Part shown: positions 1-64,000 of the stretch, one piece after another
Layout of the letters: each line of letters starts with the position of its first letter
How positions within the stretch are numbered: the first letter of the stretch is position 1
From: Bdellovibrio sp. GT3
GTDB lineage: Bacteria > Bdellovibrionota > Bdellovibrionia > Bdellovibrionales > Bdellovibrionaceae
Length of the DNA stretch: 64,000 bases
Direction: 5' to 3'
Assembly (NCBI RefSeq): GCF_037996765.1
Contig: NZ_JBBNAD010000005.1
Coordinates: 1,024,001-1,088,000, forward strand
The notes under the pieces: generated by a model
Told to the model about the DNA's origin: nothing
The model's database searches: none
Seen by the model: the letters and a program-made list of their open reading frames with translations, nothing else
Program-made: the position numbers and the translations under genes

Positions 1-98
1 GGCACCTGTTCATCTTTCAAGCATCTAAAATGGCTTATAAACGATTGGTTCTATTTGAGAAAGTCTTCCGATGGCAGGGAGTTTGAAGGTTGTTGGGA

Positions 99-2057
99 AT
101 GATGAAAACACCCAATTTCAAACATTTGCTAGCCATGACCCTTCCGCTGTTTACTGTGGTTTCGGCCCAGGCTTTTGAATACCAGGTGGTGACTCCACTT
201 TCTTCATCACAAAAACTAGCTGTTCAGGACTTGTTAAAGCAAGCTGAGCAGAAGCTTCCGGAAACTTTGAAATCCGCACTTGGAACCGTTGCGGTTCGCT
301 TTGATAAACTTCCATCATTTGGTCTGCAGTCGGCCCTGGGTAAAGCCAGCTTCCAAGGTCGTGACCTGACTCTGGATAACAGCACTTTGGGTGAAATCGT
401 CAAAGGTCCTCTTAATTCCAAAAAGACCGATCGCAAACATAAAACCATGTATGCGGAAATTCTTGCGACTGTTTTGCATGAAACCACTCACCTGTATGAT
501 TTTGCCAATGTTCACAGTGATTCTGAAAAGGAAATGATCAGACGCTGTGATACCAAATTTGCAAAATCCAAGGATGATCGTATCCGTGATGGAGCTCGTC
601 CCTATGCCTGCAAATACTACGAGGACATGACAACGTCGTTCTCTAAAAATCCGTATTTCCTTCAGGTCGCAGGTTGGGCTGGTCAACCAGAGAACGGTTT
701 GAATCAACGCACTCCGGATCTTTATGAGTTGCAAAATCCAAAAGAGTATCTTGCAGTGAATATGGAATACTTCCTTATGGATCCGCAGTTTAAATGCCGT
801 CGTCCAGGCATGTACAAAGTATTGTCCAGCCAGTTCCAGCATATTCCTTTCAAGGATGTGACTTGTGAGCAGGAGTTGGGCTATGTGATTCCAAACAGCT
901 CCTATAAATTGGCACAAGTTCTTTCAATTGATCCGAATCGCGTTTACCAGGTTCACTATCTGTTTGCCGAAAAAGGCAGTGACCTTTCCGCCGGATGGGG
1001 ACATGCGATGGTGCGTTTGGTTACTTGCTCGCCACAACGTAAGTTTGTGGGACCGGATTGCCTTCGTGATGTCGAATATCATCTGGTTCTTAGCTATCGC
1101 GCATTCGTCGACTCTTTGCAGTTGAATGCTTGGGCGGGATTGGTTGGAGACTACCCTTCGCGGTTATTTATTCTTCCTTTGAATCAGGTAATTGATGAAT
1201 ACGCGAAAACTCAGTTCCGTGCTTTGCGCAGTTTGCCTTTGGCCCTGACGCGTGCACAGATTCAGAATCTGATTGAGCGTTCTGTTGAAATTCACTGGGG
1301 CTACAACGGCCAGTATAAGTTTATTACGAATAATTGTGCGACCGAGACCATGGATTTGTTGCAGTCGGTTCTATTGTCGCCAGCCATCATGAATACGGAA
1401 ATTAAAACGCCAAAAGGCCTGTATGATGTTCTTTTAAAGCAAGGCATAGGCAATGAACGCGTGTTCTTTGATATGAAATCCGCGTTGGAATTGGGCTACT
1501 ATTTCGATTCCTATGAAGAGCGCTACAGTAAGACTTTCCAGATAATTCATGAAGCTGGTTTGACAGGCGCCAAGGATTTTAAACAATGGGTGGAATCAAC
1601 TGCGGCTTATCGTAGTGGAATCATCAAAGGCATTAATAAATCTCAAGCCAACTATAAGAAAGTTACGGCATCTTTGTTCGTGTTGGAGCTTGCAGCACAA
1701 AGACAGCTACAGAATGCGATCATGCAGGAATTGACTCAAGTGATTTCTGAGTCACAGAAGCAGAGTGGAAACTCAAAAAGCACCGGGGTGAAGGCAGCGG
1801 ATAACTATCTTGCGCTTTCTCAACTTTTTGCGAAGCCATCCTCCTTTTTGCCAAGAGGTTCCGGCTATGGTTTGCCGGACTCCAAAGAAATGTCCCAGGC
1901 ATCGGCTTTAGTGGATCAAAAAGCCGACGAGTCCGTGGAGATTTCCAAGGAAACTCAAAGGATAGCTGATCAGTTGACGGATCCGATGCTTCTGAAAGAA
2001 GTCGAAACAAGTAACGAAAATATTAAATTGCTACAGACGCTGCTTCGCGAGAAGTAG
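99..2057 (+). CDS. Secreted metalloprotease-like protein with C-terminal DUF4105 domain
   Basis: A signal peptide is visible (basic start, hydrophobic run ending near AQA), so the protein is probably periplasmic or exported. Near residue 127 there is an HETTH motif, the HExxH zinc-protease signature, with acidic residues about 90 residues later (NPKEY, NMEYF) that could supply a third ligand. The second half resembles DUF4105: GWGHAMVRL, a Y-x-x-F region, then NNCATETMDLL. The C-terminal ~150 residues are helical and charged. The ATG at 99 was chosen because GAAGG lies 9 bases upstream; a TTG at 90 and an ATG at 102 are also possible. Substrate unknown; a role in cell-wall or host-protein processing is inference. 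The following gene starts 14 bases after the stop and is probably co-transcribed. Confidence 0.8.
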   Translation: MMKTPNFKHLLAMTLPLFTVVSAQAFEYQVVTPLSSSQKLAVQDLLKQAEQKLPETLKSALGTVAVRFDKLPSFGLQSALGKASFQGRDLTLDNSTLGEIVKGPLNSKKTDRKHKTMYAEILATVLHETTHLYDFANVHSDSEKEMIRRCDTKFAKSKDDRIRDGARPYACKYYEDMTTSFSKNPYFLQVAGWAGQPENGLNQRTPDLYELQNPKEYLAVNMEYFLMDPQFKCRRPGMYKVLSSQFQHIPFKDVTCEQELGYVIPNSSYKLAQVLSIDPNRVYQVHYLFAEKGSDLSAGWGHAMVRLVTCSPQRKFVGPDCLRDVEYHLVLSYRAFVDSLQLNAWAGLVGDYPSRLFILPLNQVIDEYAKTQFRALRSLPLALTRAQIQNLIERSVEIHWGYNGQYKFITNNCATETMDLLQSVLLSPAIMNTEIKTPKGLYDVLLKQGIGNERVFFDMKSALELGYYFDSYEERYSKTFQIIHEAGLTGAKDFKQWVESTAAYRSGIIKGINKSQANYKKVTASLFVLELAAQRQLQNAIMQELTQVISESQKQSGNSKSTGVKAADNYLALSQLFAKPSSFLPRGSGYGLPDSKEMSQASALVDQKADESVEISKETQRIADQLTDPMLLKEVETSNENIKLLQTLLREK

Positions 2058-2071
2058 GAAAGGGTGACCCT

Positions 2072-2488
2072 ATGAAAAAAGCGGTTTTAACAACAATCAT
2101 TTTGCTTACTGGTGTATCTGCGATGGCTCAATACTATCCAGGTCCTGTCCCACCTCCGGCTCCAGGCCCGGTATACTACCCAGGTGGCGGTGGTCATGGT
2201 CATGGTGGTGGACATCACGGTCGTTCCAATGAAGACGAAGCCATGTCGGCGATGAGTGCAGCGACGGGTGCCATGTTTTTATCTTTGGCGAGTATCTGCT
2301 CAACAGGTCCAGGCTGCCACTACAAACAGTTGATTAACAGCGCGAAAGACGACGCGGCTTTGTTCCTTGTGGACGGAACAAAAGGTGCCAAACTGGTAAA
2401 AGCTCTTGAGGAATTGCGTGCAGCGGTTCCAACAGATAAGAGTTCTGATACGCAGTTGGCGGAAGCGATCCTGAACTTCAACGAATAG
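2072..2488 (+). CDS. Small secreted Pro/Gly/His-rich protein
   Basis: 138 codons with a clear signal peptide (MKKAVLTTIILLTGVSAMA). The mature N-terminus is a low-complexity Pro/Gly/Tyr stretch, then a Gly-His repeat (GGHGHGGGHHG) that could bind metal. The C-terminal ~80 residues are helical with two cysteines (ICSTGPGC). It sits 14 bases behind the metalloprotease-like gene with an AAAGG-type ribosome site, so they probably form a two-gene operon. Family not recognised. Secretion is well supported; metal binding is only suggested by composition. Confidence 0.75.
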   Translation: MKKAVLTTIILLTGVSAMAQYYPGPVPPPAPGPVYYPGGGGHGHGGGHHGRSNEDEAMSAMSAATGAMFLSLASICSTGPGCHYKQLINSAKDDAALFLVDGTKGAKLVKALEELRAAVPTDKSSDTQLAEAILNFNE

Positions 2489-2511
2489 CCGCATCTCGAC
2501 CCGACCAAGGA

Positions 2512-2539
2512 CCGAGTCAGGAATCACTGCCTGACTCGG
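2512..2539 (+). terminator. Hairpin after the first operon
   Basis: A perfect 10-bp inverted repeat (CCGAGTCAGG / CCTGACTCGG) with an 8-base loop lies 23 bases after the stop of the small secreted protein. No clear U-tract follows, so it may act as an mRNA 3'-end stabiliser or a weak terminator. Confidence 0.5.
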
Positions 2540-2568
2540 CCTGAAAACAAATCTAAAATAAGAGCGCT

Positions 2569-3462
2569 ATGTCGAATGATCCAAACGCTCTTAAAGAACG
2601 CATCTCAGATTTAGAACATGAACTCGCTGTCAAAGAAGCCGAGGTTCATCGTTATCGCCTGGAACTGGGCAAAGCCAATCAAGCTTTAGAGAAAATGATC
2701 ATGCAGATGAGCCAGGAATTGAAGATGGCTCAGACTCTGCAAAAAAAGCTTTCCCCCACTGAATTGCCAAACGTACAAGGATTCGAGTTCAGCACCAAAT
2801 TTTTGCCGGGCACTCGGTCCGGCGGGGACTACTTTGATATCTTCGAACATGAAGACAAACTCAAATTTGGCATTCTGATTTCTAGCGCGACGGGCTACTC
2901 ACTCTCATCGATGCTGCTTTCGGTTATCATTAAAATTTCATCTCAGATGGAAGCGCGTCGCGGCCTTGAAGCCCACAAGGTAGTGGGTATATTGGCTAAA
3001 GACGTTGTTCCAAATATTACGAATGAAGATCGCGCGAACATCTTTTACGGTATCGTCGATCGACGCAGTTATGAATTTCAGTATTGTTCAGTAGGTGACA
3101 TCGATGGATTTCACCAGATATACGGCAAGGAAGGTCTTTCTGAGCTCATGGCGACAGGACCAAGCCTTGGTAAGGATTTTAACACGGAGCCTCAAAGTCG
3201 CACGGTGCAATTGAATCCCCGTGATAGACTGATACTGGCTACTGAAGGACTTAAAAACTCTCAAAACTCATTGGGAGTTGGCTGGGGCGGGCACAATCTG
3301 ATGGATGCCATATCCAAGGCACCTCGTCAGGGTGTTCACGAGCTGCGTAACGAGATTCTGTATTTGAATCAACAGTACACAGGCAAAGAAGACCCCGTTC
3401 GTGATCAGACTCTGATCGTCACTGAGGTGAAGGATCGAGTGATCAAGCTTGCCAAGAACTAG
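2569..3462 (+). CDS. RsbU/SpoIIE-type phosphatase-like protein with degraded metal site
   Basis: 297 residues: an N-terminal coiled coil (about 5-60), then a PPM/SpoIIE-like fold. Family members dephosphorylate anti-sigma-factor antagonists using Asp-bound Mn/Mg. The first motif GGDYFD (85-90) is kept, and the AQTLQKKLSPTELP lead-in is typical. The usual D-V-S-G-H-G motif reads S-S-A-T-G-Y (105-110), losing its Asp, and the late T-D-G motif reads T-E-G. It is therefore probably a pseudophosphatase or a binding scaffold. No sensor domain other than the coiled coil is visible. Its partner switch proteins are not in the window. Confidence 0.75.
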   Translation: MSNDPNALKERISDLEHELAVKEAEVHRYRLELGKANQALEKMIMQMSQELKMAQTLQKKLSPTELPNVQGFEFSTKFLPGTRSGGDYFDIFEHEDKLKFGILISSATGYSLSSMLLSVIIKISSQMEARRGLEAHKVVGILAKDVVPNITNEDRANIFYGIVDRRSYEFQYCSVGDIDGFHQIYGKEGLSELMATGPSLGKDFNTEPQSRTVQLNPRDRLILATEGLKNSQNSLGVGWGGHNLMDAISKAPRQGVHELRNEILYLNQQYTGKEDPVRDQTLIVTEVKDRVIKLAKN

Positions 3463-3513
3463 CTGTTTTTATATGACTTATTTTATCTAATTCCACTGGA
3501 AAGGAACCCCACA

Positions 3514-4653
3514 ATGGCTGAAGTAAATATCTACGAAGGCGCCTTGGATAAAGGCTTAGAAGGCGTAGTAGCATGTACAACGAAAGTATCTTTTATCGTT
3601 GGCGATAATCTTAATTTCCGCGGTTACACAATCGACGATTTGGCTGCGAACTCCACATTCGAGGAAGTGACATACCTTCTTTGGAACGACAAGCTTCCAA
3701 ATGCTTCTGAATTGGAAACATTCTCTAAAGAGCTTCACGCTGAAATGGCGTTGTCTCCAGACTTTATCAAAGTTCTAAAAGGTATCCCAACTGACGTTCA
3801 CCCAATGGGTTGGTTGCGTACGGCTGTTTCTTTGATGGCTCACTACGATAAAGACGCTAACGACATGTCTGCTGAAGCAAACCTTCGCAAATCTGTTCGT
3901 TTGACTGCGAAAATGGGAACTCTTCTTTGTGCATTCGATGCAATCCGCAAAGGCAAAGAGCCTGTAGCTCCAAAAACTGACAAGTCTATGGCTTGGAACA
4001 TGATGTACATGCTTACTGGCGGCAAAGAGCCTAATGCTGAACACGTGAAAGTAATGGACACTTGCTTGATCCTTCACGCTGACCATGAGTTGAACTGCTC
4101 TGCATTCGCAACTCGCGTAACAGCTTCTTCATTGTCTGATCTTCACTCTGCAATCGTATCTGCGATTGGCGCCTTGAAAGGCCCTTTGCATGGCGGAGCG
4201 AATGAGCAAGTTATCTTGATGCTTCAAAAAATCGGCACAATGGATAAAGCTCAACAATTCGTAAAAGACGCTCTTCAAGCGAAAGAAAAAGTTATGGGTA
4301 TCGGTCACCGCGTATACAAAAACGGCGACCCTCGTGCTCGCATCCTTCGCGCTATGTCTGAAAAATTGACTAAAGCGGCTGGCATGGAAACTATGTACCA
4401 AATGTCGACTTTGATCGACGATACTATGTACAAAGAAAAAGGTTTGATGCCGAACGTGGATTTCTATTCTGCGACTGTGTACTTCTCAATGGGTATCCCA
4501 ACTGATTTGTTCACTCCAATCTTCGCAGCTTCTCGTATCTCTGGCTGGTGTGCACATGCATTCGAGCAATACGCGAACAACCGTATCTACCGTCCTCGTG
4601 GTAAATGGGCTGGTAAAGAAGGTTTGACTTGGAAACCTGCTAACCAAAGGTAG
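3514..4653 (+). CDS. gltA: Citrate synthase
   Basis: Condenses oxaloacetate and acetyl-CoA to citrate, the entry step of the TCA cycle, in the cytoplasm. 379 residues, the short form typical of Gram-positive-type/methylcitrate-synthase-like enzymes rather than the ~430-residue E. coli enzyme. Family signatures are present: HADHELNCSAF with a catalytic His, GPLHGGANE, and MGIGHRVYKNGDPRARIL. The C-terminus contains the FTPIFAASRISGW region. Codon use is strongly biased (GGT, CGT, GCT, CTT), pointing to high expression. A GGAAAGGAAC ribosome site precedes the ATG. A 2-methylcitrate synthase role cannot be excluded, but no prp genes are nearby. Confidence 0.95.
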   Translation: MAEVNIYEGALDKGLEGVVACTTKVSFIVGDNLNFRGYTIDDLAANSTFEEVTYLLWNDKLPNASELETFSKELHAEMALSPDFIKVLKGIPTDVHPMGWLRTAVSLMAHYDKDANDMSAEANLRKSVRLTAKMGTLLCAFDAIRKGKEPVAPKTDKSMAWNMMYMLTGGKEPNAEHVKVMDTCLILHADHELNCSAFATRVTASSLSDLHSAIVSAIGALKGPLHGGANEQVILMLQKIGTMDKAQQFVKDALQAKEKVMGIGHRVYKNGDPRARILRAMSEKLTKAAGMETMYQMSTLIDDTMYKEKGLMPNVDFYSATVYFSMGIPTDLFTPIFAASRISGWCAHAFEQYANNRIYRPRGKWAGKEGLTWKPANQR

Positions 4654-4657
4654 CATT

Positions 4658-4706
4658 CACTCCGGCGTTGCCGGAGTATTTTATTCACTCCGGTTTCGCC
4701 GGAGTA
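4658..4706 (+). repeat. Two tandem hairpin repeats after gltA
   Basis: Two near-identical palindromic units lie 28 bases apart at 4658-4678 and 4686-4706. Each has the form CACTCCGG, a short loop, then CCGGAGTA. Each folds into a 7-8 bp stem, and the first is followed by a short T-rich run. They probably protect the 3' end of the abundant gltA message or give a double stop ahead of the main terminator. Confidence 0.7.
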
Positions 4707-4730
4707 GGATTTGAAAAAACTTTGGTCTCA

Positions 4731-4761
4731 AAAGGGAGTCGTAAGACTCCCTTTTTTATTT
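4731..4761 (+). terminator. Rho-independent terminator of gltA
   Basis: A stem of GGGAGTC / GACTCCC with loop GTAA (4734-4751) is followed directly by TTTTTTATTT. This is the third hairpin in a row after citrate synthase. Confidence 0.85.
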
Positions 4762-4877
4762 GTAGGAATGCAGTCCATTCGTTTTGATTTCGAAATTTTC
4801 TGGCCGACGGCCTTGCTGACTCTAACATTCGAGCCATTGCGGTAAGAGTATGGAGGGAGAGCAAGGAGAATCTAGCT

Positions 4878-6446
4878 ATGAAAATACCCTGGAGAGTCTT
4901 TCTTGGTTCATTTGCCGTTGTGTGCCTCTTTGATGCAGAACCCGTCGGCGCTCAATACACTTCAGGTCCGAATGGCCAGCGCGAGTACTTTCCCGCCGCT
5001 GACTACATAGCCTTGTTCGAGAACATGAGTGTGGACGACATCCGAAATACAGTTTTACAATCCTGGATTCATGGCGTGAATCCGGCATATTATTGGCGCT
5101 CTGATATGGAAAAAGCATATCAATCAGGCGGAGCTACGGCGCCGGGTCTGAAAGCAAAAGCCGACGAATACTACTTGAGACTCTTGAAGGATGTTTCTGT
5201 GGGAAGTGTCAACCCAGAGCAGCTGGGACCTGATATTAAGCTTTCCAAAAAGAACTTCATTTCTGTCAAATACCTGCAGATGCTTGTGAATGCCAGCGGT
5301 AATAAGCCAAATCTTGTGATGGACAGTCTGGCGCCACAAAGTCCGCCTTACAATTCATTGAAGGCCGCCATGGCAAAGATTTATCCATCTTGCAGTGACG
5401 GAACCTGGGCGCCGCTGAAGCCTTTTAAAAAGGCCCTTAAATTCAATACTAAAAATCCTGCGGTCATCGACATTAAAAAACGCCTCAATCTGCTTGGCTA
5501 CCCAATTGGAAATTTTGATGAAACCTTTGACGCTGAAACGGTGCGGGCAATTAATGACATTCAATGGAATTTGCATTGGAAACCCGATGGTGTGTTGTCT
5601 CCAGGGGGCCGTACTTGGAAGTTCTTAAGTGTGTCGTGTAAAGATCGTACACGCCAGTTGCAAGCTGACATGGAAAAGATGCGATGGTTTCCACAAACTT
5701 TTCCTGAACGATATGTATTTGTAAATACGGCGATGACGTACTTCGGGATGGTGGATCGGGCGCAGCCTTACTCCATGGCATTTAAATCTATCAGTGGCCG
5801 TCCTGCCAGAAAAACTCCGACCATGGCCGACAGTATCGTGCGGGTCATTCTGAATCCATTCTGGGTGGTACCGCCTACGATCTTTATTGAAGACAAGGTT
5901 GAAGAGATCAAAAAGCTAAGCCGGTCGGAAATAAACCGTTACTTTGACTCGCACAACTACGAAGTTTGGAACAGGGAGTTCACGAAGCGGTTGGATCCTG
6001 CAAGTATCGACTGGTGGGCGATTGATTCCGGCGCGGATGCAAATATCTACATTCGACAAAAGCCACATATGGGAAATGCCTTGGGAGTGGTCAAGTTTGA
6101 TCTCACCAACTCATACTCCATTTATTTGCATGATACCAACCAACGGGAATTGTTTGCGCAAGCAAACAGGCAGCTAAGTTCGGGCTGTGTGCGATTGGAA
6201 AAACCTTTGGATCTGGCGGAGTATCTGCTGAAGGGAACGGAGTGGGATCGCCAGGCAATTGAAAGCACCGTAGCGCAACCCGGTCAGGTCATGACCAAGG
6301 ATACTAAGATCAGATTGCCGCAGGCGATGCCGGTCTATATCGGCTTTATTACCTCGCAAATGTTTTCGGATCGCGTGATCCGGTTTGCAGAGGATTCGTA
6401 TAAGCAAAATTCAGCAATTCTATCGTTGATGCGAGCGCCTTTCTAG
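4878..6446 (+). CDS. Periplasmic L,D-transpeptidase (YcbB/LdtD type)
   Basis: 522 residues, exported by an N-terminal signal peptide ending near VGAQ. A peptidoglycan-binding domain lies at about 195-250 (DIKKRLNLLGYPIGNFDETFD). The YkuD catalytic domain follows, with HDTNQRELF and the SSGCVRLE motif in which Cys437 is the predicted nucleophile. Length and order match the YcbB/LdtD class, which forms 3-3 crosslinks in peptidoglycan. In a predator such enzymes may act on its own wall or on prey wall; the sequence does not say which. The gene stands alone, with the gltA terminator upstream and a convergent stress-protein gene downstream. Confidence 0.88.
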   Translation: MKIPWRVFLGSFAVVCLFDAEPVGAQYTSGPNGQREYFPAADYIALFENMSVDDIRNTVLQSWIHGVNPAYYWRSDMEKAYQSGGATAPGLKAKADEYYLRLLKDVSVGSVNPEQLGPDIKLSKKNFISVKYLQMLVNASGNKPNLVMDSLAPQSPPYNSLKAAMAKIYPSCSDGTWAPLKPFKKALKFNTKNPAVIDIKKRLNLLGYPIGNFDETFDAETVRAINDIQWNLHWKPDGVLSPGGRTWKFLSVSCKDRTRQLQADMEKMRWFPQTFPERYVFVNTAMTYFGMVDRAQPYSMAFKSISGRPARKTPTMADSIVRVILNPFWVVPPTIFIEDKVEEIKKLSRSEINRYFDSHNYEVWNREFTKRLDPASIDWWAIDSGADANIYIRQKPHMGNALGVVKFDLTNSYSIYLHDTNQRELFAQANRQLSSGCVRLEKPLDLAEYLLKGTEWDRQAIESTVAQPGQVMTKDTKIRLPQAMPVYIGFITSQMFSDRVIRFAEDSYKQNSAILSLMRAPF

Positions 6447-6465
6447 GGCGCTCAAAGATCAGAAA

Positions 6466-7359
6466 CTACTTACTGTTGGAGCGAATAACTATCGTCGGGA
6501 TGGAGCTGTTCTTGATCGTATCCCGGGCCGTGCTTCCCAGGAAAGCCTTAACAAATGAGCTTCTTCCATGGGTGCCCATAACCAGATACTGATATCCACC
6601 TTTGCTGGTTTCAGCAGTGATCGCTACCTGTGAGCTGGCGCTGTTGTCATCAATTTTGAACGAGCATTTCACACCGTCCACTTTGAAAAGTTTGACCTTC
6701 TTCTTAAGGGCTTCCAACGATTTTGAATTCAACGTGTTGATGGTACCTTCATCGATAAAATTAGTTCCAGACATTGCGGCGTACTGATCAGCAATGCGCA
6801 GAGTTTCCACTGAGGAGTAAAGCAATACGACCTCGGCCTTGAGGGCTTTTGCCAGTCTTTTCGCATAAGCTTCAGCGCGGCGACTGTTGTTGGTAAGATC
6901 GGTTGCCACCAGTATTTTACCTTTGTCGGTCGGTGCTTTGATTACTTTGGGGCCAATGACCATGATTGGCACGATGGCATTTCTGACGACTTCTTCGGCA
7001 ACGCTACCCAGAAAAAATCTCTCCAGTCCCTTTTTTCCCTGACTCCCCAAAACAATCATTCCGGGCGCAGGAGAAGTATTTTCGAGCCTGAATATCTCGT
7101 CGACTGGATTTCCGTAGGCTTCCACAACTTGAACTTTAGGGTTGTTTTGGCGAGCCATATCCAGGGATTTTCTGATGCGCTCGCGGTCGGCGGATTTCAA
7201 AGTGATATCGATAGGGTTTTGAACATACAGAAGTTTTACGGGTGCTTTTAACTGGGTTGCAAGACCCAACCCGCATTGTCGAATCAGCTCAGACCTTTTT
7301 TTAGCCCCGGGGGTTACATCCAGCACGTCATCGGCAATTAACATATACTTGCTCGCCAT
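6466..7359 (-). CDS. Tandem universal stress protein (two UspA domains)
   Basis: Two UspA domains in tandem (about 1-145 and 150-297). Each ends in a nucleotide-binding type loop, VLGSQGKKGLERFFLGSVAEEV and VMGTHGRSSFVKAFLGSTARD, close to the G-2x-G-9x-G-S/T pattern of ATP-binding Usps. A cytoplasmic stress or energy-sensing role is inferred from the family. The ATG at 7359 is preferred over the GTG at 7365 because GGAGG sits 5 bases before it. Transcribed convergently with the L,D-transpeptidase, with about 20 bases between the stops. Confidence 0.9.
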   Translation of the reverse strand: MASKYMLIADDVLDVTPGAKKRSELIRQCGLGLATQLKAPVKLLYVQNPIDITLKSADRERIRKSLDMARQNNPKVQVVEAYGNPVDEIFRLENTSPAPGMIVLGSQGKKGLERFFLGSVAEEVVRNAIVPIMVIGPKVIKAPTDKGKILVATDLTNNSRRAEAYAKRLAKALKAEVVLLYSSVETLRIADQYAAMSGTNFIDEGTINTLNSKSLEALKKKVKLFKVDGVKCSFKIDDNSASSQVAITAETSKGGYQYLVMGTHGRSSFVKAFLGSTARDTIKNSSIPTIVIRSNSK

Positions 7360-7461
7360 AAACACCTCCGAATACTATTGTACTCCTTGTCAGAGTCGAA
7401 TGTCATTGCCTGAGTTTTGTCTCACTTCTATACTTTGAGGGCTAAAGAAGTGAGGGAGCAA

Positions 7462-7854
7462 ATGGCTTCAATTTTTACTAAGATTATCGCTGGTGAATTG
7501 CCTTGTTATAAAATCTATGAAGACGACAAAGTATTGTCGTTTTTGGCATTGGATCAGGTGAATTTGGGACATACTTTGGTCATTACCAAAGAAGAGTTCA
7601 ATCATTGGACAGAAGTTCCTGCTGACACTTATGCGCATCTACATAAAGTGTCGCAGAAAATTGGAAAAGCAGTTTTAAAAGCTTCCGGATCTCCACGTGT
7701 GGGGCAAATTGTGGCGGGTTTCGAAGTCCCTCATTATCATCTGCATTTGATTCCGGCTTGGTCCATTCCTGATTTGGATTTTAAACGTGCACAACGCCGA
7801 TCTGATGCTGATATGAAGCAAATTCAGCAGGAAATCATCAAACACCTGGGGTAG
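7462..7854 (+). CDS. HIT family (histidine triad) nucleotide hydrolase/transferase
   Basis: A 130-residue protein with the diagnostic H-x-H-x-H motif in VPHYHLHLIPA near the C-terminus and the N-terminal CYKIYEDD region typical of Hint/HinT-like proteins. These hydrolyse AMP-lysine or AMP-amine conjugates or dinucleoside phosphates. The ATG at 7462 is chosen because GAGGGAGC lies just upstream; the frame is open to 7417. The DUF1653 gene begins 2 bases after the stop, so the two are translationally linked. Confidence 0.88.
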   Translation: MASIFTKIIAGELPCYKIYEDDKVLSFLALDQVNLGHTLVITKEEFNHWTEVPADTYAHLHKVSQKIGKAVLKASGSPRVGQIVAGFEVPHYHLHLIPAWSIPDLDFKRAQRRSDADMKQIQQEIIKHLG

Positions 7855-7856
7855 TC

Positions 7857-8090
7857 ATGCAAAAGCCTAAGGCTCCGGTCAGCGGTGCCATTTACAAACA
7901 TTATAAAGGCAAGTTCTATCGCGTGATTGGCGTGGGAAAGCATTCTGAAACGTTGGAAGATATCGTTCTGTATGAATGTTTGTATGAAAATTCACTGGGA
8001 AGACTTTGGGCGCGGCCCTTGGAGTTGTGGTCGTCACCTATTGAGGTCGATGGGAAAATGGTTCCGCGATTCGAGTTTCAGTATGAATAA
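7857..8090 (+). CDS. DUF1653 domain protein
   Basis: 77 residues that form essentially one DUF1653 domain: YKHYKGKFYRVIG, then a SETLEDIVLYECLY segment, then LWARPLELW and a C-terminal RFEF. The function of the family is unknown. It begins 2 bases after the HIT gene and ends at a strong terminator. Confidence 0.85.
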   Translation: MQKPKAPVSGAIYKHYKGKFYRVIGVGKHSETLEDIVLYECLYENSLGRLWARPLELWSSPIEVDGKMVPRFEFQYE

Positions 8091-8124
8091 AAAAATCCCC
8101 GCGTATCAGGCGGGGATTTTTTTT
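8091..8124. terminator. Bidirectional terminator
   Basis: AATCCCCGC and the matching GCGGGGATT form a stem flanked by an A-run on the left and a T-run on the right. It can therefore end both the DUF1653 gene (+) and the secreted protein gene on the minus strand. Confidence 0.88.
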
Positions 8125-8135
8125 GAAACTTTAAG

Positions 8136-8477
8136 TTACTCTGGGATTTGGCAGGAGACTTCAAGCAGAACGTCTCTTCTCCAGATTGTATTAACAACGG
8201 AGTCGCCGGCTTTTAACAAAGTTGCATCAGCGTAGTAACGGCCTTCACCAGCAATATCAAAAATTTCAAGGGAAACACGGCTGCCATCATTGTTGCGAAT
8301 GCGGAAACTGTAGCCATCAATGTCACCAATTTTACCGTAGCCGTTCAAAGTTGGTTTGATCACTGTTTCCAGTTGCAGATCATTGTTTTCAGTAACTGTG
8401 CAGGAAACCTTCAAGTCTGTGGCTTGCGCGGATGCGCCAATCAAAGTCATCAAAGCTGCCGTAATTAGAGTTTTCAT
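8136..8477 (-). CDS. Small secreted protein of unknown function
   Basis: 113 residues with a signal peptide (MKTLITAALMTLIGASAQA). The mature ~93 residues are predicted mostly beta, with one cysteine near each end (SCTV and SCQIPE) that could form a disulphide. A strong AAGGAGG ribosome site precedes the ATG. It resembles in style, not clearly in sequence, the small secreted protein at 48389-48757. No family recognised. Confidence 0.75.
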   Translation of the reverse strand: MKTLITAALMTLIGASAQATDLKVSCTVTENNDLQLETVIKPTLNGYGKIGDIDGYSFRIRNNDGSRVSLEIFDIAGEGRYYADATLLKAGDSVVNTIWRRDVLLEVSCQIPE

Positions 8478-8791
8478 CGTTCCTCCTTGAACATCCTAAA
8501 TTCGCAAATCTCCGACTCCGTCGGAGGGGTTTGTCATTCTTACAAGGGGCTTTCTTTTCTTCCCGACTGATTCTCAGTTGGTAGTCAGCGGGGAGCATAA
8601 TTCCAGGGTGAATTTGACGTTTGTTAAGGTCACCTATATGACTCCGCAAGCCCTTATTTATCTTTGCAGGCCTTTGCCTCGGAGAGTACTGATTTGAAGG
8701 AGCCGTGCATTCGTTCCGGTCGTTGCTCCAGTACGAATGCCAATCACTAATGTACTGGACGTTTGGGCCAGGCAATTTAACAGGAGACGAA
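8478..8791. other. Divergent intergenic region
   Basis: 314 bases between divergent genes. A perfect hairpin CTCCGAC-TCC-GTCGGAG lies at 8510-8526 near the minus-strand gene. A small inverted repeat ACTGA-TTC-TCAGT lies at 8566-8578. No open frame with a ribosome site is convincing here. Promoters for both flanking genes must lie in this stretch, but none is unambiguous. Confidence 0.5.
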
Positions 8792-9883
8792 ATGAAAACT
8801 CTGAAGTTAATGGTAGCCGCATTTTCGGCCGTGTTCGGGATGAGCGCATCGGCAGCCAGCAATCAGGAAATCATCAGCCATATTTCCTACAACGTGATCT
8901 CTGCAACATATGTTGAGTTTGCTCATGCAACTGTTTCCTTAAAGCAAGCAGTCGATATTTTCGTTCAAAACCCAAATGAATCCAACTTGGCTCAGGCTCA
9001 GGCTGCTTGGCGTGGCGCTCGCATGCCATGGGAGTCTTCTGAAGCTTTCTTGTTCGGTCCGGTGGATTCTCTTGGAATTGATCCGATGCTGGATACATGG
9101 CCTTTGAATAAGCAGGATCTTGATTCTGTGTTGGCAATCAACACTCCAATCACGACGGATATGATTCGCGGTCTTGGAACAAACCTTCAAGGTTTCCACA
9201 CGATCGAGTATCTGCTGTTCGGTGATGGTATCCGAACTAATTCCAGACCCTTGTCTCAATTCACACAAAGACATTTTGAATACCTTCAAGCAGCAGCCCA
9301 ATTGGAAATGGAGTATGCTGTGGCGTTGGCCAATTCCTGGACAACCAACTACAATCCGGAAGATACAACAACTCCGGGTTATTCTGCCATTTTTGCTCAA
9401 CCAGGTTCAAATAATCCGTTTTACACTTCCGACGCTGCAGTTATGGAAGAGCTTGTGAATGGCATGATCGCCATTGCAGACGAAGTGGCCAACGCAAAAA
9501 TTGCTGAGCCAATGGGTGCTGATATTAGCTCTGCAAATGTGGGTTTGATCGAGTCTCCGTTTTCCTGGAACTCTTTGAATGATTACACCTTCAATATCCG
9601 TTCAATTTACTCAGTTTATACTGGTACCTACAGAACTTCCAAAGGACCTGGAATCAAAGCCATGGTTGAGCGTCACAATCCTCTACTGGCACAACAGATT
9701 GAACAACACATCCTTGCATGCATGCAGTTGATTCAGGCGATCCGTCCTGCGGGCGGCGGTGACATGGGTCAGGCGATATTCACTGTGGATGGTCGTCAAC
9801 GTGCAACTCAGGCGATTCAGGCTTTGAATCAGTTGCAAGCCGTTTTGGAAACACAAGTTTTGCCCTTGGTTGACAAGCAATAG
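8792..9883 (+). CDS. Imelysin family protein (periplasmic iron-regulated type)
   Basis: 363 residues with a signal peptide (MKTLKLMVAAFSAVFGMSASA). It carries the imelysin GxHxxE motif as GFHTIEYLLFG, and typical YVEFAHATVSLKQAV and AWRGARMPWESSEAFLFGPV segments. Imelysins are metal-linked periplasmic or outer-membrane proteins often under Fur control. The ATG at 8792 has AGGAGACG just before it; the frame is open further upstream without support. The stop codon is followed at once by the di-haem gene, a conserved pairing seen in the Pseudomonas IcmP region. Confidence 0.9.
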   Translation: MKTLKLMVAAFSAVFGMSASAASNQEIISHISYNVISATYVEFAHATVSLKQAVDIFVQNPNESNLAQAQAAWRGARMPWESSEAFLFGPVDSLGIDPMLDTWPLNKQDLDSVLAINTPITTDMIRGLGTNLQGFHTIEYLLFGDGIRTNSRPLSQFTQRHFEYLQAAAQLEMEYAVALANSWTTNYNPEDTTTPGYSAIFAQPGSNNPFYTSDAAVMEELVNGMIAIADEVANAKIAEPMGADISSANVGLIESPFSWNSLNDYTFNIRSIYSVYTGTYRTSKGPGIKAMVERHNPLLAQQIEQHILACMQLIQAIRPAGGGDMGQAIFTVDGRQRATQAIQALNQLQAVLETQVLPLVDKQ

Positions 9884-11404
9884 ATGAAAACTCCAGCTCT
9901 GCTATTAACACTTCAATTGTTCATTGGTGGAGCTGCGATTGCCGCTTCAAATTCCCATGCCATCGACATGGATTACGTGCACGCGGTCATGTCGGGTGGT
10001 GATACCACAGTTATTTTTAAGCGAGAGTCCATTCAGGCGTTCAGAAATCCTGCCGCGAATTTGACTGAGGATGAAATCCGACGTCATTTTACCGGTGATG
10101 CTTTGTTTGAAAGAAATTTTTCTGACGATCCTTCGCGCCAGGATCATGGCTTGGGTCCTGTTTTCAACAATACAAACTGCAATGCCTGCCATGCCAAAGA
10201 CGGTCGTGGGGCTCTTCCTGTTTTGCCAATTGGTCAGGAGAAAGTTTTGCTTCGTCAAAACGAGGCGGTTTTCTTAAGAATCAGTATTGAAACGGCAGTA
10301 CCGCAAGCGAAGTCTGCTTCCAATAATTGGGGAGCACCAACTCCGGTACCTGGTTTTTCTGATCAATTGTTTCACTTGGGTTCGCTGGGAGTTCGCCCGG
10401 AAATGCAGGGGGTCGGTCAGGCTCAGGTTTGGATGAGCTATGAAACTTCACAGTTCACATATCCTGACGGATCAGTTGTTGGACTACGCAAACCGATCTT
10501 CACAGTGACTGCTCCGTACGACCAGTATTTTGACTCAGTGACCGGGCAAGTTCGGTCACGATTGTTCGAGAAAGACGTTAAGATGGGTCCTCGTATGGGG
10601 ACGCCGATGATCGGCTTGGGATTGCTTGAGGCGATCAAAGAATCTGACATTCGATCTTTGGCGGCTCGCGATCTGTCGGCGGAAGGAATCTCCGGTCAGG
10701 TTAACATGGTATTTGATATTGAAAAGTCCATGAGAGGTGAGGCGTATCCGGTGTCGTTGGGTCGTTTTGGTTTGAAAAACAACACGCCTTCGGTATTTCA
10801 TCAATCGTTGGGGGCTCTTCGTGGTGATATCGGCGTAACTAATTATGCATTTCCCAATGAAAGCATCGTGGATACACCGCTTTATGAGAAGTTCATGGAG
10901 AACCGTCCACAACTTCCAGCGCCTCAGGCAGCAAATCAGGTTGCCGACGATATAGTTTTTTACTCTCAAACACTGGCTGTTCCTTCCCGTCGCAATGTGG
11001 ATAATCCCGTTGTAATTGAAGGCGCCCGATTGTTTAACCAAACCAGTTGCACGAGCTGCCATCAACCAAGTTTTGTGACGGGACCTCATGCGATCTCGGC
11101 CTTTGCCAATCAAAAGATTTACCCATTCACTGACATGCTACTGCATGACATGGGACCTGGTTTGGCGGATGGTCGCAGAGATTTCGATGCTTCAGGCAAT
11201 CAGTGGAAGACTCGTCCACTATGGGGTATCGGACAAACTCAAACGATCAATCCACGCGCTGGCTTTCTGCATGATGGACGTGCACGCACTCTGGAAGAGG
11301 CCATTCTGTGGCACGGAGGCGAAGCGGAATATTCCAAAACCAAATTTACTCAACTTACCAAGGATCAACGTATCGCTTTGATTCAGTTTTTGAAGTCCTT
11401 ATAA
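9884..11404 (+). CDS. Di-haem cytochrome, DUF1111/thiol-oxidoreductase-like
   Basis: 506 residues with a signal peptide. There are two c-type haem motifs, CNACH (residues 99-103) and CTSCH (389-393), as in the DUF1111 di-haem oxidoreductase-like family related to di-haem peroxidases. It starts with no gap after the imelysin stop (TAG-ATG), so translation is probably coupled. A role in periplasmic redox steps of iron acquisition is inferred from the pairing, not shown. The family name 'thiol oxidoreductase' is historical. Confidence 0.88.
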   Translation: MKTPALLLTLQLFIGGAAIAASNSHAIDMDYVHAVMSGGDTTVIFKRESIQAFRNPAANLTEDEIRRHFTGDALFERNFSDDPSRQDHGLGPVFNNTNCNACHAKDGRGALPVLPIGQEKVLLRQNEAVFLRISIETAVPQAKSASNNWGAPTPVPGFSDQLFHLGSLGVRPEMQGVGQAQVWMSYETSQFTYPDGSVVGLRKPIFTVTAPYDQYFDSVTGQVRSRLFEKDVKMGPRMGTPMIGLGLLEAIKESDIRSLAARDLSAEGISGQVNMVFDIEKSMRGEAYPVSLGRFGLKNNTPSVFHQSLGALRGDIGVTNYAFPNESIVDTPLYEKFMENRPQLPAPQAANQVADDIVFYSQTLAVPSRRNVDNPVVIEGARLFNQTSCTSCHQPSFVTGPHAISAFANQKIYPFTDMLLHDMGPGLADGRRDFDASGNQWKTRPLWGIGQTQTINPRAGFLHDGRARTLEEAILWHGGEAEYSKTKFTQLTKDQRIALIQFLKSL

Positions 11405-11580
11405 TCAAGACTTAGAAACAGTGGAAACCCAGACTCCGAATCAGTTATGATTGACGAAAGCCTCTATTGGGGCTGGGAAGGGGGTGGTCTTATGGTTAAA
11501 ACATGTGACATAACCAAGGCGGAGGTGGCGGCTTCTTAGCCGACTCGACCTTCGCCGAGGAATCGAAAGTATTCCAAACA
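11405..11580 (+). other. Leader-like or small-RNA-like intergenic segment
   Basis: About 175 bases lie between the di-haem gene stop and a strong terminator at 11581. They contain a small stem TGGTTA / TAACCA and a GC-rich CTCGACCTTCGCCGAGG fold. No open frame is convincing. It could be a long 3' UTR or a small RNA ending at the terminator. Confidence 0.3.
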
Positions 11581-11613
11581 AAGGCGGCTCTCAAGGCCGC
11601 CTTTCCTTTTTTC
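11581..11613 (+). terminator. Rho-independent terminator
   Basis: AAGGCGGC / GCCGCCTT form an 8-bp stem with a 7-base loop, followed by TTCCTTTTTT. Confidence 0.85.
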
Positions 11614-11681
11614 AAATCTGGCCCTCGCATTTCAGTTCTTAGCCTCTCTTAAATATACGAAATTCCGATAAATTCACAGCT

Positions 11682-13409
11682 ATGATGGATGATCAAAACG
11701 ACGCAAATGATCTGCCGGATTTTTCCGGACTGATAGACTTTGAGCAAATCGAAGAGGTTTCGCGCGTCTTTTTTGAGGAGTCCAAAGAAATTCTGCAAGG
11801 TCTCGATGCGCAAATCATGAAGCTTGAAGATGCGCCAAATGATATCGAGCAAATCAATGTGTTGTTCCGAAAAGTACATACTATCAAAGGCAGTGTGGGA
11901 TCTGTTCCCGGCGGTCAGTTGCTGGCTTCCCTGTCACACGAATTCGAAGCATTGCTTACGCGTATCAAGCGTGAATCGCAAACAGTCTCCAAGGAATGCA
12001 TCGATTTATTCCTATTGAGTTCGCGTCTGATGAAGCAACTTGCGGATGCCTTGCGTGAAAAGCGTGATTTGTATCCGGAGGAGCTAAGCGAAGTGATCGA
12101 AACAATCACTCGTTACAATGGTTTCCAGTTTTCAGGGGAAGCTCCCAAGAAAACCAAGAAGATCTCCAAGTCATCTGCTCCATCAAGTGATGAGGATGGC
12201 GTTTGGATGTCGACCAAGCAACTGAATGAAATGCTGCGCTTAAGTGGTGAGCTGCTGGTGCTTAAGAATTTTTTCGCAATGATGAATCAGACAGTGAACT
12301 TCCGCATGGAACCGGAACTGTTTGAGCGTCGCCAATCCGATTTTTCACAAAACCTCTCCAAGATCACAGATCAATTCCAGAGCCAGCTTCAGGTAATTCG
12401 CAAGGAAAAGGCCGACGAGAGCTTTCAAGGAATTCCGGTCTTGGTTCGTCAGACTGCGACCGAGCTTAATAAGACAGTGAACCTGGAGATGAACGGTTTG
12501 GACTTTTTCATCGATAAGTCTTTGGCGAAGGACATTTCTGAATCACTGATCCATCTGGTGCGCAACTCCATCGATCACGGTATTGAAGATCAGTTTGAAA
12601 GAACGGTGGCAGGCAAGCCTTCCATTGGACAGTTGTCGATCGAAATCACGGATCGCAGCGGGACCATATATGTTGTCATGAAAGATGACGGTAAAGGTTT
12701 GGATCGCGAGCGCATTCTAAAACGTGCTCTTGCCAATGAACTGATCAGGCCTGAAGACGTCGGTTCTGTTTCTGATGAGGAAATATATAAGTGTATTTTT
12801 GAGCCAGGGTTTTCCACCAAAGAAAAGATCACAACCGTCTCCGGTCGTGGTGTGGGAATGGATGTGGTATCAACCCTGGTTGAAAAATACGGTGGTAGTA
12901 TTTCAATATCAACTCAAAGTGGCTTGGGAACGACCTTTACTCTGGTTTATCCAGCACCGTCGCATATCCTGGTGGAAGCAGCAATGCTGGCGACTTGGAA
13001 TGGTTTCCAAATTGCCGTGCCGTTAACTTCTGTGGCCCATATCACCTCGTGCAGTGGTCTGCAGTTGAATCGCATCGAACATCTTCGCTATTGTCAGTTC
13101 CACAATCAAACAGTGCCGCTACTAAGTTATCAGGAGATTCGTGAAGACAGATTGAATCTGGACGAATCCAAAGTGTCGGCAAGCACTGCTGTTTTTATCA
13201 GAGCAAAAAACTCAATGGTGGCATTGCTGGTGGATCGGGTAGAGGCCCAGACAGATCTTGTGGTTAAGGGATTCGGGAATATCGTTAAAGAGCAAAAGGG
13301 CTTTAAAGGGTTCTCGATTCTTGCAGATGAAAAGGTCACCTATATCATTGATCCTGAACAGTTGCTGGCAATGTTAAAACAGGCTCTACCTATGGAGAAC
13401 GCGGCATGA
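11682..13409 (+). CDS. cheA: CheA-type chemosensory histidine kinase
   Basis: 575 residues in CheA order. The HPt (P1) domain has VHTIKGS with phospho-acceptor His66. A short linker of about 40 residues follows, with no visible P2 CheY-binding domain. Next come the P3 dimerisation helices (~180-270), the HATPase with N-box LVRNSIDHG, DDGKGLD and GRGVGMD, and a C-terminal CheW-like P5 domain. Lack of P2 suggests that it phosphorylates its partner without a docking domain. The ATG overlaps no obvious ribosome site; a CCGATAAA element ends 10 bases upstream. Its stop overlaps the CheW-like gene by 4 bases. Confidence 0.92.
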   Translation: MMDDQNDANDLPDFSGLIDFEQIEEVSRVFFEESKEILQGLDAQIMKLEDAPNDIEQINVLFRKVHTIKGSVGSVPGGQLLASLSHEFEALLTRIKRESQTVSKECIDLFLLSSRLMKQLADALREKRDLYPEELSEVIETITRYNGFQFSGEAPKKTKKISKSSAPSSDEDGVWMSTKQLNEMLRLSGELLVLKNFFAMMNQTVNFRMEPELFERRQSDFSQNLSKITDQFQSQLQVIRKEKADESFQGIPVLVRQTATELNKTVNLEMNGLDFFIDKSLAKDISESLIHLVRNSIDHGIEDQFERTVAGKPSIGQLSIEITDRSGTIYVVMKDDGKGLDRERILKRALANELIRPEDVGSVSDEEIYKCIFEPGFSTKEKITTVSGRGVGMDVVSTLVEKYGGSISISTQSGLGTTFTLVYPAPSHILVEAAMLATWNGFQIAVPLTSVAHITSCSGLQLNRIEHLRYCQFHNQTVPLLSYQEIREDRLNLDESKVSASTAVFIRAKNSMVALLVDRVEAQTDLVVKGFGNIVKEQKGFKGFSILADEKVTYIIDPEQLLAMLKQALPMENAA

Positions 13410-14173
13410 GTGACATCTTCGGCGATGATTTTACATGGGAATTGAAAAAGTACTTCCTGGAATCAACCAGTAAAGATGTTGAGTCATTTATTGATTTGCT
13501 TGATGACTCGACGCTGGCGAAAGTCACGCTCGAGATACGCGAATCCGTCGATTCCTGGCAGATCGATGCCAAAACCAATGAGTTTGCTCAGTTGGAATCC
13601 TGGCTTGCCGACTTTAAAAGCAAAATAGACTCCTTGGACACCGTTGAACAGTTGCGCACCGGACTCGGCTTACTGCTGAAGTATTTAACTGCGCTTTTGA
13701 CGGAAAAAAAGGACAGTGAGGAACTTGTCGCTCGATTCCCGCTGGTTGCGCAAAGCAATCGCGAAGCTTTGTTCCTGCATTGCAAAACCGGAACTCAGGA
13801 ATTTGTTGTTCCGATCGGCAACGTCATTGAGATCAGCGGAGTTCTGCCTGTGTACATACTGCCGGATGCCCAGCCAGGTTTGGCGGGTTTATTGCCGTTC
13901 CGTGGGGATGCGATTCCGGTGATTGATTTGAATTCCTACGGCTTTCATGCCGTGGATTTAAGTAAGTGCTACTATGTCATCTGCGAACATGAAGGCATGC
14001 GCTTTTCATTGAAGGTGACAGAGGCAGACGAGTTAATAAGTTTAAAAGACAGAGATATGCAAAATTTAAGTGATCATCCAACGATGCTTTCGGTGCCTTT
14101 CATCAAACAGTTCTTTGTAAAAGACAAGCACAGCGTGATGGTACTCGACATTGAAAAGTTGGTGGCCGCATGA
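13406..14173 (+). CDS. CheW-like coupling protein with N-terminal helical extension
   Basis: 255 residues. The C-terminal ~140 residues are a CheW domain (FVVPIGNVIEISGV, LLPFRGDAIPVIDL, and a final HSVMVLDIEKLV). The first ~110 residues are an acidic helical extension not found in plain CheW. It starts within the cheA stop (ATGA overlap) and its own stop overlaps the next gene, so all three are coupled. The extension may replace a missing regulatory piece of the array or carry a binding site; this is inference. Confidence 0.85.
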   Translation: MSDIFGDDFTWELKKYFLESTSKDVESFIDLLDDSTLAKVTLEIRESVDSWQIDAKTNEFAQLESWLADFKSKIDSLDTVEQLRTGLGLLLKYLTALLTEKKDSEELVARFPLVAQSNREALFLHCKTGTQEFVVPIGNVIEISGVLPVYILPDAQPGLAGLLPFRGDAIPVIDLNSYGFHAVDLSKCYYVICEHEGMRFSLKVTEADELISLKDRDMQNLSDHPTMLSVPFIKQFFVKDKHSVMVLDIEKLVAA

Positions 14174-15723
14174 ATTCACATTATTTGTATCCAGGTAAGT
14201 ACGCAGCATTTAAAGAAGAGACGATTATTTCAACCCTTCTCGGTTCTTGTGTTGCCGTCGCGATCTTTGATCCGACTACAAAAATTGGCGGGTTGAATCA
14301 CTATCTTTTGCCCGAAGCCCAGTCAGGGGAGCGTGCAAACTCCCGCTATGGAAACTTTGCCATTCAGATGCTTGTGGATGATTGCCTGCGTTTAGGCGCA
14401 AATCGCAGTCAATTGAAAGCAAAGATTTATGGCGGTGGCAACGTTATCAGTGTGTCCTCGCTGGGTGATGCCATTGGCTCCCGAAATATCGAATTCGCTG
14501 AAACAACATTGCGCCAGCTGGGCATTCCGATAGTTGATAAGAATGTCGGTGGCGAATCCGCTCGAACGATCAAGTTTAATACCGCGACGGCGGATGTCTT
14601 GCATAATCAAACCAAAGAAGGCAGCTCGGAAAGTCCAGTGGACGTTTCGGGGTTTAAGCCACTGGCCGTTGCAAAAAGCATTAAGGTGCTGATTGTTGAT
14701 GACTCGGCAACAGTACGTACATTGTTCAGTAAGATATTCACCGCCAGTGGTTTGGAAGTGGTTGGAGCTGCCGCTGATGCCTATCAGGCCCGTGACCTAA
14801 TTGTTAATAAAAAGCCGGACGTGATGACCCTGGACATCGAGATGCCAAAAATGTCCGGTGTAATGTTTCTGGAAAAGATCATGACTCACTTTCCGATTCC
14901 TGTGGTCATGGTTTCGTCATTGGCCAATACAGGTGAAGCGGCCTTGAAGTCATTGAATTTGGGGGCTGTTGAGTTCGTTCACAAGCCGTCACAGTTTGAT
15001 CCTCAAGTTTTAAAGCAATTGGCAGAACAGTTGGTAACCAAGGTTCGTGCTGCAGCTTCAGTAAATGTTATTAAAAAGCTCAAAGAAAATCCAGCACCCG
15101 AAGTTCGGGCTTCAGCGCCGACAGTGGCTTTGCGTCGCGCGGCGGAATTGAAGCTGGTTGTTGTTGGTGGTAATTCAGGAAGTGCCGATGCATTGGAGAA
15201 ATTCATCACCAATCTTGCGGCGGATACACCACCAGTTGTAGTCTCTTGTAGTACTGTTACAAACTTCGTGACGGCCTATATATCTAAGCTAAAGGGTAAT
15301 TCAAAAGTATCTTTGGTAGTGGGTAAAGATGGTGATTTCCTGCGAATGGGACACGTGTATTTCATTCCTTCGGAACATCATGGTAAAATTGCTCCAGGCG
15401 CACAAGGCCCTATGTTGAAATTGGAAAAGGGAGCCCCGGTGGCTTCTCAGTTGCCTTCCAGCAACGTGCTGTTTCAATCAGCTGCAAGTGCCTACGGAAA
15501 AGGTGTTTTCGCCGTCCTTCTTGGGGGATTTGGCACGGACGGCGTAAATGGTTTGACCGAGGTGCAGAAACTCGGGGGTGCGAGTGTTGTTCAGAATCCA
15601 TCTGAGGCTCAGTTTCCGTATGGACCACAAAAAGCCATTGAACTTGGCGTGGCGGATGAGGTACTAAAAGCAGAGGCTTTGGCTGGATACTTAATGCAGT
15701 ATCGTAACCAAAATCTTTACTAA
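14170..15723 (+). CDS. CheD-CheB fusion with degenerate methylesterase site
   Basis: 517 residues in three parts. CheD (about 1-160) keeps its glutamine-deamidase centre: Cys27 in LLGSCV, His44 in GGLNHYLLP, and a Ser/Thr at 21-22. A receiver follows (about 171-290) with DD177-178, acceptor Asp222 in LDIEMPKMSG, and Lys272. The CheB domain is at about 325-515. Its nucleophile motif G-A-S-T-G-G reads G-G-N-S-G-S (333-338), with Asn335 at the Ser position, and the V-Q-H-M-P His motif reads V-S-C-S-T (358-362). Asp457 in FGTDGVNGL remains. The esterase part is therefore probably inactive and may serve as a phospho-dependent regulator of CheD. Confidence 0.88.
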   Translation: MNSHYLYPGKYAAFKEETIISTLLGSCVAVAIFDPTTKIGGLNHYLLPEAQSGERANSRYGNFAIQMLVDDCLRLGANRSQLKAKIYGGGNVISVSSLGDAIGSRNIEFAETTLRQLGIPIVDKNVGGESARTIKFNTATADVLHNQTKEGSSESPVDVSGFKPLAVAKSIKVLIVDDSATVRTLFSKIFTASGLEVVGAAADAYQARDLIVNKKPDVMTLDIEMPKMSGVMFLEKIMTHFPIPVVMVSSLANTGEAALKSLNLGAVEFVHKPSQFDPQVLKQLAEQLVTKVRAAASVNVIKKLKENPAPEVRASAPTVALRRAAELKLVVVGGNSGSADALEKFITNLAADTPPVVVSCSTVTNFVTAYISKLKGNSKVSLVVGKDGDFLRMGHVYFIPSEHHGKIAPGAQGPMLKLEKGAPVASQLPSSNVLFQSAASAYGKGVFAVLLGGFGTDGVNGLTEVQKLGGASVVQNPSEAQFPYGPQKAIELGVADEVLKAEALAGYLMQYRNQNLY

Positions 15724-15746
15724 TACTGTTCCTTTTGAGGTCCGTT

Positions 15747-17129
15747 TTGGAAATTCTAAATTTCGTTTCCGGAGAATTCAAATCCTCCGGAAATCAAAAG
15801 ACATTCTTGAAGCTTTCACCTTTTGATAATTCCGAATTGGCTCGGGTTGCAGAATCCGATGCGATGGATGTAATTCTGTGTTTGCAAAGCTCAAAGAAGG
15901 CGTTGGCCTCTTTCGAAACCTCGACGCGGGAACAGCGCGCAGAACTACTAAATAAGTTAGCGGATTATTTCGAAGTCCATGCCCAGGACATTGCGCTTCG
16001 TGAAGCCCTTCATCAAGGCTTGCCTCAAAAGTTTGTTTTAAAGAACAGTGTAAATGTTGCGATTGCAACTCTGCGTTCCACGGCTGCAAATCTATTGATA
16101 CCATTGCCATCAGATATTGGTGTGAAAGCAACGGGATTGGTGGGAATCGTAACTCCCTGGTCGCTGTCTTTAAGAATGGTGACGGAAAGACTGGCTCCTG
16201 CATTGGCAGCGGGCAATGCCGTGATCGTAAAAGTATCTGAACATTCTCCGATCACTTCTGCCATTCTGGGTGAAGCATTTAAATCCATCGAGTTACCAGC
16301 CGGACTGGTGCAGGTATTAAACGGAGGCGCAGAAGTGGCGCAAGTGATTGCAGGGCATCCTGCAATTCGCGCTGTTTCAGCAGCGGGTAAATCCCAAACC
16401 ATGGAAGCCATTGCGAAAGCGGCCCTGCCACAAATGAAGAAGCTTCAACTCAGTGGTGGAGCAAAAAATGCCGCTATCGTTCTAGGTGATTTTGATTTTA
16501 AAAATCGCATGGCAGAAATAGTGGAACCATTTTTATTGGGACAAGGACAGATGTGCTGGAACTCAACTCGCTTGTTTGTGCTTGAAGCCTTTGCCAAAGA
16601 GTTCAATGAGGAGTTGAAATCGTTCATGTCGTCCTTAAAGCCACTCACCTCTCCTCAAGGTGATTCTGTGTGGACTCCCTTAATCTCCAAAGATCGTGTG
16701 GAGATTTTGCAGCAAAAAACGCAATTTGGAATTTCCGAGCATGGAAAAGTTCTGGCGCAACCAGAGTCCGAGTCATCCGGAAATTTTGTGAAACCAACTT
16801 TTATGTTGGATCTGCCAAATTGCTCCGTGATGCAACAAGATGAATTGTCAGCTCCTTTGTTCTTGGTGACAGCGGTGAAGTACCAGCACGAAGCCGTGAA
16901 ATGGACTAATACGTCTTATCTCGCGCACTCTGCAATTGTTTGGTCCAGCGAAGAAAAGTTCCAAAAGGTTGCGGAGAAACTGGAAGTTGGACATGTATCT
17001 TTGAATACATGGATGAGTCAGATGAACTATCCCGTGGTGGGCATCAAACAATCCAGCTTCGGCGTGATGGATATGTTGTGGAGTGGCCCGTTCTATTCGG
17101 ATGTGAAAAAGTTGACGATGGTGCCATAA
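15747..17129 (+). CDS. Aldehyde dehydrogenase family protein lacking the general base
   Basis: About 461 residues with the ALDH fold: VGIVTPWSLSLRMVTERLAPALAAGNAVIVKVSE for cofactor binding and GQGQMCWNSTRLF with catalytic Cys270. The motif holding the general-base Glu (normally ELGGK) reads QLSGGAK with Gln234, plus a two-residue insertion. Gln234 to Cys270 is 36 residues, matching the usual 34 plus the insertion. Activity may be altered to a thioester-forming or hydrolysis-poor reaction, or lost. TTG at 15747 is preferred (TTTTGAGG just upstream) over TTG at 15735. It follows the chemosensory operon by 23 bases and may be co-transcribed. Confidence 0.82.
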   Translation: MEILNFVSGEFKSSGNQKTFLKLSPFDNSELARVAESDAMDVILCLQSSKKALASFETSTREQRAELLNKLADYFEVHAQDIALREALHQGLPQKFVLKNSVNVAIATLRSTAANLLIPLPSDIGVKATGLVGIVTPWSLSLRMVTERLAPALAAGNAVIVKVSEHSPITSAILGEAFKSIELPAGLVQVLNGGAEVAQVIAGHPAIRAVSAAGKSQTMEAIAKAALPQMKKLQLSGGAKNAAIVLGDFDFKNRMAEIVEPFLLGQGQMCWNSTRLFVLEAFAKEFNEELKSFMSSLKPLTSPQGDSVWTPLISKDRVEILQQKTQFGISEHGKVLAQPESESSGNFVKPTFMLDLPNCSVMQQDELSAPLFLVTAVKYQHEAVKWTNTSYLAHSAIVWSSEEKFQKVAEKLEVGHVSLNTWMSQMNYPVVGIKQSSFGVMDMLWSGPFYSDVKKLTMVP

Positions 17130-17173
17130 CGTCAAATTTGTGACGAAATGGCCTGTCGGATTCTTGGCGCGAT

Positions 17174-17380
17174 TTAGTTCAAAATGTGCGTTCTAGCACG
17201 AGTTTTGACATCACAGTGAGAGCAGAATGCCTCTTCGGTAATCTCAGAAATATTTGGATCAGATACGTGTCGTAGTTCAAGTACAGTGCCGCAAAGTATG
17301 CAATTGTTTTGGGAAATTATAAACTCGCGGTGCTTGGGGCTGTCGGTTTTCTCGAAATAATTTACTTTTGTATCTTCCAT
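17174..17380 (-). CDS. Small zinc-ribbon-like protein
   Basis: 68 residues with two Cys-x-x-Cys pairs, CILCG and CSHCD, about 25 residues apart, the layout of a small zinc ribbon. There is no signal peptide. GATGAGG precedes the ATG at a normal distance. The gene is divergent from the collagen-like lipoprotein, whose promoter lies just to the right. Function unknown; zinc binding is inferred from the cysteine spacing. Confidence 0.7.
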   Translation of the reverse strand: MEDTKVNYFEKTDSPKHREFIISQNNCILCGTVLELRHVSDPNISEITEEAFCSHCDVKTRARTHILN

Positions 17381-17490
17381 GTTGCCTCATCCTTGAGCTG
17401 ATCACCTGCATCCATGCAGGGAAGCATCATGGTGCCAATGCAAGATCCGTTCACAGGCCAAAGTCCGGACGCCGGACAACAAATCCAGCA

Positions 17491-17517
17491 CAAATCAATC
17501 TGCCGTGGTGCCGATAT
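17491..17517 (+). promoter_or_regulatory. Sigma-28 (FliA) type promoter
   Basis: CAAA (17491-17494), 15 bases, then GCCGATAT (17510-17517). The E. coli FliA consensus is TAAA-N15-GCCGATAA, so only two bases differ. It would start transcription near 17524, about 34 bases ahead of the lipoprotein ATG, leaving room for its GGGAG ribosome site. Confidence 0.6.
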
Positions 17518-17557
17518 TGGAAACCGTGAATCCCGGAAGCAAATAACGGGAGTGGAA

Positions 17558-18379
17558 ATGAAGTCGGTAGTAAGTGTTTTAGCGGTTTTAAGTCTTTTCA
17601 ATTTGGTCGCTTGTGTTGAGGTCATGGATAAAGATGATCTAAAAGGCGAGGTTGTGGTGAAGGAAATCCGCAACTTGGTCATTGATGAGCCCTATTTTCT
17701 GGTAGATGGGGATTTTGTCCCGGCTCGTCGGTTAACGAATAAACCCAATGCTGAAATGGCTTTGCTGGGAGATCGGCAAACCTATGCTCTTTCCGTGGAC
17801 GTTCTAACATTTACGGACAAGGGTGTCCTGTTCACGATGGGACAGGATGTTCGTATTTCTGCACGTGTTTTGGAATCCCAAAATGGATGGATCACCACTT
17901 TTCCTGCAGATCATGAAGCAAGGCTTGTGGCCGACGGGGTGTCTGGCGGAAATATCTCACTTCAGGTGGAAAGAGCTTCTGGTTCGCTTAATTTGGTTAT
18001 GCAAGGTGAACGCGGAGGTGTTGGATTAACTGGCGGTGATCCGCATCCTTCCATGGATGGAAAGTCATTTCCACTGCCCAGGCCGATGAATGGATTTGGT
18101 TGCACGCAACCTAAGGAAGGTGCGCCAGGTGGTCTTGGAGCCCGCGGTGGCATCTCGGGTAGCGCACATATTGAAATTCTGGATGGTGAGGGTTTTGTGT
18201 TGAATGCCAAGGCCTCACCCGGTTTGGGCGGAAGAGGGGGACCTGGTGGAGCCGGTGGTCGTTATTGTATGGGCAGTCACAAGCGCGGCCCATCAGGAGC
18301 GACGGGACCAGTGGGTGCTGAAGGAACTGTTCAAACGATTTGTGTTAAAAGAGGCAGTAGGGAGTTGCAGTGCAAGTAG
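17558..18379 (+). CDS. Lipoprotein with collagen-like Gly-rich C-terminus
   Basis: 273 residues beginning MKSVVSVLAVLSLFNLVAC, a lipoprotein signal with lipobox LVAC. The middle ~120 residues are predicted beta. The last ~90 contain Gly-x-y runs (GAPGGLGARGG, GRGGPGGAGG, GPSGATGPVGAEG) resembling short collagen-like segments, with a few cysteines. ATG 17558 is chosen because it yields the lipobox and has GGGAG upstream; the frame is open to 17414 but that part covers the promoter. Expression is probably tied to motility through the upstream sigma-28-type promoter. Role unknown; surface display is likely. Confidence 0.78.
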   Translation: MKSVVSVLAVLSLFNLVACVEVMDKDDLKGEVVVKEIRNLVIDEPYFLVDGDFVPARRLTNKPNAEMALLGDRQTYALSVDVLTFTDKGVLFTMGQDVRISARVLESQNGWITTFPADHEARLVADGVSGGNISLQVERASGSLNLVMQGERGGVGLTGGDPHPSMDGKSFPLPRPMNGFGCTQPKEGAPGGLGARGGISGSAHIEILDGEGFVLNAKASPGLGGRGGPGGAGGRYCMGSHKRGPSGATGPVGAEGTVQTICVKRGSRELQCK

Positions 18380-18380
18380 A

Positions 18381-18418
18381 AAGCAAAAAGGCGCGATGTG
18401 AATCGCGCCTTTTTGCTT
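18381..18418. terminator. Perfect bidirectional terminator
   Basis: A perfect 17-bp inverted repeat with loop GTGA: AAGCAAAAAGGCGCGAT and its exact complement. A- and T-runs on the two flanks let it end both the lipoprotein gene and the convergent ddl. Confidence 0.92.
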
Positions 18419-19507
18419 TTAAAGATAACTTGTTTTAAGTTTTGCCTCTGATTCGTATCTCTCAAAAGCAAATCCGATCAATTTCGTGATCAGATCCTTG
18501 TATCCCACTCCCGTGGCTTCCCACATTTTTGGATACATCGAAATCTTCGTGAATCCCGGGATGGTGTTGATTTCATTGATATACAATTCACCATTCGGTC
18601 TTAGGAAGAAATCCACGCGAGTCAAACCGTCGCAACCCATAGCCTGATACGTTTTCTTGGCCATATCCTGCAGGCGTTGCAAAGTTTCGCCGTGAATCTC
18701 TGCAGGAATCTTCAACAAAGCGCCATTATCGTCAAGATACTTCGCTTCGTAAGAATAGAACTCATGCTGCGGAATCACTTCACCTGGAAGAGAAGCTTGA
18801 GGCGCATGATTGTGACCCATAACTGAACATTCCACTTCACGACCTTGGATGAATTCCTCTGCCAGAACTTTATAGTCGAACTGAAATGCATCCTGCAGCT
18901 TCACTTTGAAATCGTCAGCCGTTTTGATTTTATGAACGCCCACTGATGAGCCCGCGTTTGCAGGCTTGATAAAGAATGGCGTACCCAGGTTCTTAACGAT
19001 TTCGTCGTAGGAATTTTCCTTGTGCGGAGTCAGCAGCATATAGCGCGCATTAGGAATCTTTGCGTCAGCCAGAATGTGCTTCATTACCGCTTTATCCATA
19101 CCAGCAGCAGATGACCAAACACCGCAGCCCACGAACGGAATATTCACCATCTTGAAGATGCCCTGAATAGTTCCGTCTTCACCCATGGTTCCGTGCATGA
19201 TTGGGAAAGCACAATCAACTGAAGTTTTTGTGCTGTTTTTCAAAGAGTAAAGAACCGGTTTGCCCAGATCGCAAATCAAGGCCACAGGTTCAGCATTTGG
19301 CGGCAGAGCTTTATCGTCAATTTTTGTGACTTGAGTGAAAACACTCATGTCGGGAAAACGGTACCAAGTTCCATCAGAACTGATGCCAATCAAAATAGGA
19401 GTGAATTTTTCTTTGTCCAAAGCATCTGCGATGTTTTTTGCCGAGCGCAGGGAGACTTCGTGTTCTGCTGATTTGCCACCGAAAATAAGTGCCAGTGTCT
19501 TTTTCAT
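18419..19507 (-). CDS. ddl: D-alanine--D-alanine ligase
   Basis: Joins two D-Ala residues using ATP to supply the end of the peptidoglycan stem peptide. 362 residues, the length of the larger Ddl (DdlA-like) enzymes. It starts with [19 protein letters not shown], has the ATP-grasp [14 protein letters not shown] loop, and ends with [20 protein letters not shown], carrying the metal-binding and D-Ala-binding residues. The stop abuts the bidirectional terminator. It is preceded by elbB on the other side of a short gap, with elbB further downstream in coordinates on the same strand. Confidence 0.95.
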
Positions 19508-19550
19508 TTTAATTCCGTCCGTGAGTTAAAACATTCTAAATCTATCTAAA

Positions 19551-20204
19551 TTAAGCCCATTCAACGATTTCGTGAGCCAGGCCGAAAATTCCCGCGAAGA
19601 CTTCGTTAGGTCTCGCATCGCCGTACATATATGCCGGAGTCGTCACAACTTTTGTTTCGCGATCTGTGATGTAATCATCCACCGGGCATTCTTCGTGTAG
19701 TGCGCCGGTTTTCTGAATTTCTGCAGCAGTCGCCGGATCATTTCCAATGGTCACTGTGACTTTCTTTTTACCCAGAACTTTTGCAACAAGCACTGGAGCG
19801 ATACAACAAGCACCAATAGGTTTGCTGGCTTCATAAAATTCCAGGATCACACGTTTAACTTCTGCGTTTACATCGCAATCCGCGCCTTTTTCAGCCCAGT
19901 TGCAAAGATTTTTCGCAGCACCGAAACCACCCGGGAAAACCACAGCATCAAAATCCTTGGCATGAAGATGTGCCAGGGATTCAACGTGACTGCGCGCAAT
20001 GCGGGCAGATTCTTTCAAAACATTTCGTGTTGTGCCTGTTGGAGATTTTGCGACGTGATCGACTTCGTGCAATTCGATATCAGGGGCAAAGCAATTTACT
20101 TGTGCTCCTGCTTGGTTAAGTGCAATCAACAAACTGACTGACTCAGTGATTTCAGCGCCATCAAGATAACCGCAACCAGAAAGGACTACTGCGATTTTTT
20201 TCAT
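19551..20204 (-). CDS. elbB: ElbB-like glyoxalase (DJ-1/PfpI superfamily)
   Basis: 217 residues starting MKKIAVVLSGCGYLDGAEITE, the ElbB signature, with DAVVFPGGFGAAKNL and a PIGACCIAPVLVAK nucleophile region of the class-I glutamine-amidotransferase-like fold. ElbB is described as an isoprenoid-biosynthesis-linked protein with glyoxalase activity on glyoxal. A CGGAGG ribosome site lies upstream. It is 43 bases ahead of ddl on the same strand and may be co-transcribed with it. Confidence 0.92.
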   Translation of the reverse strand: MKKIAVVLSGCGYLDGAEITESVSLLIALNQAGAQVNCFAPDIELHEVDHVAKSPTGTTRNVLKESARIARSHVESLAHLHAKDFDAVVFPGGFGAAKNLCNWAEKGADCDVNAEVKRVILEFYEASKPIGACCIAPVLVAKVLGKKKVTVTIGNDPATAAEIQKTGALHEECPVDDYITDRETKVVTTPAYMYGDARPNEVFAGIFGLAHEIVEWA

Positions 20205-20271
20205 AAAAAAACCTCCGGGAGAGATTTCACTCTACAGGAGGTCCTTGTGTCTGGCAATCAAGTGCTGGTTA

Positions 20272-21162
20272 TTACTGGCTGCCAGTGCGTTGAAAGTTTG
20301 TAAGACGGTTGCACACCGTGACTAAAACTTTTGATGAATCGGGGATCTGAACCAGGCCACGATTGCAGTAGTCCAAGACGCGCCCAAAAAAAGGCAGATC
20401 TTGCGTGACCGAAATACTGTAGGTGACCTTCTGCTTTTCCGTGGCTGTTCCAGTTTTCATCAAAATCGACCAATCAAATGTCACTTTTTTAACATTGAGC
20501 TCACAGTTTGGAATTCCGCCGCAGTTAGGTTGCTTTTTAATAAGGTCAGGGGCAGGGCGTACTTCTGTGACAGATGTCAAATTGCTACATTTGATTTCGC
20601 AGGAATCGAGCTTCAACTCTTCTTTGCAGTATTTTTGAAGGTCGTCAGTCATAACACAGGCATTTGCCAGCATCACAACGCGCTCGAAACCCAGGGTCAA
20701 TTCATAGTCGTCAGCTTTGGTAGTAACATCACTTTTTTTAGTTAAAACTGATTTTAAAGTTTTCAATCCTGCTGACTGGGCAGTCAGATCGTTGCCTTTG
20801 CTGACGGTGCGGTATTGTTTGCGAGTCGACTGCGAGGAATTGTCTCCTGTGATGACCGCAGTTTGATATAGGAATGTATACTCGTACTTCTCAGCAGTCT
20901 CGGCGATTTCTGAAATCGTGGTTCCTTCCTGGAGAACCAGGCGGGGATTCATTGTGTCGATTTGTTGATCTGTCTCCTGAAGAAGGAAATCACCTTTAAG
21001 CATTGTCAGAGGGCTGACTGAGCCCCAGGAATCAACCAAAGAAGTGGTTACTTGCTCAGCTGTTGCCGGAGTGAACTCGTCTTCCAAATCCGGTGTTTTC
21101 ATACAGGACAGAGTGGATGCGATGACCGTCGCAAGGGCCACTCGTTGAAGGTATTTATTCAT
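20272..21162 (-). CDS. Lipoprotein of unknown function
   Basis: 297 residues from the ATG at 21162, which gives a lipoprotein signal MNKYLQRVALATVIASTLSC. The body has four to six further cysteines, two close pairs (KYCKEELKLDSCEIKC and CGGIPNC) suggesting disulphides. The ATG overlaps the stop of the acetyltransferase gene (ATGA), so the two are coupled. No family recognised. Confidence 0.78.
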   Translation of the reverse strand: MNKYLQRVALATVIASTLSCMKTPDLEDEFTPATAEQVTTSLVDSWGSVSPLTMLKGDFLLQETDQQIDTMNPRLVLQEGTTISEIAETAEKYEYTFLYQTAVITGDNSSQSTRKQYRTVSKGNDLTAQSAGLKTLKSVLTKKSDVTTKADDYELTLGFERVVMLANACVMTDDLQKYCKEELKLDSCEIKCSNLTSVTEVRPAPDLIKKQPNCGGIPNCELNVKKVTFDWSILMKTGTATEKQKVTYSISVTQDLPFFGRVLDYCNRGLVQIPDSSKVLVTVCNRLTNFQRTGSQ

Positions 21163-22250
21163 ATGGAATCCCAACCCCAAATCCACAGCTGCAGGGGCAT
21201 GATTTTATCGAATTTTTGAACGGTCTCTTCTTTAAAGATGCCAATTGCGCGATAGTCGATCGGGCCGAACAACAAACGAACCATATCTGTTTCATTGTTG
21301 ATCGTATAAAGATCCTGACCGATACCAAAAACGAAGTTATCCGGGTGTTTTTCCAGAACAAAATCCGCAATACCTTCCGCGCGGAAAGCACGTTTAATTT
21401 TTGCAGACAATTGATCGAAGTTCACAATTTTGATCATGCCCAGGAAGCCGCTGTTTTTAGTCACAGAGCGAGTTTCCAGTTCGCGAATCAAGTTTTGCGA
21501 GTGTTTTGGGCAAATAATTGTAAACGGAGTGCCTTTTTTAGCTCTGATAAAGCTTAACAAGGACAGCAACGCCGGCGTTGAACCACCCCATTCGTGGATA
21601 TAGCCGCCCAAATCGATACCTTTGCCTTCAATGGCATACGCCGCCAGTTGGCCGCTTGGTTCCCAGGCTGTGTAGATTTGCGTTTGTGGAATGCTCAGGA
21701 ACTTACGAGTTTCCTCGATCGAGCGCACCGAGTTCACGGAATGTTTGGAATAAAGACGGTAAATAGCATCCGGTGCAACTCGATTGTCAGTGGAGTAGCT
21801 GAGGTTGCTGATAGGCATATCGAAGTTATCTTCGATAACGAAGCTGATTTCACTGCCGGCAAGTTCAAAGCCCATACGGCGGTAGAAATCGAACAAATCC
21901 GTCCATAAAATAGCGATATCACAGGATTGTTCCTGGGCTGAGCGAAGGCAATCTTTGATTACAGTCGTGCTCAAACCCTGTCCACGATGGTTGTCATCGG
22001 TAACCACAGAACCAATGGCCGCCACTTTATAGATGACGTGGGGGGACTTAATAATAAGAGGTTTCAATACCGCATGGGAAAGAACGCGCTCTTCATCCGC
22101 GATAATACGCATATTGTGCAAGTTGTTAGAGGTAAACGCCGTTGGGTACTCGGCAGCAATGGACCAAGGGGCTTCTGAACGTAGTTTTTTATTCAAAAAA
22201 TCCAAAACTTGGGGAAGCTCAGTTTCCCTAGGCGAACGTGGTCCTTCCAT
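21159..22250 (-). CDS. GNAT-family acetyltransferase
   Basis: 363 residues. The first ~150 carry the GNAT acetyl-CoA site: AAIGSVVTDDNHRGQGLSTTVIKD matches the R/Q-x-x-G-x-G/A loop, followed by ILWTDLFDFYRRMGFE. The rest looks like a second, divergent half with no clear acetyl-CoA loop. AAAGGAGG precedes the ATG. The substrate is unknown. It leads a two-gene unit with the lipoprotein. Confidence 0.85.
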   Translation of the reverse strand: MEGPRSPRETELPQVLDFLNKKLRSEAPWSIAAEYPTAFTSNNLHNMRIIADEERVLSHAVLKPLIIKSPHVIYKVAAIGSVVTDDNHRGQGLSTTVIKDCLRSAQEQSCDIAILWTDLFDFYRRMGFELAGSEISFVIEDNFDMPISNLSYSTDNRVAPDAIYRLYSKHSVNSVRSIEETRKFLSIPQTQIYTAWEPSGQLAAYAIEGKGIDLGGYIHEWGGSTPALLSLLSFIRAKKGTPFTIICPKHSQNLIRELETRSVTKNSGFLGMIKIVNFDQLSAKIKRAFRAEGIADFVLEKHPDNFVFGIGQDLYTINNETDMVRLLFGPIDYRAIGIFKEETVQKFDKIMPLQLWIWGWDSI

Positions 22251-22410
22251 GAACCCTCCTTTTGACAGTCTCCTTTAGAATAGCGGGATTTGGGGCTGGA
22301 CCCCAGTTATTCGACAAAAAAGGCCCTGAAAATGCGACACAAGTCCGGAAGGCCAGTTTGACAGGAGGGGGGAAAGCCTTATAAATAAGGGGCGTATTTA
22401 GGAGAAATTC

Positions 22411-22647
22411 ATGGCCGATAAGAGTCAAAAGTGGAACGAAAATAAACCAGGTAAAGTGTTCGTCGATCAATCTTGTATTGCCTGCGACGCCTGCGTTCTT
22501 ACGGCTCCAAAGAACTTCTCCATGCATGAAGAAGATGGCCATGCTTTCGTTTCCAAACAACCAGAATCTCCTGAAGAGCAAGAGTTGGTAAAAGAGGCAA
22601 TTGAAGGTTGTCCAGTCGAAGCAATTGGCAACGACGGTGACAACTAA
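22411..22647 (+). CDS. Single-cluster ferredoxin
   Basis: 78 residues with a C-x-x-C-x-x-C pattern (CIACDAC) and a later GCPVEAIG that supplies the fourth Cys, the arrangement of one 4Fe-4S cluster, as in Bacillus/Thermotoga monocluster ferredoxins. Cytoplasmic electron carrier; partner unknown. TAGGAGAA lies upstream. The next gene, nth, overlaps its 3' end; its product also carries a 4Fe-4S cluster. Confidence 0.9.
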   Translation: MADKSQKWNENKPGKVFVDQSCIACDACVLTAPKNFSMHEEDGHAFVSKQPESPEEQELVKEAIEGCPVEAIGNDGDN

Positions 22648-23275
22648 GAAAAAAGCTCCCTTAGAGCAAACGATAGCCCTTTTAAAGCGTTATTATCCTG
22701 ACGCTCACTGCGCTCTAGATCACAAAAATCCATTTGAACTATTAGTGGCAACTGTTCTATCCGCTCAATGTACTGATGAGCGGGTGAACATGGTGACGCC
22801 AGCCTTATTTGCAAAGTATCCCACTCCTGAAGCCATGTCGAAATCCCCTTTGAGCTCGTTGGAGACATTGGTTCGTTCCACAGGTTTTTTTAAAAACAAA
22901 GCCAAGAATTTAAAGTCTGCGGCGACGGATCTGGTGAAAAAACACGCCGGAAAAATCCCACAGGATCTTGAGGCTTTGGTCGAGTTGGCAGGGGTCGGTC
23001 GCAAAACCGCAAACGTTGTTTTGGGTAATGCCTTTGATATTCCCAGCGGCATCGTTGTGGACACGCATGTGACACGTCTGTCGAATCGCCTGGGTTGGGT
23101 TAAGACGGAAAACGCGGTGATCATCGAGAAGCAGCTTTGCAAAGTTGTACCTCAGGATGATTGGATTTTATTGTCACACTTGTTGATTTCTCATGGTCGA
23201 GCTGTCTGTAAGGCGAGAAAACCGGATTGCGATCATTGCTTCCTTGAGACGACTTGCCCGAAGCGCGGAGTCTAG
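22625..23275 (+). CDS. nth: Endonuclease III
   Basis: DNA glycosylase/AP lyase for oxidised pyrimidines in base excision repair. It has the helix-hairpin-helix LAGVGRKTANVVLGNAF with the catalytic Lys, VVDTHVTRLSNRLGW with the catalytic Asp, and a C-terminal C-x6-C-x2-C-x5-C iron-sulphur motif (CKARKPDCDHCFLETTC). The start is uncertain: TTG 22601, TTG 22625 or GTG 22637 are all in frame, and all overlap the ferredoxin gene. TTG 22625 gives the most natural N-terminus but a weak ribosome site. Confidence 0.9.
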   Translation: MATTVTTKKKAPLEQTIALLKRYYPDAHCALDHKNPFELLVATVLSAQCTDERVNMVTPALFAKYPTPEAMSKSPLSSLETLVRSTGFFKNKAKNLKSAATDLVKKHAGKIPQDLEALVELAGVGRKTANVVLGNAFDIPSGIVVDTHVTRLSNRLGWVKTENAVIIEKQLCKVVPQDDWILLSHLLISHGRAVCKARKPDCDHCFLETTCPKRGV

Positions 23276-23288
23276 GCACAATGGTCTC

Positions 23289-23771
23289 ATGTTTGTTTCA
23301 TTCTTTGAGAGCGTTAAATACGTAGGTCATCTTCTTCCCATTTCATTTCTCAGAATTTTTCTGGGTTATTACTATTTGGAACAAGCTCTTCAGAACTATC
23401 GTGGCGATTTTCTAACCCGCCCTCGCATCGCAGATCAAATTGCTGAGTGGTTGCCATCAAGTCACGCGCCAAACTGGTTCAAGATATTTGCAAGTGCACA
23501 GATGATTCCAAACTGGCAGACAGTGGCATTTATTATTGTCGGCTTGGAGTTCGCAATCGCCATTTCATACATCATCGGATACGTGGTAAGACCCATGGCT
23601 CTGTTGGGTGTGCTTTTGTGTGTCACTATGTTGTTTCTTTCGGGACCGGGGCAGGAGGATTTCTTCAAGACCTTCCTGGCAATTCATCTGATTCTGGCTT
23701 GGGTTGGTGCGGGCCGTTGTCTGGGCCTTGATTACTACTTCTTCAAACGCCGACGTGGTATCTGGTGGTAA
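23289..23771 (+). CDS. DoxX-like small membrane protein
   Basis: 160 residues with about four transmembrane helices (near 10-30, 75-95, 100-120, 130-150) and the RIFLGYYYLEQAL start typical of the DoxX/TQO family. It starts about 14 bases after nth. The product of DoxX-like genes is often linked to quinone or thiosulphate redox, but small relatives have many roles, so no function is claimed. Ribosome site weak. Confidence 0.75.
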   Translation: MFVSFFESVKYVGHLLPISFLRIFLGYYYLEQALQNYRGDFLTRPRIADQIAEWLPSSHAPNWFKIFASAQMIPNWQTVAFIIVGLEFAIAISYIIGYVVRPMALLGVLLCVTMLFLSGPGQEDFFKTFLAIHLILAWVGAGRCLGLDYYFFKRRRGIWW

Positions 23772-23775
23772 TTGT

Positions 23776-24816
23776 ATGAAAAATTTTATCGTTTTTATTG
23801 CGGTTGTATTCCTGGGTCTTTTTTTGGCGATGTTAAATCGTACAGATTCCACTTCCGCAACCGGAAGTGTTCCGACGCTACGGGTGTTTGGATACTCGTC
23901 TTTCACAGGAAAATTTGGACCGGGTCCTTTGCTGAAGGCTGAGTTTGAAAAGAACTGCCAGTGCAAGGTTGAATTTATCGAGGGAAGTGATTCCGGCATT
24001 CTGTTGCAACGTCTGAAGATTGAAGGCGAGAGTCTTGGTGCAGATCTTGTTGTGGGTTTGGATCAGTTTGACCTGTCCAAAGCCATGAACGAGCAAAAAT
24101 GGCGTAAGATGAGTCTGGGCAACCTGAATGTTTACGATGCAGTCAAGCCTGCGTTGGGAAATAACTTTTTTGTTCCTTATGACTGGGGCGCTTTGACCTT
24201 TGTGATGAGAACAGGCGAGTTGAAGAAAGTACCGGTTAAGATCGATGATCTTTTGGACTCAGAACTGACCAGAAAAATCTCTTTGCAGGATCCTCGCACA
24301 AGTTCTCCTGGGATGCAGTTTTTGTATTGGCTGGTTCGAACCAAGGGTGAGGATGAGGCATTCAAGTTCCTTGAACGGTTGATGCCTCAAGTTCACAGTT
24401 TTTCCCCGACGTGGTCGGCGGCCTACGGCATGTTCACGAACAAACAGACTAAGATGGTTTACTCTTACGTGACTTCTCCTCTGTACCACGAGATCGAAGA
24501 AGGAAAGAAAGACTTCCAGGCCATCGCATTTGAAGAACCTCTTCCCTTGCAATTCGAGTTCATGGGCATTCCGGAGTTCTGCAGACATTGTGAGCTCGCA
24601 GAGAAGTTTGTAAATCTGATGCTGTCCAACGATGGACAGAAAATCATTATGGAAAAGAACTATATGATGCCGGTGATGAAAGGTGTGCGTGACGGCACTC
24701 CGTTTGCGTCAGTTCCGGAGTATAGAACTTTGAACGAGTTTGAGATCCTGTCCACGTCTGAAGTTGATCGCTTGTTGAAGCGTTGGTCAGAAGTTCGCAG
24801 AGGCGCGCTCAATTGA
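23776..24816 (+). CDS. thiB: Thiamine-type ABC transporter substrate-binding protein
   Basis: 346 residues with an N-terminal signal or anchor (MKNFIVFIAVVFLGLFLAML). Mature-region features match TbpA/ThiB: VFGYSSFTGKFGPGPLLKAEFEK, LLQRLKIEGESLGADLVVGLDQ, and FVPYDWGALTFVMR. It binds thiamine or its phosphates in the periplasm in the E. coli system; other ligands such as iron-type substrates are possible in this superfamily. ATG 23776 follows the DoxX-like stop by 4 bases. Its stop overlaps the permease gene. Confidence 0.85.
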   Translation: MKNFIVFIAVVFLGLFLAMLNRTDSTSATGSVPTLRVFGYSSFTGKFGPGPLLKAEFEKNCQCKVEFIEGSDSGILLQRLKIEGESLGADLVVGLDQFDLSKAMNEQKWRKMSLGNLNVYDAVKPALGNNFFVPYDWGALTFVMRTGELKKVPVKIDDLLDSELTRKISLQDPRTSSPGMQFLYWLVRTKGEDEAFKFLERLMPQVHSFSPTWSAAYGMFTNKQTKMVYSYVTSPLYHEIEEGKKDFQAIAFEEPLPLQFEFMGIPEFCRHCELAEKFVNLMLSNDGQKIIMEKNYMMPVMKGVRDGTPFASVPEYRTLNEFEILSTSEVDRLLKRWSEVRRGALN

Positions 24817-26273
24817 GCTTACGAAATCTCCTTCGCATCTCTTTGCTCCTGTTTCTGGTTTTCCCGTTCCTGTTTCTTGTCGCGCAATTCAGACCTCATG
24901 AATTGCCGGACATGGCTGAAGTTTTCTGGGCATTCAAAAACACTTTGTTTCAGGCGGTTTTGTCTGCTCTAGGATCAGTTTTCCTAGGGGTATGGGCATC
25001 ATTTGGAATATTGAACTTTGCCGGAGGCAAGCATCGTCTTCGCTTGGTATTGGAAGTCCTGTGCCTGATTCCAAGCTTCCTTCCTCCATTATTTATTATT
25101 CTTTCAGTTCTTAACATTGTGGATCCATTTCCGGTCGGCTCGATTGGCATCGCATTGATTCATACGGTGATGAACTTTGGATTGGTTGCAGTATTGTTCA
25201 CCGGGATAGTTGAAAACAAGATTGGCGGAGTGGCGGAGCTTTCCTGGATCGAAGGCTCCAGTCGCTGGCAGTTTATTCGCCAAGGCCTTATTCCGATGCT
25301 GAAAAAGGATCTGTGGCTGCTGGGATTGTTTGTTTTCGTGGTTTGCTTTGGCAGTTTCTCAGTTCCTTTGATTGTGGGGGGCGGTAAAGGCACGACGATC
25401 GAGGTTTTAGTTTACGAAAAAATCAGATTGTCCAGTGACTGGAGTGGCGCTGTGTTTCTTGCAGCGATGCAGTCTCTATTTATCTTTGCGCTGTCGATGA
25501 TCGTGGGACGGGGTAAGGGCAGCCCAGGGAAGCGAATCGCCAATTTAAGCATTCTGCGAATGCGCTCGGGCATCGCAATTATTGTCGCGGTTTCGTTGAT
25601 GTATATCACGGGATACTTTCAGGGCCTGGTTGCGGGTTTCGGCATGATGTCGACATTGTATGAATATCAATCATCCTTGGCCTGGAGCTTTCTGGGTAGT
25701 ATCTTCATCGGCGTTTCAACCGGTCTGTTGTGCTATGGCGGTTTGATGCTAATTGCATATTGCTGGCCAAAACCCTGGTTTGAAAAGTTTCTGAATGGCT
25801 ACGTGGCTCCCAGCACCTCATTGGCGTGTTTTGCTTTGCTGATTCTAAGTCCCAATGAAGGAATCTTTCCGTTCTTAAAGATCCCGGTGGCCATGTTGCT
25901 ATTAAGTTTGAATGGTCTGTTTAGAATGGGTTGGGATAGTGAACTTCGTTCTTTGGAATCTCAGCTGAGCGTTGCGTATGCAATGGGTGCGTCTCCTTCT
26001 CAGATCTTTTCTGAAATCATGTTCCCACAGATTTCCGGAAAGGCCGGTGTTCTTGCCGGGATCGGGGCGGTGTGGGCGTGTGGTGACTTTGCTGTTTCCC
26101 GTATTCTGGCTCATCGTGATCTTAGTATCGCGATGATGACAGAAACACTGATGTCCAGCTATCGCTTGAATCAGGCAACAGTTCTAAGCTTGCTTATCGT
26201 ACTTGCGGGATTAATCTGTTTCTTTATTTGTATAGGGGGGAGTCGTGTCCTTCGTAGAAAATTTACGCCGTGA
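24813..26273 (+). CDS. thiP: ThiP-like ABC transporter permease
   Basis: About 486 residues with roughly twelve membrane helices in two halves, each with an EAA-type loop: GVAELSWIEGSSRWQFIRQGLIPML and AYAMGASPSQIFSEIMFPQI. This is the fused double-permease layout of ThiP. TTG 24813 overlaps the thiB stop (TTGA), so translation is coupled. The 3' end overlaps the ATPase gene by 29 bases. Confidence 0.85.
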   Translation: MSLRNLLRISLLLFLVFPFLFLVAQFRPHELPDMAEVFWAFKNTLFQAVLSALGSVFLGVWASFGILNFAGGKHRLRLVLEVLCLIPSFLPPLFIILSVLNIVDPFPVGSIGIALIHTVMNFGLVAVLFTGIVENKIGGVAELSWIEGSSRWQFIRQGLIPMLKKDLWLLGLFVFVVCFGSFSVPLIVGGGKGTTIEVLVYEKIRLSSDWSGAVFLAAMQSLFIFALSMIVGRGKGSPGKRIANLSILRMRSGIAIIVAVSLMYITGYFQGLVAGFGMMSTLYEYQSSLAWSFLGSIFIGVSTGLLCYGGLMLIAYCWPKPWFEKFLNGYVAPSTSLACFALLILSPNEGIFPFLKIPVAMLLLSLNGLFRMGWDSELRSLESQLSVAYAMGASPSQIFSEIMFPQISGKAGVLAGIGAVWACGDFAVSRILAHRDLSIAMMTETLMSSYRLNQATVLSLLIVLAGLICFFICIGGSRVLRRKFTP

Positions 26274-26886
26274 TTTCGGCGACTTTAAATTGGATATCCC
26301 ACGTTGGGAAATTCTGGATCAGGGAGTTACTGTATTGTCAGGACCTTCCGGCTCAGGAAAGACCACTGTTTTCAGAATGCTGCTGGGCTTGGATGAATGC
26401 CCTGGAATGAAGTGGACCATTGAAAATCTGGATCTGGCCAAGCTGCGCACACCGGAGCGACGTTTGGGTGTCGTATTTCAAACTCTGGATTTATTCCCAC
26501 ATATGACGGCCCGGGAGAATATTCTGTTCGCGGCGCGTGCTAGAAAAATTTCTGAAGAGAAAGTTCGTTCCCGTCTGAAAGAGCTTACGCAGAATTTAAA
26601 AATGGAATCCTTTTTGGATAGACCAGCGGCGGTGATTTCCGGTGGCGAAAAACAACGTGTTGCTATTGCGCGTGCCTTGATGGGCGAGCCAAGACTGTTG
26701 CTTTTGGATGAACCGTTTTCATCGTTGGATCAGGAACTTCGCGAGGACAGCCGACGCCTGATAAAGGCGGTGATTGAAAATGAAAAGATACCGACCTTAT
26801 TGGTCACTCACGATCCGAAAGACATCGAAGTGCTGGCTAATAAAGTTTACTATATCCGCAACGGTTCAATAATTTCTGAAAGCTGA
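26245..26886 (+). CDS. thiQ: ThiQ-like ABC transporter ATPase
   Basis: 213 residues: Walker A GPSGSGKTT, Q-loop VVFQTLDLFPH, signature ISGGEKQRVAIARAL, Walker B LLLLDEPFSSLD and switch His in LVTHDP. The short length without a C-terminal regulatory domain fits ThiQ. GTG 26245 is preceded by GGGGGGAG. It is the last gene of the run that begins at the ferredoxin and ends 2 bases before a convergent kinase gene with no terminator between. Confidence 0.9.
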   Translation: MSFVENLRRDFGDFKLDIPRWEILDQGVTVLSGPSGSGKTTVFRMLLGLDECPGMKWTIENLDLAKLRTPERRLGVVFQTLDLFPHMTARENILFAARARKISEEKVRSRLKELTQNLKMESFLDRPAAVISGGEKQRVAIARALMGEPRLLLLDEPFSSLDQELREDSRRLIKAVIENEKIPTLLVTHDPKDIEVLANKVYYIRNGSIISES

Positions 26887-26888
26887 AT

Positions 26889-29603
26889 CTAAATAGTGTA
26901 TCGCTGAACCATCTCAAGCAGGGCCGTCTTCTTGACGGGTTTCGTCAGATGCTCCGTGCAGCCGGCATCCAATGATTTCTGAATGTCTTCGGCCATGGCA
27001 TTGGCGCTCACTGCGATAATCGGTGTAGGTTTTAGTTTGTTGACCTGCTCCCATTCGCGAATTTTGCGAGTGGCCACATATCCATCCATCACCGGCATTT
27101 GAATGTCCATCAGGATCAGGTCAAAATCCCCACGTGTTGCTTTTTCCACGGCGATCAAGCCATTTTCAGCCTGGACAATGTCGAACGGATACTTCTTAAG
27201 GTAAGTCAGCAGCAGGAATCGGTTGTCTTCGGTGTCGTCGACGACAAGAATTCTCCCATTTCGAGAAATATTGGTGGAGATTTTTGAAATCTCCTTGGAA
27301 TCCGGAGCTACTGGCGGTGCTTCAATAGCGGCTTCAGTTGGAACGAACGGAATAGTGAAACCAAAGGTACTGCCTTTGCCCTCCTGGCTCTCAAACCAGA
27401 TTCGTCCACCCATAAGTTCAACCAGATTTTTTGAAATAGTCAGTCCCAGTCCACTGCCACCAAACTTACGCGTGATGGAGCTGTCTGCCTGTACAAAGTT
27501 TTGGAAGAGCAAATGTTGCTTGTCTGTCGGAATCCCTGTGCCGGTGTCACGAATACGGAAGCGCAAGCAGTGCTTTGATTCGTCTTCAAAATCCACGGTC
27601 ACAGCGATTTCACCGGATTGAGTAAATTTGATCGCATTCCCGATCAGATTAAACAGAATTTGCCGTAAACGGGTCGGATCACCAATCATATGGGGACGTT
27701 CGCCCTCCAGATTCACGGTCAGATTGAAATCCAGATTCTTCTCAGAAGCTTTTTGTTTCAAAATGTCGCAGATATTTTTTGTCGTCGAAACAAGATCGAA
27801 AGCGATCTTTTCAATACGTACTTCCCGGGCTTCGATTTTGGAAATATCCAGAATGTCATTGATAAGGGAAAGCAGGTTCTCGCCGGCATTGGCACAAACC
27901 TGAACAAGTTGAGCTTGCTCCGGTTTCAAATCAGATTCGGAAAGGATATCTGTAATACCAATGATCGCATTCAATGGCGTACGGATTTCATGTGACATTC
28001 TGGCCAGGAACTCGGATTTTGCCTGAGAGGCCTTGACGGCTTGCTCACGGGCTTGAATCAAAGCGTGCTCACTTTGGATTCGGTCCGTAATATCAGTTCC
28101 CACGAATACGAATGTCAGATCTTTTGAAGTCCGGTTTGGCAATGCCGCCCAGTTCATCAAAATCGGAATTCTGTGGCCATCAACGTTTGTGATCTCCGCC
28201 TGAATACTGTGGCGGGTTTGCAATAGCCAAGTGTAGTTTTTGAAATCAGGCTGAGCATGGATCAGGCTTTTTAGATCGACTTGTGAAACCTGGTTGGGCG
28301 AAAGGCCCAAAAGTTTCAAGGCGTATTCGTTGGCCTGGGAAATCATGTATGAAGACTGGCGCCAGTCATCGTGATGCACGACCTTAACGATGAATAGGAA
28401 GGCTTTGATGGATTGAATAACGCTATCCAGGAATTCCTTGGATACGGTGGTGGTTTCCAAACGGTCGGCAAGCTGATTGTACTTTGTTACCAGCATCCCG
28501 ATCTCGTCGCGGGATTGATAGTTGATCTTTTGAGTCAGATTGCTGGTTCCCAGTTTTTCCAGGCGATCCGTCAGAAGCTGGATAGGCTCAACGACTTTAC
28601 CCGTTGCTGCAAAGGTCGCAAAGAAGAACAGAATGAAAATTAAAACCGCAGCGGCGCTGGATGCGATAGCGATACGATCCAAAACGGCAAAAGCTTCGCT
28701 CTCATCGATTTTGGTTTGGATATACCAAAGCTCACCATTCGGCAGATAGATTTTGCCGATGGAGCGAATTACTTTATGGCCGCGATAGTCAGTACCCAGT
28801 TCCCGAACCTCACTGAGGTTCTCGATTTTCTTGATGTCTTCATTTCCACGGTTACTTAGGGTCGGAATACTTCCTTCCTGACCAATCTCACTCTCTGCCG
28901 CTTCGTCCGTACGGAAGCGGCCCGTGTTGCGCAGACTCCAGTCTTCTCCGTAAATCAAAGTTTCGCCCGTTTGGCCCATACCGTGAGTGGCCCAGGCAAA
29001 ATTGTCACTGGTGATGCGGTCAATTTCAGAGATGGAAATTTTTAGAATGACAGCCCCGAGGAATTTGCCATTGCGGATGATCGGGGAGGCAACGTAACCA
29101 GTGGTAAATTTGACATTCACTGGATCCTTTTCAAAATCCAGAAACAGAGTGGATCCCTCTTGCGCTTTCAGTGCCCAGATAAAGAGATCTTTCAGTTTTT
29201 GATTGCCGGTCGTTTCGTCGTATACGGAATCGCCATCGTCAAAGTCTTTACGGGTTGTATACAGTACTCGTCCGTCAGGATTGATCAGAGCCAGGTCGTA
29301 AATATTAAAATCCAGGACATAGTTGTCCAGGAGGCGACGAAACTCTGGAAATGAATCCGACTGCTTGTCCATCAGAAGGTTGTCTGTCATCTCGTGGGAT
29401 GAAATCAGATTTACTGCCATTTGCAGATCGCGGAAGTAATTCTCAATTGAAGTGGTTTTGGCAATACGGATTTGTGTCAAACGTTCATACGTGCTGTCCA
29501 CGATTGTCGATTCGACAATTTTAAGACCGATCAAAGCAACAACGAAGGTAGCTAAGAATACCGAGACTAGATTGAATAGAAAAATTCTTAAACGTAAAGT
29601 CAT
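26889..29603 (-). CDS. Membrane hybrid histidine kinase with PAS and receiver
   Basis: 904 residues: TM1 (~7-29), a periplasmic Cache-like sensor of about 280 residues, TM2 (~315-338), HAMP (~340-390), PAS (~400-510), HisKA with His538 in MSHEIRTPLN, HATPase with NLIGNAIKF and GTGIPTD / GGSGLGL boxes, and a C-terminal receiver with acceptor Asp833 in MDIQMPVMDG. It autophosphorylates and passes the phosphate to its own receiver; the next step would need an HPt protein, not adjacent here. Convergent with the thiQ-like gene. Confidence 0.92.
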   Translation of the reverse strand: MTLRLRIFLFNLVSVFLATFVVALIGLKIVESTIVDSTYERLTQIRIAKTTSIENYFRDLQMAVNLISSHEMTDNLLMDKQSDSFPEFRRLLDNYVLDFNIYDLALINPDGRVLYTTRKDFDDGDSVYDETTGNQKLKDLFIWALKAQEGSTLFLDFEKDPVNVKFTTGYVASPIIRNGKFLGAVILKISISEIDRITSDNFAWATHGMGQTGETLIYGEDWSLRNTGRFRTDEAAESEIGQEGSIPTLSNRGNEDIKKIENLSEVRELGTDYRGHKVIRSIGKIYLPNGELWYIQTKIDESEAFAVLDRIAIASSAAAVLIFILFFFATFAATGKVVEPIQLLTDRLEKLGTSNLTQKINYQSRDEIGMLVTKYNQLADRLETTTVSKEFLDSVIQSIKAFLFIVKVVHHDDWRQSSYMISQANEYALKLLGLSPNQVSQVDLKSLIHAQPDFKNYTWLLQTRHSIQAEITNVDGHRIPILMNWAALPNRTSKDLTFVFVGTDITDRIQSEHALIQAREQAVKASQAKSEFLARMSHEIRTPLNAIIGITDILSESDLKPEQAQLVQVCANAGENLLSLINDILDISKIEAREVRIEKIAFDLVSTTKNICDILKQKASEKNLDFNLTVNLEGERPHMIGDPTRLRQILFNLIGNAIKFTQSGEIAVTVDFEDESKHCLRFRIRDTGTGIPTDKQHLLFQNFVQADSSITRKFGGSGLGLTISKNLVELMGGRIWFESQEGKGSTFGFTIPFVPTEAAIEAPPVAPDSKEISKISTNISRNGRILVVDDTEDNRFLLLTYLKKYPFDIVQAENGLIAVEKATRGDFDLILMDIQMPVMDGYVATRKIREWEQVNKLKPTPIIAVSANAMAEDIQKSLDAGCTEHLTKPVKKTALLEMVQRYTI

Positions 29604-29838
29604 TTTGTTGCCTTATATCTAGTAGTACCGATTGAATTTGATTCACGCAACGAGTAGTTCCTTTTCTCTCTGAAAACAGGTCGTTTTTTGGTGCTCGTGT
29701 TAGGTTTTTGTAACTATAAGAGCAGACAGATTCTTATGCGGTTACAGTGTGCGCGCCTTGTAATTTGTCTTTTGTCTGCGGGGGTGAAATTTTCCCCAAG
29801 TATGGTTATTAATAGGAACCACATCATGGGAGGCAACA

Positions 29839-30612
29839 TTGAAGAAAAACTTTCTAGCGCAGGCGCTTTTTACGACGACGTTTATGCTTCATTTGATCTC
29901 ATGTGCCCAAACGAAGGTCATGGAAGGGGATGCGGCTTTGTTGTCTCCTACAATCTATTACAAACCCACAGTCCATTTTGATGCAGCGAAATGTACCCAA
30001 GAAGAGCTTCGCGACATGGTTTCTCCGGCAGACAAAATCCTTACCACGATTTGCGTAAGGGACTTTGATCGATGTCTGATCGAAGGTGCCTGCTTTGTGG
30101 ATAAAGGCGGGAGTGTTCGTTCTTTCAACTATCATTCCAGGATTAAAAATATTCCGCGCTTTGTGGAGGTGGACTTGCGCCGATGTCCATTTGGTTATGG
30201 CGTGAACAATTCCTGTCTGGACCCTTATTACACAATTGCCGCAGATCTTTCGATCTACAAAGTAGGTGACGTGGTATTCGTTCCTCGACTGGTAAATGCA
30301 CCAATGCCTGATGGCAGTATTCATGATGGATTCGTGGTGATTCGTGATCGTGGTGCCAGAATATTGGGGCAGGGTCGTTTTGATTTCTTCACGGGTTTCT
30401 ACAATCATGCAGACAAAGACAACATCATAGCTCGTCTGGGATTCGGTGATCCTTATGCACGCTTTGACTATCGGATGGCGACGGAAGAAGAATCTGCTGC
30501 TGCTCGTGAACGTCGAGGTTATCCTGGAATAAAGAACACGATTATTGTCAGAGCTCTGGAAGACATATCCAAATTAACTCGCACTACGCCGGAGCAGGCT
30601 GTAAGCGAGTAG
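29839..30612 (+). CDS. Lipoprotein with 3D (MltA-type double-psi barrel) domain
   Basis: 257 residues. TTG 29839 (GGGAGG upstream) gives a lipoprotein signal ending LISC. The middle carries a 3D domain, named for three Asp: VFVPRLVN, PDGSIHDGFVVIRDRGARILGQGRFDFFTG. In MltA and related proteins this domain cleaves or binds peptidoglycan. There are several cysteines before the 3D part. A wall-active role at the outer membrane is plausible. The gene lies just upstream of the flagellin region but is not clearly part of it. Confidence 0.82.
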   Translation: MKKNFLAQALFTTTFMLHLISCAQTKVMEGDAALLSPTIYYKPTVHFDAAKCTQEELRDMVSPADKILTTICVRDFDRCLIEGACFVDKGGSVRSFNYHSRIKNIPRFVEVDLRRCPFGYGVNNSCLDPYYTIAADLSIYKVGDVVFVPRLVNAPMPDGSIHDGFVVIRDRGARILGQGRFDFFTGFYNHADKDNIIARLGFGDPYARFDYRMATEEESAAARERRGYPGIKNTIIVRALEDISKLTRTTPEQAVSE

Positions 30613-30671
30613 ATAAACGCCAGTCTATTTTGTGTAACATAACCATTGAATATCTATCGTCTTTTTACCCA

Positions 30672-30800
30672 CCTTGGTCCAGTGATCCCTGGACCTTTGT
30701 CTAAAAAAATCCAAACTCAAAGTTTAATAAAATCAGGTAGTAAGCGTGGTCCCCGAAAAAAAACTGGACCTAGGTCTAAAGTTTTCTGGACCTTCGTCGA
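30672..30800 (+). repeat. Cluster of CTGGACC-type repeats
   Basis: Four copies within 130 bases: an inverted copy CCTTGGTCCAG (30672-30682), CTGGACCTTTGTCTAAA (30689-30705), CTGGACCTAGGTCTAAA (30764-30780) and CTGGACCTTCGTC (30786-30798). The first two form a 7-bp inverted repeat around TGATCC. The last two overlap the FliA promoter. Their density suggests a regulatory site. Confidence 0.65.
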
Positions 30801-30803
30801 TAA
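30777..30803 (+). promoter_or_regulatory. Sigma-28 (FliA) promoter of first flagellin
   Basis: TAAA (30777-30780), exactly 15 bases, then GTCGATAA (30796-30803); the consensus is TAAA-N15-GCCGATAA. Transcription would begin near 30810, giving a leader of about 275 bases before the flagellin ATG. Confidence 0.75.
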
Positions 30804-31085
30804 GTATTTCGTAACACGTTGGGCTTCCGCGGACCTCTCCTCAAAAAGATTCCTCGGACAAAGTCTCCTGCAAACATGGTCAGTCACCCATGCTGCGGGG
30901 GACCTGCTCCAACCAAAATATTTGTATTTAAAAATTTAAGAGTTTTTGAACGAAACAAACAATCGATCATAGTACGTTGTCGGGTTCAAAGGTGTTCTGC
31001 AGGTAAGTGGTGCGACCACAGTGCAATCTTTAATCCTCAAAAAAACAGCGTCTTATGGTCAAAACAAATCCCGAGGAGGATCGTA

Positions 31086-31913
31086 ATGGGCTTAAGAATT
31101 GCAACGAATACAGCGTCTATCGCTGCTCAGCGTGTATTGTCCACGCAACAGAAAAGAACTGAGCACTCTGCTCAGGCTCTGGCTTCAGGTTCCCGTATCG
31201 TAAATGCTGCTGACGACGCCGCAGGTCTGGCGATCTCAGAAAACTTCAAAGGACAATTAAAAGGTATTTCAGCTGCGCGAAACAATGCGAATAACGCGAT
31301 TTCGTTTGCGCAAGTCGGTGAGGGTGGTCTGAACGAGATCTCCAATATCCTGATTCGTCTGCGTGAGTTGGGTGTGCAAGCCGCATCTGATACTATCGGT
31401 GAAACCGAGCGCGGATTCCTAAATAAAGAGACCCAACAACTTCTCCAAGAGGCCGATCGTATTGCCAAAACGACAACGTTTGGTAATCGAAAACTTCTCG
31501 ATGGATCCGGTGGTGAGCTGGAGTTCCAGGTCGGTGCGAATGCCGGGGAAGATAATATGATTAAAGTAACCTTCGATGCCGATGCTTCTGCAAGTAATCT
31601 TGGTATCGATGGTATCGACATGGAAGACAAAGGCGGAGCGCGATCTTCACTCGAAGATATCGATAAAGCCTTGGTGAAAGTCAGTGAGATGCGTGCCGGT
31701 TTCGGTGCGACCCAATCTCGACTGCAGTCCACTGTCAGTAACTTGGATATTTCTTACGAAAACCTTTCTGCAGCGAACTCGCGTATCCGTGATACCGATA
31801 TCGCCAAAGAAACGGCCGAGATGGCTTCTGCCAACATCCTGCAAAACACAGCGGTGTCGGTATTGGCCCAAGCCAACCAATTGCCTAACGTTGCCATGAA
31901 ACTCGTAGGCTAA
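31086..31913 (+). CDS. fliC: Flagellin (first copy)
   Basis: 275 residues consisting of the D0/D1 core only: N-terminal MGLRIATNTASIAAQR and SGSRIVNAADDAAGLAISE, C-terminal ENLSAANSRIRDTDIAKETAEM and AVSVLAQANQLPNVAMKLVG. The surface D2/D3 domains are absent, as in other short flagellins. ATG 31086 has GAGGAGG upstream. It is clearly related to the second flagellin at 33246 (shared ERGFLNKE and GDTERG-type segments), but its codon use is less biased, so it is probably the less expressed of the pair. Confidence 0.95.
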   Translation: MGLRIATNTASIAAQRVLSTQQKRTEHSAQALASGSRIVNAADDAAGLAISENFKGQLKGISAARNNANNAISFAQVGEGGLNEISNILIRLRELGVQAASDTIGETERGFLNKETQQLLQEADRIAKTTTFGNRKLLDGSGGELEFQVGANAGEDNMIKVTFDADASASNLGIDGIDMEDKGGARSSLEDIDKALVKVSEMRAGFGATQSRLQSTVSNLDISYENLSAANSRIRDTDIAKETAEMASANILQNTAVSVLAQANQLPNVAMKLVG

Positions 31914-32020
31914 GGTTATAATTAGAGATTTAATTTTTAATTAGTTCCTTCAAATTGCGAGGGGGACTCCGGGATAATCTCCCTCTGGAGTAGTCGCCCA
32001 CAAAAACTACTCTAATTCAG

Positions 32021-32062
32021 CCCACCCACAGGGGCCCTCGACGGGGTCCTTGTGGGTTTTTT
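32021..32062 (+). terminator. Terminator of first flagellin
   Basis: CCCACA..GGGGCCC pairs with GGGGTCC..TGTGGG around a TCGAC loop and is followed by TTTTTTG. A strong GC-rich stem about 110 bases after the stop. Confidence 0.8.
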
Positions 32063-32091
32063 GCGTTTGTACCCCGCCCGCTCTCCGCCAC

Positions 32092-32112
32092 CCCCCGGGG
32101 GTATCGGTCATG
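32092..32112 (+). repeat. REP-like repeat, copy 1
   Basis: CCCCCGGGGGTATCGGTCATG, starting with a perfect palindromic CCCCCGGGGG core. It overlaps the stop codon of the transposase gene. Confidence 0.7.
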
Positions 32113-32686
32113 TGCGCCGCCGGGGACGACTGTACTCTCCCGTCCACAACTCATGGATCTGCTGCTCACTCATTCCACGCAACCTGGTCTTTGAATACGG
32201 ACGCCCGTTCGCTTCACACTCATTTAACTGTATATAGTTCCGCACAGTCCGATACGCCCGAAACCCTTTCACCACTCTGGTAAATGGCCGGTGCTTCCAA
32301 ATCCTAACACTCTCCCGCCCTCGCATGGGGGTATCGGTCAACCTTTGCGCAAACTGCCCAGGCACCACACGAAAAAAACTCTGCAGTCGTGATCTGCGAC
32401 TTGCACGGATTAACAAGTGCACGTGATCGTTCTGTATGGATACCTGCTCGATCTTTACAAAAAATTTCAACGAGTACCGTTTCAACAGAATATTCATCAG
32501 TCGGAACACGTGGGGATTGCGAAGGCCTCCACGCATCGTGAATTTATTTATCTTCAACACCAAGTGAATCGGTTTTTTATTTGATAGCGGTCGAGTGCCG
32601 CGTCCGAAGGAAGAGTTTCTTAGCGCTCCTCCATAAGAGAGCTTGTGATTTTTAGGTAAATCAAAAGGTTTGAATACGTTCTTCAT
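32108..32686 (-). CDS. REP-associated tyrosine transposase (IS200-like Y1)
   Basis: 192 residues from the ATG at 32686 (AAGGAGATTCC upstream). The Y1-transposase signatures are visible: an HUH motif as NDHVHLLI, and the tyrosine segment FRAYRTVRNYIQLNE in the helix after it. The flanking sequence has RAYT-style repeats. Family members nick and rejoin single-stranded DNA and are thought to mobilise REP sequences. The C-terminus is Arg-rich (GEYSRPRRRT). It runs opposite to both flagellins. The frame is intact, so it may be functional. Confidence 0.85.
   Translation of the reverse strand: MKNVFKPFDLPKNHKLSYGGALRNSSFGRGTRPLSNKKPIHLVLKINKFTMRGGLRNPHVFRLMNILLKRYSLKFFVKIEQVSIQNDHVHLLIRASRRSRLQSFFRVVPGQFAQRLTDTPMRGRESVRIWKHRPFTRVVKGFRAYRTVRNYIQLNECEANGRPYSKTRLRGMSEQQIHELWTGEYSRPRRRT
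32323..32340 (+). repeat. REP-like repeat, internal copy
   Basis: GCATGGGGGTATCGGTCA, sharing the GGGGGTATCGGTCA core with the outer repeats but lying inside the transposase reading frame. Here the palindromic CCCCC half is replaced by CGCAT. Confidence 0.55.
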
Positions 32687-32702
32687 GGAATCTCCTTGAG
32701 AG

Positions 32703-32727
32703 GATGACCGGTACCCCCGGGATGTGG
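32703..32727 (-). repeat. REP-like repeat, copy in inverted orientation
   Basis: GATGACCGGTACCCCCGGG followed by ATGTGG, an inverted variant of copy 1 lying between the transposase start and the outer right repeat. Its core differs by one base (ACCGGTA against ACCGATA). Confidence 0.65.
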
Positions 32728-32821
32728 AGAGAGTGATGCACGTTTGTGGCTGGTGAGAGGAGTGATTGTGTTGAGAGAGGAGAGGAAGGTGTCCGTATAG
32801 CGGAAAGACAGAGAGTGGGAT

Positions 32822-32846
32822 CATGACCGATACCCCCGGGACGTGG
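32822..32846 (-). repeat. REP-like repeat, outer right copy
   Basis: CATGACCGATACCCCCGGG, the exact complement of 19 bases in copy 1, followed by ACGTGG as in the 32703 copy. Confidence 0.7.
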
Positions 32847-32919
32847 GTGTTGTGTTCCGGTTGGGATCAGTGGAGTGCTTCTTTAGGATGTATTGGGATC
32901 GATTTCCTTAGCTTAGGTC

Positions 32920-33034
32920 TGATGGACCTTTGTGGGATCCGGGAAATCACTGGACCTTGGTATTGAAAAACCCCCGTTTAAGGCCCAGTTTTCGGGACTA
33001 TGGTCTAGGTTTGGCTGGATCATGGTCTAGTTTT
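32920..33034 (+). repeat. Second cluster of GGACC/GGTCTA repeats
   Basis: Copies ATGGACCTTTGTGGG (32922-32936), CTGGACCTTGGTATT (32950-32964), then TATGGTCTAGGTTT (33001-33014) and CTGGATCATGGTCTAGTTTT (33018-33037). The arrangement resembles the cluster upstream of the first flagellin. Confidence 0.55.
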
Positions 33035-33048
33035 GCAGGACGCGACTA

Positions 33049-33075
33049 AAGGCTTCACAGACCTCGCCGAAAGGT
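33049..33075 (+). promoter_or_regulatory. Sigma-28 (FliA) promoter of second flagellin
   Basis: TAAA (33049-33052), exactly 15 bases, then GCCGAAAG (33068-33075). Matches TAAA-N15-GCCGATAA except at two bases of the -10. Predicted start near 33082. Confidence 0.72.
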
Positions 33076-33245
33076 ATGTCAGAAGCAACGACGAAATCTA
33101 AGTCGAAAGAACTCGAGAGCTTCGAAGGGTGTGACTGCCTGACGAAAGTTCGCTTGCAGAGTGATTAGACAAAGGTTGAGTCCCGACGTGTTAAACAGGT
33201 CAGCCTAAGTAGGTATAAGGCGGCCAAAATTTATGGGGGTCCCAA

Positions 33246-34079
33246 ATGGGAATGAGAATTTCTACTAATATCGCAGCGGTTAATGCACAAAGAACTCTTC
33301 AGGGTTCACAACGTGTAATTAGCAAATCCATGGAGCAATTGTCTTCTGGATCACGTATCAATAAAGCGGCGGATGATGCAGCCGGCTTGGCAATCTCTGA
33401 AGGTATGAAATCGCAAATCAGATCTTACAGCCAAGCACAACGAAATGCGAATGATGGTATCTCAATGGTGCAAACTGCTGAGGGTGGCTTGTCTGAAGTT
33501 TCCAATATCTTGACTCGTATGCGTGAGTTGGGTGTACAAGCTTCTTCTGATACTATCGGTGATACTGAGCGTGGCTTCTTGAATAAAGAGGTTCAACAAC
33601 TAAAAGATGAGTCTCAACGTATCACTCAATCTACTAAATTTGGTACAACAAAACTACTTGATGGTTCCGGCGACAAGTTTGACTTCCAAGTAGGTATCGG
33701 TAACGACGATTTTGCGGACCGTATCTCCTTCAACGCAGGTGAGACAGACGCAACGACATCTTCATTGGGTATTGATGGTTTCGATTTCAGCTCTAAAGCT
33801 GGTGCTCAAGAAGCCCTGGCGCAAATCGATGCTGCGCAAACTCAAGTGAATGGTTTCCGTGCAAATCTGGGTGCCCTTCAAAATCGTCTGACTTCAACAG
33901 TGGACAACTTGGGTGTACAGCACGAAAATATCTCTTCAGCGAACTCTCGTATCCGTGATACAGACATCGCTTCAGCTTCTGCTGACCAAGCTCGTAACCA
34001 AGTATTGTTGCAAGCGAATACAAGTGTCCTGGCTCAAGCGAACTCGCTTCCAGGCGCAGCAATGAAATTGATCGGTTAA
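33246..34079 (+). CDS. fliC: Flagellin (second copy)
   Basis: 277 residues, again only the D0/D1 core: MGMRISTNIAAVNAQRTL, SGSRINKAADDAAGLAISEGM, and C-terminal ENISSANSRIRDTDIASAS and ANTSVLAQANSLPGAAMKLIG. The middle is acidic (GIGNDDFADRISFNAGETD). Codon use is strongly biased to GGT, CGT, TCT and ACT, pointing to very high expression. Driven by its own FliA promoter and separated from the first copy by the REP/transposase element. Confidence 0.96.
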   Translation: MGMRISTNIAAVNAQRTLQGSQRVISKSMEQLSSGSRINKAADDAAGLAISEGMKSQIRSYSQAQRNANDGISMVQTAEGGLSEVSNILTRMRELGVQASSDTIGDTERGFLNKEVQQLKDESQRITQSTKFGTTKLLDGSGDKFDFQVGIGNDDFADRISFNAGETDATTSSLGIDGFDFSSKAGAQEALAQIDAAQTQVNGFRANLGALQNRLTSTVDNLGVQHENISSANSRIRDTDIASASADQARNQVLLQANTSVLAQANSLPGAAMKLIG

Positions 34080-34132
34080 TTTTAAATGTTTGATCTGGGA
34101 GGGCGCCTCCGTGCTCTCCCGGTACCAACCTA

Positions 34133-34163
34133 CCCAGGGAAAATCATAATGGGTTTCCCTGGG
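34133..34163 (+). terminator. Hairpin after second flagellin
   Basis: A perfect 10-bp stem CCCAGGGAAA / TTTCCCTGGG with an 11-base loop, about 55 bases after the stop. No U-tract follows, so it may stabilise the message or terminate weakly. An imperfect GGGAG..CTCCC stem lies just before it. Confidence 0.6.
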
Positions 34164-34207
34164 GTACTTAGAGGGAAGGACTTGGGAATGGCCCAAAGTC
34201 CAGCTGT

Positions 34208-34234
34208 TTAAGTATGAGGCAGAAATGCCGATAA
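34208..34234 (+). promoter_or_regulatory. Sigma-28-like promoter placed next to a start codon
   Basis: A full-consensus -10 GCCGATAA (34227-34234) with TTTAAG just upstream as a -35, giving TTAA-N15 or TAAG-N14. The ATG of the FlaG-like gene is 7 bases after the -10 and has no ribosome site, so the message would be leaderless or nearly so. Confidence 0.55.
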
Positions 34235-34241
34235 GTACCTC

Positions 34242-34613
34242 ATGAATATCAAAGGATTGATTCCCAACATACAGCCCTCCGACATCAAGTCGGTAGACCG
34301 CGCAGGGCGGGCGATTCAATCTGATATGGCCCATGACCGAGATGCCAACGGTCAGGAATCTTACCAACAGCAACAAAATCAAAGACCGCCGATGTCCGAA
34401 GAGCAGCTTGAAGCCTCGATGGAACATCTTCGTAAGCTTTCCGCATTCAAGGAACATCGATGGACCGTGGAGTTGGAAGATAGCGAAGGCGAAAAGTTTG
34501 TACTTGTTAAGGACAATCTTGGAACCTTGATTCGCAGAATTCCCGAAGCTGAGTTGTGGACTTTGCCTTCTGATGATTCTCCTCGAGGGCAGCTTTTAAA
34601 GCGATCTGCCTAG
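34242..34613 (+). CDS. FlaG-like flagellar protein
   Basis: 123 residues. The C-terminal part resembles FlaG: HRWTVELEDSEGEKFVLVKDN, LGTLIRRIPEAELWTL matches the family pattern V-x-V-x-D-x(n)-V-I-R-x-I-P. The N-terminal ~65 residues are polar with a Gln-rich patch. FlaG proteins lie next to fliD in many genomes and affect filament length. Position between flagellin and fliD supports the call. No signal peptide. Confidence 0.78.
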   Translation: MNIKGLIPNIQPSDIKSVDRAGRAIQSDMAHDRDANGQESYQQQQNQRPPMSEEQLEASMEHLRKLSAFKEHRWTVELEDSEGEKFVLVKDNLGTLIRRIPEAELWTLPSDDSPRGQLLKRSA

Positions 34614-34806
34614 CCTCTTTGGAAAAATCCAAATTATTTTAAGTGATAATAGCATTTGATTCCCAGCTTCTGGTCCAGCTATCAGGGGGGATGTCAAAAT
34701 TTATCCGCCTTATATTTCAATACAGCCTCAAAACCCGCATCCCTAGGCCTTTCGACGGACATTTAATTGACTCACGTTCACTGTATGAATTTGAGACGAT
34801 TGTTTC

Positions 34807-36180
34807 ATGGCAGGAATACGAATTACAGGCATGGCCTCTGGGCTACCACCAAATATCGTCGAGCAGCTGATGGATGCTGAGCGTATTCCTGTGAAGCAAA
34901 TGGAAGGAAAGAAGTCCGAGAAGGATGACAGGTTGAAACTTGTCAAAGAACTCGAAACTAAGGTGATGGATATCACCAAGAATCTTTCTGAGCTGACCAA
35001 CGTTCGCGGTTTTGCGGATAAAAAGTTTACCACAAGCGATAACACGGTCGTTGACGGTCAGCTTGATCCGAATACAGCAATGCCGGGTGAGTATAACTTG
35101 GAAGTGGTTGAGCTGGCAGAAAAGCCCGCGGCCATTTCGAATGGTTTCCCCGATAAGAATGAAACGCAAATTGGCACGGGATATATAAAATTTGAAACGC
35201 ACGAGGGGACTAAGGAAGTCTATATCACGGGCAAGAATTCCACATTGGAAGGTGTGGCAAATCAGATCAACAATGCCGACGTCGGTTTGAAGGCGCAGGT
35301 TTTGGAGGATCGCAAGGATAAGGAAAATCCTTTCAAGCTTTTGGTTTCCGGTATGGCGACGGGCGATGATAACCAGGTTGCGTTTCCAAAGATTTATCTT
35401 TTGGACGGTGATCAGGACATGTACTTCGATCAGTCCCGCGCTTCCAAGAATGCGAAAGTGAAGATCGATGGTTTTGAAATTGAGCTTCCTGATAACAAGG
35501 CAAAAGATTTGATTCCAGGCGTGGTGTTGGATCTGAAATCCGCAGCCCCAGGCAAGAAGATCAGTATGTCGGTGAAAGAGAATCTGGAAGCCATCAGCGG
35601 TAAAGTTAAGAACTTCGTTGATGCTTACAATGCGGCTTTGGGGTTTATCCAAAAGCAGAATCAGATTCAGGGCGGAGATAAAAGCGGAAATCCAAAGCTG
35701 GGCCCATTGGGCGGTGACGGACTGTTGCGCACGATCGAGAGCTCTTTGCGCTCGGCCATTCTGAATCCGGTCATGGGGGTAGAGTCTCCTATTCACCGGA
35801 TCAATGAGCTGGGAATTACGTTTAATAGAAACGGTACACTGGAGTTGAACCAGGATAAGTTCAACAAAGTATTGAATGAAAACCCGGTGGGCGTTGGCGC
35901 GTTCTTCCGTGGCGACAGTTTTAAAACTGGTTTTGTTCAGGTTATCAAACAGACGGTCACTAATTTGACCAACGGACAATATGGCGGCATCGCCAACCGT
36001 AAAAGAGGTTTGGAATCGCAGATCAAACAGATTGATCAGCGAATCGATACCAAAGAAAGACAGCTTCAAAGAAAGGAAGAGGGACTTCGCATGAAGTTTG
36101 CCAACCTGGAAACGAAGATGTCAGAGATGCAGGCCCAGCAAGCCAAGTTCGCAGCTATGGCTGCTCAGGGCGCAGGATAG
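34807..36180 (+). CDS. fliD: Flagellar filament cap FliD
   Basis: 457 residues: N-terminal FliD_N (GIRITGMASGLPPNIVEQLMDAERIPVKQME), a variable middle, and FliD_C with NAALGFIQKQNQ and a terminal coiled coil (~405-450). FliD caps the growing filament and folds flagellin at the tip. No strong FliA site was found directly upstream; an inverted CTGGTCCAG lies at 34670. The ribosome site is weak (GATTGTTTC). fliS follows after 50 bases. Confidence 0.92.
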   Translation: MAGIRITGMASGLPPNIVEQLMDAERIPVKQMEGKKSEKDDRLKLVKELETKVMDITKNLSELTNVRGFADKKFTTSDNTVVDGQLDPNTAMPGEYNLEVVELAEKPAAISNGFPDKNETQIGTGYIKFETHEGTKEVYITGKNSTLEGVANQINNADVGLKAQVLEDRKDKENPFKLLVSGMATGDDNQVAFPKIYLLDGDQDMYFDQSRASKNAKVKIDGFEIELPDNKAKDLIPGVVLDLKSAAPGKKISMSVKENLEAISGKVKNFVDAYNAALGFIQKQNQIQGGDKSGNPKLGPLGGDGLLRTIESSLRSAILNPVMGVESPIHRINELGITFNRNGTLELNQDKFNKVLNENPVGVGAFFRGDSFKTGFVQVIKQTVTNLTNGQYGGIANRKRGLESQIKQIDQRIDTKERQLQRKEEGLRMKFANLETKMSEMQAQQAKFAAMAAQGAG

Positions 36181-36230
36181 TTTTTGAAGTTAAACAGGAC
36201 GTTTACTGTTAGTTAGAGGAAGAGGAAACG

Positions 36231-36635
36231 ATGAATAAGAACGCGTATCAAAAATATAAGAATACCTCGGTTCAAAGCGCCAGCAAGGAGAAAATCCTTT
36301 TGATGCTGTATGAAGGTGCCATCAAGTTTACGAAACTTGCTGTTAAGGCCATTGAGGAAAAGAAAATCGCTGATCGCGGTCAAAACATCGGCAGAGCCTT
36401 CGATATCATCATGGAACTTAATAATACTCTTGATCATAAAGTGGGCGGGGAAATCGCTTCCCAGTTGGAACAACTTTATATGTTCATGATGGAACAATAC
36501 ACGAAAGCCAATATCAGCGGAGATGCGGCACCACTTCATGCGAACTTGAAGTTGCTGAATACTTTGTATGATGGCTGGGTTCAAGCAGTGGAAAAAATTA
36601 AAAGAGAAACAGACGACGGAAAGAAAGCGGGTTAA
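36231..36635 (+). CDS. fliS: Flagellin export chaperone FliS
   Basis: 134 residues: AYQKYKNTSVQSASKEKILLMLYEGAIKFTKLA is the FliS N-terminus, and helices follow to the basic C-terminal KIKRETDDGKKAG. FliS binds the flagellin C-terminus in the cytoplasm and prevents early polymerisation. AGAGGAAGAGG gives a strong ribosome site. Directly after fliD and before a FliT/FlgN-like gene. Confidence 0.93.
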   Translation: MNKNAYQKYKNTSVQSASKEKILLMLYEGAIKFTKLAVKAIEEKKIADRGQNIGRAFDIIMELNNTLDHKVGGEIASQLEQLYMFMMEQYTKANISGDAAPLHANLKLLNTLYDGWVQAVEKIKRETDDGKKAG

Positions 36636-36651
36636 TACCATGGAGGGTAAC

Positions 36652-37077
36652 GTGACCAGAATCATCAGCCTGTTGAACGAAAAGAATCATTACCTTGAAA
36701 AGTTTTATGCTTTGAATGAGGTAGAGCTTGTGAACTTTGCGCAAGGCTTGTTCGACAATGTGGAGCACTTTTATCAAACGCGTGAGAAAATTCTGGATGT
36801 TCTGAAGTATGTTGATTCACAAATCGACAAAGCTCATAACGAAATCAATCCTGACGCTGTAATGACTCAAGAAGATCGTAAACAGATCAAAGAAGCTCTG
36901 ATGATCAAAGATGAATATGTTAGCCGTATTATTGAGCAGGATATTCAAGTCTTGGCGTGCATCGAGATGGCAAAAAATTCCATCATTCGTGAGCTTCAGG
37001 ATGTTCGTCGCAATCGTAAGGCAATCGGCGGTTATAAATCCAAGTCGTTTGCTCAGCAATTGGATGAAGAAGCCTAG
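36652..37077 (+). CDS. FliT/FlgN-like flagellar chaperone candidate
   Basis: About 141 helical residues with no membrane segment: an N-terminal ISLLNEKNHYLEKFYALNEVE helix and a long central helix with RE near the middle (YQTREKILDVL). Length, helical content and location after fliS fit FliT or FlgN chaperones, but the similarity is weak. GTG 36652 is preferred, since GGAGGG lies 5 bases upstream; ATG 36640 would put the ribosome site inside the gene. Confidence 0.6.
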   Translation: MTRIISLLNEKNHYLEKFYALNEVELVNFAQGLFDNVEHFYQTREKILDVLKYVDSQIDKAHNEINPDAVMTQEDRKQIKEALMIKDEYVSRIIEQDIQVLACIEMAKNSIIRELQDVRRNRKAIGGYKSKSFAQQLDEEA

Positions 37078-37221
37078 ACCCGGCAATTTTTTCCCGACAA
37101 AAAGCTGACGGCAAGGACGGTCTGGGAGTCAAACTCCTGAGCTGAACTTGCCTCAACTTAAATTAAACGCACTTCAAAGTTTGGCATCTGTGTTGCTCTT
37201 CTATTTCTTCGGAGGAGATCC

Positions 37222-38274
37222 ATGCAGATGTTGGAAAATCAGATCGTTCAAAAGTCCAGTGATAATATTCAAACCGGCACTTCCGCGGAAACTAACCAGG
37301 AAAGTGCAGGCAGAGTCTATTTCGATTCTGTGCAAGCTCTTGCTGACTTTGAATCAGAAACCACAATTAAATCCCAGGAAATTTCAGATCCTCGTATATC
37401 CAAGTGTCTGCAAAATGCAGAGGTGCTGTCAAAGCACGGAGAATATCACTTGGCATTGAATCTGTTGCGTCAGGCATGCAACCTGAATTCGAAACATCCC
37501 GCAACTCTAAGTATGTTGTCCCGCAATCTTGAAAAGATCGGCAAACATGACGAGGCACTTGTTGCACTGAATGCCTGGAATAAAGTTGATTATGGGTTTG
37601 AGAGTCTGGCATTTCTGGCGCATGCCCTGTATCGCATGGGACGTGATCAACAGGCATTGGAAAAGTACTTCGAAGCTTTGTCAGTTTTGACTGAAGAAGA
37701 TGATCAACTTTTCGAGGTCTATAAAAACATCGGTAATATTTACGTTCGCCAAGGTGATTTCGATGGTGCCGAAGAGTATTACAATAAAGCTTATACTATT
37801 AATACGACGTCGGACGTGTTGCTGGTGAATTTCGGCACACTTGAAGTTCAGCGCGGTGACTTTGATAAATCCCTGTACTGCTTCCGTAAAGCGGTGGAAA
37901 TCAATCCTGACAACGATAAAGCGTGGGTTGGACTTGCAATGGTTCATCAACAATTCGGTGATACTGAGTTGGCCTGGGCGAACATTGAAGCTGCATTGGA
38001 TATCAATAAGAAAAATCGTACTGCGGTTCATTTAGCCGCTAATTGGGGTCTGCGTGACCGCCAGCTGCATAAAGCTATCGAAGCTTTGCAGGAATACCTT
38101 TCGAATGTGGAACAGGATGAGGATATGTCCTTGGTTCTGATCAATTTGCTGTGCACAGCGGGACAAATGGATCAGGCGATGCTTGAAATTGAACGAGTGT
38201 TGCTGTGGAACCCCGATCACACCGAAGTTAGAAATCTTAAAAAGAAAATCACACCTACAGTAAAGGCAGCTTAA
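37222..38274 (+). CDS. TPR-repeat protein
   Basis: 350 residues with about seven tetratricopeptide repeats from residue ~55 on (for example GNIYVRQGDFDGAEEYYNKAYTI and GDFDKSLYCFRKAVEINPDNDKAW). No signal peptide. GGAGGAGA precedes the ATG. The next gene begins 2 bases after its stop. TPR proteins are common beside flagellin-modifying glycosyltransferases, where they can serve as scaffold or substrate-binding part; here that is inferred from position. Confidence 0.82.
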   Translation: MQMLENQIVQKSSDNIQTGTSAETNQESAGRVYFDSVQALADFESETTIKSQEISDPRISKCLQNAEVLSKHGEYHLALNLLRQACNLNSKHPATLSMLSRNLEKIGKHDEALVALNAWNKVDYGFESLAFLAHALYRMGRDQQALEKYFEALSVLTEEDDQLFEVYKNIGNIYVRQGDFDGAEEYYNKAYTINTTSDVLLVNFGTLEVQRGDFDKSLYCFRKAVEINPDNDKAWVGLAMVHQQFGDTELAWANIEAALDINKKNRTAVHLAANWGLRDRQLHKAIEALQEYLSNVEQDEDMSLVLINLLCTAGQMDQAMLEIERVLLWNPDHTEVRNLKKKITPTVKAA

Positions 38275-38276
38275 TC

Positions 38277-38891
38277 ATGTCCATGATCACTTTCTCTGAA
38301 AATCAGGAATCTTCCCTTATCGCTTTTGAAGCTGGCGTTCCGTTGGCAGCAGTAAACTCGCCACGCGAGGAAGCTTTAAAATGGACGTATTCTTTGGGGC
38401 CGATTCCATCGTCACATGTGGTGATCGTCGGACTTGGTTCGGGATTCCATGTTGAAGCTCTTGCTGACATGGACACGAATGTTCAAATCACTATCGTTGA
38501 TTCCCGTGACTCCCTGGTGCCGGTTTTCAGATCCCAATTTCCGGAATTGGCGGAGCGAGTGGAAATCGTGATCGCCGACAGCGTTCAGGATCTGATGAAG
38601 AATGATATCTACGCAGACGTCGTGGCTAATCGCGCATACGTGGTTTCTTTCCGCGAATCGTGGGGCGAACAAATGAATTTGTATGCGGAATTTTTCGGTC
38701 ATTTGACGGGTCGTACTGTTGAGGCGGTTAAGTACCATCTTCAGGATCTGGAAATGAACATGAAGTCTTTGTACTTCCAAAACAATAACAGCCTTCTTTC
38801 AATCAAGGATATTCTTCCGGTGGTTGAGGCATCCCAAGTGGCAGAGGAAAAAAAACAAATCTTCCGCATGCTGGGTGAATTGGTTAAATAG
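38277..38891 (+). CDS. Rossmann-fold protein resembling the N-terminal half of Maf motility factors
   Basis: 204 residues. Residues ~45-130 form a Rossmann-type nucleotide- or SAM-binding part, HVVIVGLGSGFHVEAL then ITIVDSRDSL, similar to the G-x-G-L-G-Y-H-x-x-A region of DUF115/Maf motility accessory factors. It lacks the rest of Maf. A SAM-dependent methyltransferase is the main alternative. It fits a flagellin-modification role because of its neighbours. The next gene starts immediately after its stop. Confidence 0.6.
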   Translation: MSMITFSENQESSLIAFEAGVPLAAVNSPREEALKWTYSLGPIPSSHVVIVGLGSGFHVEALADMDTNVQITIVDSRDSLVPVFRSQFPELAERVEIVIADSVQDLMKNDIYADVVANRAYVVSFRESWGEQMNLYAEFFGHLTGRTVEAVKYHLQDLEMNMKSLYFQNNNSLLSIKDILPVVEASQVAEEKKQIFRMLGELVK

Positions 38892-40466
38892 ATGAAGATA
38901 TTGGTCGTCTCTTTATTGCGTCTGGGGGACGTCATCCAGCAACAGCCTCTTTTGAAGGCTTTGCGTAATGAGAATCCTCAGGCAGAAATACATTTGTTGC
39001 TGAATCGCCAGTTCTCTCAGGTGGAGAACTTGTTGGGCGATTTGGTCGACAAGTACTTCTATTTCGATCGGGAATCCTTGCAAAAGGGTCTTGGAGAGGC
39101 GTCCTATAATATTTTGTGGTCACATCATCAGCTGGAGTCTTTGGTTGAGGAATTGAATCATGAAAATTATCAAAAAGTTTATAATTTTACCCATAACAAG
39201 TTGAGCGCCTATTTGCTGGGTGCAATTCAGTCACCAGTGAAGCTGGGGCTGTTTCATGGTGAAGGACGCTTTCAGGGGTTGAATAGTCCATGGTTGCGTT
39301 ACTTCAATGAGCGATTTTCAGGTACCCAGCCTTCATTGTTTCACTATGTGGAATTGTTGGGGAACTCCTTCGGTCTGCCGGTGGAGAGAACAACAACTGA
39401 CACTTCTGGAAAAAGCAAAAAGATCCTGTTTCAGTGTCTGACCAGTAACGAAAAGAAGAATTGGTCTTTGAAGCGCTTTAAGGAACTCAAAGAGACAATC
39501 GAAAGCTCATTGGTTGACTATAAGGTGCAGATCCTTTGCGCTCCATTTGAAAAAGAAGCATTGCTGAAACACTTTTCAGATTCAGATTTGCTGGTATGTG
39601 ATCTTAATTTGGCGCAGTCCGCTTTACGCGAGAGCTGTCTTTTGGTTACTGGCGATACCAGTATTAAACATCTTGCAGCTCAGAGTGGTGTTCCGATCAT
39701 TGAATTGGTTATGGGCAGCAGCGATTGGACCAAGACCGCTGCTTTTTCAAAGAATTCCGAAATTATCACGGCGCAAGTGGCTTGTGCGCCTTGCTCTCAC
39801 TCTCAAGCTTGTTCGCAAAAATCACAGATTTGTGCCGAGCAAATTTCAGTGGAGCAGGTCTTTGCAGCAGTTTGGGACCGTCTAAGTAAGAAATCTCAGC
39901 AAGCAGGCGTCACTTTGCGTGATGTTGAGAGAGTAGCATGGACAATGCAGCTGAATGAGGTGGCGACTGCGGAAGTGATTCCATACGCCAATGCTGCATT
40001 AAGATTTACGGAGGAATACTCCAAAGATTCTGTTCGCCGTATTCTGGCGTCTTGCCGGGAAACACAACAACGGAATGAATCCTGGATGGCCCGTCTGGAA
40101 AAGGCATTTCCAACCTGGAGTTCCCTGGCTGGAAAGTCGCAACTGAAAAGTCAGGATATCGGGGAGTTTATTCTGGTAGCCCAGGAAATTGTAAAATCAA
40201 AACAAGACACGGCTGGGTACTTCCAGTTCGTTGTGGACACTCTTATGGCCCGTTTTTCGAGCACGTTGCAATTTCATGAAAAAATGCAGGGTGCGCTTGC
40301 AGAGGTCCGTGGACTTGTACAAGCACGAGGTCAGTTCATTCATTCATTAGAAATAGTTCTCAAGGAAGGGGCCTATTATGCAGCAGGAATTGGACAATTA
40401 TCTATCGACGGCTTTGAAGAAGTTGGAAGAAGCGTATCGCGAGATCGTGAAGACGCAGCCATATAA
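38892..40466 (+). CDS. Family-9 glycosyltransferase (heptosyltransferase-like) with C-terminal extension
   Basis: 524 residues. The first ~340 are GT9 of the WaaF/WaaC kind: MKILVVSLLRLGDVIQQQPLL, then LLVTGDTSIKHLAAQSGVPIIELVMG, and the Cys cluster CAPCSHSQACSQKSQIC. The last ~180 residues are helical and not part of the family. Such enzymes transfer ADP-heptose to LPS core; in a flagellar operon the acceptor could be flagellin or a sheath LPS. The 3' end overlaps a small gene at 40378. Confidence 0.85.
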   Translation: MKILVVSLLRLGDVIQQQPLLKALRNENPQAEIHLLLNRQFSQVENLLGDLVDKYFYFDRESLQKGLGEASYNILWSHHQLESLVEELNHENYQKVYNFTHNKLSAYLLGAIQSPVKLGLFHGEGRFQGLNSPWLRYFNERFSGTQPSLFHYVELLGNSFGLPVERTTTDTSGKSKKILFQCLTSNEKKNWSLKRFKELKETIESSLVDYKVQILCAPFEKEALLKHFSDSDLLVCDLNLAQSALRESCLLVTGDTSIKHLAAQSGVPIIELVMGSSDWTKTAAFSKNSEIITAQVACAPCSHSQACSQKSQICAEQISVEQVFAAVWDRLSKKSQQAGVTLRDVERVAWTMQLNEVATAEVIPYANAALRFTEEYSKDSVRRILASCRETQQRNESWMARLEKAFPTWSSLAGKSQLKSQDIGEFILVAQEIVKSKQDTAGYFQFVVDTLMARFSSTLQFHEKMQGALAEVRGLVQARGQFIHSLEIVLKEGAYYAAGIGQLSIDGFEEVGRSVSRDREDAAI

Positions 40467-40551
40467 TCAGGAAGCTGAAACCGTAAAACTTGTTGCTGAA
40501 CTGGCAAAGGAACAAATTAAAGATGAAAATTCTAATTCTGCAACTCGCTAG
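40378..40551 (+). CDS. Overlapped small gene, 57 residues
   Basis: An open frame of 57 codons starting ATG 40378, with AAGGAAGGGG 7 bases before it, one of the best ribosome sites in the block. The product is a charged helix (MQQELDNYLSTALKKLEEAY, then EIVKTQPYNQEAETVKLVAE). It overlaps the end of the first GT9 gene by 89 bases and the start of the second by 29, in a different frame from both. Its stop lies inside the next gene. It may also act in coupling translation of the second glycosyltransferase, whose own ribosome site is weak. Family unknown. Confidence 0.55.
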   Translation: MQQELDNYLSTALKKLEEAYREIVKTQPYNQEAETVKLVAELAKEQIKDENSNSATR

Positions 40552-41983
40552 ACTTGGCGATATCTATATTTCTTGGCCTGCGATTCGTGCGGTTCGCCGT
40601 ATGTATCCCGATGCAGAGATTCACTTCCTGACGCGTCCTCGTTTTGAGGGGGCTGTTGAAGGTTTGACTGCCATTGATCGCCATCTGACTTTGCCAAGTG
40701 GTCATATTCTTGAACCCTTGGTGCAGGAAAATGCAAATACTGAAGAATCCCTGAATCGCATGGAAGAGTTTGTTGAGACCGTGCGGGCCGAAAACTATGA
40801 TCAGATCATCAATCTGACATTTTCCCCGTTTTCGAGCTATTTGACCCATGCTTTGACGATGCCACATACGTCAGTATTGGGATACACACGCTTCAGAGAC
40901 GGATTCTTCTGCGCAGCCGATGAGGTCAGTTCTTACTTTTATGCTCAAGTGGGCGTGAACAAGCCAAACCGTGTGCACATTGCCGATATCTTCGCTTCGA
41001 TGATTGGTACTGAGTATGTGGAGCAGGATTGGGAAGCGCCACAATTGCCAGATGTGAAGATCGATCTTCCAAATTTGTTTTTGACAGTCCACGTGGGAGC
41101 AAGTGAAGCGCACAAAGCATTGAATGCTGAAGCGTGGGGACGTGCGCTGGATTATTTCAGTCGTCGCTATCAAGGTATGCCCATTGTTTTGATCGGCGCA
41201 CCAAATGAGATCGAGATTGCCGGTGAAATTGTTCAGAAGGCACCAAACGCCAACATCGTAAATCTTGTTGGTCGTACGAAAATGCACGAGTTGTTTGCAG
41301 TGCTGAAGCGCTCTGAGTTGTTGATTGGCTGTGACAGTGCACCTATTCACATGGCTTCGTTGACCGATACCCCAACTCTGAATATCAGCGTTGGAAATGT
41401 AAACTTCTGGGAGACGGGTCCCAAGGCAACATTGGGTCTTATTTACCGAATTGAAGAAGGTCAGGATATCGTGCCTGAACGCATCGGGGAAATAGTTGCG
41501 CAGCTTCTGGAAGGCAGCGCGGATCCGGAGCTTATCATGCGTACGCCGGGCCTTGCGAGTTATTCCAAAGTTGAATCGGATCAACAGGAATTCCGCTGGA
41601 AGCTGGTTCAGGCGATTTATCTGGGCGGTGAATTCCCAGTGGCTGATCGTATTGAAATTATTGAAGGTTCGATGAAACTGGATGAAATCAATGACTTCAT
41701 GATGAGCCAATTTGCCTTGATTCCGGAAAAGGGTGTGGATGCCATTGCGCCGTTTATTGACGGTGGCGAAGATGTGATCAAATCAATTAGCCGAATTGTT
41801 CCTGAATTGCGTCCTATGATTGATTGGTATCATGCGGAGAAGATCCGCGTGGCACCAGGCACGCAAGAGGAAATTATTGCAGCAACTTTGAGTGTTCATG
41901 AGCGTTTTAAACGCCATCTTCGTGTTTATGTTCCTCAGGATGAAAAAATCACGACAGTGGAGGCTGAAGATGGAACGCTTTAA
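40523..41983 (+). CDS. Second family-9 glycosyltransferase
   Basis: 486 residues from ATG 40523. GT9 features: MKILILQLARLGDIYISWPAI, FLTVHVGASEAHKALNAEAW and LLIGCDSAPIHMASL. It lacks the Cys cluster of the first enzyme and has a C-terminal helical extension of about 140 residues. Like its neighbour it probably moves a heptose-type sugar. The upstream GGAAC is a weak ribosome site. It overlaps the small gene at 40378 and the next gene by 14 bases. Confidence 0.83.
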   Translation: MKILILQLARLGDIYISWPAIRAVRRMYPDAEIHFLTRPRFEGAVEGLTAIDRHLTLPSGHILEPLVQENANTEESLNRMEEFVETVRAENYDQIINLTFSPFSSYLTHALTMPHTSVLGYTRFRDGFFCAADEVSSYFYAQVGVNKPNRVHIADIFASMIGTEYVEQDWEAPQLPDVKIDLPNLFLTVHVGASEAHKALNAEAWGRALDYFSRRYQGMPIVLIGAPNEIEIAGEIVQKAPNANIVNLVGRTKMHELFAVLKRSELLIGCDSAPIHMASLTDTPTLNISVGNVNFWETGPKATLGLIYRIEEGQDIVPERIGEIVAQLLEGSADPELIMRTPGLASYSKVESDQQEFRWKLVQAIYLGGEFPVADRIEIIEGSMKLDEINDFMMSQFALIPEKGVDAIAPFIDGGEDVIKSISRIVPELRPMIDWYHAEKIRVAPGTQEEIIAATLSVHERFKRHLRVYVPQDEKITTVEAEDGTL

Positions 41984-42650
41984 AGTAACGGGTGAAGAGC
42001 TTCGCAATTTCTATCAAACCGACACAGTTCTTTCGCGTGTATTTGACGATATTGAAAATGACCTGCGTGAAACGAATGAGGTGGTCTGCCGATTCATCTT
42101 GAACGGAATGGAAATCAAGGAGACCGACGAAGCACGCTTTGGCACAGTTTCCCTGAGCGAAGTGGAAACACTCGAGTACATGACAGAAAATAGCAACGAT
42201 CTGGTGTTGGATGTTTTGCAGGCTTGGATTGCCGCTTTGCCGGAGCTTCAGCAGAAGACGGAAAGTCTTTCCAAGAGAATGCGTACCCAGGGTTTCAGTG
42301 GTTTGCTAAAGCCGATTCACGATCTGGTTCAAAACTGCGAGTTCCTGATTGATTCGGTGATGTCATTGAAGATATTGGCGGGGGATCGGTACCTGGTTAG
42401 CAGTCCAGTTGATTGGGTCAAGGCGGAGCAAAATAGTAAAACGACGGTTGTTGAAGCGCTTCGTGCTCTGGAAAATAAGGATTTTGTTCTTTTAGCAGAT
42501 GTCCTAGAGTATGATTTAAACAATGTTCTGCAGATGTGGACTGAACACTTGCAGCACTTGGAGAAGGCGTTCAATGGGGACAGCAGCGGAACTTATCAAT
42601 CCGAACAAAATAGATCCAATTTTATGGGTCGGAAGCGTATCGCCAATTAG
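41970..42650 (+). CDS. Helical cytoplasmic protein, unknown
   Basis: 226 residues starting MERFKVTGEELRNFYQTD, with GGAGGCTGAAG upstream. Entirely helical, acidic, no membrane segment or signal. It overlaps the GT9 gene in front and the kinase behind (42574-42650), so all three are coupled. No family recognised; it might be a chaperone or regulator of the block. Confidence 0.7.
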   Translation: MERFKVTGEELRNFYQTDTVLSRVFDDIENDLRETNEVVCRFILNGMEIKETDEARFGTVSLSEVETLEYMTENSNDLVLDVLQAWIAALPELQQKTESLSKRMRTQGFSGLLKPIHDLVQNCEFLIDSVMSLKILAGDRYLVSSPVDWVKAEQNSKTTVVEALRALENKDFVLLADVLEYDLNNVLQMWTEHLQHLEKAFNGDSSGTYQSEQNRSNFMGRKRIAN

Positions 42651-44571
42651 GCTGCCTCATTACTTTCCGTTTCAAAAGCGGGAAGTTGAGATTGTTTTGC
42701 GGGCTTCGTTCGACGAGGCCCGTTCGCTTTTGCATTCTCAGAAGTTTTCCTCGATCTTGGTCCAGGACGATGGCACGAATGAGGCTTTCGAACTATTGAT
42801 TCAGGCTCGTCACTTGCAGCCGATCGCCCCAAGATTTTTTATATCCAATGATCTTAGTGAAGAAAAAGTGCGTCAGGGAATCAACAAAGCCCAGGTGTAT
42901 CGTTTTATCCGCTGGCCATTGCCAGAGCGTGAAATCTGGCAGCAGTTGGAGGACGCTCTTGAGAAGCACTCCACTTTTTTGTCGCGGTCCCTTCTGTTAA
43001 GGGAGTCCTCTTCCCAAAATAAAGAACTGGAAGCTCTGACTCACTCCCTGGAAGGCCTCGTCGATGAGCGAACCCAGGGTATTGAGATGTCGCACAAGGA
43101 AGAAAGCGACAAGCTGAACCGCGAGCGCAATTTGGTTCGTTTGATTAAGGATTTGGCGAATCAAAATTCATTTGAGGACGTGTTGGGGATTATCCGCAAG
43201 GAACTGCGCAAGTTCCATAAAATCGGTGATCCCATTCTGGTGTATCGCACGGATAACACCAAAACTCATTTTATCAGCTTTCAACTGGGAGCGATGACAC
43301 AGTCAGAATCATCAATTGATTTTGAGTTCCCAAAAAATGCACAGGTGCCTTCGTCTGATCTGATTCGTCAGTTGGCGAATCATTTTGGACGCCCATTTGC
43401 AAAAACCTATGTTGTCCCACTGGAACTGCGTTTAACCAATCACCTGTTGGGCGAAAACAGTGAAGCGATTCTTTGTATCGAGAACTCCCTGAACGAAAAA
43501 GAAATGCCTCCTTTTGTGGAATTCATTTCAGATCGCATGCGTCCCCTTGGAATGACCTTGGATCGCGTTCTTTTGGAAAGTCAGCTTTCTGCGTTTTCGT
43601 ATCGTTGGGAAAAGACCTTTGATGGCATGAGGGATCCAATTGCGATTATGGACGTGGACTACAACGTTATCCGCGCCAATCGAAAATTTTCAGACAGATT
43701 CCCAGATAAAAAAATGGCTGGTGAAGCCTCGCCAGCGGCGCAGGCTTTGGCAGATGGTCAGCCTCATGTCGGACAAATTCAAGCAGACGGACGGGTGTAT
43801 CAGGTGCACAGCTATCCGGTTGTTTTGGATAATGGCGGTAAAGCGACCAATGTTGTGAATCAGTATGTGGATATCACACAGTCCCGCGAGCTGTATCTGC
43901 GCATGCTGCAGAATGAAAAAATGGGTGCCATTGGAATGTTGGCTGGCAATATTGCCCACGAGTTGAATAACCCGCTGACCGGTCTGCGCTCGTTGACTCA
44001 GGTTTTATTGCAAGAGGCAGAGAAGAACACAAACTTGTACTCCGATCTGGTTGAAATTGAAAAAGCGGCGGCTAGATCGCAACGAATCATTAAAAATCTT
44101 CTGGATTTCTCCAAAGGAGAGGATCAGCCGGCCGAAGACATTACTGTTGATGAAATTGTAGAGAGAACGTTGCCGATGCTGAAATCGGCTTTGCGCACTC
44201 ATAGACTGGAAGTCACTTTGCACAGCATTGAAAAAACTGTGCACGTTGAGCCACACCTTATTCAACAGGTGGTGTTTAATCTGATTAATAATGCGTGTCA
44301 GGCGATGAAAGACCCAGGGCGACTTAGAATCAATTCGTTCCACTTCGGAAACCAGGTGGTTTTGGAGATTGAAGACAGTGGCCCGGGCGTTCCTGAAGAG
44401 ATTCAAAGACGTATATTTGAGCCTTTCTTCACGACAAAAAAAGAGGGACACGGAACGGGTCTTGGGTTAAGTATGTCTAAGTCCGTCATTGAGAAATTTG
44501 GTGGCAGTATCACGTATCAAACGGCGCAACCGCAGGGAGCCCGTTTTGTGATTACCTTGCCTTGTAAGTAA
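42574..44571 (+). CDS. Histidine kinase with N-terminal pseudo-receiver
   Basis: 665 residues: a receiver-like domain (~15-130) without a normal phospho-acceptor Asp motif, a coiled coil (~140-200), a GAF-like part (~205-350), PAS (~360-470), HisKA in NIAHELNNPLTGLRSL, and HATPase (NLINNACQAMKD, DSGPGVPEE, GTGLGLSMS). The His-E-L-N-N-P motif is of the NtrB kind. Soluble. ATG 42574 has GGAGAAGG ahead. Followed after 10 bases by a lone receiver, its likely partner. Confidence 0.88.
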   Translation: MGTAAELINPNKIDPILWVGSVSPIRLPHYFPFQKREVEIVLRASFDEARSLLHSQKFSSILVQDDGTNEAFELLIQARHLQPIAPRFFISNDLSEEKVRQGINKAQVYRFIRWPLPEREIWQQLEDALEKHSTFLSRSLLLRESSSQNKELEALTHSLEGLVDERTQGIEMSHKEESDKLNRERNLVRLIKDLANQNSFEDVLGIIRKELRKFHKIGDPILVYRTDNTKTHFISFQLGAMTQSESSIDFEFPKNAQVPSSDLIRQLANHFGRPFAKTYVVPLELRLTNHLLGENSEAILCIENSLNEKEMPPFVEFISDRMRPLGMTLDRVLLESQLSAFSYRWEKTFDGMRDPIAIMDVDYNVIRANRKFSDRFPDKKMAGEASPAAQALADGQPHVGQIQADGRVYQVHSYPVVLDNGGKATNVVNQYVDITQSRELYLRMLQNEKMGAIGMLAGNIAHELNNPLTGLRSLTQVLLQEAEKNTNLYSDLVEIEKAAARSQRIIKNLLDFSKGEDQPAEDITVDEIVERTLPMLKSALRTHRLEVTLHSIEKTVHVEPHLIQQVVFNLINNACQAMKDPGRLRINSFHFGNQVVLEIEDSGPGVPEEIQRRIFEPFFTTKKEGHGTGLGLSMSKSVIEKFGGSITYQTAQPQGARFVITLPCK

Positions 44572-44581
44572 GGATTCTTTT

Positions 44582-44935
44582 GTGAAGGTTCTAATCGTTG
44601 ATGATGAAGTATTGGTTCGTAGATCTCTTTCCCGTGCCTTCCGTGCCAAGGGGCATGATGTTGTTGAAGCAGAAGACGGTAACCAGGGTCTGGAACAGTG
44701 GAAGAAGACATCCCCTGATCTGGTTTTCTTGGACGTTCTAATGCCGGGAATGACAGGGCCTGAAGTTTTAAAAGAGATTGGTGCAGACCGCTCTGGCAAA
44801 GTGATTTTGATGTCAGCGTTTGCCGGTGAACACAATATGGAAACGGCTTTGCAAATGGGGGCCGAGATGTTTGTACCCAAACCGTTTGAAGATATTTTTG
44901 CCGTCGTAAAGATGGCCGAGGATTTGTTGTCATGA
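44582..44935 (+). CDS. Single-domain response regulator
   Basis: 117 residues, only a receiver: VLIVDDEVLVRRSL at the start, acceptor Asp in FLDVLMPGMTGPE, and Lys in FVPKPFEDIF. No output domain, so it acts by binding a partner or in a phosphorelay. GTG start. The stop overlaps rsmD by 4 bases. Paired with the kinase just upstream; a flagellar-modification or motility target is inferred from context. Confidence 0.9.
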   Translation: MKVLIVDDEVLVRRSLSRAFRAKGHDVVEAEDGNQGLEQWKKTSPDLVFLDVLMPGMTGPEVLKEIGADRSGKVILMSAFAGEHNMETALQMGAEMFVPKPFEDIFAVVKMAEDLLS

Positions 44936-45525
44936 GAATCATTGCAGGGAAGTATCGTGGTCATCAGTTGGTGAGTTTTAAGGCGGATCATATTCGCCCC
45001 ACCACAGATCGCGTAAAGGAAACCTTGTTCAATAAACTTCAGTTTGAGTTGGAAGGGGCTAATGTCGCGGACTTGTTTTGTGGCACAGGCAACCTGGGAA
45101 TTGAAGCCTTGTCCCGAGATGCAAAATTTTGCACGTTCGTGGAAAAGAATCCCAAGTCTCTGACGATCACTCGTCAGAATTTCGAAAAGCTTAGAGTTCC
45201 GGATTCCCAATATAAAATCATCAGTATGGATGTCATTGCGTTCTTAAAATCCTACTCGGGCGAACCATTTGATATCATTTTTGCCGATCCTCCCTTTACT
45301 GAAAAGATGGCTCACTTCGTGGTTGAGGCCGCCAGCACCAGCCAAGCTTTTGGTGCGACCACTTTGATGGCTATAGAATCTGAGCGCAAAGAGCGCATGG
45401 AGGATCGCTATGGTCAGCTGGTTCGTTACAGCAAAAAAGAATTCGGCGATAAAATCCTGAGCATGTTCTGCCACGAAAGTGCGTTGGAGCAGGATACGCA
45501 GGAAGAGGAAAACGACAATGAGTAG
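44932..45525 (+). CDS. rsmD: 16S rRNA (guanine966-N2)-methyltransferase
   Basis: 197 residues: RIIAGKYRGHQL, RPTTDRVKETLFNKL, SAM-binding VADLFCGTGNLGIEALSR and the catalytic ADPPF motif as FADPPFTEKM. It methylates N2 of G966 in 16S rRNA. It starts within the upstream receiver stop (ATGA), and the coaD ATG lies within its last codons, the common rsmD-coaD order. Confidence 0.94.
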   Translation: MRIIAGKYRGHQLVSFKADHIRPTTDRVKETLFNKLQFELEGANVADLFCGTGNLGIEALSRDAKFCTFVEKNPKSLTITRQNFEKLRVPDSQYKIISMDVIAFLKSYSGEPFDIIFADPPFTEKMAHFVVEAASTSQAFGATTLMAIESERKERMEDRYGQLVRYSKKEFGDKILSMFCHESALEQDTQEEENDNE

Positions 45526-46000
45526 AATCGCAGTCTATCCCGGCAGCTTTGATCCCATTACTATGGGCCACGTGGATATCATCAATCGTGTGGCGCCTCT
45601 TTATTCTGAGGTCGTGATATTGGTGGCTCAGTCGGCGCAAAAACAATCCTTGTTCACGGCGCAGGAGCGCAAAGAGCTGATTGAAAAATCCCTGTCTCAT
45701 TTGAAAAATGTCAAAGTTGATTTCTTCGAAGGTTTGACTGTTAACTACATGCAAAAGCACAAGGCTCAGGTCATTATTCGTGGATTGCGTGCCGTTGTGG
45801 ATTTTGAATATGAATTGACGATGGCTCAGATCAATAAAAAGATCGCACCAGAAATTGAAACCCTGCTGATGTTTGCCAGTCCGGAATGTTACTATATCTC
45901 CTCACGGGGAGTGAAGGAACTGGCAGTGAATGGTGGCGAACTAAACGGTTTTGTACCGGATGTTGTTAAAGAAGCGATTATAAAAAAATTGAAGAAGTAG
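45518..46000 (+). CDS. coaD: Phosphopantetheine adenylyltransferase
   Basis: 160 residues from ATG 45518: IAVYPGSFDPITMGHVDII with the T/HxGH nucleotidyl-transferase motif, then IRGLRAVVDFEYELTMA and the YYISSRGVKELA motif. Makes dephospho-CoA from 4'-phosphopantetheine and ATP. Overlaps the rsmD stop by 8 bases. An aminotransferase gene follows after 11 bases. Confidence 0.95.
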   Translation: MSRIAVYPGSFDPITMGHVDIINRVAPLYSEVVILVAQSAQKQSLFTAQERKELIEKSLSHLKNVKVDFFEGLTVNYMQKHKAQVIIRGLRAVVDFEYELTMAQINKKIAPEIETLLMFASPECYYISSRGVKELAVNGGELNGFVPDVVKEAIIKKLKK

Positions 46001-46011
46001 GACTTTGCCAA

Positions 46012-47214
46012 ATGTTGCAACTTTCCAAACGCGCTTTGAACCTAAAAACATCTCCAACGTTATTTCTGGTTGCGAAAGCCAAGGAGCTTGCGGCGCAAGG
46101 CCATGACGTGATCTCTCTGACAGTGGGGGAGCCGGATTGGCCAACCTTCGAAGTGCCGAGCAAAGCCGGTATCGAAGCTATCGAAAAAAACATCACCAAG
46201 TACACTCCAGCCAATGGGACGTTGGAACTTCGCCGGGCCATTGCTGAAAAAATTAAGTTTGAAATTGGTCAGGCCTATTCCACCAAGGAAATCACGGTGG
46301 CTTCTGGTGCCAAGTTTATCATCTTTGCGGCTTTGCAGATGCTTTGTTCTCCGGGGGATGAGGTTATCGTGGGCGCGCCTTATTGGGTTAGTTATCCCAT
46401 GATGGTGGAGTTGGCAGATGGCGTTCCACGCATCGTTGAGTGTGGTGAGCGCGAAAACTACAAAATCACTCCCGAGCTTTTGGAAAAAGCGATCAATGCG
46501 AAAACCAAAGCTCTTCTGTTCTGTTCGCCCAGCAATCCGACAAGCCTGCTGTATACAGCGGATGAGTTGCGAGCGTTGGCCGATGTCTTAAGAAAACATC
46601 CTCAGGTGGCGATTATTTCTGACGATATGTACAACCGCCTGGTGTTTGATGGTTCCAAGGTCGCTCCGCACATTTTGCAAGTGGCTCCGGATTTGAAAGA
46701 TCGAACAGTGGCAGTGAATGGTGGCTCCAAAGCATACTCGATGACAGGGTGGAGAATTGGCTGGGCAGCGGGCCCGGAAAAGCTGATTACCGCCATGGCG
46801 GACTATCAAAGTCAGGCCACGGGATCACCTTCCAGTATCTCCCAGCATGCGGCGATGAAAGCCATTGAACAATGTGAGCCGGATATTGCCGAAGTGGTCG
46901 GCAAACTGACTCTTCGTAAAAATTCAGGTTTAGCAGAATTGCGATCTGTGCCGGGCTTTAAGGTTGCTGAGCCAGATGGTGCCTTTTATTTCTGGGTGGA
47001 TATCAAAGCTCATATCGGGAAGACATTCGACGATCAGTTGATTCGAACGTCCAAGGATTTCTGCGATATTTTATTGGAAAAGTTCTATGTCGCCACGGTT
47101 CCCGGAGCGGAATGCGGTATGGATGGTTTCATGCGCCTGAGCTTCGCCGTTTCCGAGGAAACGATGAAGCGTGCTGTGGTTCGCATGAAGGAATTCATCA
47201 GTAAACTTGCTTAG
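46012..47214 (+). CDS. Aspartate aminotransferase (class I, PLP)
   Basis: 400 residues, the aspartate/prephenate aminotransferase class (Iγ or Ib): KYTPANGTLELRRAIAEK, CSPSNPTS for carboxylate binding, SDDMYNRLVFDG, and the PLP-lysine motif NGGSKAYSMTGWRIGWAAGP. Cytoplasmic. Its 3' end shares 4 bases with the convergent papain-like protease gene. Confidence 0.92.
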   Translation: MLQLSKRALNLKTSPTLFLVAKAKELAAQGHDVISLTVGEPDWPTFEVPSKAGIEAIEKNITKYTPANGTLELRRAIAEKIKFEIGQAYSTKEITVASGAKFIIFAALQMLCSPGDEVIVGAPYWVSYPMMVELADGVPRIVECGERENYKITPELLEKAINAKTKALLFCSPSNPTSLLYTADELRALADVLRKHPQVAIISDDMYNRLVFDGSKVAPHILQVAPDLKDRTVAVNGGSKAYSMTGWRIGWAAGPEKLITAMADYQSQATGSPSSISQHAAMKAIEQCEPDIAEVVGKLTLRKNSGLAELRSVPGFKVAEPDGAFYFWVDIKAHIGKTFDDQLIRTSKDFCDILLEKFYVATVPGAECGMDGFMRLSFAVSEETMKRAVVRMKEFISKLA

Positions 47215-48191
47215 TAGATCCAGATTAGCTTTTTAGCCATATCTTTCATTTTGCTGGCATGGACAAGGTAAGCACCTTGTTCCGGAAGGCAGATGATGTC
47301 TTTGCGGTAGTCGCAGGATTTGCCCCAGGAATTGCGAACCATGTAGTAGCAGGAATTTCCGATTTTCTTACGACCCACGATAGTGGAAGCGTGGCCTGCA
47401 CCAAAAATACCACCAACGTCGGTGATTTCAGAAGCATCATACTCCAGAGAAATCAGCTTGCGGCGATTTAGCAACCAGTCGATCTGGCTGTTGATGGATT
47501 CAAATGGATGAGTTTTCTTGCTCCATGTCTCGTATTTCAAAGAGTTTGGAATTGGCGTCGCTTTGTAACGGCAGGAGTTGTCCAGGAAGAAGAACACCAC
47601 ATCCTCAAGGCTGACATTTTTATTAGACAGAAGATACTTTCTGATCGTGTCAGGGGAAGTTCCTGGGAAAAAGCCCTCTGCCAGTTGGTTAAAGGACTTT
47701 TCGCACAAGTCCACGCATTTGCCTGCGCGAAGGTCCTTCATGCGATTGATTAAAAAAGCCATGCCGTTGTGAACTTTTGTTCTGGAAGACAAATAGACTT
47801 CTTTGGTTCCTTGAGAGGGAACGTCCTGCTCTTTGCAGGCATAACCCAGGTCATACATTTTTCTGACGGCCACACCCACCATACCGCCCTCTGGTGTTGT
47901 TGTTTTATTAACAACGCCACGGCCGATCTTACCAAGCACAGTGACTTGGCTGGAATAGTAAGCAGACAAATGAAGAGCGGATACAGGAGTGCCCAAGGCC
48001 TGACTGATGATGTCTGCAGCTGTGTAACCGTAGCACCAACCGATATCGCCTTGGTCAGATGGAGTGGACATGAAAGTTTTAACATCAGCCGGAAGGCTGT
48101 CTCGAACGTCTACATTTGAGCAGTCATTGGAAGCAAAAGCATTCACCTGAAGTGCACAAATGAATGTTGTTAGGATGCTCAAATATTTCAT
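47211..48191 (-). CDS. Secreted papain-like cysteine protease
   Basis: 326 residues from ATG 48191 with a signal peptide ending near NAFAS. The peptidase-C1 centre is visible: the oxyanion Gln and Cys in DQGDIGWCYGYTAAD, His in GAGHASTIVG, and Asn in VRNSWGKSC. Between the Cys and His lies a 190-residue insertion, larger than usual. Several cysteines may form disulphides. It may digest prey or host proteins, or process its own envelope proteins. Probably monocistronic. Confidence 0.82.
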   Translation of the reverse strand: MKYLSILTTFICALQVNAFASNDCSNVDVRDSLPADVKTFMSTPSDQGDIGWCYGYTAADIISQALGTPVSALHLSAYYSSQVTVLGKIGRGVVNKTTTPEGGMVGVAVRKMYDLGYACKEQDVPSQGTKEVYLSSRTKVHNGMAFLINRMKDLRAGKCVDLCEKSFNQLAEGFFPGTSPDTIRKYLLSNKNVSLEDVVFFFLDNSCRYKATPIPNSLKYETWSKKTHPFESINSQIDWLLNRRKLISLEYDASEITDVGGIFGAGHASTIVGRKKIGNSCYYMVRNSWGKSCDYRKDIICLPEQGAYLVHASKMKDMAKKLIWIY

Positions 48192-48388
48192 GTAAATTTT
48201 CCCCTGCTTTTTGAAGTCCGAGACGTATCGCAAGTCTTCGCAGGTTTGTCTATTCCCAGTGTGACAAATTTGAGCAATGCTGACTTTTTTACTCTATTTG
48301 TTTCTGCACTGTAATAACTACATTTCATTCAGGTCACTTGAAGTGGAATGTGAGAGAGGCTAATTTGGTGCCACTCAGGGAGAACAAA

Positions 48389-48757
48389 ATGAAAACGCTT
48401 GTTTTGGCATTCGTATTATTGGCGTCAACTGCAGCCTCTGCAGCAACTACTTGCACAGCAGTGACGGAACGTATGAACCTTCAAATGGTTCAAAAAGAAA
48501 ACTCTGTGGCGATTAAATATCAAATGAATGCGCGTGATTTTGGTAAAACAAATGAAACGGCAGGTTTGACGGTTTTGTTCCAGGAAGGCGTTGCTTATGA
48601 TGTGCAAGGAACTAACTTGGATGCTTTGAAACAGAATAAGACTGCGTTGACGAAGTTGGTGGTGATGGCAATTTACCGCACGGCTTACTTTGGCGGCGAG
48701 GAAGACATGGCCTATGTCGAAGCAGGCGACCTGATCGCAGCTCTTAAGTGCCAATAA
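48389..48757 (+). CDS. Small secreted protein
   Basis: 122 residues with a signal peptide MKTLVLAFVLLASTAASA. The mature ~105 residues carry cysteines at both ends (TTCTAV and ALKCQ). ATG 48389 is chosen for the signal peptide; the frame is open to 48338. No family recognised. Ends at a strong bidirectional terminator. Confidence 0.75.
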   Translation: MKTLVLAFVLLASTAASAATTCTAVTERMNLQMVQKENSVAIKYQMNARDFGKTNETAGLTVLFQEGVAYDVQGTNLDALKQNKTALTKLVVMAIYRTAYFGGEEDMAYVEAGDLIAALKCQ

Positions 48758-48759
48758 AT

Positions 48760-48790
48760 AAAAAACCCTGCTCGAGAGCAGGGTTTTTTT
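48760..48790. terminator. Bidirectional terminator
   Basis: CCCTGCTC-GA-GAGCAGGG stem (48766-48783) between an A-run and a T-run, shared by the secreted protein gene and the convergent VWA lipoprotein gene. Confidence 0.9.
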
Positions 48791-48811
48791 ATGTCCGAAT
48801 TTAATCAGAAT

Positions 48812-50047
48812 CTAAAACAGGTTTTTAAAGAAGTTCATGATCTTGGTGAAGAAGCCGACTTCCGATTGTGGTTGCTCCACAGAGCTTGGAGTTCGGTTTG
48901 CATCACATTGGTACTTAATTTCGATTTTGCTGCCAGCAGGTACCGGAGTGTCGAAAACTATGCTCATACCCTGAACGCGGTAGCTGAGGGACGCCAACGT
49001 CGGAGTGATTGTCACGACAGGTGTTCCAACTGGAGTACATTCCAGATTTACGCTGCCCAATGAATCAACGATCTTATCCACAAACAAATTCAAGTTCGTC
49101 CCGAAATCCGCTTCGCAGATGCTGCCGATACCGCCGCCCGTAAGGTTGGACAGGGCCGCGTATTGAACACCATAGTGACTTTTTGCTCCGCCAGCATCCT
49201 GGGTTTTCATACAAGCTGCATCGCCTGGTTTTACGATGATTGAGTTTACAGTAAAGCGTTTGTTCGCACCGAAAGTGGACTTAACATAGTCAACAAAGAC
49301 CTGAGGCTGGTCTTCATTTTCAAGAGCATAGTATTCGTCTTTATAATATTGCTGTGTTTTATCTCCACCAATACTGCGCTCATCTTCGTCAGAGATGATC
49401 ACATAGGCAATAGCTGCATCTGCACGGTAGCAGCCGCTCGCGCCGGAGTAACGATAGTCGCCATTGTAAACGTGGCGATAGGCCGCCTTGATCGCGCGCT
49501 CGTCATTGGATCCAGCCCAGCCAGCGCCAACGTAGTTGATTGTTTGCGCAAAGATCGTTGAAAGATTCGCAGTGCCTTTTTTAAGTACCAAACCCAAGGT
49601 GGTGTTTGGAGAAGCCGAGTTGGTTTGCCAGTAGATGGAAGCACCCCACGCCACTGAATTTGCACCACTTGAAAGACCCCGAGTCACCGTCAAACACATT
49701 TGCCAATCCAGATTCTTATTTGACTGAAGTGTCGTGACAAAACTTGAAAGTTTGGCAGCAAGCTTTTGGTTGTCTGCCAGCATCGAGTTGGAATCATCGA
49801 CCACAAGAACGATATCAATCTTATTGTTTGAGGCTTCAACGGTGTTGCTGTAAGTGACATCACGAAGATTTGGAGTGGGTGATGGCGAAACCGTTGGAGT
49901 TGTCGTCGGAGTTTCAGTTGGTGTCGGAGTCGGTGACTCTGAAGTTTTAACTGATGGCGCGCTGAACTGTACCGGATTACAGGCAGTAAGACCGATTAGT
50001 AAAACTGGCACCACGGCAGCAGCCTTTTTATACAAAGACAAAAACAT
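48812..50047 (-). CDS. Lipoprotein with von Willebrand A domain
   Basis: 411 residues: lipoprotein signal with lipobox LTAC, a Pro/Thr-rich spacer (TPTPTETPTTTPTVSPSPTP), a VWA domain with MIDAS DDSNSM preceded by IDIVLVVD, and a C-terminal beta-rich part of about 90 residues. The MIDAS D-x-S-x-S is nearly complete (D-D-S-N-S). Predicted to be surface-exposed and to bind ligands. AAAGGAAG precedes the ATG. Probably monocistronic. Confidence 0.85.
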   Translation of the reverse strand: MFLSLYKKAAAVVPVLLIGLTACNPVQFSAPSVKTSESPTPTPTETPTTTPTVSPSPTPNLRDVTYSNTVEASNNKIDIVLVVDDSNSMLADNQKLAAKLSSFVTTLQSNKNLDWQMCLTVTRGLSSGANSVAWGASIYWQTNSASPNTTLGLVLKKGTANLSTIFAQTINYVGAGWAGSNDERAIKAAYRHVYNGDYRYSGASGCYRADAAIAYVIISDEDERSIGGDKTQQYYKDEYYALENEDQPQVFVDYVKSTFGANKRFTVNSIIVKPGDAACMKTQDAGGAKSHYGVQYAALSNLTGGGIGSICEADFGTNLNLFVDKIVDSLGSVNLECTPVGTPVVTITPTLASLSYRVQGMSIVFDTPVPAGSKIEIKYQCDANRTPSSVEQPQSEVGFFTKIMNFFKNLF

Positions 50048-50205
50048 ACTTCCTTTTCCCCTTTGGTGCAGAATAGCACAGGAAGCGACTTCGTCTCAAA
50101 ATTTACCAAGTCCAGTCTGGGTTTGAGACAATCCAGACCTTCGTCTCATTGTGGGAATAGAGCTTAAAATACTAGAATTAAATCCATGTTCTTGTAGGAG
50201 GCTGG

Positions 50206-51111
50206 GTGAGCTTTTGGTTTTTAACTCAATTGTTGGTGAATGTGATTCTTTTGGCTGGCGTTATTGGCGTTTGGGTACGAATGAATCGCCCGGCTAAGGA
50301 TGATCCTCGTTTGAGTAAGGGCTTGCAGCTTCTGCAAAGCAAAATTGCCGTTCTGGAGGATCTGTCCGATCGTACCGAGACCCAGGTGAATCAGCTGACG
50401 GCACTGTTGGAGCAAAAAGTAAAAGATATCCAATCCAAAATTCAGGCGTCAGAAAAGCAAATCGCCAAAATTGATCAAAGCATGCAAAAGAGTATGGAAG
50501 TTGCAAAAATCTTCCAGGATCGTATCCCGCATACTGAGATTGTGGAACGCCAGAATACCATTAAGTATGTCAAAGCAGCTCGTTTGGCCCATCAGGGTTT
50601 AAGCGTTGATGAAATTGCCGGCCAAGTGGATCTTTCAATTGGTGAGATCGAGTTTATTGCCAAAGTGAACAAAGACCAACTTATGTTCTGCGAAGACAGC
50701 CTGCCTGAATGGGCCAATGAAGAGACGGATTCGGCGGATGCAGCAATGGCCTCTGACTTCAGCGATGTCGACAACATCTCGTTCATGCAACCGTTGCAAA
50801 GAGCGGGTTCTGACATCAGTAACGTATTTGCACTTCCGCAGAACGAAAGCGATTCGATGAAGAAACTGGGGGATGCATTCAAAGCAGCCTGCCAGGAAGT
50901 GGAAGAAGAACAGGCTGAAGCTGAAAAAGCGCCAAGTATTTTCGATGTTACTCATAATATTGCGCAGAACTTTCTGGGCGAGAAACCGGCACCGGCCACT
51001 CCGACAGCTGTGACTTCAAAGCCAGCTCCGGCAAAAAATAATTCTGCAACAGGTCCGAATGTGCGCCCTGTGGAATTTCGCCGCATCGATCTTGTGAATG
51101 ATCTGGAGTAA
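50206..51111 (+). CDS. DUF2802-like membrane-anchored coiled-coil protein
   Basis: 301 residues. One N-terminal membrane helix (~4-24), a coiled coil (~40-110), then KAARLAHQGLSVDEIAGQVDLSIGEIEFIAKV, similar to the C-terminal helix-turn-helix-like part of DUF2802 proteins found near polar flagellar genes. The C-terminal ~110 residues are acidic and low complexity. GTG 50206 follows TAGGAGGC. The next gene starts directly after its stop. Confidence 0.7.
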   Translation: MSFWFLTQLLVNVILLAGVIGVWVRMNRPAKDDPRLSKGLQLLQSKIAVLEDLSDRTETQVNQLTALLEQKVKDIQSKIQASEKQIAKIDQSMQKSMEVAKIFQDRIPHTEIVERQNTIKYVKAARLAHQGLSVDEIAGQVDLSIGEIEFIAKVNKDQLMFCEDSLPEWANEETDSADAAMASDFSDVDNISFMQPLQRAGSDISNVFALPQNESDSMKKLGDAFKAACQEVEEEQAEAEKAPSIFDVTHNIAQNFLGEKPAPATPTAVTSKPAPAKNNSATGPNVRPVEFRRIDLVNDLE

Positions 51112-51357
51112 GTGGTGGCAAGTTCGGCGTTCCTGAAATCACTGACCAAAGGGCAGATCCTGCATTCTGTTGTTGAAGAAAAACAATCGGGCCGGGATGT
51201 CCTGTGCAGTTTTAACGGGAACCTACTAAGAATTGCCAATCATAGCGGACAGCCCATGGACAAGGGGCAGATCGTCCGGGTGCAGGTAAAATGCACCGAT
51301 CCACTTGAGTTTCAAATTTTTGATCCCAACACAATTAAGTTCGAACGTGTAATTTGA
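51112..51357 (+). CDS. Small beta-rich protein of unknown function
   Basis: 81 residues starting GTG 51112, or GTG 51115, with no gap from the DUF2802-like gene. Predicted beta strands (FNGNLLRIANHSGQ, KGQIVRVQVKC) suggest an OB- or SH3-like barrel. The ribosome site is the upstream GGAGTAA. No family recognised. Confidence 0.65.
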   Translation: MVASSAFLKSLTKGQILHSVVEEKQSGRDVLCSFNGNLLRIANHSGQPMDKGQIVRVQVKCTDPLEFQIFDPNTIKFERVI

Positions 51358-51444
51358 AAGCCAAGACCCTGACTTGTTTGCGAGTTCAGGGTTCCGGTTG
51401 AAAACTGTAATTACCGTTCAGTATCACCATGCAAGGGGAAAGAT

Positions 51445-52236
51445 ATGCGAGCGTTTCGAGGCCTGCTGTTGTCAGTGGTATTCGTGTTCAGTCAGTCAGC
51501 TTTTTCACACGACATCGTTGGTGGGGTGGAAGCAGCACCCGGTGAATTCCCTTGGATCGTTTCACTCCTGGATAAAGACGGCAAAGCTTATTGTGGTGGC
51601 AGCTTGATCGCAAAAAAATGGGTTTTAACCGCCGCCCATTGTATGAAGTATGCTCCCGCGAAAATTTTGGTGGGACTGTATCAGATGTCACAAATGGAGG
51701 GGGCTGAAATTCATACGGCTGCCCGGATTATCAATCATCCTAAAAAAGGCTACTTTTCCAATGATTATGATTTCTCACTGATTGAGCTTGCTGCGGAATC
51801 GGCGATCGCGCCGGTAGAGCTGAACACTCAGGAAATTCAAATCCCCACTGAGCCCACAGCGCCAGCAGTGATGACAACAGTGGCGGGCTGGGGAACGCTG
51901 ACCTCGAATGGGGCTGTTCCGGATATTTTAAATAAAGTCGATGTGCCTTTGGTTCCTCAGGAGAGTTGCAACAAGGTGTATTCCCCGTTTGGATTTGAAG
52001 TTACCGACCGGATGCTTTGTGCAGGTTTGGAAGCCGGTGGCAAAGATTCGTGTCAGGGTGACAGCGGTGGTCCGATGATTTTAAAAACGACTGAAAAAAC
52101 ATTATTGGCAGGAATCGTAAGTTGGGGAATGGGATGTGCTGAGCCCAATTACCCAGGTGTTTATGCCAAAGTGAACGCGGTGACTGATTGGATTAATCAA
52201 ACAATGGCCGGGGAGGTGCCTGCTCCTATACCTTAG
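51445..52236 (+). CDS. Secreted trypsin-like serine protease
   Basis: 263 residues: signal peptide to FSH, then DIVGGVEAAPGEFPWIVSL, the usual mature N-terminus. The triad is intact: His in LTAAHCM, Asp in NDYDFSLIEL, Ser in CQGDSGGPM. The pocket-base Asp six before the catalytic Ser (KDSCQGDSGG) predicts cleavage after Lys/Arg. The C-terminus ends APIP. The ORF is followed by a GTCCAG-AAAG-CTGGAC hairpin at 52236-52251. Closely related to the next gene. Confidence 0.93.
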   Translation: MRAFRGLLLSVVFVFSQSAFSHDIVGGVEAAPGEFPWIVSLLDKDGKAYCGGSLIAKKWVLTAAHCMKYAPAKILVGLYQMSQMEGAEIHTAARIINHPKKGYFSNDYDFSLIELAAESAIAPVELNTQEIQIPTEPTAPAVMTTVAGWGTLTSNGAVPDILNKVDVPLVPQESCNKVYSPFGFEVTDRMLCAGLEAGGKDSCQGDSGGPMILKTTEKTLLAGIVSWGMGCAEPNYPGVYAKVNAVTDWINQTMAGEVPAPIP

Positions 52237-52364
52237 TCCAGAAAGCTGGACCAAGACACAGATTATACCCAAATTGGAACTAGCCTTTGGCACGACTTGA
52301 AAAACAAATAACAATGTCTAAGCACATTCATTTTTGAAGGATTCAAAAAGAGAGGGACACGGAC

Positions 52365-53144
52365 ATGAAAGTTTTAAACTACCTATTAATCACAGGTCTA
52401 GTATTTACAGGTGCAGTTTCCACAGCAGCGCAAAAAGTTGGCGCTAAAATCGTGGGTGGCGTTGAGGCGTCTGTTGGTGAGTTTCCATATATGGTATCTC
52501 TACAAGGTAACTACGGCGGTCACTTTTGCGGTGGTTCATTGATTAAGCCAAACTGGGTTTTGACAGCAGCTCACTGTGTAAAAGGTGGTACTGTTAAAGC
52601 TGTTAAAATCGGTCTTCACAGTCAAAAAGACACTGCAGGTGTTGAGTCTTTCGCTCCAGTTAAAATCGTGGCTAACGCTGGCTACCCAGGTGGCGGCACA
52701 GACTACGACTACGCGTTGATCCAACTTGATGGCAACTCCACATTCACTCCAATCGAATTGAACACGACTGAAATCGTTATTCCTGAAGACGGTACTGAAA
52801 TCATGTCCACAACTGCTGGTTGGGGCGCGACTAAAGAAGGTGCTTACGGTCTTCCAGACAAATTGCAAAAAGTTGACGTTCCATTGGTTTCTCAAGCAGC
52901 TTGCTCTAAGTCCTATTCTGGTAAAATCACAGATCGTATGATCTGCGCTGGTTACACTCAAGGCGGCAAAGACTCTTGCCAAGGCGATTCTGGCGGTCCA
53001 TTGGTGGCTAAAGCGGACGACGGCCAAACTTACCTGATCGGTGTAGTGAGCTGGGGTAAAGGCTGTGCACGTGCCGGTTACCCAGGCGTTTATGCCAAAG
53101 TCAATGCAGCAATTGACTGGATTAACCAGACTATCGCTGAATAA
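52365..53144 (+). CDS. Secreted trypsin-like serine protease, second copy
   Basis: 259 residues: signal peptide ending STAAQ, mature start KIVGGVEASVGEFPYMVSL, and triad His (LTAAHCV), Asp (DYDYALIQL), Ser (CQGDSGGPL). The KDSCQGDSGG base predicts Lys/Arg specificity. Codon use is far more biased than in the first copy, like gltA and the second flagellin, so this is probably an abundant secreted protein. A tandem duplication with the gene in front is likely. AGAGAGGGAC precedes the ATG. Confidence 0.95.
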   Translation: MKVLNYLLITGLVFTGAVSTAAQKVGAKIVGGVEASVGEFPYMVSLQGNYGGHFCGGSLIKPNWVLTAAHCVKGGTVKAVKIGLHSQKDTAGVESFAPVKIVANAGYPGGGTDYDYALIQLDGNSTFTPIELNTTEIVIPEDGTEIMSTTAGWGATKEGAYGLPDKLQKVDVPLVSQAACSKSYSGKITDRMICAGYTQGGKDSCQGDSGGPLVAKADDGQTYLIGVVSWGKGCARAGYPGVYAKVNAAIDWINQTIAE

Positions 53145-53170
53145 AACCGAGCTTTTAGCTTAAAACTTAG

Positions 53171-53202
53171 ATCCCGTGGCTTAAAAACCACGGGATTTTT
53201 TA
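53171..53202 (+). terminator. Terminator after second trypsin
   Basis: ATCCCGTGG / CCACGGGAT stem with an 8-base loop and TTTTTAT. Confidence 0.88.
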
Positions 53203-53267
53203 TTGCCAAATCGTGCCATCGAGCGGGACTTGCTTTTCCATTAAAAAAGAGTAAATCCATTAACAGT

Positions 53268-54515
53268 ATGCAAAATAAAGAATTTGATATCTTAGTAGTT
53301 GGTGCCGGCATCATCGGAACTTCCGTAGGTGCAGAGCTTGCTCGTCGTGGCGCAAAAGTTTGTGTAATCGATAAAGGTTCAGTGGGCCGTGGTTGCTCGT
53401 ATGGGAATGCAGGTTGGATGACTCCTTGCTTTTCTATGCCGCTTCCAATGCCAGGTATGTTCCTGAAATCCATGAAGTGGTTGGCGAATCCGAACAGCCC
53501 CCTTCATATCAAACCGTCCTTGTCGTTGGATCTGGCTGCATGGCTGTTCCACTTCATGAAGGCGATGAATGAAAAGCAAGCGCGTCGCGCAGTCGAAGGC
53601 TTGGTTGTTCTTTCCCAAAAATCTTTGGAAGAGTACGCAAAACTTGGTCAGAAGTACCCAAAAACCCGCTTTGAACAAAAAGGCCTTTTGATGGTTTCCC
53701 GCACTAAAGAGGGTGTGGCGGCAGCTGTTGAGGAACTTGAATACGTTCGTGGCGTTGGTGTGACTGGCAAACAAATGACTGGCGAAGAAATTATGAATTT
53801 CGAACCAGCGTTCCGTCCGCCAATGTTGGGTGGTGTGTACTTTGATCAGGAAGCTATGGCTGAGCCATTCCAAGTGGTTCAGGCAATGGCCGAAGAAATT
53901 CGCGCTAACGGCGGCGAGATCATTGAAAACTGTGAGTTGATGGATCTTGAAATCCAAGGTGGTAAAGTCACCAAGGCCCTTACTTCCAAAGGTGAATTCA
54001 AATTCAAGGAAATCGTTGTGGCGACAGGCAGCTGGTCTAAGGATCTTGCGAAGTTGTTGCAGCTTAGAATTCCGATTTTGGGTGGTAAAGGTTATGCCTT
54101 GATCGTTCCAAAACTTGAAAAACAACCAAAGTATCCAATCATGTTCGTCGAGAAAAAAATCGCGATCACTCCGCGCGAAAACACTTTGCGTATCGCGGGA
54201 ACTTTGGAGCTTGTGGATCAAGATTTCTCCATTACAGAACGTCGTGTGAACAATATCAAAAAAGGTGCATCTGAGTTGTTGTATCTTCCAGAGCAACTGG
54301 AAGTTCAGGAGCTGTGGGCGGGACTTCGTCCTTGTACACCGGATGGCGTGCCTTTGATCGGTTACCACAATAAGATCTCCAACTTGATGTTGGCAGTGGG
54401 TCACCAGATGCTGGGTCTTCAATCCGGCGCTGGTACAGGCTTGATGGTGGCGGACCTTATCGATAAGAAGAAAACTTTCGTCGATGTGGAAACCTTCGCA
54501 CCGAACAGATTCTAA
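53268..54515 (+). CDS. D-amino-acid dehydrogenase-like FAD oxidoreductase
   Basis: 415 residues of the DAO/DadA family: FAD-binding ILVVGAGIIGTSVGAELARRGAKVCVIDKG, GRGCSYGNAGWMTPC, and the late LRPCTPDGVPLIGYH motif, typical of DadA. It oxidises D-amino acids, passing electrons to the membrane. The length matches DadA. Alternatives include other amino-acid or sarcosine oxidases. Stands alone between two terminators. Confidence 0.85.
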   Translation: MQNKEFDILVVGAGIIGTSVGAELARRGAKVCVIDKGSVGRGCSYGNAGWMTPCFSMPLPMPGMFLKSMKWLANPNSPLHIKPSLSLDLAAWLFHFMKAMNEKQARRAVEGLVVLSQKSLEEYAKLGQKYPKTRFEQKGLLMVSRTKEGVAAAVEELEYVRGVGVTGKQMTGEEIMNFEPAFRPPMLGGVYFDQEAMAEPFQVVQAMAEEIRANGGEIIENCELMDLEIQGGKVTKALTSKGEFKFKEIVVATGSWSKDLAKLLQLRIPILGGKGYALIVPKLEKQPKYPIMFVEKKIAITPRENTLRIAGTLELVDQDFSITERRVNNIKKGASELLYLPEQLEVQELWAGLRPCTPDGVPLIGYHNKISNLMLAVGHQMLGLQSGAGTGLMVADLIDKKKTFVDVETFAPNRF

Positions 54516-54520
54516 AATAA

Positions 54521-54550
54521 AAAAAGCCCGGGAGACCGGGCTTTTTTTTA
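54521..54550. terminator. Bidirectional terminator
   Basis: AGCCCGG-GAGA-CCGGGCT with an A-run before and T-run after, between the DadA-like gene and the minus-strand Lys/Ala-tailed gene. Confidence 0.9.
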
Positions 54551-54569
54551 TTCATAATTCGTTTCAGAA

Positions 54570-54854
54570 TTATTTCTTTTTACCTTTTGCTTCCACTTTT
54601 TTAGCAGCAGCTTTTTCTTCTTTGGCAGCAGCAGCAGCTTCTTTTTTAGCCCCAGCCTTTTTAGCCTTACGTTGTTGAATGATACGATCCAAAATGTCGT
54701 AGGATTCTTTTTGCAGGTCATTTTCGAAAACGAAGCGGTAGAAACCTTCGATTTCAGGGCTTTGGCGGAACTTTTTTAGCGATGTAGGCAAGCTTTCAGA
54801 CTGAACGAAATCAATGGAGCTACCGTCTTTTGAGAGCTTTACTTTTTCTGCCAT
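54570..54854 (-). CDS. Small basic protein with histone-H1-like Lys/Ala tail
   Basis: 94 residues from ATG 54854. The first ~60 residues have a compact helical part (LPTSLKKFRQSPEIEGFYRFVFENDL). The last ~35 are a run of Lys, Ala and Glu (KKAGAKKEAAAAAKEEKAAAKK) ending GKKK, like bacterial histone-H1-type tails. A nucleic-acid-associated role is suggested by composition only. Alternative longer starts to 54911 exist but have no ribosome site. Confidence 0.75.
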   Translation of the reverse strand: MAEKVKLSKDGSSIDFVQSESLPTSLKKFRQSPEIEGFYRFVFENDLQKESYDILDRIIQQRKAKKAGAKKEAAAAAKEEKAAAKKVEAKGKKK

Positions 54855-55022
54855 CTTTAAATCCCCTAGTGTTTTTAAGAACTTGTACATTAAATCGAAC
54901 GATTGAAGCAAGTAGAAAATGCCCGCCGGGACCGCGGTTTATTTTAAATTGGATTAACTAAACCATTGAATTTCTTTGGAAAATACTGGAAATTGGGGCT
55001 TCCAAACAGGGGAGGTGTTACC

Positions 55023-55877
55023 GTGCTCATTTTAGATGGCAAAGAAGTATCAAAGCAAATTCGCGCCTCCCTGGTTCCTCGCATTGAATCATTTAAAGCA
55101 AAAAACGGCCGCGCCCCACATCTGGCGGTTGTTATCGTGGGCGAGGATCCTGCCAGTCTGATTTACGTTCGCAATAAAAAGAAATCCTGCGAACTTGTTG
55201 GAATGACGTCCACCATTCATGCCTTGCCGTCAGATATCACGCAAAATGAACTGATCGAAATGATTGAGACTCTGAACAACGATGAAGGTGTTGATGGAAT
55301 TCTTGTACAGTTCCCATTGCCCAAACATCTAAGCGCCCATGAAGTGTTGCAAACGGTGTCGCCGTTGAAGGATGCGGATGGTTTGACGTACAAGTCTCTT
55401 GGTTATTTCTTTGCGGGCCGACCGTTGGTCAGTCCTTGCACACCAAAAGGTGTGATGTCCATTCTGGCGTATTATAAAATCAACGTTGAAGGCATGAATG
55501 CCGTCGTCGTCGGGCGCAGCAATATCGTGGGTAAACCGATGGCGACTCTTTTGACAGAAGCCAATGCCACAGTGACTTTATGTCATTCAAAAACCAAAAA
55601 CCTGTCGGAGTTCACACAGCGTGCGGACCTGGTCGTGGTTGCCGCGGGTAAGGCCCATTTGCTGGGTAAAGAAGATTTTAAAAAAGATGCGATTGTCATT
55701 GATGTGGGAATGCATGGTTCCGGTCAGGGACAAAAGCTTCGTGGTGACGTAAGATTTGCTGAGCTCCAAGGTTGGGCAAAAGCTGCGAGTCCGGTTCCAG
55801 GCGGAGTTGGTCCAATGACAATTACGACGCTTTTGGAAAACACTTGTCTGTTGGCTGAAAACAGAGCAGGTCAATAG
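55023..55877 (+). CDS. folD: Bifunctional methylene-THF dehydrogenase/cyclohydrolase
   Basis: 284 residues from GTG 55023 (GGGGAGG upstream): the VVIVGEDPASLIYVRNKKKSCE motif with catalytic Lys, DGILVQFPLPKHL, and VVGRSNIVGKPMATLL for NADP, ending PVPGGVGPMTITTLLENT. Interconverts 5,10-methylene-, methenyl- and formyl-THF in the cytoplasm. Followed after 22 bases by the Rieske oxygenase gene. Confidence 0.95.
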   Translation: MLILDGKEVSKQIRASLVPRIESFKAKNGRAPHLAVVIVGEDPASLIYVRNKKKSCELVGMTSTIHALPSDITQNELIEMIETLNNDEGVDGILVQFPLPKHLSAHEVLQTVSPLKDADGLTYKSLGYFFAGRPLVSPCTPKGVMSILAYYKINVEGMNAVVVGRSNIVGKPMATLLTEANATVTLCHSKTKNLSEFTQRADLVVVAAGKAHLLGKEDFKKDAIVIDVGMHGSGQGQKLRGDVRFAELQGWAKAASPVPGGVGPMTITTLLENTCLLAENRAGQ

Positions 55878-55899
55878 AGTTCAATTTCTCGAGGTTCAT

Positions 55900-56940
55900 A
55901 TGTTCACAGGATTTTTAAAAAACGTATGGTACGTGGCTTTGCCAAGTGCCGAACTTGCCATCAATAAAGCTCAAGCCAGAAAAATCCTGAATGAGCCTGT
56001 GGTGTTCTTCCGTAATTCCCAGGGGAAAGTTTCAGCAATGCGTGACATCTGTCCTCATCGCGGAATTCCGTTAAGCTACGGACGTGTTGTGAATGACACT
56101 CTTGAGTGTCCATATCATGGCTGGAAATTCAATGGATCTGGAGTTTGTACAGAGATCCCGTCGTTGTGTGAAGGTCAGGATTTGAATCCTGGTAAAATCA
56201 AAGTTCGCAGTTATCCGGTTCACGAAGCTCAGGGGTTGATCTGGGTCTTTATGGGCGACAAGGATTTTGATTTAAGCAAGGTTCCCACTCCACCAGTGAT
56301 GAAGGGTTTCCCAGAGGATAAAAAACCGAATCTGACTTATGTGGTGAACTTCCCATGTCACGTGGATCATGCGGTCATTGGTCTTATGGACCCGGCACAT
56401 GGTCCTTATGTGCATAAAAGCTGGTTCTGGCGTTCTGAAAAAACCATGCTTGAAAAAAGAAAGCTGTTTGGACCCGTGGATTTTGGTTTTCAGATGATTC
56501 GTCATCAACCGTCCTCCAACTCCAAGGCTTATAAATTGTTGGGCGGAGTGCCCACGACCGAAATCACATTCACGCTGCCATGTGTGCGTGTGGAGCATAT
56601 TCAGGTCGGGGAGCGTAAATTCTATTCTTATACAGCACTGACTCCGGTCGACGAGAAAAACACGCGGGTCACTCAGCTTGCAGTTTGGGATATTCCTTGG
56701 CTGACACTATTTAAACCGGCTGTGAATCAGTTCGGAAAAGTGTTCCTGGGCCAGGATATGGAAGCCGTTACCAAGCAGCAGGATGGTCTGAAATACGACC
56801 CAAGTCTGATGTTGATCAAGGACGCTGACACTCAGGCCAAGTGGTATTATTCTTTAAAGACCGAATATCACAATGCCCTGGAAGAAAAACGCGACTTTGT
56901 AAATCCGGTTAAACAGACAGAACTTCGCTGGAGAAGTTAA
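55900..56940 (+). CDS. Rieske-type oxygenase
   Basis: 346 residues. The N-terminal Rieske domain has ICPHRGIPLSYG and LECPYHGWKF, the C-x-H and C-x-x-H ligands of a 2Fe-2S cluster. The catalytic part holds the mononuclear-iron pattern as CHVDHAVIGLMDPAHGPYVH. Similar in layout to pheophorbide a oxygenase and vanillate O-demethylase. Oxidises an aromatic or large ring substrate; a reductase partner is not adjacent. The stop overlaps the start of the next gene (TAATG). Confidence 0.85.
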   Translation: MFTGFLKNVWYVALPSAELAINKAQARKILNEPVVFFRNSQGKVSAMRDICPHRGIPLSYGRVVNDTLECPYHGWKFNGSGVCTEIPSLCEGQDLNPGKIKVRSYPVHEAQGLIWVFMGDKDFDLSKVPTPPVMKGFPEDKKPNLTYVVNFPCHVDHAVIGLMDPAHGPYVHKSWFWRSEKTMLEKRKLFGPVDFGFQMIRHQPSSNSKAYKLLGGVPTTEITFTLPCVRVEHIQVGERKFYSYTALTPVDEKNTRVTQLAVWDIPWLTLFKPAVNQFGKVFLGQDMEAVTKQQDGLKYDPSLMLIKDADTQAKWYYSLKTEYHNALEEKRDFVNPVKQTELRWRS

Positions 56941-58049
56941 TGCAGATATTTCTGATGGTTCTTGTTTCGGTTCTGATGTTGTCAGGACCCGCGCAGGCTT
57001 TAAGTTTAAAATATGTAGGCGAGACATCGATTGTCACTGGCGCCAAGTTTGAAAACACCACCATTGGTGGATTGTCCGGTATCACATACAAAGACGGCAT
57101 TCTGAATGCCATCAGTGATGATAAAGGCCGTTGGGGCGAGCCCCGTATTTATCAATTCGAATTTAAAGTTAATAATAAATCAATGACCTTGATTCCTAAG
57201 TCAGTGAAAGAAGTGAAAGGGCTTCCCAAAGAAGGCCGTCGTAAAGCTTTCGTGGATTTGGAAGGCCTGGTGCAATTGCCTGATGGTGATTTTTTAATTT
57301 CCTCGGAAGGTAACGGAGATCTTAAGCCGCGATCCTTACCACGAATTTTCCGGGCAGGAGCGGAAGGCAAATGGAAATCAGATATTTCAATTCCGGAAAA
57401 GTACCTGCCAGAGAGCACCGGTATGCAAAGCAAAGGTGTTCAGAACAATGGTGCCTTTGAAGGGTTGACTGCGACTGCTGATGGCAAGTTTGTTTTTTCC
57501 TGCCTTGAAGCGCCTTTAACTCAGGACATCGACATGGAGACCGAAGCCTCCGGCGTTGTCGTACGAATGTTGAAATTTGAGGACCGTGGTGCCCAACGTG
57601 GATATTATTCCCCGGTTTCAGAGTTTGCTTATAAAGTCGATGCCTATCGTGACAATCAGATCGGTCGTGAGATTTTCAGAGGTGTTTCTGAGGTTCTGGC
57701 CCTGTCTGAGTCCAAGGTGATTGTGCTTGAACGTGGCGCACGTCTTTATGGCAAAGGCTGGAAATCAACGGTTTCTTTGTATTTGGCGGATTTGTCAAAG
57801 GCGACCAATACTTTGCCGATGGTGAAACTTTCTGATCATAAGTACACACCCGTTGAAAAAGTGAAGCTGCTTGATCTTGAAACAGACTTGATAAAAGAGC
57901 GCGGAAAGAAAGACGTTCAAAACTTTGAAGGTTTGGCCATCGGGCCCAAATTGCCGGATGGTCGTCGTACGCTTCTGGTTATGTCAGATAATAATTTTTC
58001 CAAGAACGAAGTTACTGAACTTCTGGTCTTTGCAATTGAAGGTGAATAA
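56940..58049 (+). CDS. Secreted phytase-like esterase protein
   Basis: 369 residues with a signal peptide ending GPAQA. It resembles the family called 'esterase-like activity of phytase': GGLSGITYKDGILNAISDDKGRW, VDLEGLVQLPDGDFLISSEGN, and AFEGLTATADG, a beta-propeller. Coupled to the Rieske gene by the TAATG junction; a methyltransferase gene follows after 2 bases. Substrate unknown. Confidence 0.82.
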   Translation: MQIFLMVLVSVLMLSGPAQALSLKYVGETSIVTGAKFENTTIGGLSGITYKDGILNAISDDKGRWGEPRIYQFEFKVNNKSMTLIPKSVKEVKGLPKEGRRKAFVDLEGLVQLPDGDFLISSEGNGDLKPRSLPRIFRAGAEGKWKSDISIPEKYLPESTGMQSKGVQNNGAFEGLTATADGKFVFSCLEAPLTQDIDMETEASGVVVRMLKFEDRGAQRGYYSPVSEFAYKVDAYRDNQIGREIFRGVSEVLALSESKVIVLERGARLYGKGWKSTVSLYLADLSKATNTLPMVKLSDHKYTPVEKVKLLDLETDLIKERGKKDVQNFEGLAIGPKLPDGRRTLLVMSDNNFSKNEVTELLVFAIEGE

Positions 58050-58051
58050 CA

Positions 58052-59356
58052 ATGGTTACGGTTTGGAGACTCCGCACTGGAGCTGATAAACGCATTCGCA
58101 GTGGGCATCCCTGGGTTTTTTCCAATGAGCTGTCAGTCAGTCCGAAAGGTTTGCCGCCGGGTTCACCCGTGGAGCTTCAGGACGCCAAGGGGCAGTTCCT
58201 GGCAAGGGGTTACGGCAATCCGCATTCTTTAATCGCTTTCCGTGCGTTGACTTTCAATAGTCAGGACAAGGAACCAACGGGATTTGATTTTCTTCACAGC
58301 AAAATTCTAAATTCGTGGAGAGTGCGCAAGGCTGCGGGTTTTCGAGGAAGTTTCCGTCTGGCGTTCGGTGAATCTGACTACATTCCGGGGATCGTGCTGG
58401 ATTACTATGTGATCGACCAGGGGGGGAAGCAGGCTCAGGTGTTTGTGGCCCAACTTGTGACAGCAGGAATGGATCTGGCATTGCAGAATACTGAAGCCTT
58501 CTTTAAAGGTTTGGCAGAGAAAGCCAAAGAACAGGGTTTGTCCTCGTTTGACTGGAATCAAACAGCTGTGATCATTCGCAATGATGTCAGTGTTCGCAAA
58601 CTGGAAGGTCTGACCAACAATGAAGCGAAAGTTGTGAAGGATCTGCCTGATTTCAATTTAGATCACGTGGAAATTCTTTTGAATGCCGCGGGAGACGCTG
58701 GTGTTATCAAGATGAGTTGTGATCTGCGTGAAGGCCAAAAGACAGGGTTCTTTCTGGATCAGACTCATAACATTTATCTGGCAATCGGTCTTTTTAAAAA
58801 CTGGGCAAAGCAACAACAGACCAAAACTATTCGTGTGTTGGATTTGTGCTGTTATGTGGGCCATTGGTCGACGCAAATCACCCGCGCTTTGAAGGCGGAG
58901 GGTTTTGATGTTGAAGTTTCCCTGGTGGATGTCTCTAAGACGGCTTTGGCTTTCGCCAAAGAGAATGCCGAGCGGGAAGGTGCCAAGGTTACCGTTCACG
59001 AAATGGATGTATTGGAAGGTTTGGCAAATTTGCCTACGGGCCAATATGACATTGTGATTTCGGATCCACCGGCGTTCATCAAAGCCAAAAAAGATATTCC
59101 AACCGGAAAAGCGGCCTATATTAAAATGAATACTCACGCTTTCCGTTTGGCAAAAAAGAATGGATTTGTGGCTTCATGCTCCTGTTCTGGTTTACTGGAA
59201 GAGGATGAATTCCGTGATGCGATCAGAAAAGCATCACTTAGGAACTACAGCGAAGTTCGCAGCGTTTTGCGCGGCGGGCATGCAGCGGATCATCCTACTT
59301 TGATGCAATTCCCAGAGGGTTTTTATCTGAAAATGTACGTGCATTATATCGTCTAA
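58052..59356 (+). CDS. RlmI/RlmK-like 23S rRNA methyltransferase
   Basis: 434 residues: an N-terminal PUA domain (RIRSGHPWVFSNEL), then a class-I SAM methyltransferase with VLDLCCYVGHWSTQ for SAM, ISDPPAFIKAKKD as the catalytic D-P-P-A/S-F motif, and a late SCSCSG. The order matches RlmI, which methylates C1962 of 23S rRNA. The length of ~430 is longer than E. coli RlmI (396). Starts 2 bases after the phytase-like gene. Confidence 0.88.
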   Translation: MVTVWRLRTGADKRIRSGHPWVFSNELSVSPKGLPPGSPVELQDAKGQFLARGYGNPHSLIAFRALTFNSQDKEPTGFDFLHSKILNSWRVRKAAGFRGSFRLAFGESDYIPGIVLDYYVIDQGGKQAQVFVAQLVTAGMDLALQNTEAFFKGLAEKAKEQGLSSFDWNQTAVIIRNDVSVRKLEGLTNNEAKVVKDLPDFNLDHVEILLNAAGDAGVIKMSCDLREGQKTGFFLDQTHNIYLAIGLFKNWAKQQQTKTIRVLDLCCYVGHWSTQITRALKAEGFDVEVSLVDVSKTALAFAKENAEREGAKVTVHEMDVLEGLANLPTGQYDIVISDPPAFIKAKKDIPTGKAAYIKMNTHAFRLAKKNGFVASCSCSGLLEEDEFRDAIRKASLRNYSEVRSVLRGGHAADHPTLMQFPEGFYLKMYVHYIV

Positions 59357-59369
59357 ACAAATGAGCTGG

Positions 59370-59396
59370 ACCAAGGGCTAATTGAAGGCCCTTGGT
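59370..59396 (+). terminator. Hairpin after RlmI-like gene
   Basis: A perfect 9-bp stem ACCAAGGGC / GCCCTTGGT with a 9-base loop, 13 bases after the stop. No U-tract. Its left arm extends a CTGGACCAAGG copy of the repeat seen in front of the flagellins. Confidence 0.55.
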
Positions 59397-59430
59397 AAGT
59401 GTCACGAAGCTCTATTTTGCCCTAATTTTC

Positions 59431-59458
59431 TAAGGCTTGGCTGGCTTATACCCGATAA
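59431..59458 (+). promoter_or_regulatory. Sigma-28-like promoter next to a start codon
   Basis: TAAG (59431-59434), 16 bases, then CCCGATAA (59451-59458). One base over the usual spacing. Predicted start near 59465, within a few bases of the ATG at 59467, so the message would be nearly leaderless. Confidence 0.4.
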
Positions 59459-59466
59459 ATACAGGG

Positions 59467-60504
59467 ATGAAACAGCTGTTCAAAAAAACCAAGATCATCG
59501 TAATTTTACTATTCATGTCTCAAATTGCATTGGGACAGGATGTGACGCCTTTGGCGGCGACGACGATCTTGCCAACCACGGCAGCCTCACCAGTCGTGAC
59601 AGCGCCGGTGACTACGACCACGACAACGACGACCGTTGGTCCGACGATGATGGATCTGTATCTGCAGCAAGTGGCAGCACAGCAAACGGCAGCGGCGGAG
59701 CAGGCAACGGCAGAGGCGACAGCGCAAGCACGCTCCCAGCAATTGGCTGCGGGAATTCAACTGGCGATGAAAGCCTGTCCGTTTTTTCAGGCCTCGGAAG
59801 CGACAAAGATAAAAGTTGAAGGACAGAAGATTCAAGAGGCGATCGGCCGTGACTCTGACAAGGGTGGGAATCAGGATCCGACAGTGAGTGAACAGGATCA
59901 GAAGCAAAACCGCGAAAGCAAAAGTGCCTCTTCAGTTGTTAAATCCTGTGATTCGTTTATCAAAGATGATGGAGAGTACGGTTCATTGGGGAATAAGGTT
60001 CTGGCGGGAGTGCGGGAAAATGCGGATGCATTTTCCGAGAAAGTTCCCAAGGATATGAAAAGCCTTTGTCCCAAGTATGCATCCATGGATAACGAACAAA
60101 GAAATAAATTCTGGGTGTGGGCGATGATGTCCATGGCCTCCACCGAGTCATCTTGTGATTCCGAACAGGTGAATGAAAATGCCCCGCACGGTGCTGCCGT
60201 CGGGTTGTTTCAGTTGTCTGGTGATGTCTGCGGTAAGGAAGTGGATTTAAAAAACGCGATATCCAATGCGGATTGTGCCGTGAAAAGACTGGCTAAGGAG
60301 CTAAAATCCCGTCCTAATTTCATTTCAAGTTCAGCAGTCAGTGAAGATGGTACTTATTGGGCCGCAATTTGTGTTCCCAAAAAAGGATCCAAGGATTGCG
60401 GCGAGAATGGCAATTCAGGTAAGAAAACCATTTCCATGATTCGTCAGTTTAGCGGCTGTGGATATAAAGCGAAACCCACAGCCAGCAAGACCGCCAAGAA
60501 ATAA
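59467..60504 (+). CDS. Secreted SLT-like lytic transglycosylase with Thr/Gln-rich linker
   Basis: 345 residues from ATG 59467, with a signal peptide ending ALGQ. A low-complexity region follows (PTTAASPVVTAPVTTTTTTTT, then a Gln/Ala-rich stretch). The C-terminal ~120 residues contain MASTESSCDSEQVN and GAAVGLFQLSGD, the E-S-x(n)-G-L-x-Q pattern of SLT goose-type transglycosylases with catalytic Glu. Predicted to cut peptidoglycan in the periplasm. The stop is directly adjacent to the convergent kinase gene. Confidence 0.78.
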   Translation: MKQLFKKTKIIVILLFMSQIALGQDVTPLAATTILPTTAASPVVTAPVTTTTTTTTVGPTMMDLYLQQVAAQQTAAAEQATAEATAQARSQQLAAGIQLAMKACPFFQASEATKIKVEGQKIQEAIGRDSDKGGNQDPTVSEQDQKQNRESKSASSVVKSCDSFIKDDGEYGSLGNKVLAGVRENADAFSEKVPKDMKSLCPKYASMDNEQRNKFWVWAMMSMASTESSCDSEQVNENAPHGAAVGLFQLSGDVCGKEVDLKNAISNADCAVKRLAKELKSRPNFISSSAVSEDGTYWAAICVPKKGSKDCGENGNSGKKTISMIRQFSGCGYKAKPTASKTAKK

Positions 60505-63003
60505 CTATTTCAAGGATTGATTGATTGCATCCATCAAAGTCTTTTTACGAATCGGCTTCGTCAGGAAGCTTGTCTTCGGAATCGTCTGCGCCCTTTTCAT
60601 GGTTTCTTCCAGAGCATCTGCTGTAACCAATAGAATTGGTCGCTGTGGCAATCCCTGTGAAGCTTCGTGGGCGCGCATTCTTTCGGCAGCTTCAAAGCCA
60701 TCCATCAATGGCATTCTCACATCCAGAACCACGATTTGCGACGGGTTGGCTATATAGGCATCCAAAGCCTCTTTGCCATTTTGGGTGTATTTGATATTCC
60801 AGGGCTTGCCGTCAAAGTAGGCCATGTAAAGCTCCTGATTTCCCATGTCGTCATCAGCTACCAGAATGTTCAAAGAGTCAGGTATCGGTTTGACCGCTGG
60901 CTCCATCTTCGACTTTTGCAACTCGCGATTCTCGGTGCGCCGTGCGTGTCTGCCGTAAAATCCTGTGATTAACAAAACATCTGTCAGGGCAAGTGGAGAC
61001 ACATCCAAAACAGGGGCCAACAGCCGTGGATTGTTTTGAACTATTTCATCCTTATTGCCCAGCAGAAGCACGTTTCCGATTTTATGAAGTTCGGTGATGT
61101 ATTCGTCCGTGATCGAAACTGTGGATGTGTCCACCATGATCCAGTTGTTCTGCTGGGAAATTTTTGGATTTTCGTGCGGCTTTTCATCCTTTGAAATTCT
61201 GGAGAAGATAATCGCCGGGTGCATTGACAGAGGTTCAGCACTGACCTGCAGATTGTGATCCTCTGTGATCAAAGTGAATTCCTTCATTTGATCATCCGGG
61301 GAGTTGAAGCTCTCCAGCCAGTTGCTGCCATCAATAACTTCGACATCGAGATCAACCTGGAACAGGGTTCCTTTTTTATGAGTGGAAGCCACATGCAGGC
61401 GTCCATTCAGCTTGTTTACCAGCTCTTTTACAATGGCCAGGCCAAGTCCCACGCCGCCTTCTGCAAAAGCCGTGGAGTTTTCAACTTGAAAGAAGGCGTC
61501 GAAGACTTTGTTGATTTTGTCATTCTGAATTCCGACACCGGTATCTTCAACCTCAAAGCGCAGGGTCGCCTTGTTCTCTTGTTGCTGGATTTTGCTGACT
61601 CTTAGAGTGACGTGACCCGAGTTCGTGTACTTGCAGGCATTACGCAAAAGATTCAGCAGAATCTGACGCAGACGACTTGGGTCGTAGTGGATGACTGAAG
61701 GCAGGTCGAAGGCAAACTGAGAGTAAAAGCGCAGATTTTTCTTTGCGCAGTCTTTCCCGGATATTTTTGAGATATCAGTCAGGAAGTTGATCAGTTGCAT
61801 TCGTTTCGGCAGAACCTGAAGCTCATTCGTGCTGGATTTTGCCAGATCCAACAGATCCTCAATCATGGAAAGAAGATGATTACCAGAGGAGCGCATGCTA
61901 CTGAGATAATCATTGATCTTTTTGTCGGTGTCTTTTTCTTCGCACAGATCAATCATTCCCAGAATCAAATTCAACGGTGTGCGAATTTCGTGAGAGATAT
62001 TTCCCAGGAAGCGATTTTTTGCGACCAAGGCCTCTTGAAGTTCCTGATGGGCTTGTTCCAAGTCATGAGTTTTATCGATGACCATTCTGGAGACGCGGCG
62101 GTTTTGTTGCACCAGTACCCAGAAAAGGTAGGAGATAATCAAAGTTATCAGGACGCTCATCAGGCCGGTTATGGTGGAGGCGTTGGGGCCATCCGGCTTT
62201 TGAAAATTAAAATGAAAGTGAACCTTCAGGGGGCTTTGCTGAGTTTCCCCGAGGCGAAGCGTTTGCAGAAGGGAGTCACCTTTTTTTGCCTTTGTTTCGC
62301 CATCGCCGGTACGGATGGTTTTATTGGTTCCGTCGGATGAAACAATCCAGGATTTCGCGCTGGCGGTGTCCTCGATCTCCAGGGACTCCGTGGGGCGAAT
62401 GTCAATTTTTTCAAAAAGGGAAACCAGCGGTGTCGAGAAAACAAAGTAAATATTTTCGCGGCTTCGTGATTGCAGAACATATGTCACCAGGGGAACGCCA
62501 TCCCGGTCATGTAAAATAGCGCGGCTGTATTCCTTGTGCGCGATGATGTCAGCGATTCCCTTAAGGACGGCCTCGGAAGACATGTTTCTTCCTTTGGTCA
62601 AAGGTACTTGCGAATTGGGCGTGTTGATCCTTGAAATCAGTCTCAATTTGGGAGGGGTTGCTGTACGTTTTCCGACAAGCTGAAAAATAGAGAAGCGTTG
62701 GAAAACGGTGTAGCGCAAAGATTGACCCAAAAAAGCCATATCGCGATAATAGTCCATGGGACGGGTGCCGATGTACTCCTCATAGGACTGAATTCTAAGA
62801 ACGCTGTTGGAAAGTAATAGATCCAGTGATTGAATCATCTCTCTGGAGCGTCTGATGGAGTCGGCTCTTTGATCCACATATTCACGTTCCGTCATACGTT
62901 TGTGAATATAAAATGAAAGAGACAGCCCGCAGACGAGCGTCAGAACAGGTATCCAGAGAAAGAATTTACGGGCTTTTTTCAGAATGATATTAACACGTTT
63001 CAT
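60505..63003 (-). CDS. Membrane hybrid histidine kinase with degenerate middle domain and receiver
   Basis: 832 residues: TM1 (~15-33), a periplasmic sensor of about 240 residues, TM2 (~280-300), HisKA with His338 in ISHEIRTPLNLILG, HATPase (NLLRNACKY, GVGLGLAIV), a middle region (~565-690) like a receiver without its Asp, and a receiver with acceptor Asp761 in VLDVRMPLMDGFE. The next step of the relay would be the HPt gene 100 bases away, divergently placed. No gap from the upstream convergent gene. Confidence 0.9.
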   Translation of the reverse strand: MKRVNIILKKARKFFLWIPVLTLVCGLSLSFYIHKRMTEREYVDQRADSIRRSREMIQSLDLLLSNSVLRIQSYEEYIGTRPMDYYRDMAFLGQSLRYTVFQRFSIFQLVGKRTATPPKLRLISRINTPNSQVPLTKGRNMSSEAVLKGIADIIAHKEYSRAILHDRDGVPLVTYVLQSRSRENIYFVFSTPLVSLFEKIDIRPTESLEIEDTASAKSWIVSSDGTNKTIRTGDGETKAKKGDSLLQTLRLGETQQSPLKVHFHFNFQKPDGPNASTITGLMSVLITLIISYLFWVLVQQNRRVSRMVIDKTHDLEQAHQELQEALVAKNRFLGNISHEIRTPLNLILGMIDLCEEKDTDKKINDYLSSMRSSGNHLLSMIEDLLDLAKSSTNELQVLPKRMQLINFLTDISKISGKDCAKKNLRFYSQFAFDLPSVIHYDPSRLRQILLNLLRNACKYTNSGHVTLRVSKIQQQENKATLRFEVEDTGVGIQNDKINKVFDAFFQVENSTAFAEGGVGLGLAIVKELVNKLNGRLHVASTHKKGTLFQVDLDVEVIDGSNWLESFNSPDDQMKEFTLITEDHNLQVSAEPLSMHPAIIFSRISKDEKPHENPKISQQNNWIMVDTSTVSITDEYITELHKIGNVLLLGNKDEIVQNNPRLLAPVLDVSPLALTDVLLITGFYGRHARRTENRELQKSKMEPAVKPIPDSLNILVADDDMGNQELYMAYFDGKPWNIKYTQNGKEALDAYIANPSQIVVLDVRMPLMDGFEAAERMRAHEASQGLPQRPILLVTADALEETMKRAQTIPKTSFLTKPIRKKTLMDAINQSLK

Positions 63004-63059
63004 CTGTTACACTCTCGCAGATCTGGGTGAGAACGATGTTAATTGAGTTTGAAGGTTTC

Positions 63060-63088
63060 TTCAAACCAATTTAAATTCAGCGTATAAT
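63060..63088 (+). promoter_or_regulatory. Sigma-70-type promoter of the HPt gene
   Basis: TATAAT (63083-63088) with TTCAAA (63060-63065) at 17 bases. The -10 is perfect and the -35 matches four of six. About 35 bases before the GTG. Confidence 0.5.
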
Positions 63089-63124
63089 CGCATTGTTATT
63101 GTAATGCTCATGAAGGAGCTAACA

Positions 63125-63532
63125 GTGGAAACAGATAATGACTTGGTGGGAGTCAGCAGGCAGTTGAAATCGCTGCGAGGGTTTGACTCACACGCATTTA
63201 ATCATTTATTGGAAGATACGACTCCTAATACCGTTTTGCGGATATTGGCGCGTTTTAGTGTATCGTTGAACGAATGCATTCCGGTTTTGGAGCAGGGAGC
63301 TACAACTGGGGACGCCGAGGCAGTGTGGAAGGCGGCTCATAAACTGGCCGGGTCTGCAGAGATGTTGGGGTTTAAGGAGTTTGGCAGAAATTCCAAAGAA
63401 CTAAGCTGGCAACTGAAGCAATCCGCGCATATCGGCGCAAGTCAGGAAGAGGTGAACTTCTACTTGATGCAAGCCCGTGAGTTGGCAAAACAGCTTACGG
63501 ATGTCTTTCCTAATCAGAAGCACTATCTCTAA
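63125..63532 (+). CDS. HPt (histidine phosphotransfer) protein
   Basis: 135 residues from GTG 63125 (AAGGAGCTAACA upstream), a four-helix HPt domain with phospho-acceptor His72 in AAHKLAGSAEMLGF. Upstream in-frame ATGs at 63104 and 63110 lack a ribosome site. Relays phosphate between receivers. Divergent from the hybrid kinase, and its 3' end overlaps the regulator gene by 23 bases, so the three could form one phosphorelay. Confidence 0.85.
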   Translation: METDNDLVGVSRQLKSLRGFDSHAFNHLLEDTTPNTVLRILARFSVSLNECIPVLEQGATTGDAEAVWKAAHKLAGSAEMLGFKEFGRNSKELSWQLKQSAHIGASQEEVNFYLMQARELAKQLTDVFPNQKHYL

Positions 63533-64000
63533 CAGCGGCTTTGTATCCTGCGCTCAGCACAGTCTCCACTTTGACGGAGCTGTCGCTGATCTTCTTGCGC
63601 AAGTGACTGACGTGGGCGTCAACCGTTCTTTCGGTCACATACTTGCCAACACCCCATACTTGATCGATGAGTTGCTCTCGGCTGTAGACTTGCCCTGGGC
63701 GGGCGCAAAGGATTTTCAGAATTTTGAATTCAAAAGGTGTCAGTTCGATTTGAACTGTGCCTGTCTTGGGGTTGCGCAGTTCAACACACATGCGATTTGA
63801 GTCGATATATAGATCACCCAATTGCACTTGCTGAGTGTTTTGCTGATAGGATTTAACGGCACGAAGTCTGGCATCAACACGGGCGCGCAATTCACTGGAG
63901 TTTGGTGGTTTTGAGATGTAATCATCCGCACCGATACCGAAGGCCGCGACCTTGCTGATGATATCATCGTCCGTGCTCAAAATGATAATTGGAACAGGTT
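63510..64000 (-). CDS. OmpR-type response regulator, cut by window end
   Basis: At least 163 residues are visible, and the gene continues beyond the window. The visible N-terminal part is the end of a receiver (PVPIIILSTDDD, then GADDYISKPPNSSELRARV with the conserved Lys). The C-terminal ~100 residues are a winged helix (FEFKILKILCARPGQVYSREQLIDQVWG, TVDAHVSHLRKKI) that binds DNA. The acceptor Asp lies outside the window. The 3' end overlaps the HPt gene by 23 bases. Confidence 0.9.
   Translation of the reverse strand, partial: PVPIIILSTDDDIISKVAAFGIGADDYISKPPNSSELRARVDARLRAVKSYQQNTQQVQLGDLYIDSNRMCVELRNPKTGTVQIELTPFEFKILKILCARPGQVYSREQLIDQVWGVGKYVTERTVDAHVSHLRKKISDSSVKVETVLSAGYKAAVRDSASD

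Follow-up and report, generated by a model that had tools for sequence, protein, structure and literature searches.

The chemotaxis locus of the window

The window, a stretch of 64,000 nucleotides from the 3.58 Mb genome of Bdellovibrio sp. GT3, contains three overlapping chemotaxis genes in the order cheA, cheW and cheD/REC/cheB. The last of these encodes a 517-aa protein in which a CheD domain is followed by a receiver (REC) and a CheB effector fold. The genes and domains are as follows:

11682..13409, + strand: CheA, candidate phosphodonor (Pfam Hpt, HATPase_c and CheW; alignment and co-occurrence)
13406..14173, + strand: CheW with an N-terminal extension of ~120 aa (13406-13770), overlapping both cheA and the fusion gene by 4 bp
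14170..15723, + strand: CheD-REC-pseudo-CheB gene, 517 aa, confirmed as a real open reading frame
14170..14619, + strand: CheD domain, aa 1-150 (Pfam PF03975, match to 2f9z_C, motif table)
14620..14676, + strand: low-confidence linker 1, aa 151-169 (pLDDT <50 at aa 149-167)
14677..15069, + strand: receiver domain, aa 170-300 (Pfam Response_reg, match to 3t8y)
15070..15147, + strand: fast-evolving linker 2, aa 301-326 (interspecies identity 46-77%, against 75-92% in the flanking domains)
15148..15720, + strand: pseudo-methylesterase with the CheB effector fold, aa 327-517 (Pfam, alignments, 1chd fold match)

An earlier note on this DNA had described a CheD-REC-CheB fusion, and its coordinates and residue numbers were correct on re-analysis of the open reading frame, which overlaps the upstream cheW by 4 bp. 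The three Pfam domains scored far over the cut-off: CheD at 46-144 (PF03975, E 3e-26, 92 bits), Response_reg at 173-276 (E 7e-23) and CheB_methylest at 330-507 (113 bits), so that the receiver plus effector fold by which a CheB is recognised is present. The NCBIfam models fell below their cut-offs, both for CheB (PRK00742.1, 247.7 bits, cut-off 293) and for CheD (best PRK13487.1, 137.7 bits, cut-off 223), the CheD equivalog models having been built for standalone CheDs from other lineages. An orthologue of the fusion with 73% identity is found on a B. bacteriovorus chromosome. Upstream of the three genes are an imelysin gene and a di-haem oxidoreductase (DHOR) gene, and downstream is an aldehyde dehydrogenase gene.

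In the more distant genomes G002 and G065, the region matching the CheW extension is recognised as an Hpt domain and carries a motif of the His-x-x-Lys-Gly type. Members of the genus Bdellovibrio lack this His, so their extension may be a degenerate Hpt.

Active-site residues

The effector was aligned to Salmonella CheB (1a2o) and then, with MAFFT, among up to 131 sequences. In both alignments Asn335 takes the position of the nucleophile Ser164; Ser336 corresponds to Thr165, Cys360-Ser361-Thr362 to Gln189-His190-Met191 and Phe454 to Met283, while Asp286 is kept as Asp457. The catalytic Ser-His-Asp triad of CheB is absent from the effector, which has Asn335, Ser361 and Asp457 instead. The CheD domain has the CheD fold together with Thr22, Cys27 and His44, and its deamidase activity would follow from these conserved residues. 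The receiver keeps Asp177, Asp178, the phosphorylation site Asp222 and Lys272, and the acid pair and phospho-Asp are present in every dead fusion aligned.

Searches for homologues covered the genus, family, order, class and phylum, and recovered 25 full-length dead fusions in the order, 20 of them in the genus (the one in the window included). Further copies were split by a contig break (G020), truncated (G080) or found in another class of the phylum (G273). The nucleophile position is Asn in all 25 full-length members, the His190 position is Ser in 23 and Ala in two, the Met283 position is Phe in all, and the equivalent of Asp286 is kept throughout; G273 conforms to this. The comparison CheBs, a set weighted towards genes next to CheD and relatives within the phylum, had Ser, His, Met and Asp in 106/106 cases. 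Since the pattern occurs in 25 members and in one from another class, it is not due to chance or to an error in a single genome. A loss restricted to the GT3 genome, or a sequencing error, was rejected on the same count (25/25). Ser336 was considered as a substitute nucleophile and rejected, as position 336 is Ala in 21/25 members.

The earlier note had assigned Asn335 to the nucleophile position, a lost His motif and a retained Asp457, as well as retained Cys27, His44 and Asp222, and all of these assignments held, with Thr22 as an addition. As grounds for refutation it had named an alignment that puts a Ser and a His at the triad positions; in the alignments made here, neither residue falls there. 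Its main claim, a dead methylesterase centre, gains strong support from the absence of Ser and His in 25/25 fusions against their joint presence in 106/106 comparison CheBs. With such a centre, the effector of the fusion should be unable to use the CheB mechanism to hydrolyse methyl esters.

Conservation and phylogeny of the fusion

In the CheB tree the dead sequences group as a single clade (support 100/100), as they do in a tree of the receiver alone (100/99), so that the clade is not a product of the active-site columns. CheD-REC-CheB fusions with an intact triad were also found in the phylum, mostly by CheR and MCP genes (e.g. L145, L147-L150, L166-L168, L190-L198), and these group as a clade apart in the CheB tree (100/98). 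Having CheD, REC and CheB in one protein is thus not in itself what sets the dead fusion apart. On whether the dead and live fusions arose once or twice the trees diverge: the receiver-only tree joins them (88/81), and the CheD tree places unfused CheDs between them with weak support. Outside the phylum, the best 80 relatives from a scan of 85,000 species genomes all had adjacent but separate cheD and cheB genes, with an intact triad in every case.

Rates of change were compared through dN and identity, as synonymous sites were saturated and no dN/dS ratio could be used. The dN of the dead effector (0.067-0.196) was below that of the CheD domain (0.114-0.241) in 9/9 species pairs, with values of 0.067 and 0.114 in one pair and of 0.196 and 0.231 in another, indicating that the dead effector is still constrained. 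Interspecies identity was 75-89% for the dead effector, compared with 46-73% for CheW, and the effector of the live CheB is slower still (91-97%). The receiver is the best conserved domain of the fusion (81-92%). Residues that are invariant in the 25-member dead clade and not in live CheBs include Gly334, Asn335, Gln427, Phe454, Pro477, Pro483 and Gln487; among them Gln427 (for His256), Phe454 (for Met283) and Gln487 lie at or near the old active-site motifs. Judged by these substitutions and rates, the dead effector is a surface that was rewritten and then held, and decay of an unused CheB domain is refuted by the conservation data.

Structure prediction

The AlphaFold2 model of the fusion, built from a 127-row alignment, had a pLDDT of 87.5 and a pTM of 0.66. 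Its receiver and effector together matched full-length CheB 1a2o (Z 40.4, 3.2 A, 334 residues), the effector matched 1chd (Z 31.2, 2.2 A, 195 residues) and the CheD domain matched T. maritima CheD 2f9z_C (Z 21.1), in agreement with the sequence alignment. The best single-domain match of the receiver was also a CheB receiver (3t8y, 39% identity). The predicted packing of receiver on effector is the regulated two-domain arrangement of CheB, which the live CheBs among the aligned sequences may have imposed; with the five fusions as sole input, the model reached a pLDDT of 57.6, too poor to judge packing.

The neighbouring CheA and other chemotaxis genes

The CheA encoded two genes upstream has intact motifs, with the Hpt His in FRKVHTIKG, the N box HLVRNSIDHG and the G boxes, and the phospho-His and ATP-binding boxes are kept in all seven orthologues aligned; by these motifs it is kinase-competent. 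Of the seven fusion genomes searched, six (G000, G018, G034, G065, G002 and G136) gave a near-full-length, best-in-genome match to it (34-100% identity). The seventh, G087, had no clear match, and its contig starts just before the fusion. None of the seven genomes with a standalone CheD has a CheA of the fusion type, those genomes holding other CheAs only. The co-occurrence and the conserved motifs indicate that this CheA is probably the phosphodonor of the fusion receiver.

The fusion is the sole CheD of the host genome. No CheC partner was found there, as the two PF04509 matches are a CheX and a REC-CheX protein, which leaves the fused CheD without its known partner. The genome has one live CheB (C5:192 kb), which adjoins CheR and a second CheA, and a CheW is encoded close by. 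Many of the host MCPs carry E-E in their first helix, with E-Q or Q-Q motifs in the second helix, a pattern compatible with CheD targets. In G000, an MCP-CheR gene pair precedes a protein that has three CheW domains (L174, G000:C5:1450-1454 kb).

A second CheD, standalone and of ~160 aa, is encoded elsewhere in six genus members (G003, G006, G009, G010, G015 and G019). The CheD named in a Bdellovibrio proteomics paper is Bd2829 (PMC12546842). This is probably a standalone CheD different from the fusion, since G003 has its second CheD at 2.73 Mb, and that copy may be Bd2829 itself.

Standalone CheD at the syntenic locus

In two members of the genus Bdellovibrio, G011 and G004, the syntenic locus reads imelysin, DHOR, CheD and aldehyde dehydrogenase, and CheA, CheW, receiver and pseudo-CheB are all absent. 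The imelysin and di-haem oxidoreductase genes, located at 8705-11404 in the window, thus still adjoin CheD in these genomes. In the CheD tree, the standalone CheDs of G011, G004 and genus g19 are nested among the fused ones. A tree that keeps all fused CheDs together was rejected, marginally, at p 0.036, and the best tree requires three changes between the fused and standalone states (four with G030). Constraining the standalone CheDs to one clade gave p 0.29, which is compatible with one joint loss. The nesting of the standalone CheDs and the rejected monophyly of the fused ones argue that CheA, CheW, receiver and pseudo-CheB probably disappeared together, in one block, from G011 and G004.

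Discussion

The long conservation of a dead CheB, kept nearly unchanged, suggests that it became a control part for a live CheD. We infer a chain of events in which the CheA two genes upstream, coupled by its CheW, would phosphorylate Asp222, and phosphorylation would alter the packing of the receiver on the effector domain, as it does in CheB. The pseudo-CheB effector would serve as a receptor-docking or lid module, timing the access of the tethered CheD to its target side chains in chemoreceptors, and CheB-type demethylation would be left to the separate live CheB. The receiver and pseudo-CheB would then act on CheD in cis, in the role that CheC and CheY-P play in trans in Bacillus. We give an even chance to the proposal that a CheB deprived of its esterase centre serves as a control unit built into this CheD protein, the phosphorylated receiver and pseudo-esterase gating CheD. 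Its broader form, in which a lineage-wide pseudo-methylesterase is a phosphorylation-dependent regulator that makes the fused CheD a CheA-controlled adaptation enzyme with no need of CheC, is put forward tentatively. That the receiver steers CheD is supported only indirectly, by the intact receiver, the co-occurring kinase-competent CheA, the predicted CheB-like packing and the lack of CheC in the genome.

In B. subtilis, CheC with CheY-P controls the binding of CheD to receptors, and for CheD this binding matters more than deamidation (PMC3513319). As Bacillus CheD works mainly by binding, the output of the fusion may not be enzymatic.

The protein could instead drain phosphate from CheA through its receiver, its pseudo-CheB vying for the methylation helices of receptors with the live CheB (and CheR), and CheD would be a passive passenger. 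A live CheB gene lies directly 3' of the dead fusion in five deep relatives (G002, G065, G087, G080 and G273), where the two forms would encounter the same receptors. In two of them the DD pair in the receiver of the live CheB is replaced by EE or ED (G273, L189:4776-5879; G087, L163:1792-2814), a degeneration that is the reverse of that in the dead fusion and hints at split labour between the copies. However, a sink or decoy does not account for a dead effector that stays fused to CheD in every member, nor for a CheD that persists alone where the rest is missing, and we consider it unlikely.

The pseudo-CheB could also be a constitutive receptor anchor for CheD, with the receiver a leftover without a switching role. 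The effector fold, kept and conserved though dead (Z 31.2 to 1chd), speaks for such an anchor, but the receiver is the best conserved domain, still has the residues for phosphorylation and occurs together with a kinase-competent CheA, which makes a fixed anchor quite doubtful. It is more improbable still that the pocket has been reshaped to catalyse another reaction or to bind a ligand, through residues such as Asn335, Gln427, Asp457 and Gln487: several positions of the old active-site motifs are indeed newly invariant in 25/25 members, but no invariant Ser or Cys replaces the nucleophile or the His (position 336 is Ala in 21/25, position 360 is Cys in 21/25 and position 361 is Ala in two). 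Recent pseudogene-like decay of the CheB part, to which the lost catalytic residues might point, is hardly credible given a frame open in all members, a dN below that of CheD and one old clade (100/100) over two classes.

No paper on a CheD-REC-pseudo-CheB protein was found in the open-access literature searched. Control of CheD is known mainly through CheC and CheY-P. If the regulatory reading is true, the fused and conserved pseudo-CheB would offer kinase feedback a second route to CheD, and would show a chemotaxis enzyme taking on a regulatory role. The host group consists of predatory bacteria whose adaptation system is little studied, and the fused and standalone CheDs at the same locus are natural variants that make the idea testable.

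With the CheBs of Salmonella (1a2o) and P. atrosepticum (6ymz), the fusion shares the receiver and effector fold, the predicted packing and the equivalent of Asp286; it differs in the replacement of Ser164, His190, Met283 and Thr165 and in its place behind a CheD. The intact-triad fusions of the phylum have the same domain order, but they keep Ser, His and Asp and form a separate clade, whereas the dead fusion is without Ser and His. The CheD domain has the fold and the Thr, Cys and His positions of T. maritima CheD (2f9z_C), but is joined to a receiver and pseudo-CheB in a genome where no CheC was found. The closest functional likeness would be to the CheC-CheD-CheY-P feedback of B. subtilis, in which CheD is under a phosphorylated receiver, as proposed for the fusion; here, control would act in cis through the pseudo-CheB instead of CheC.
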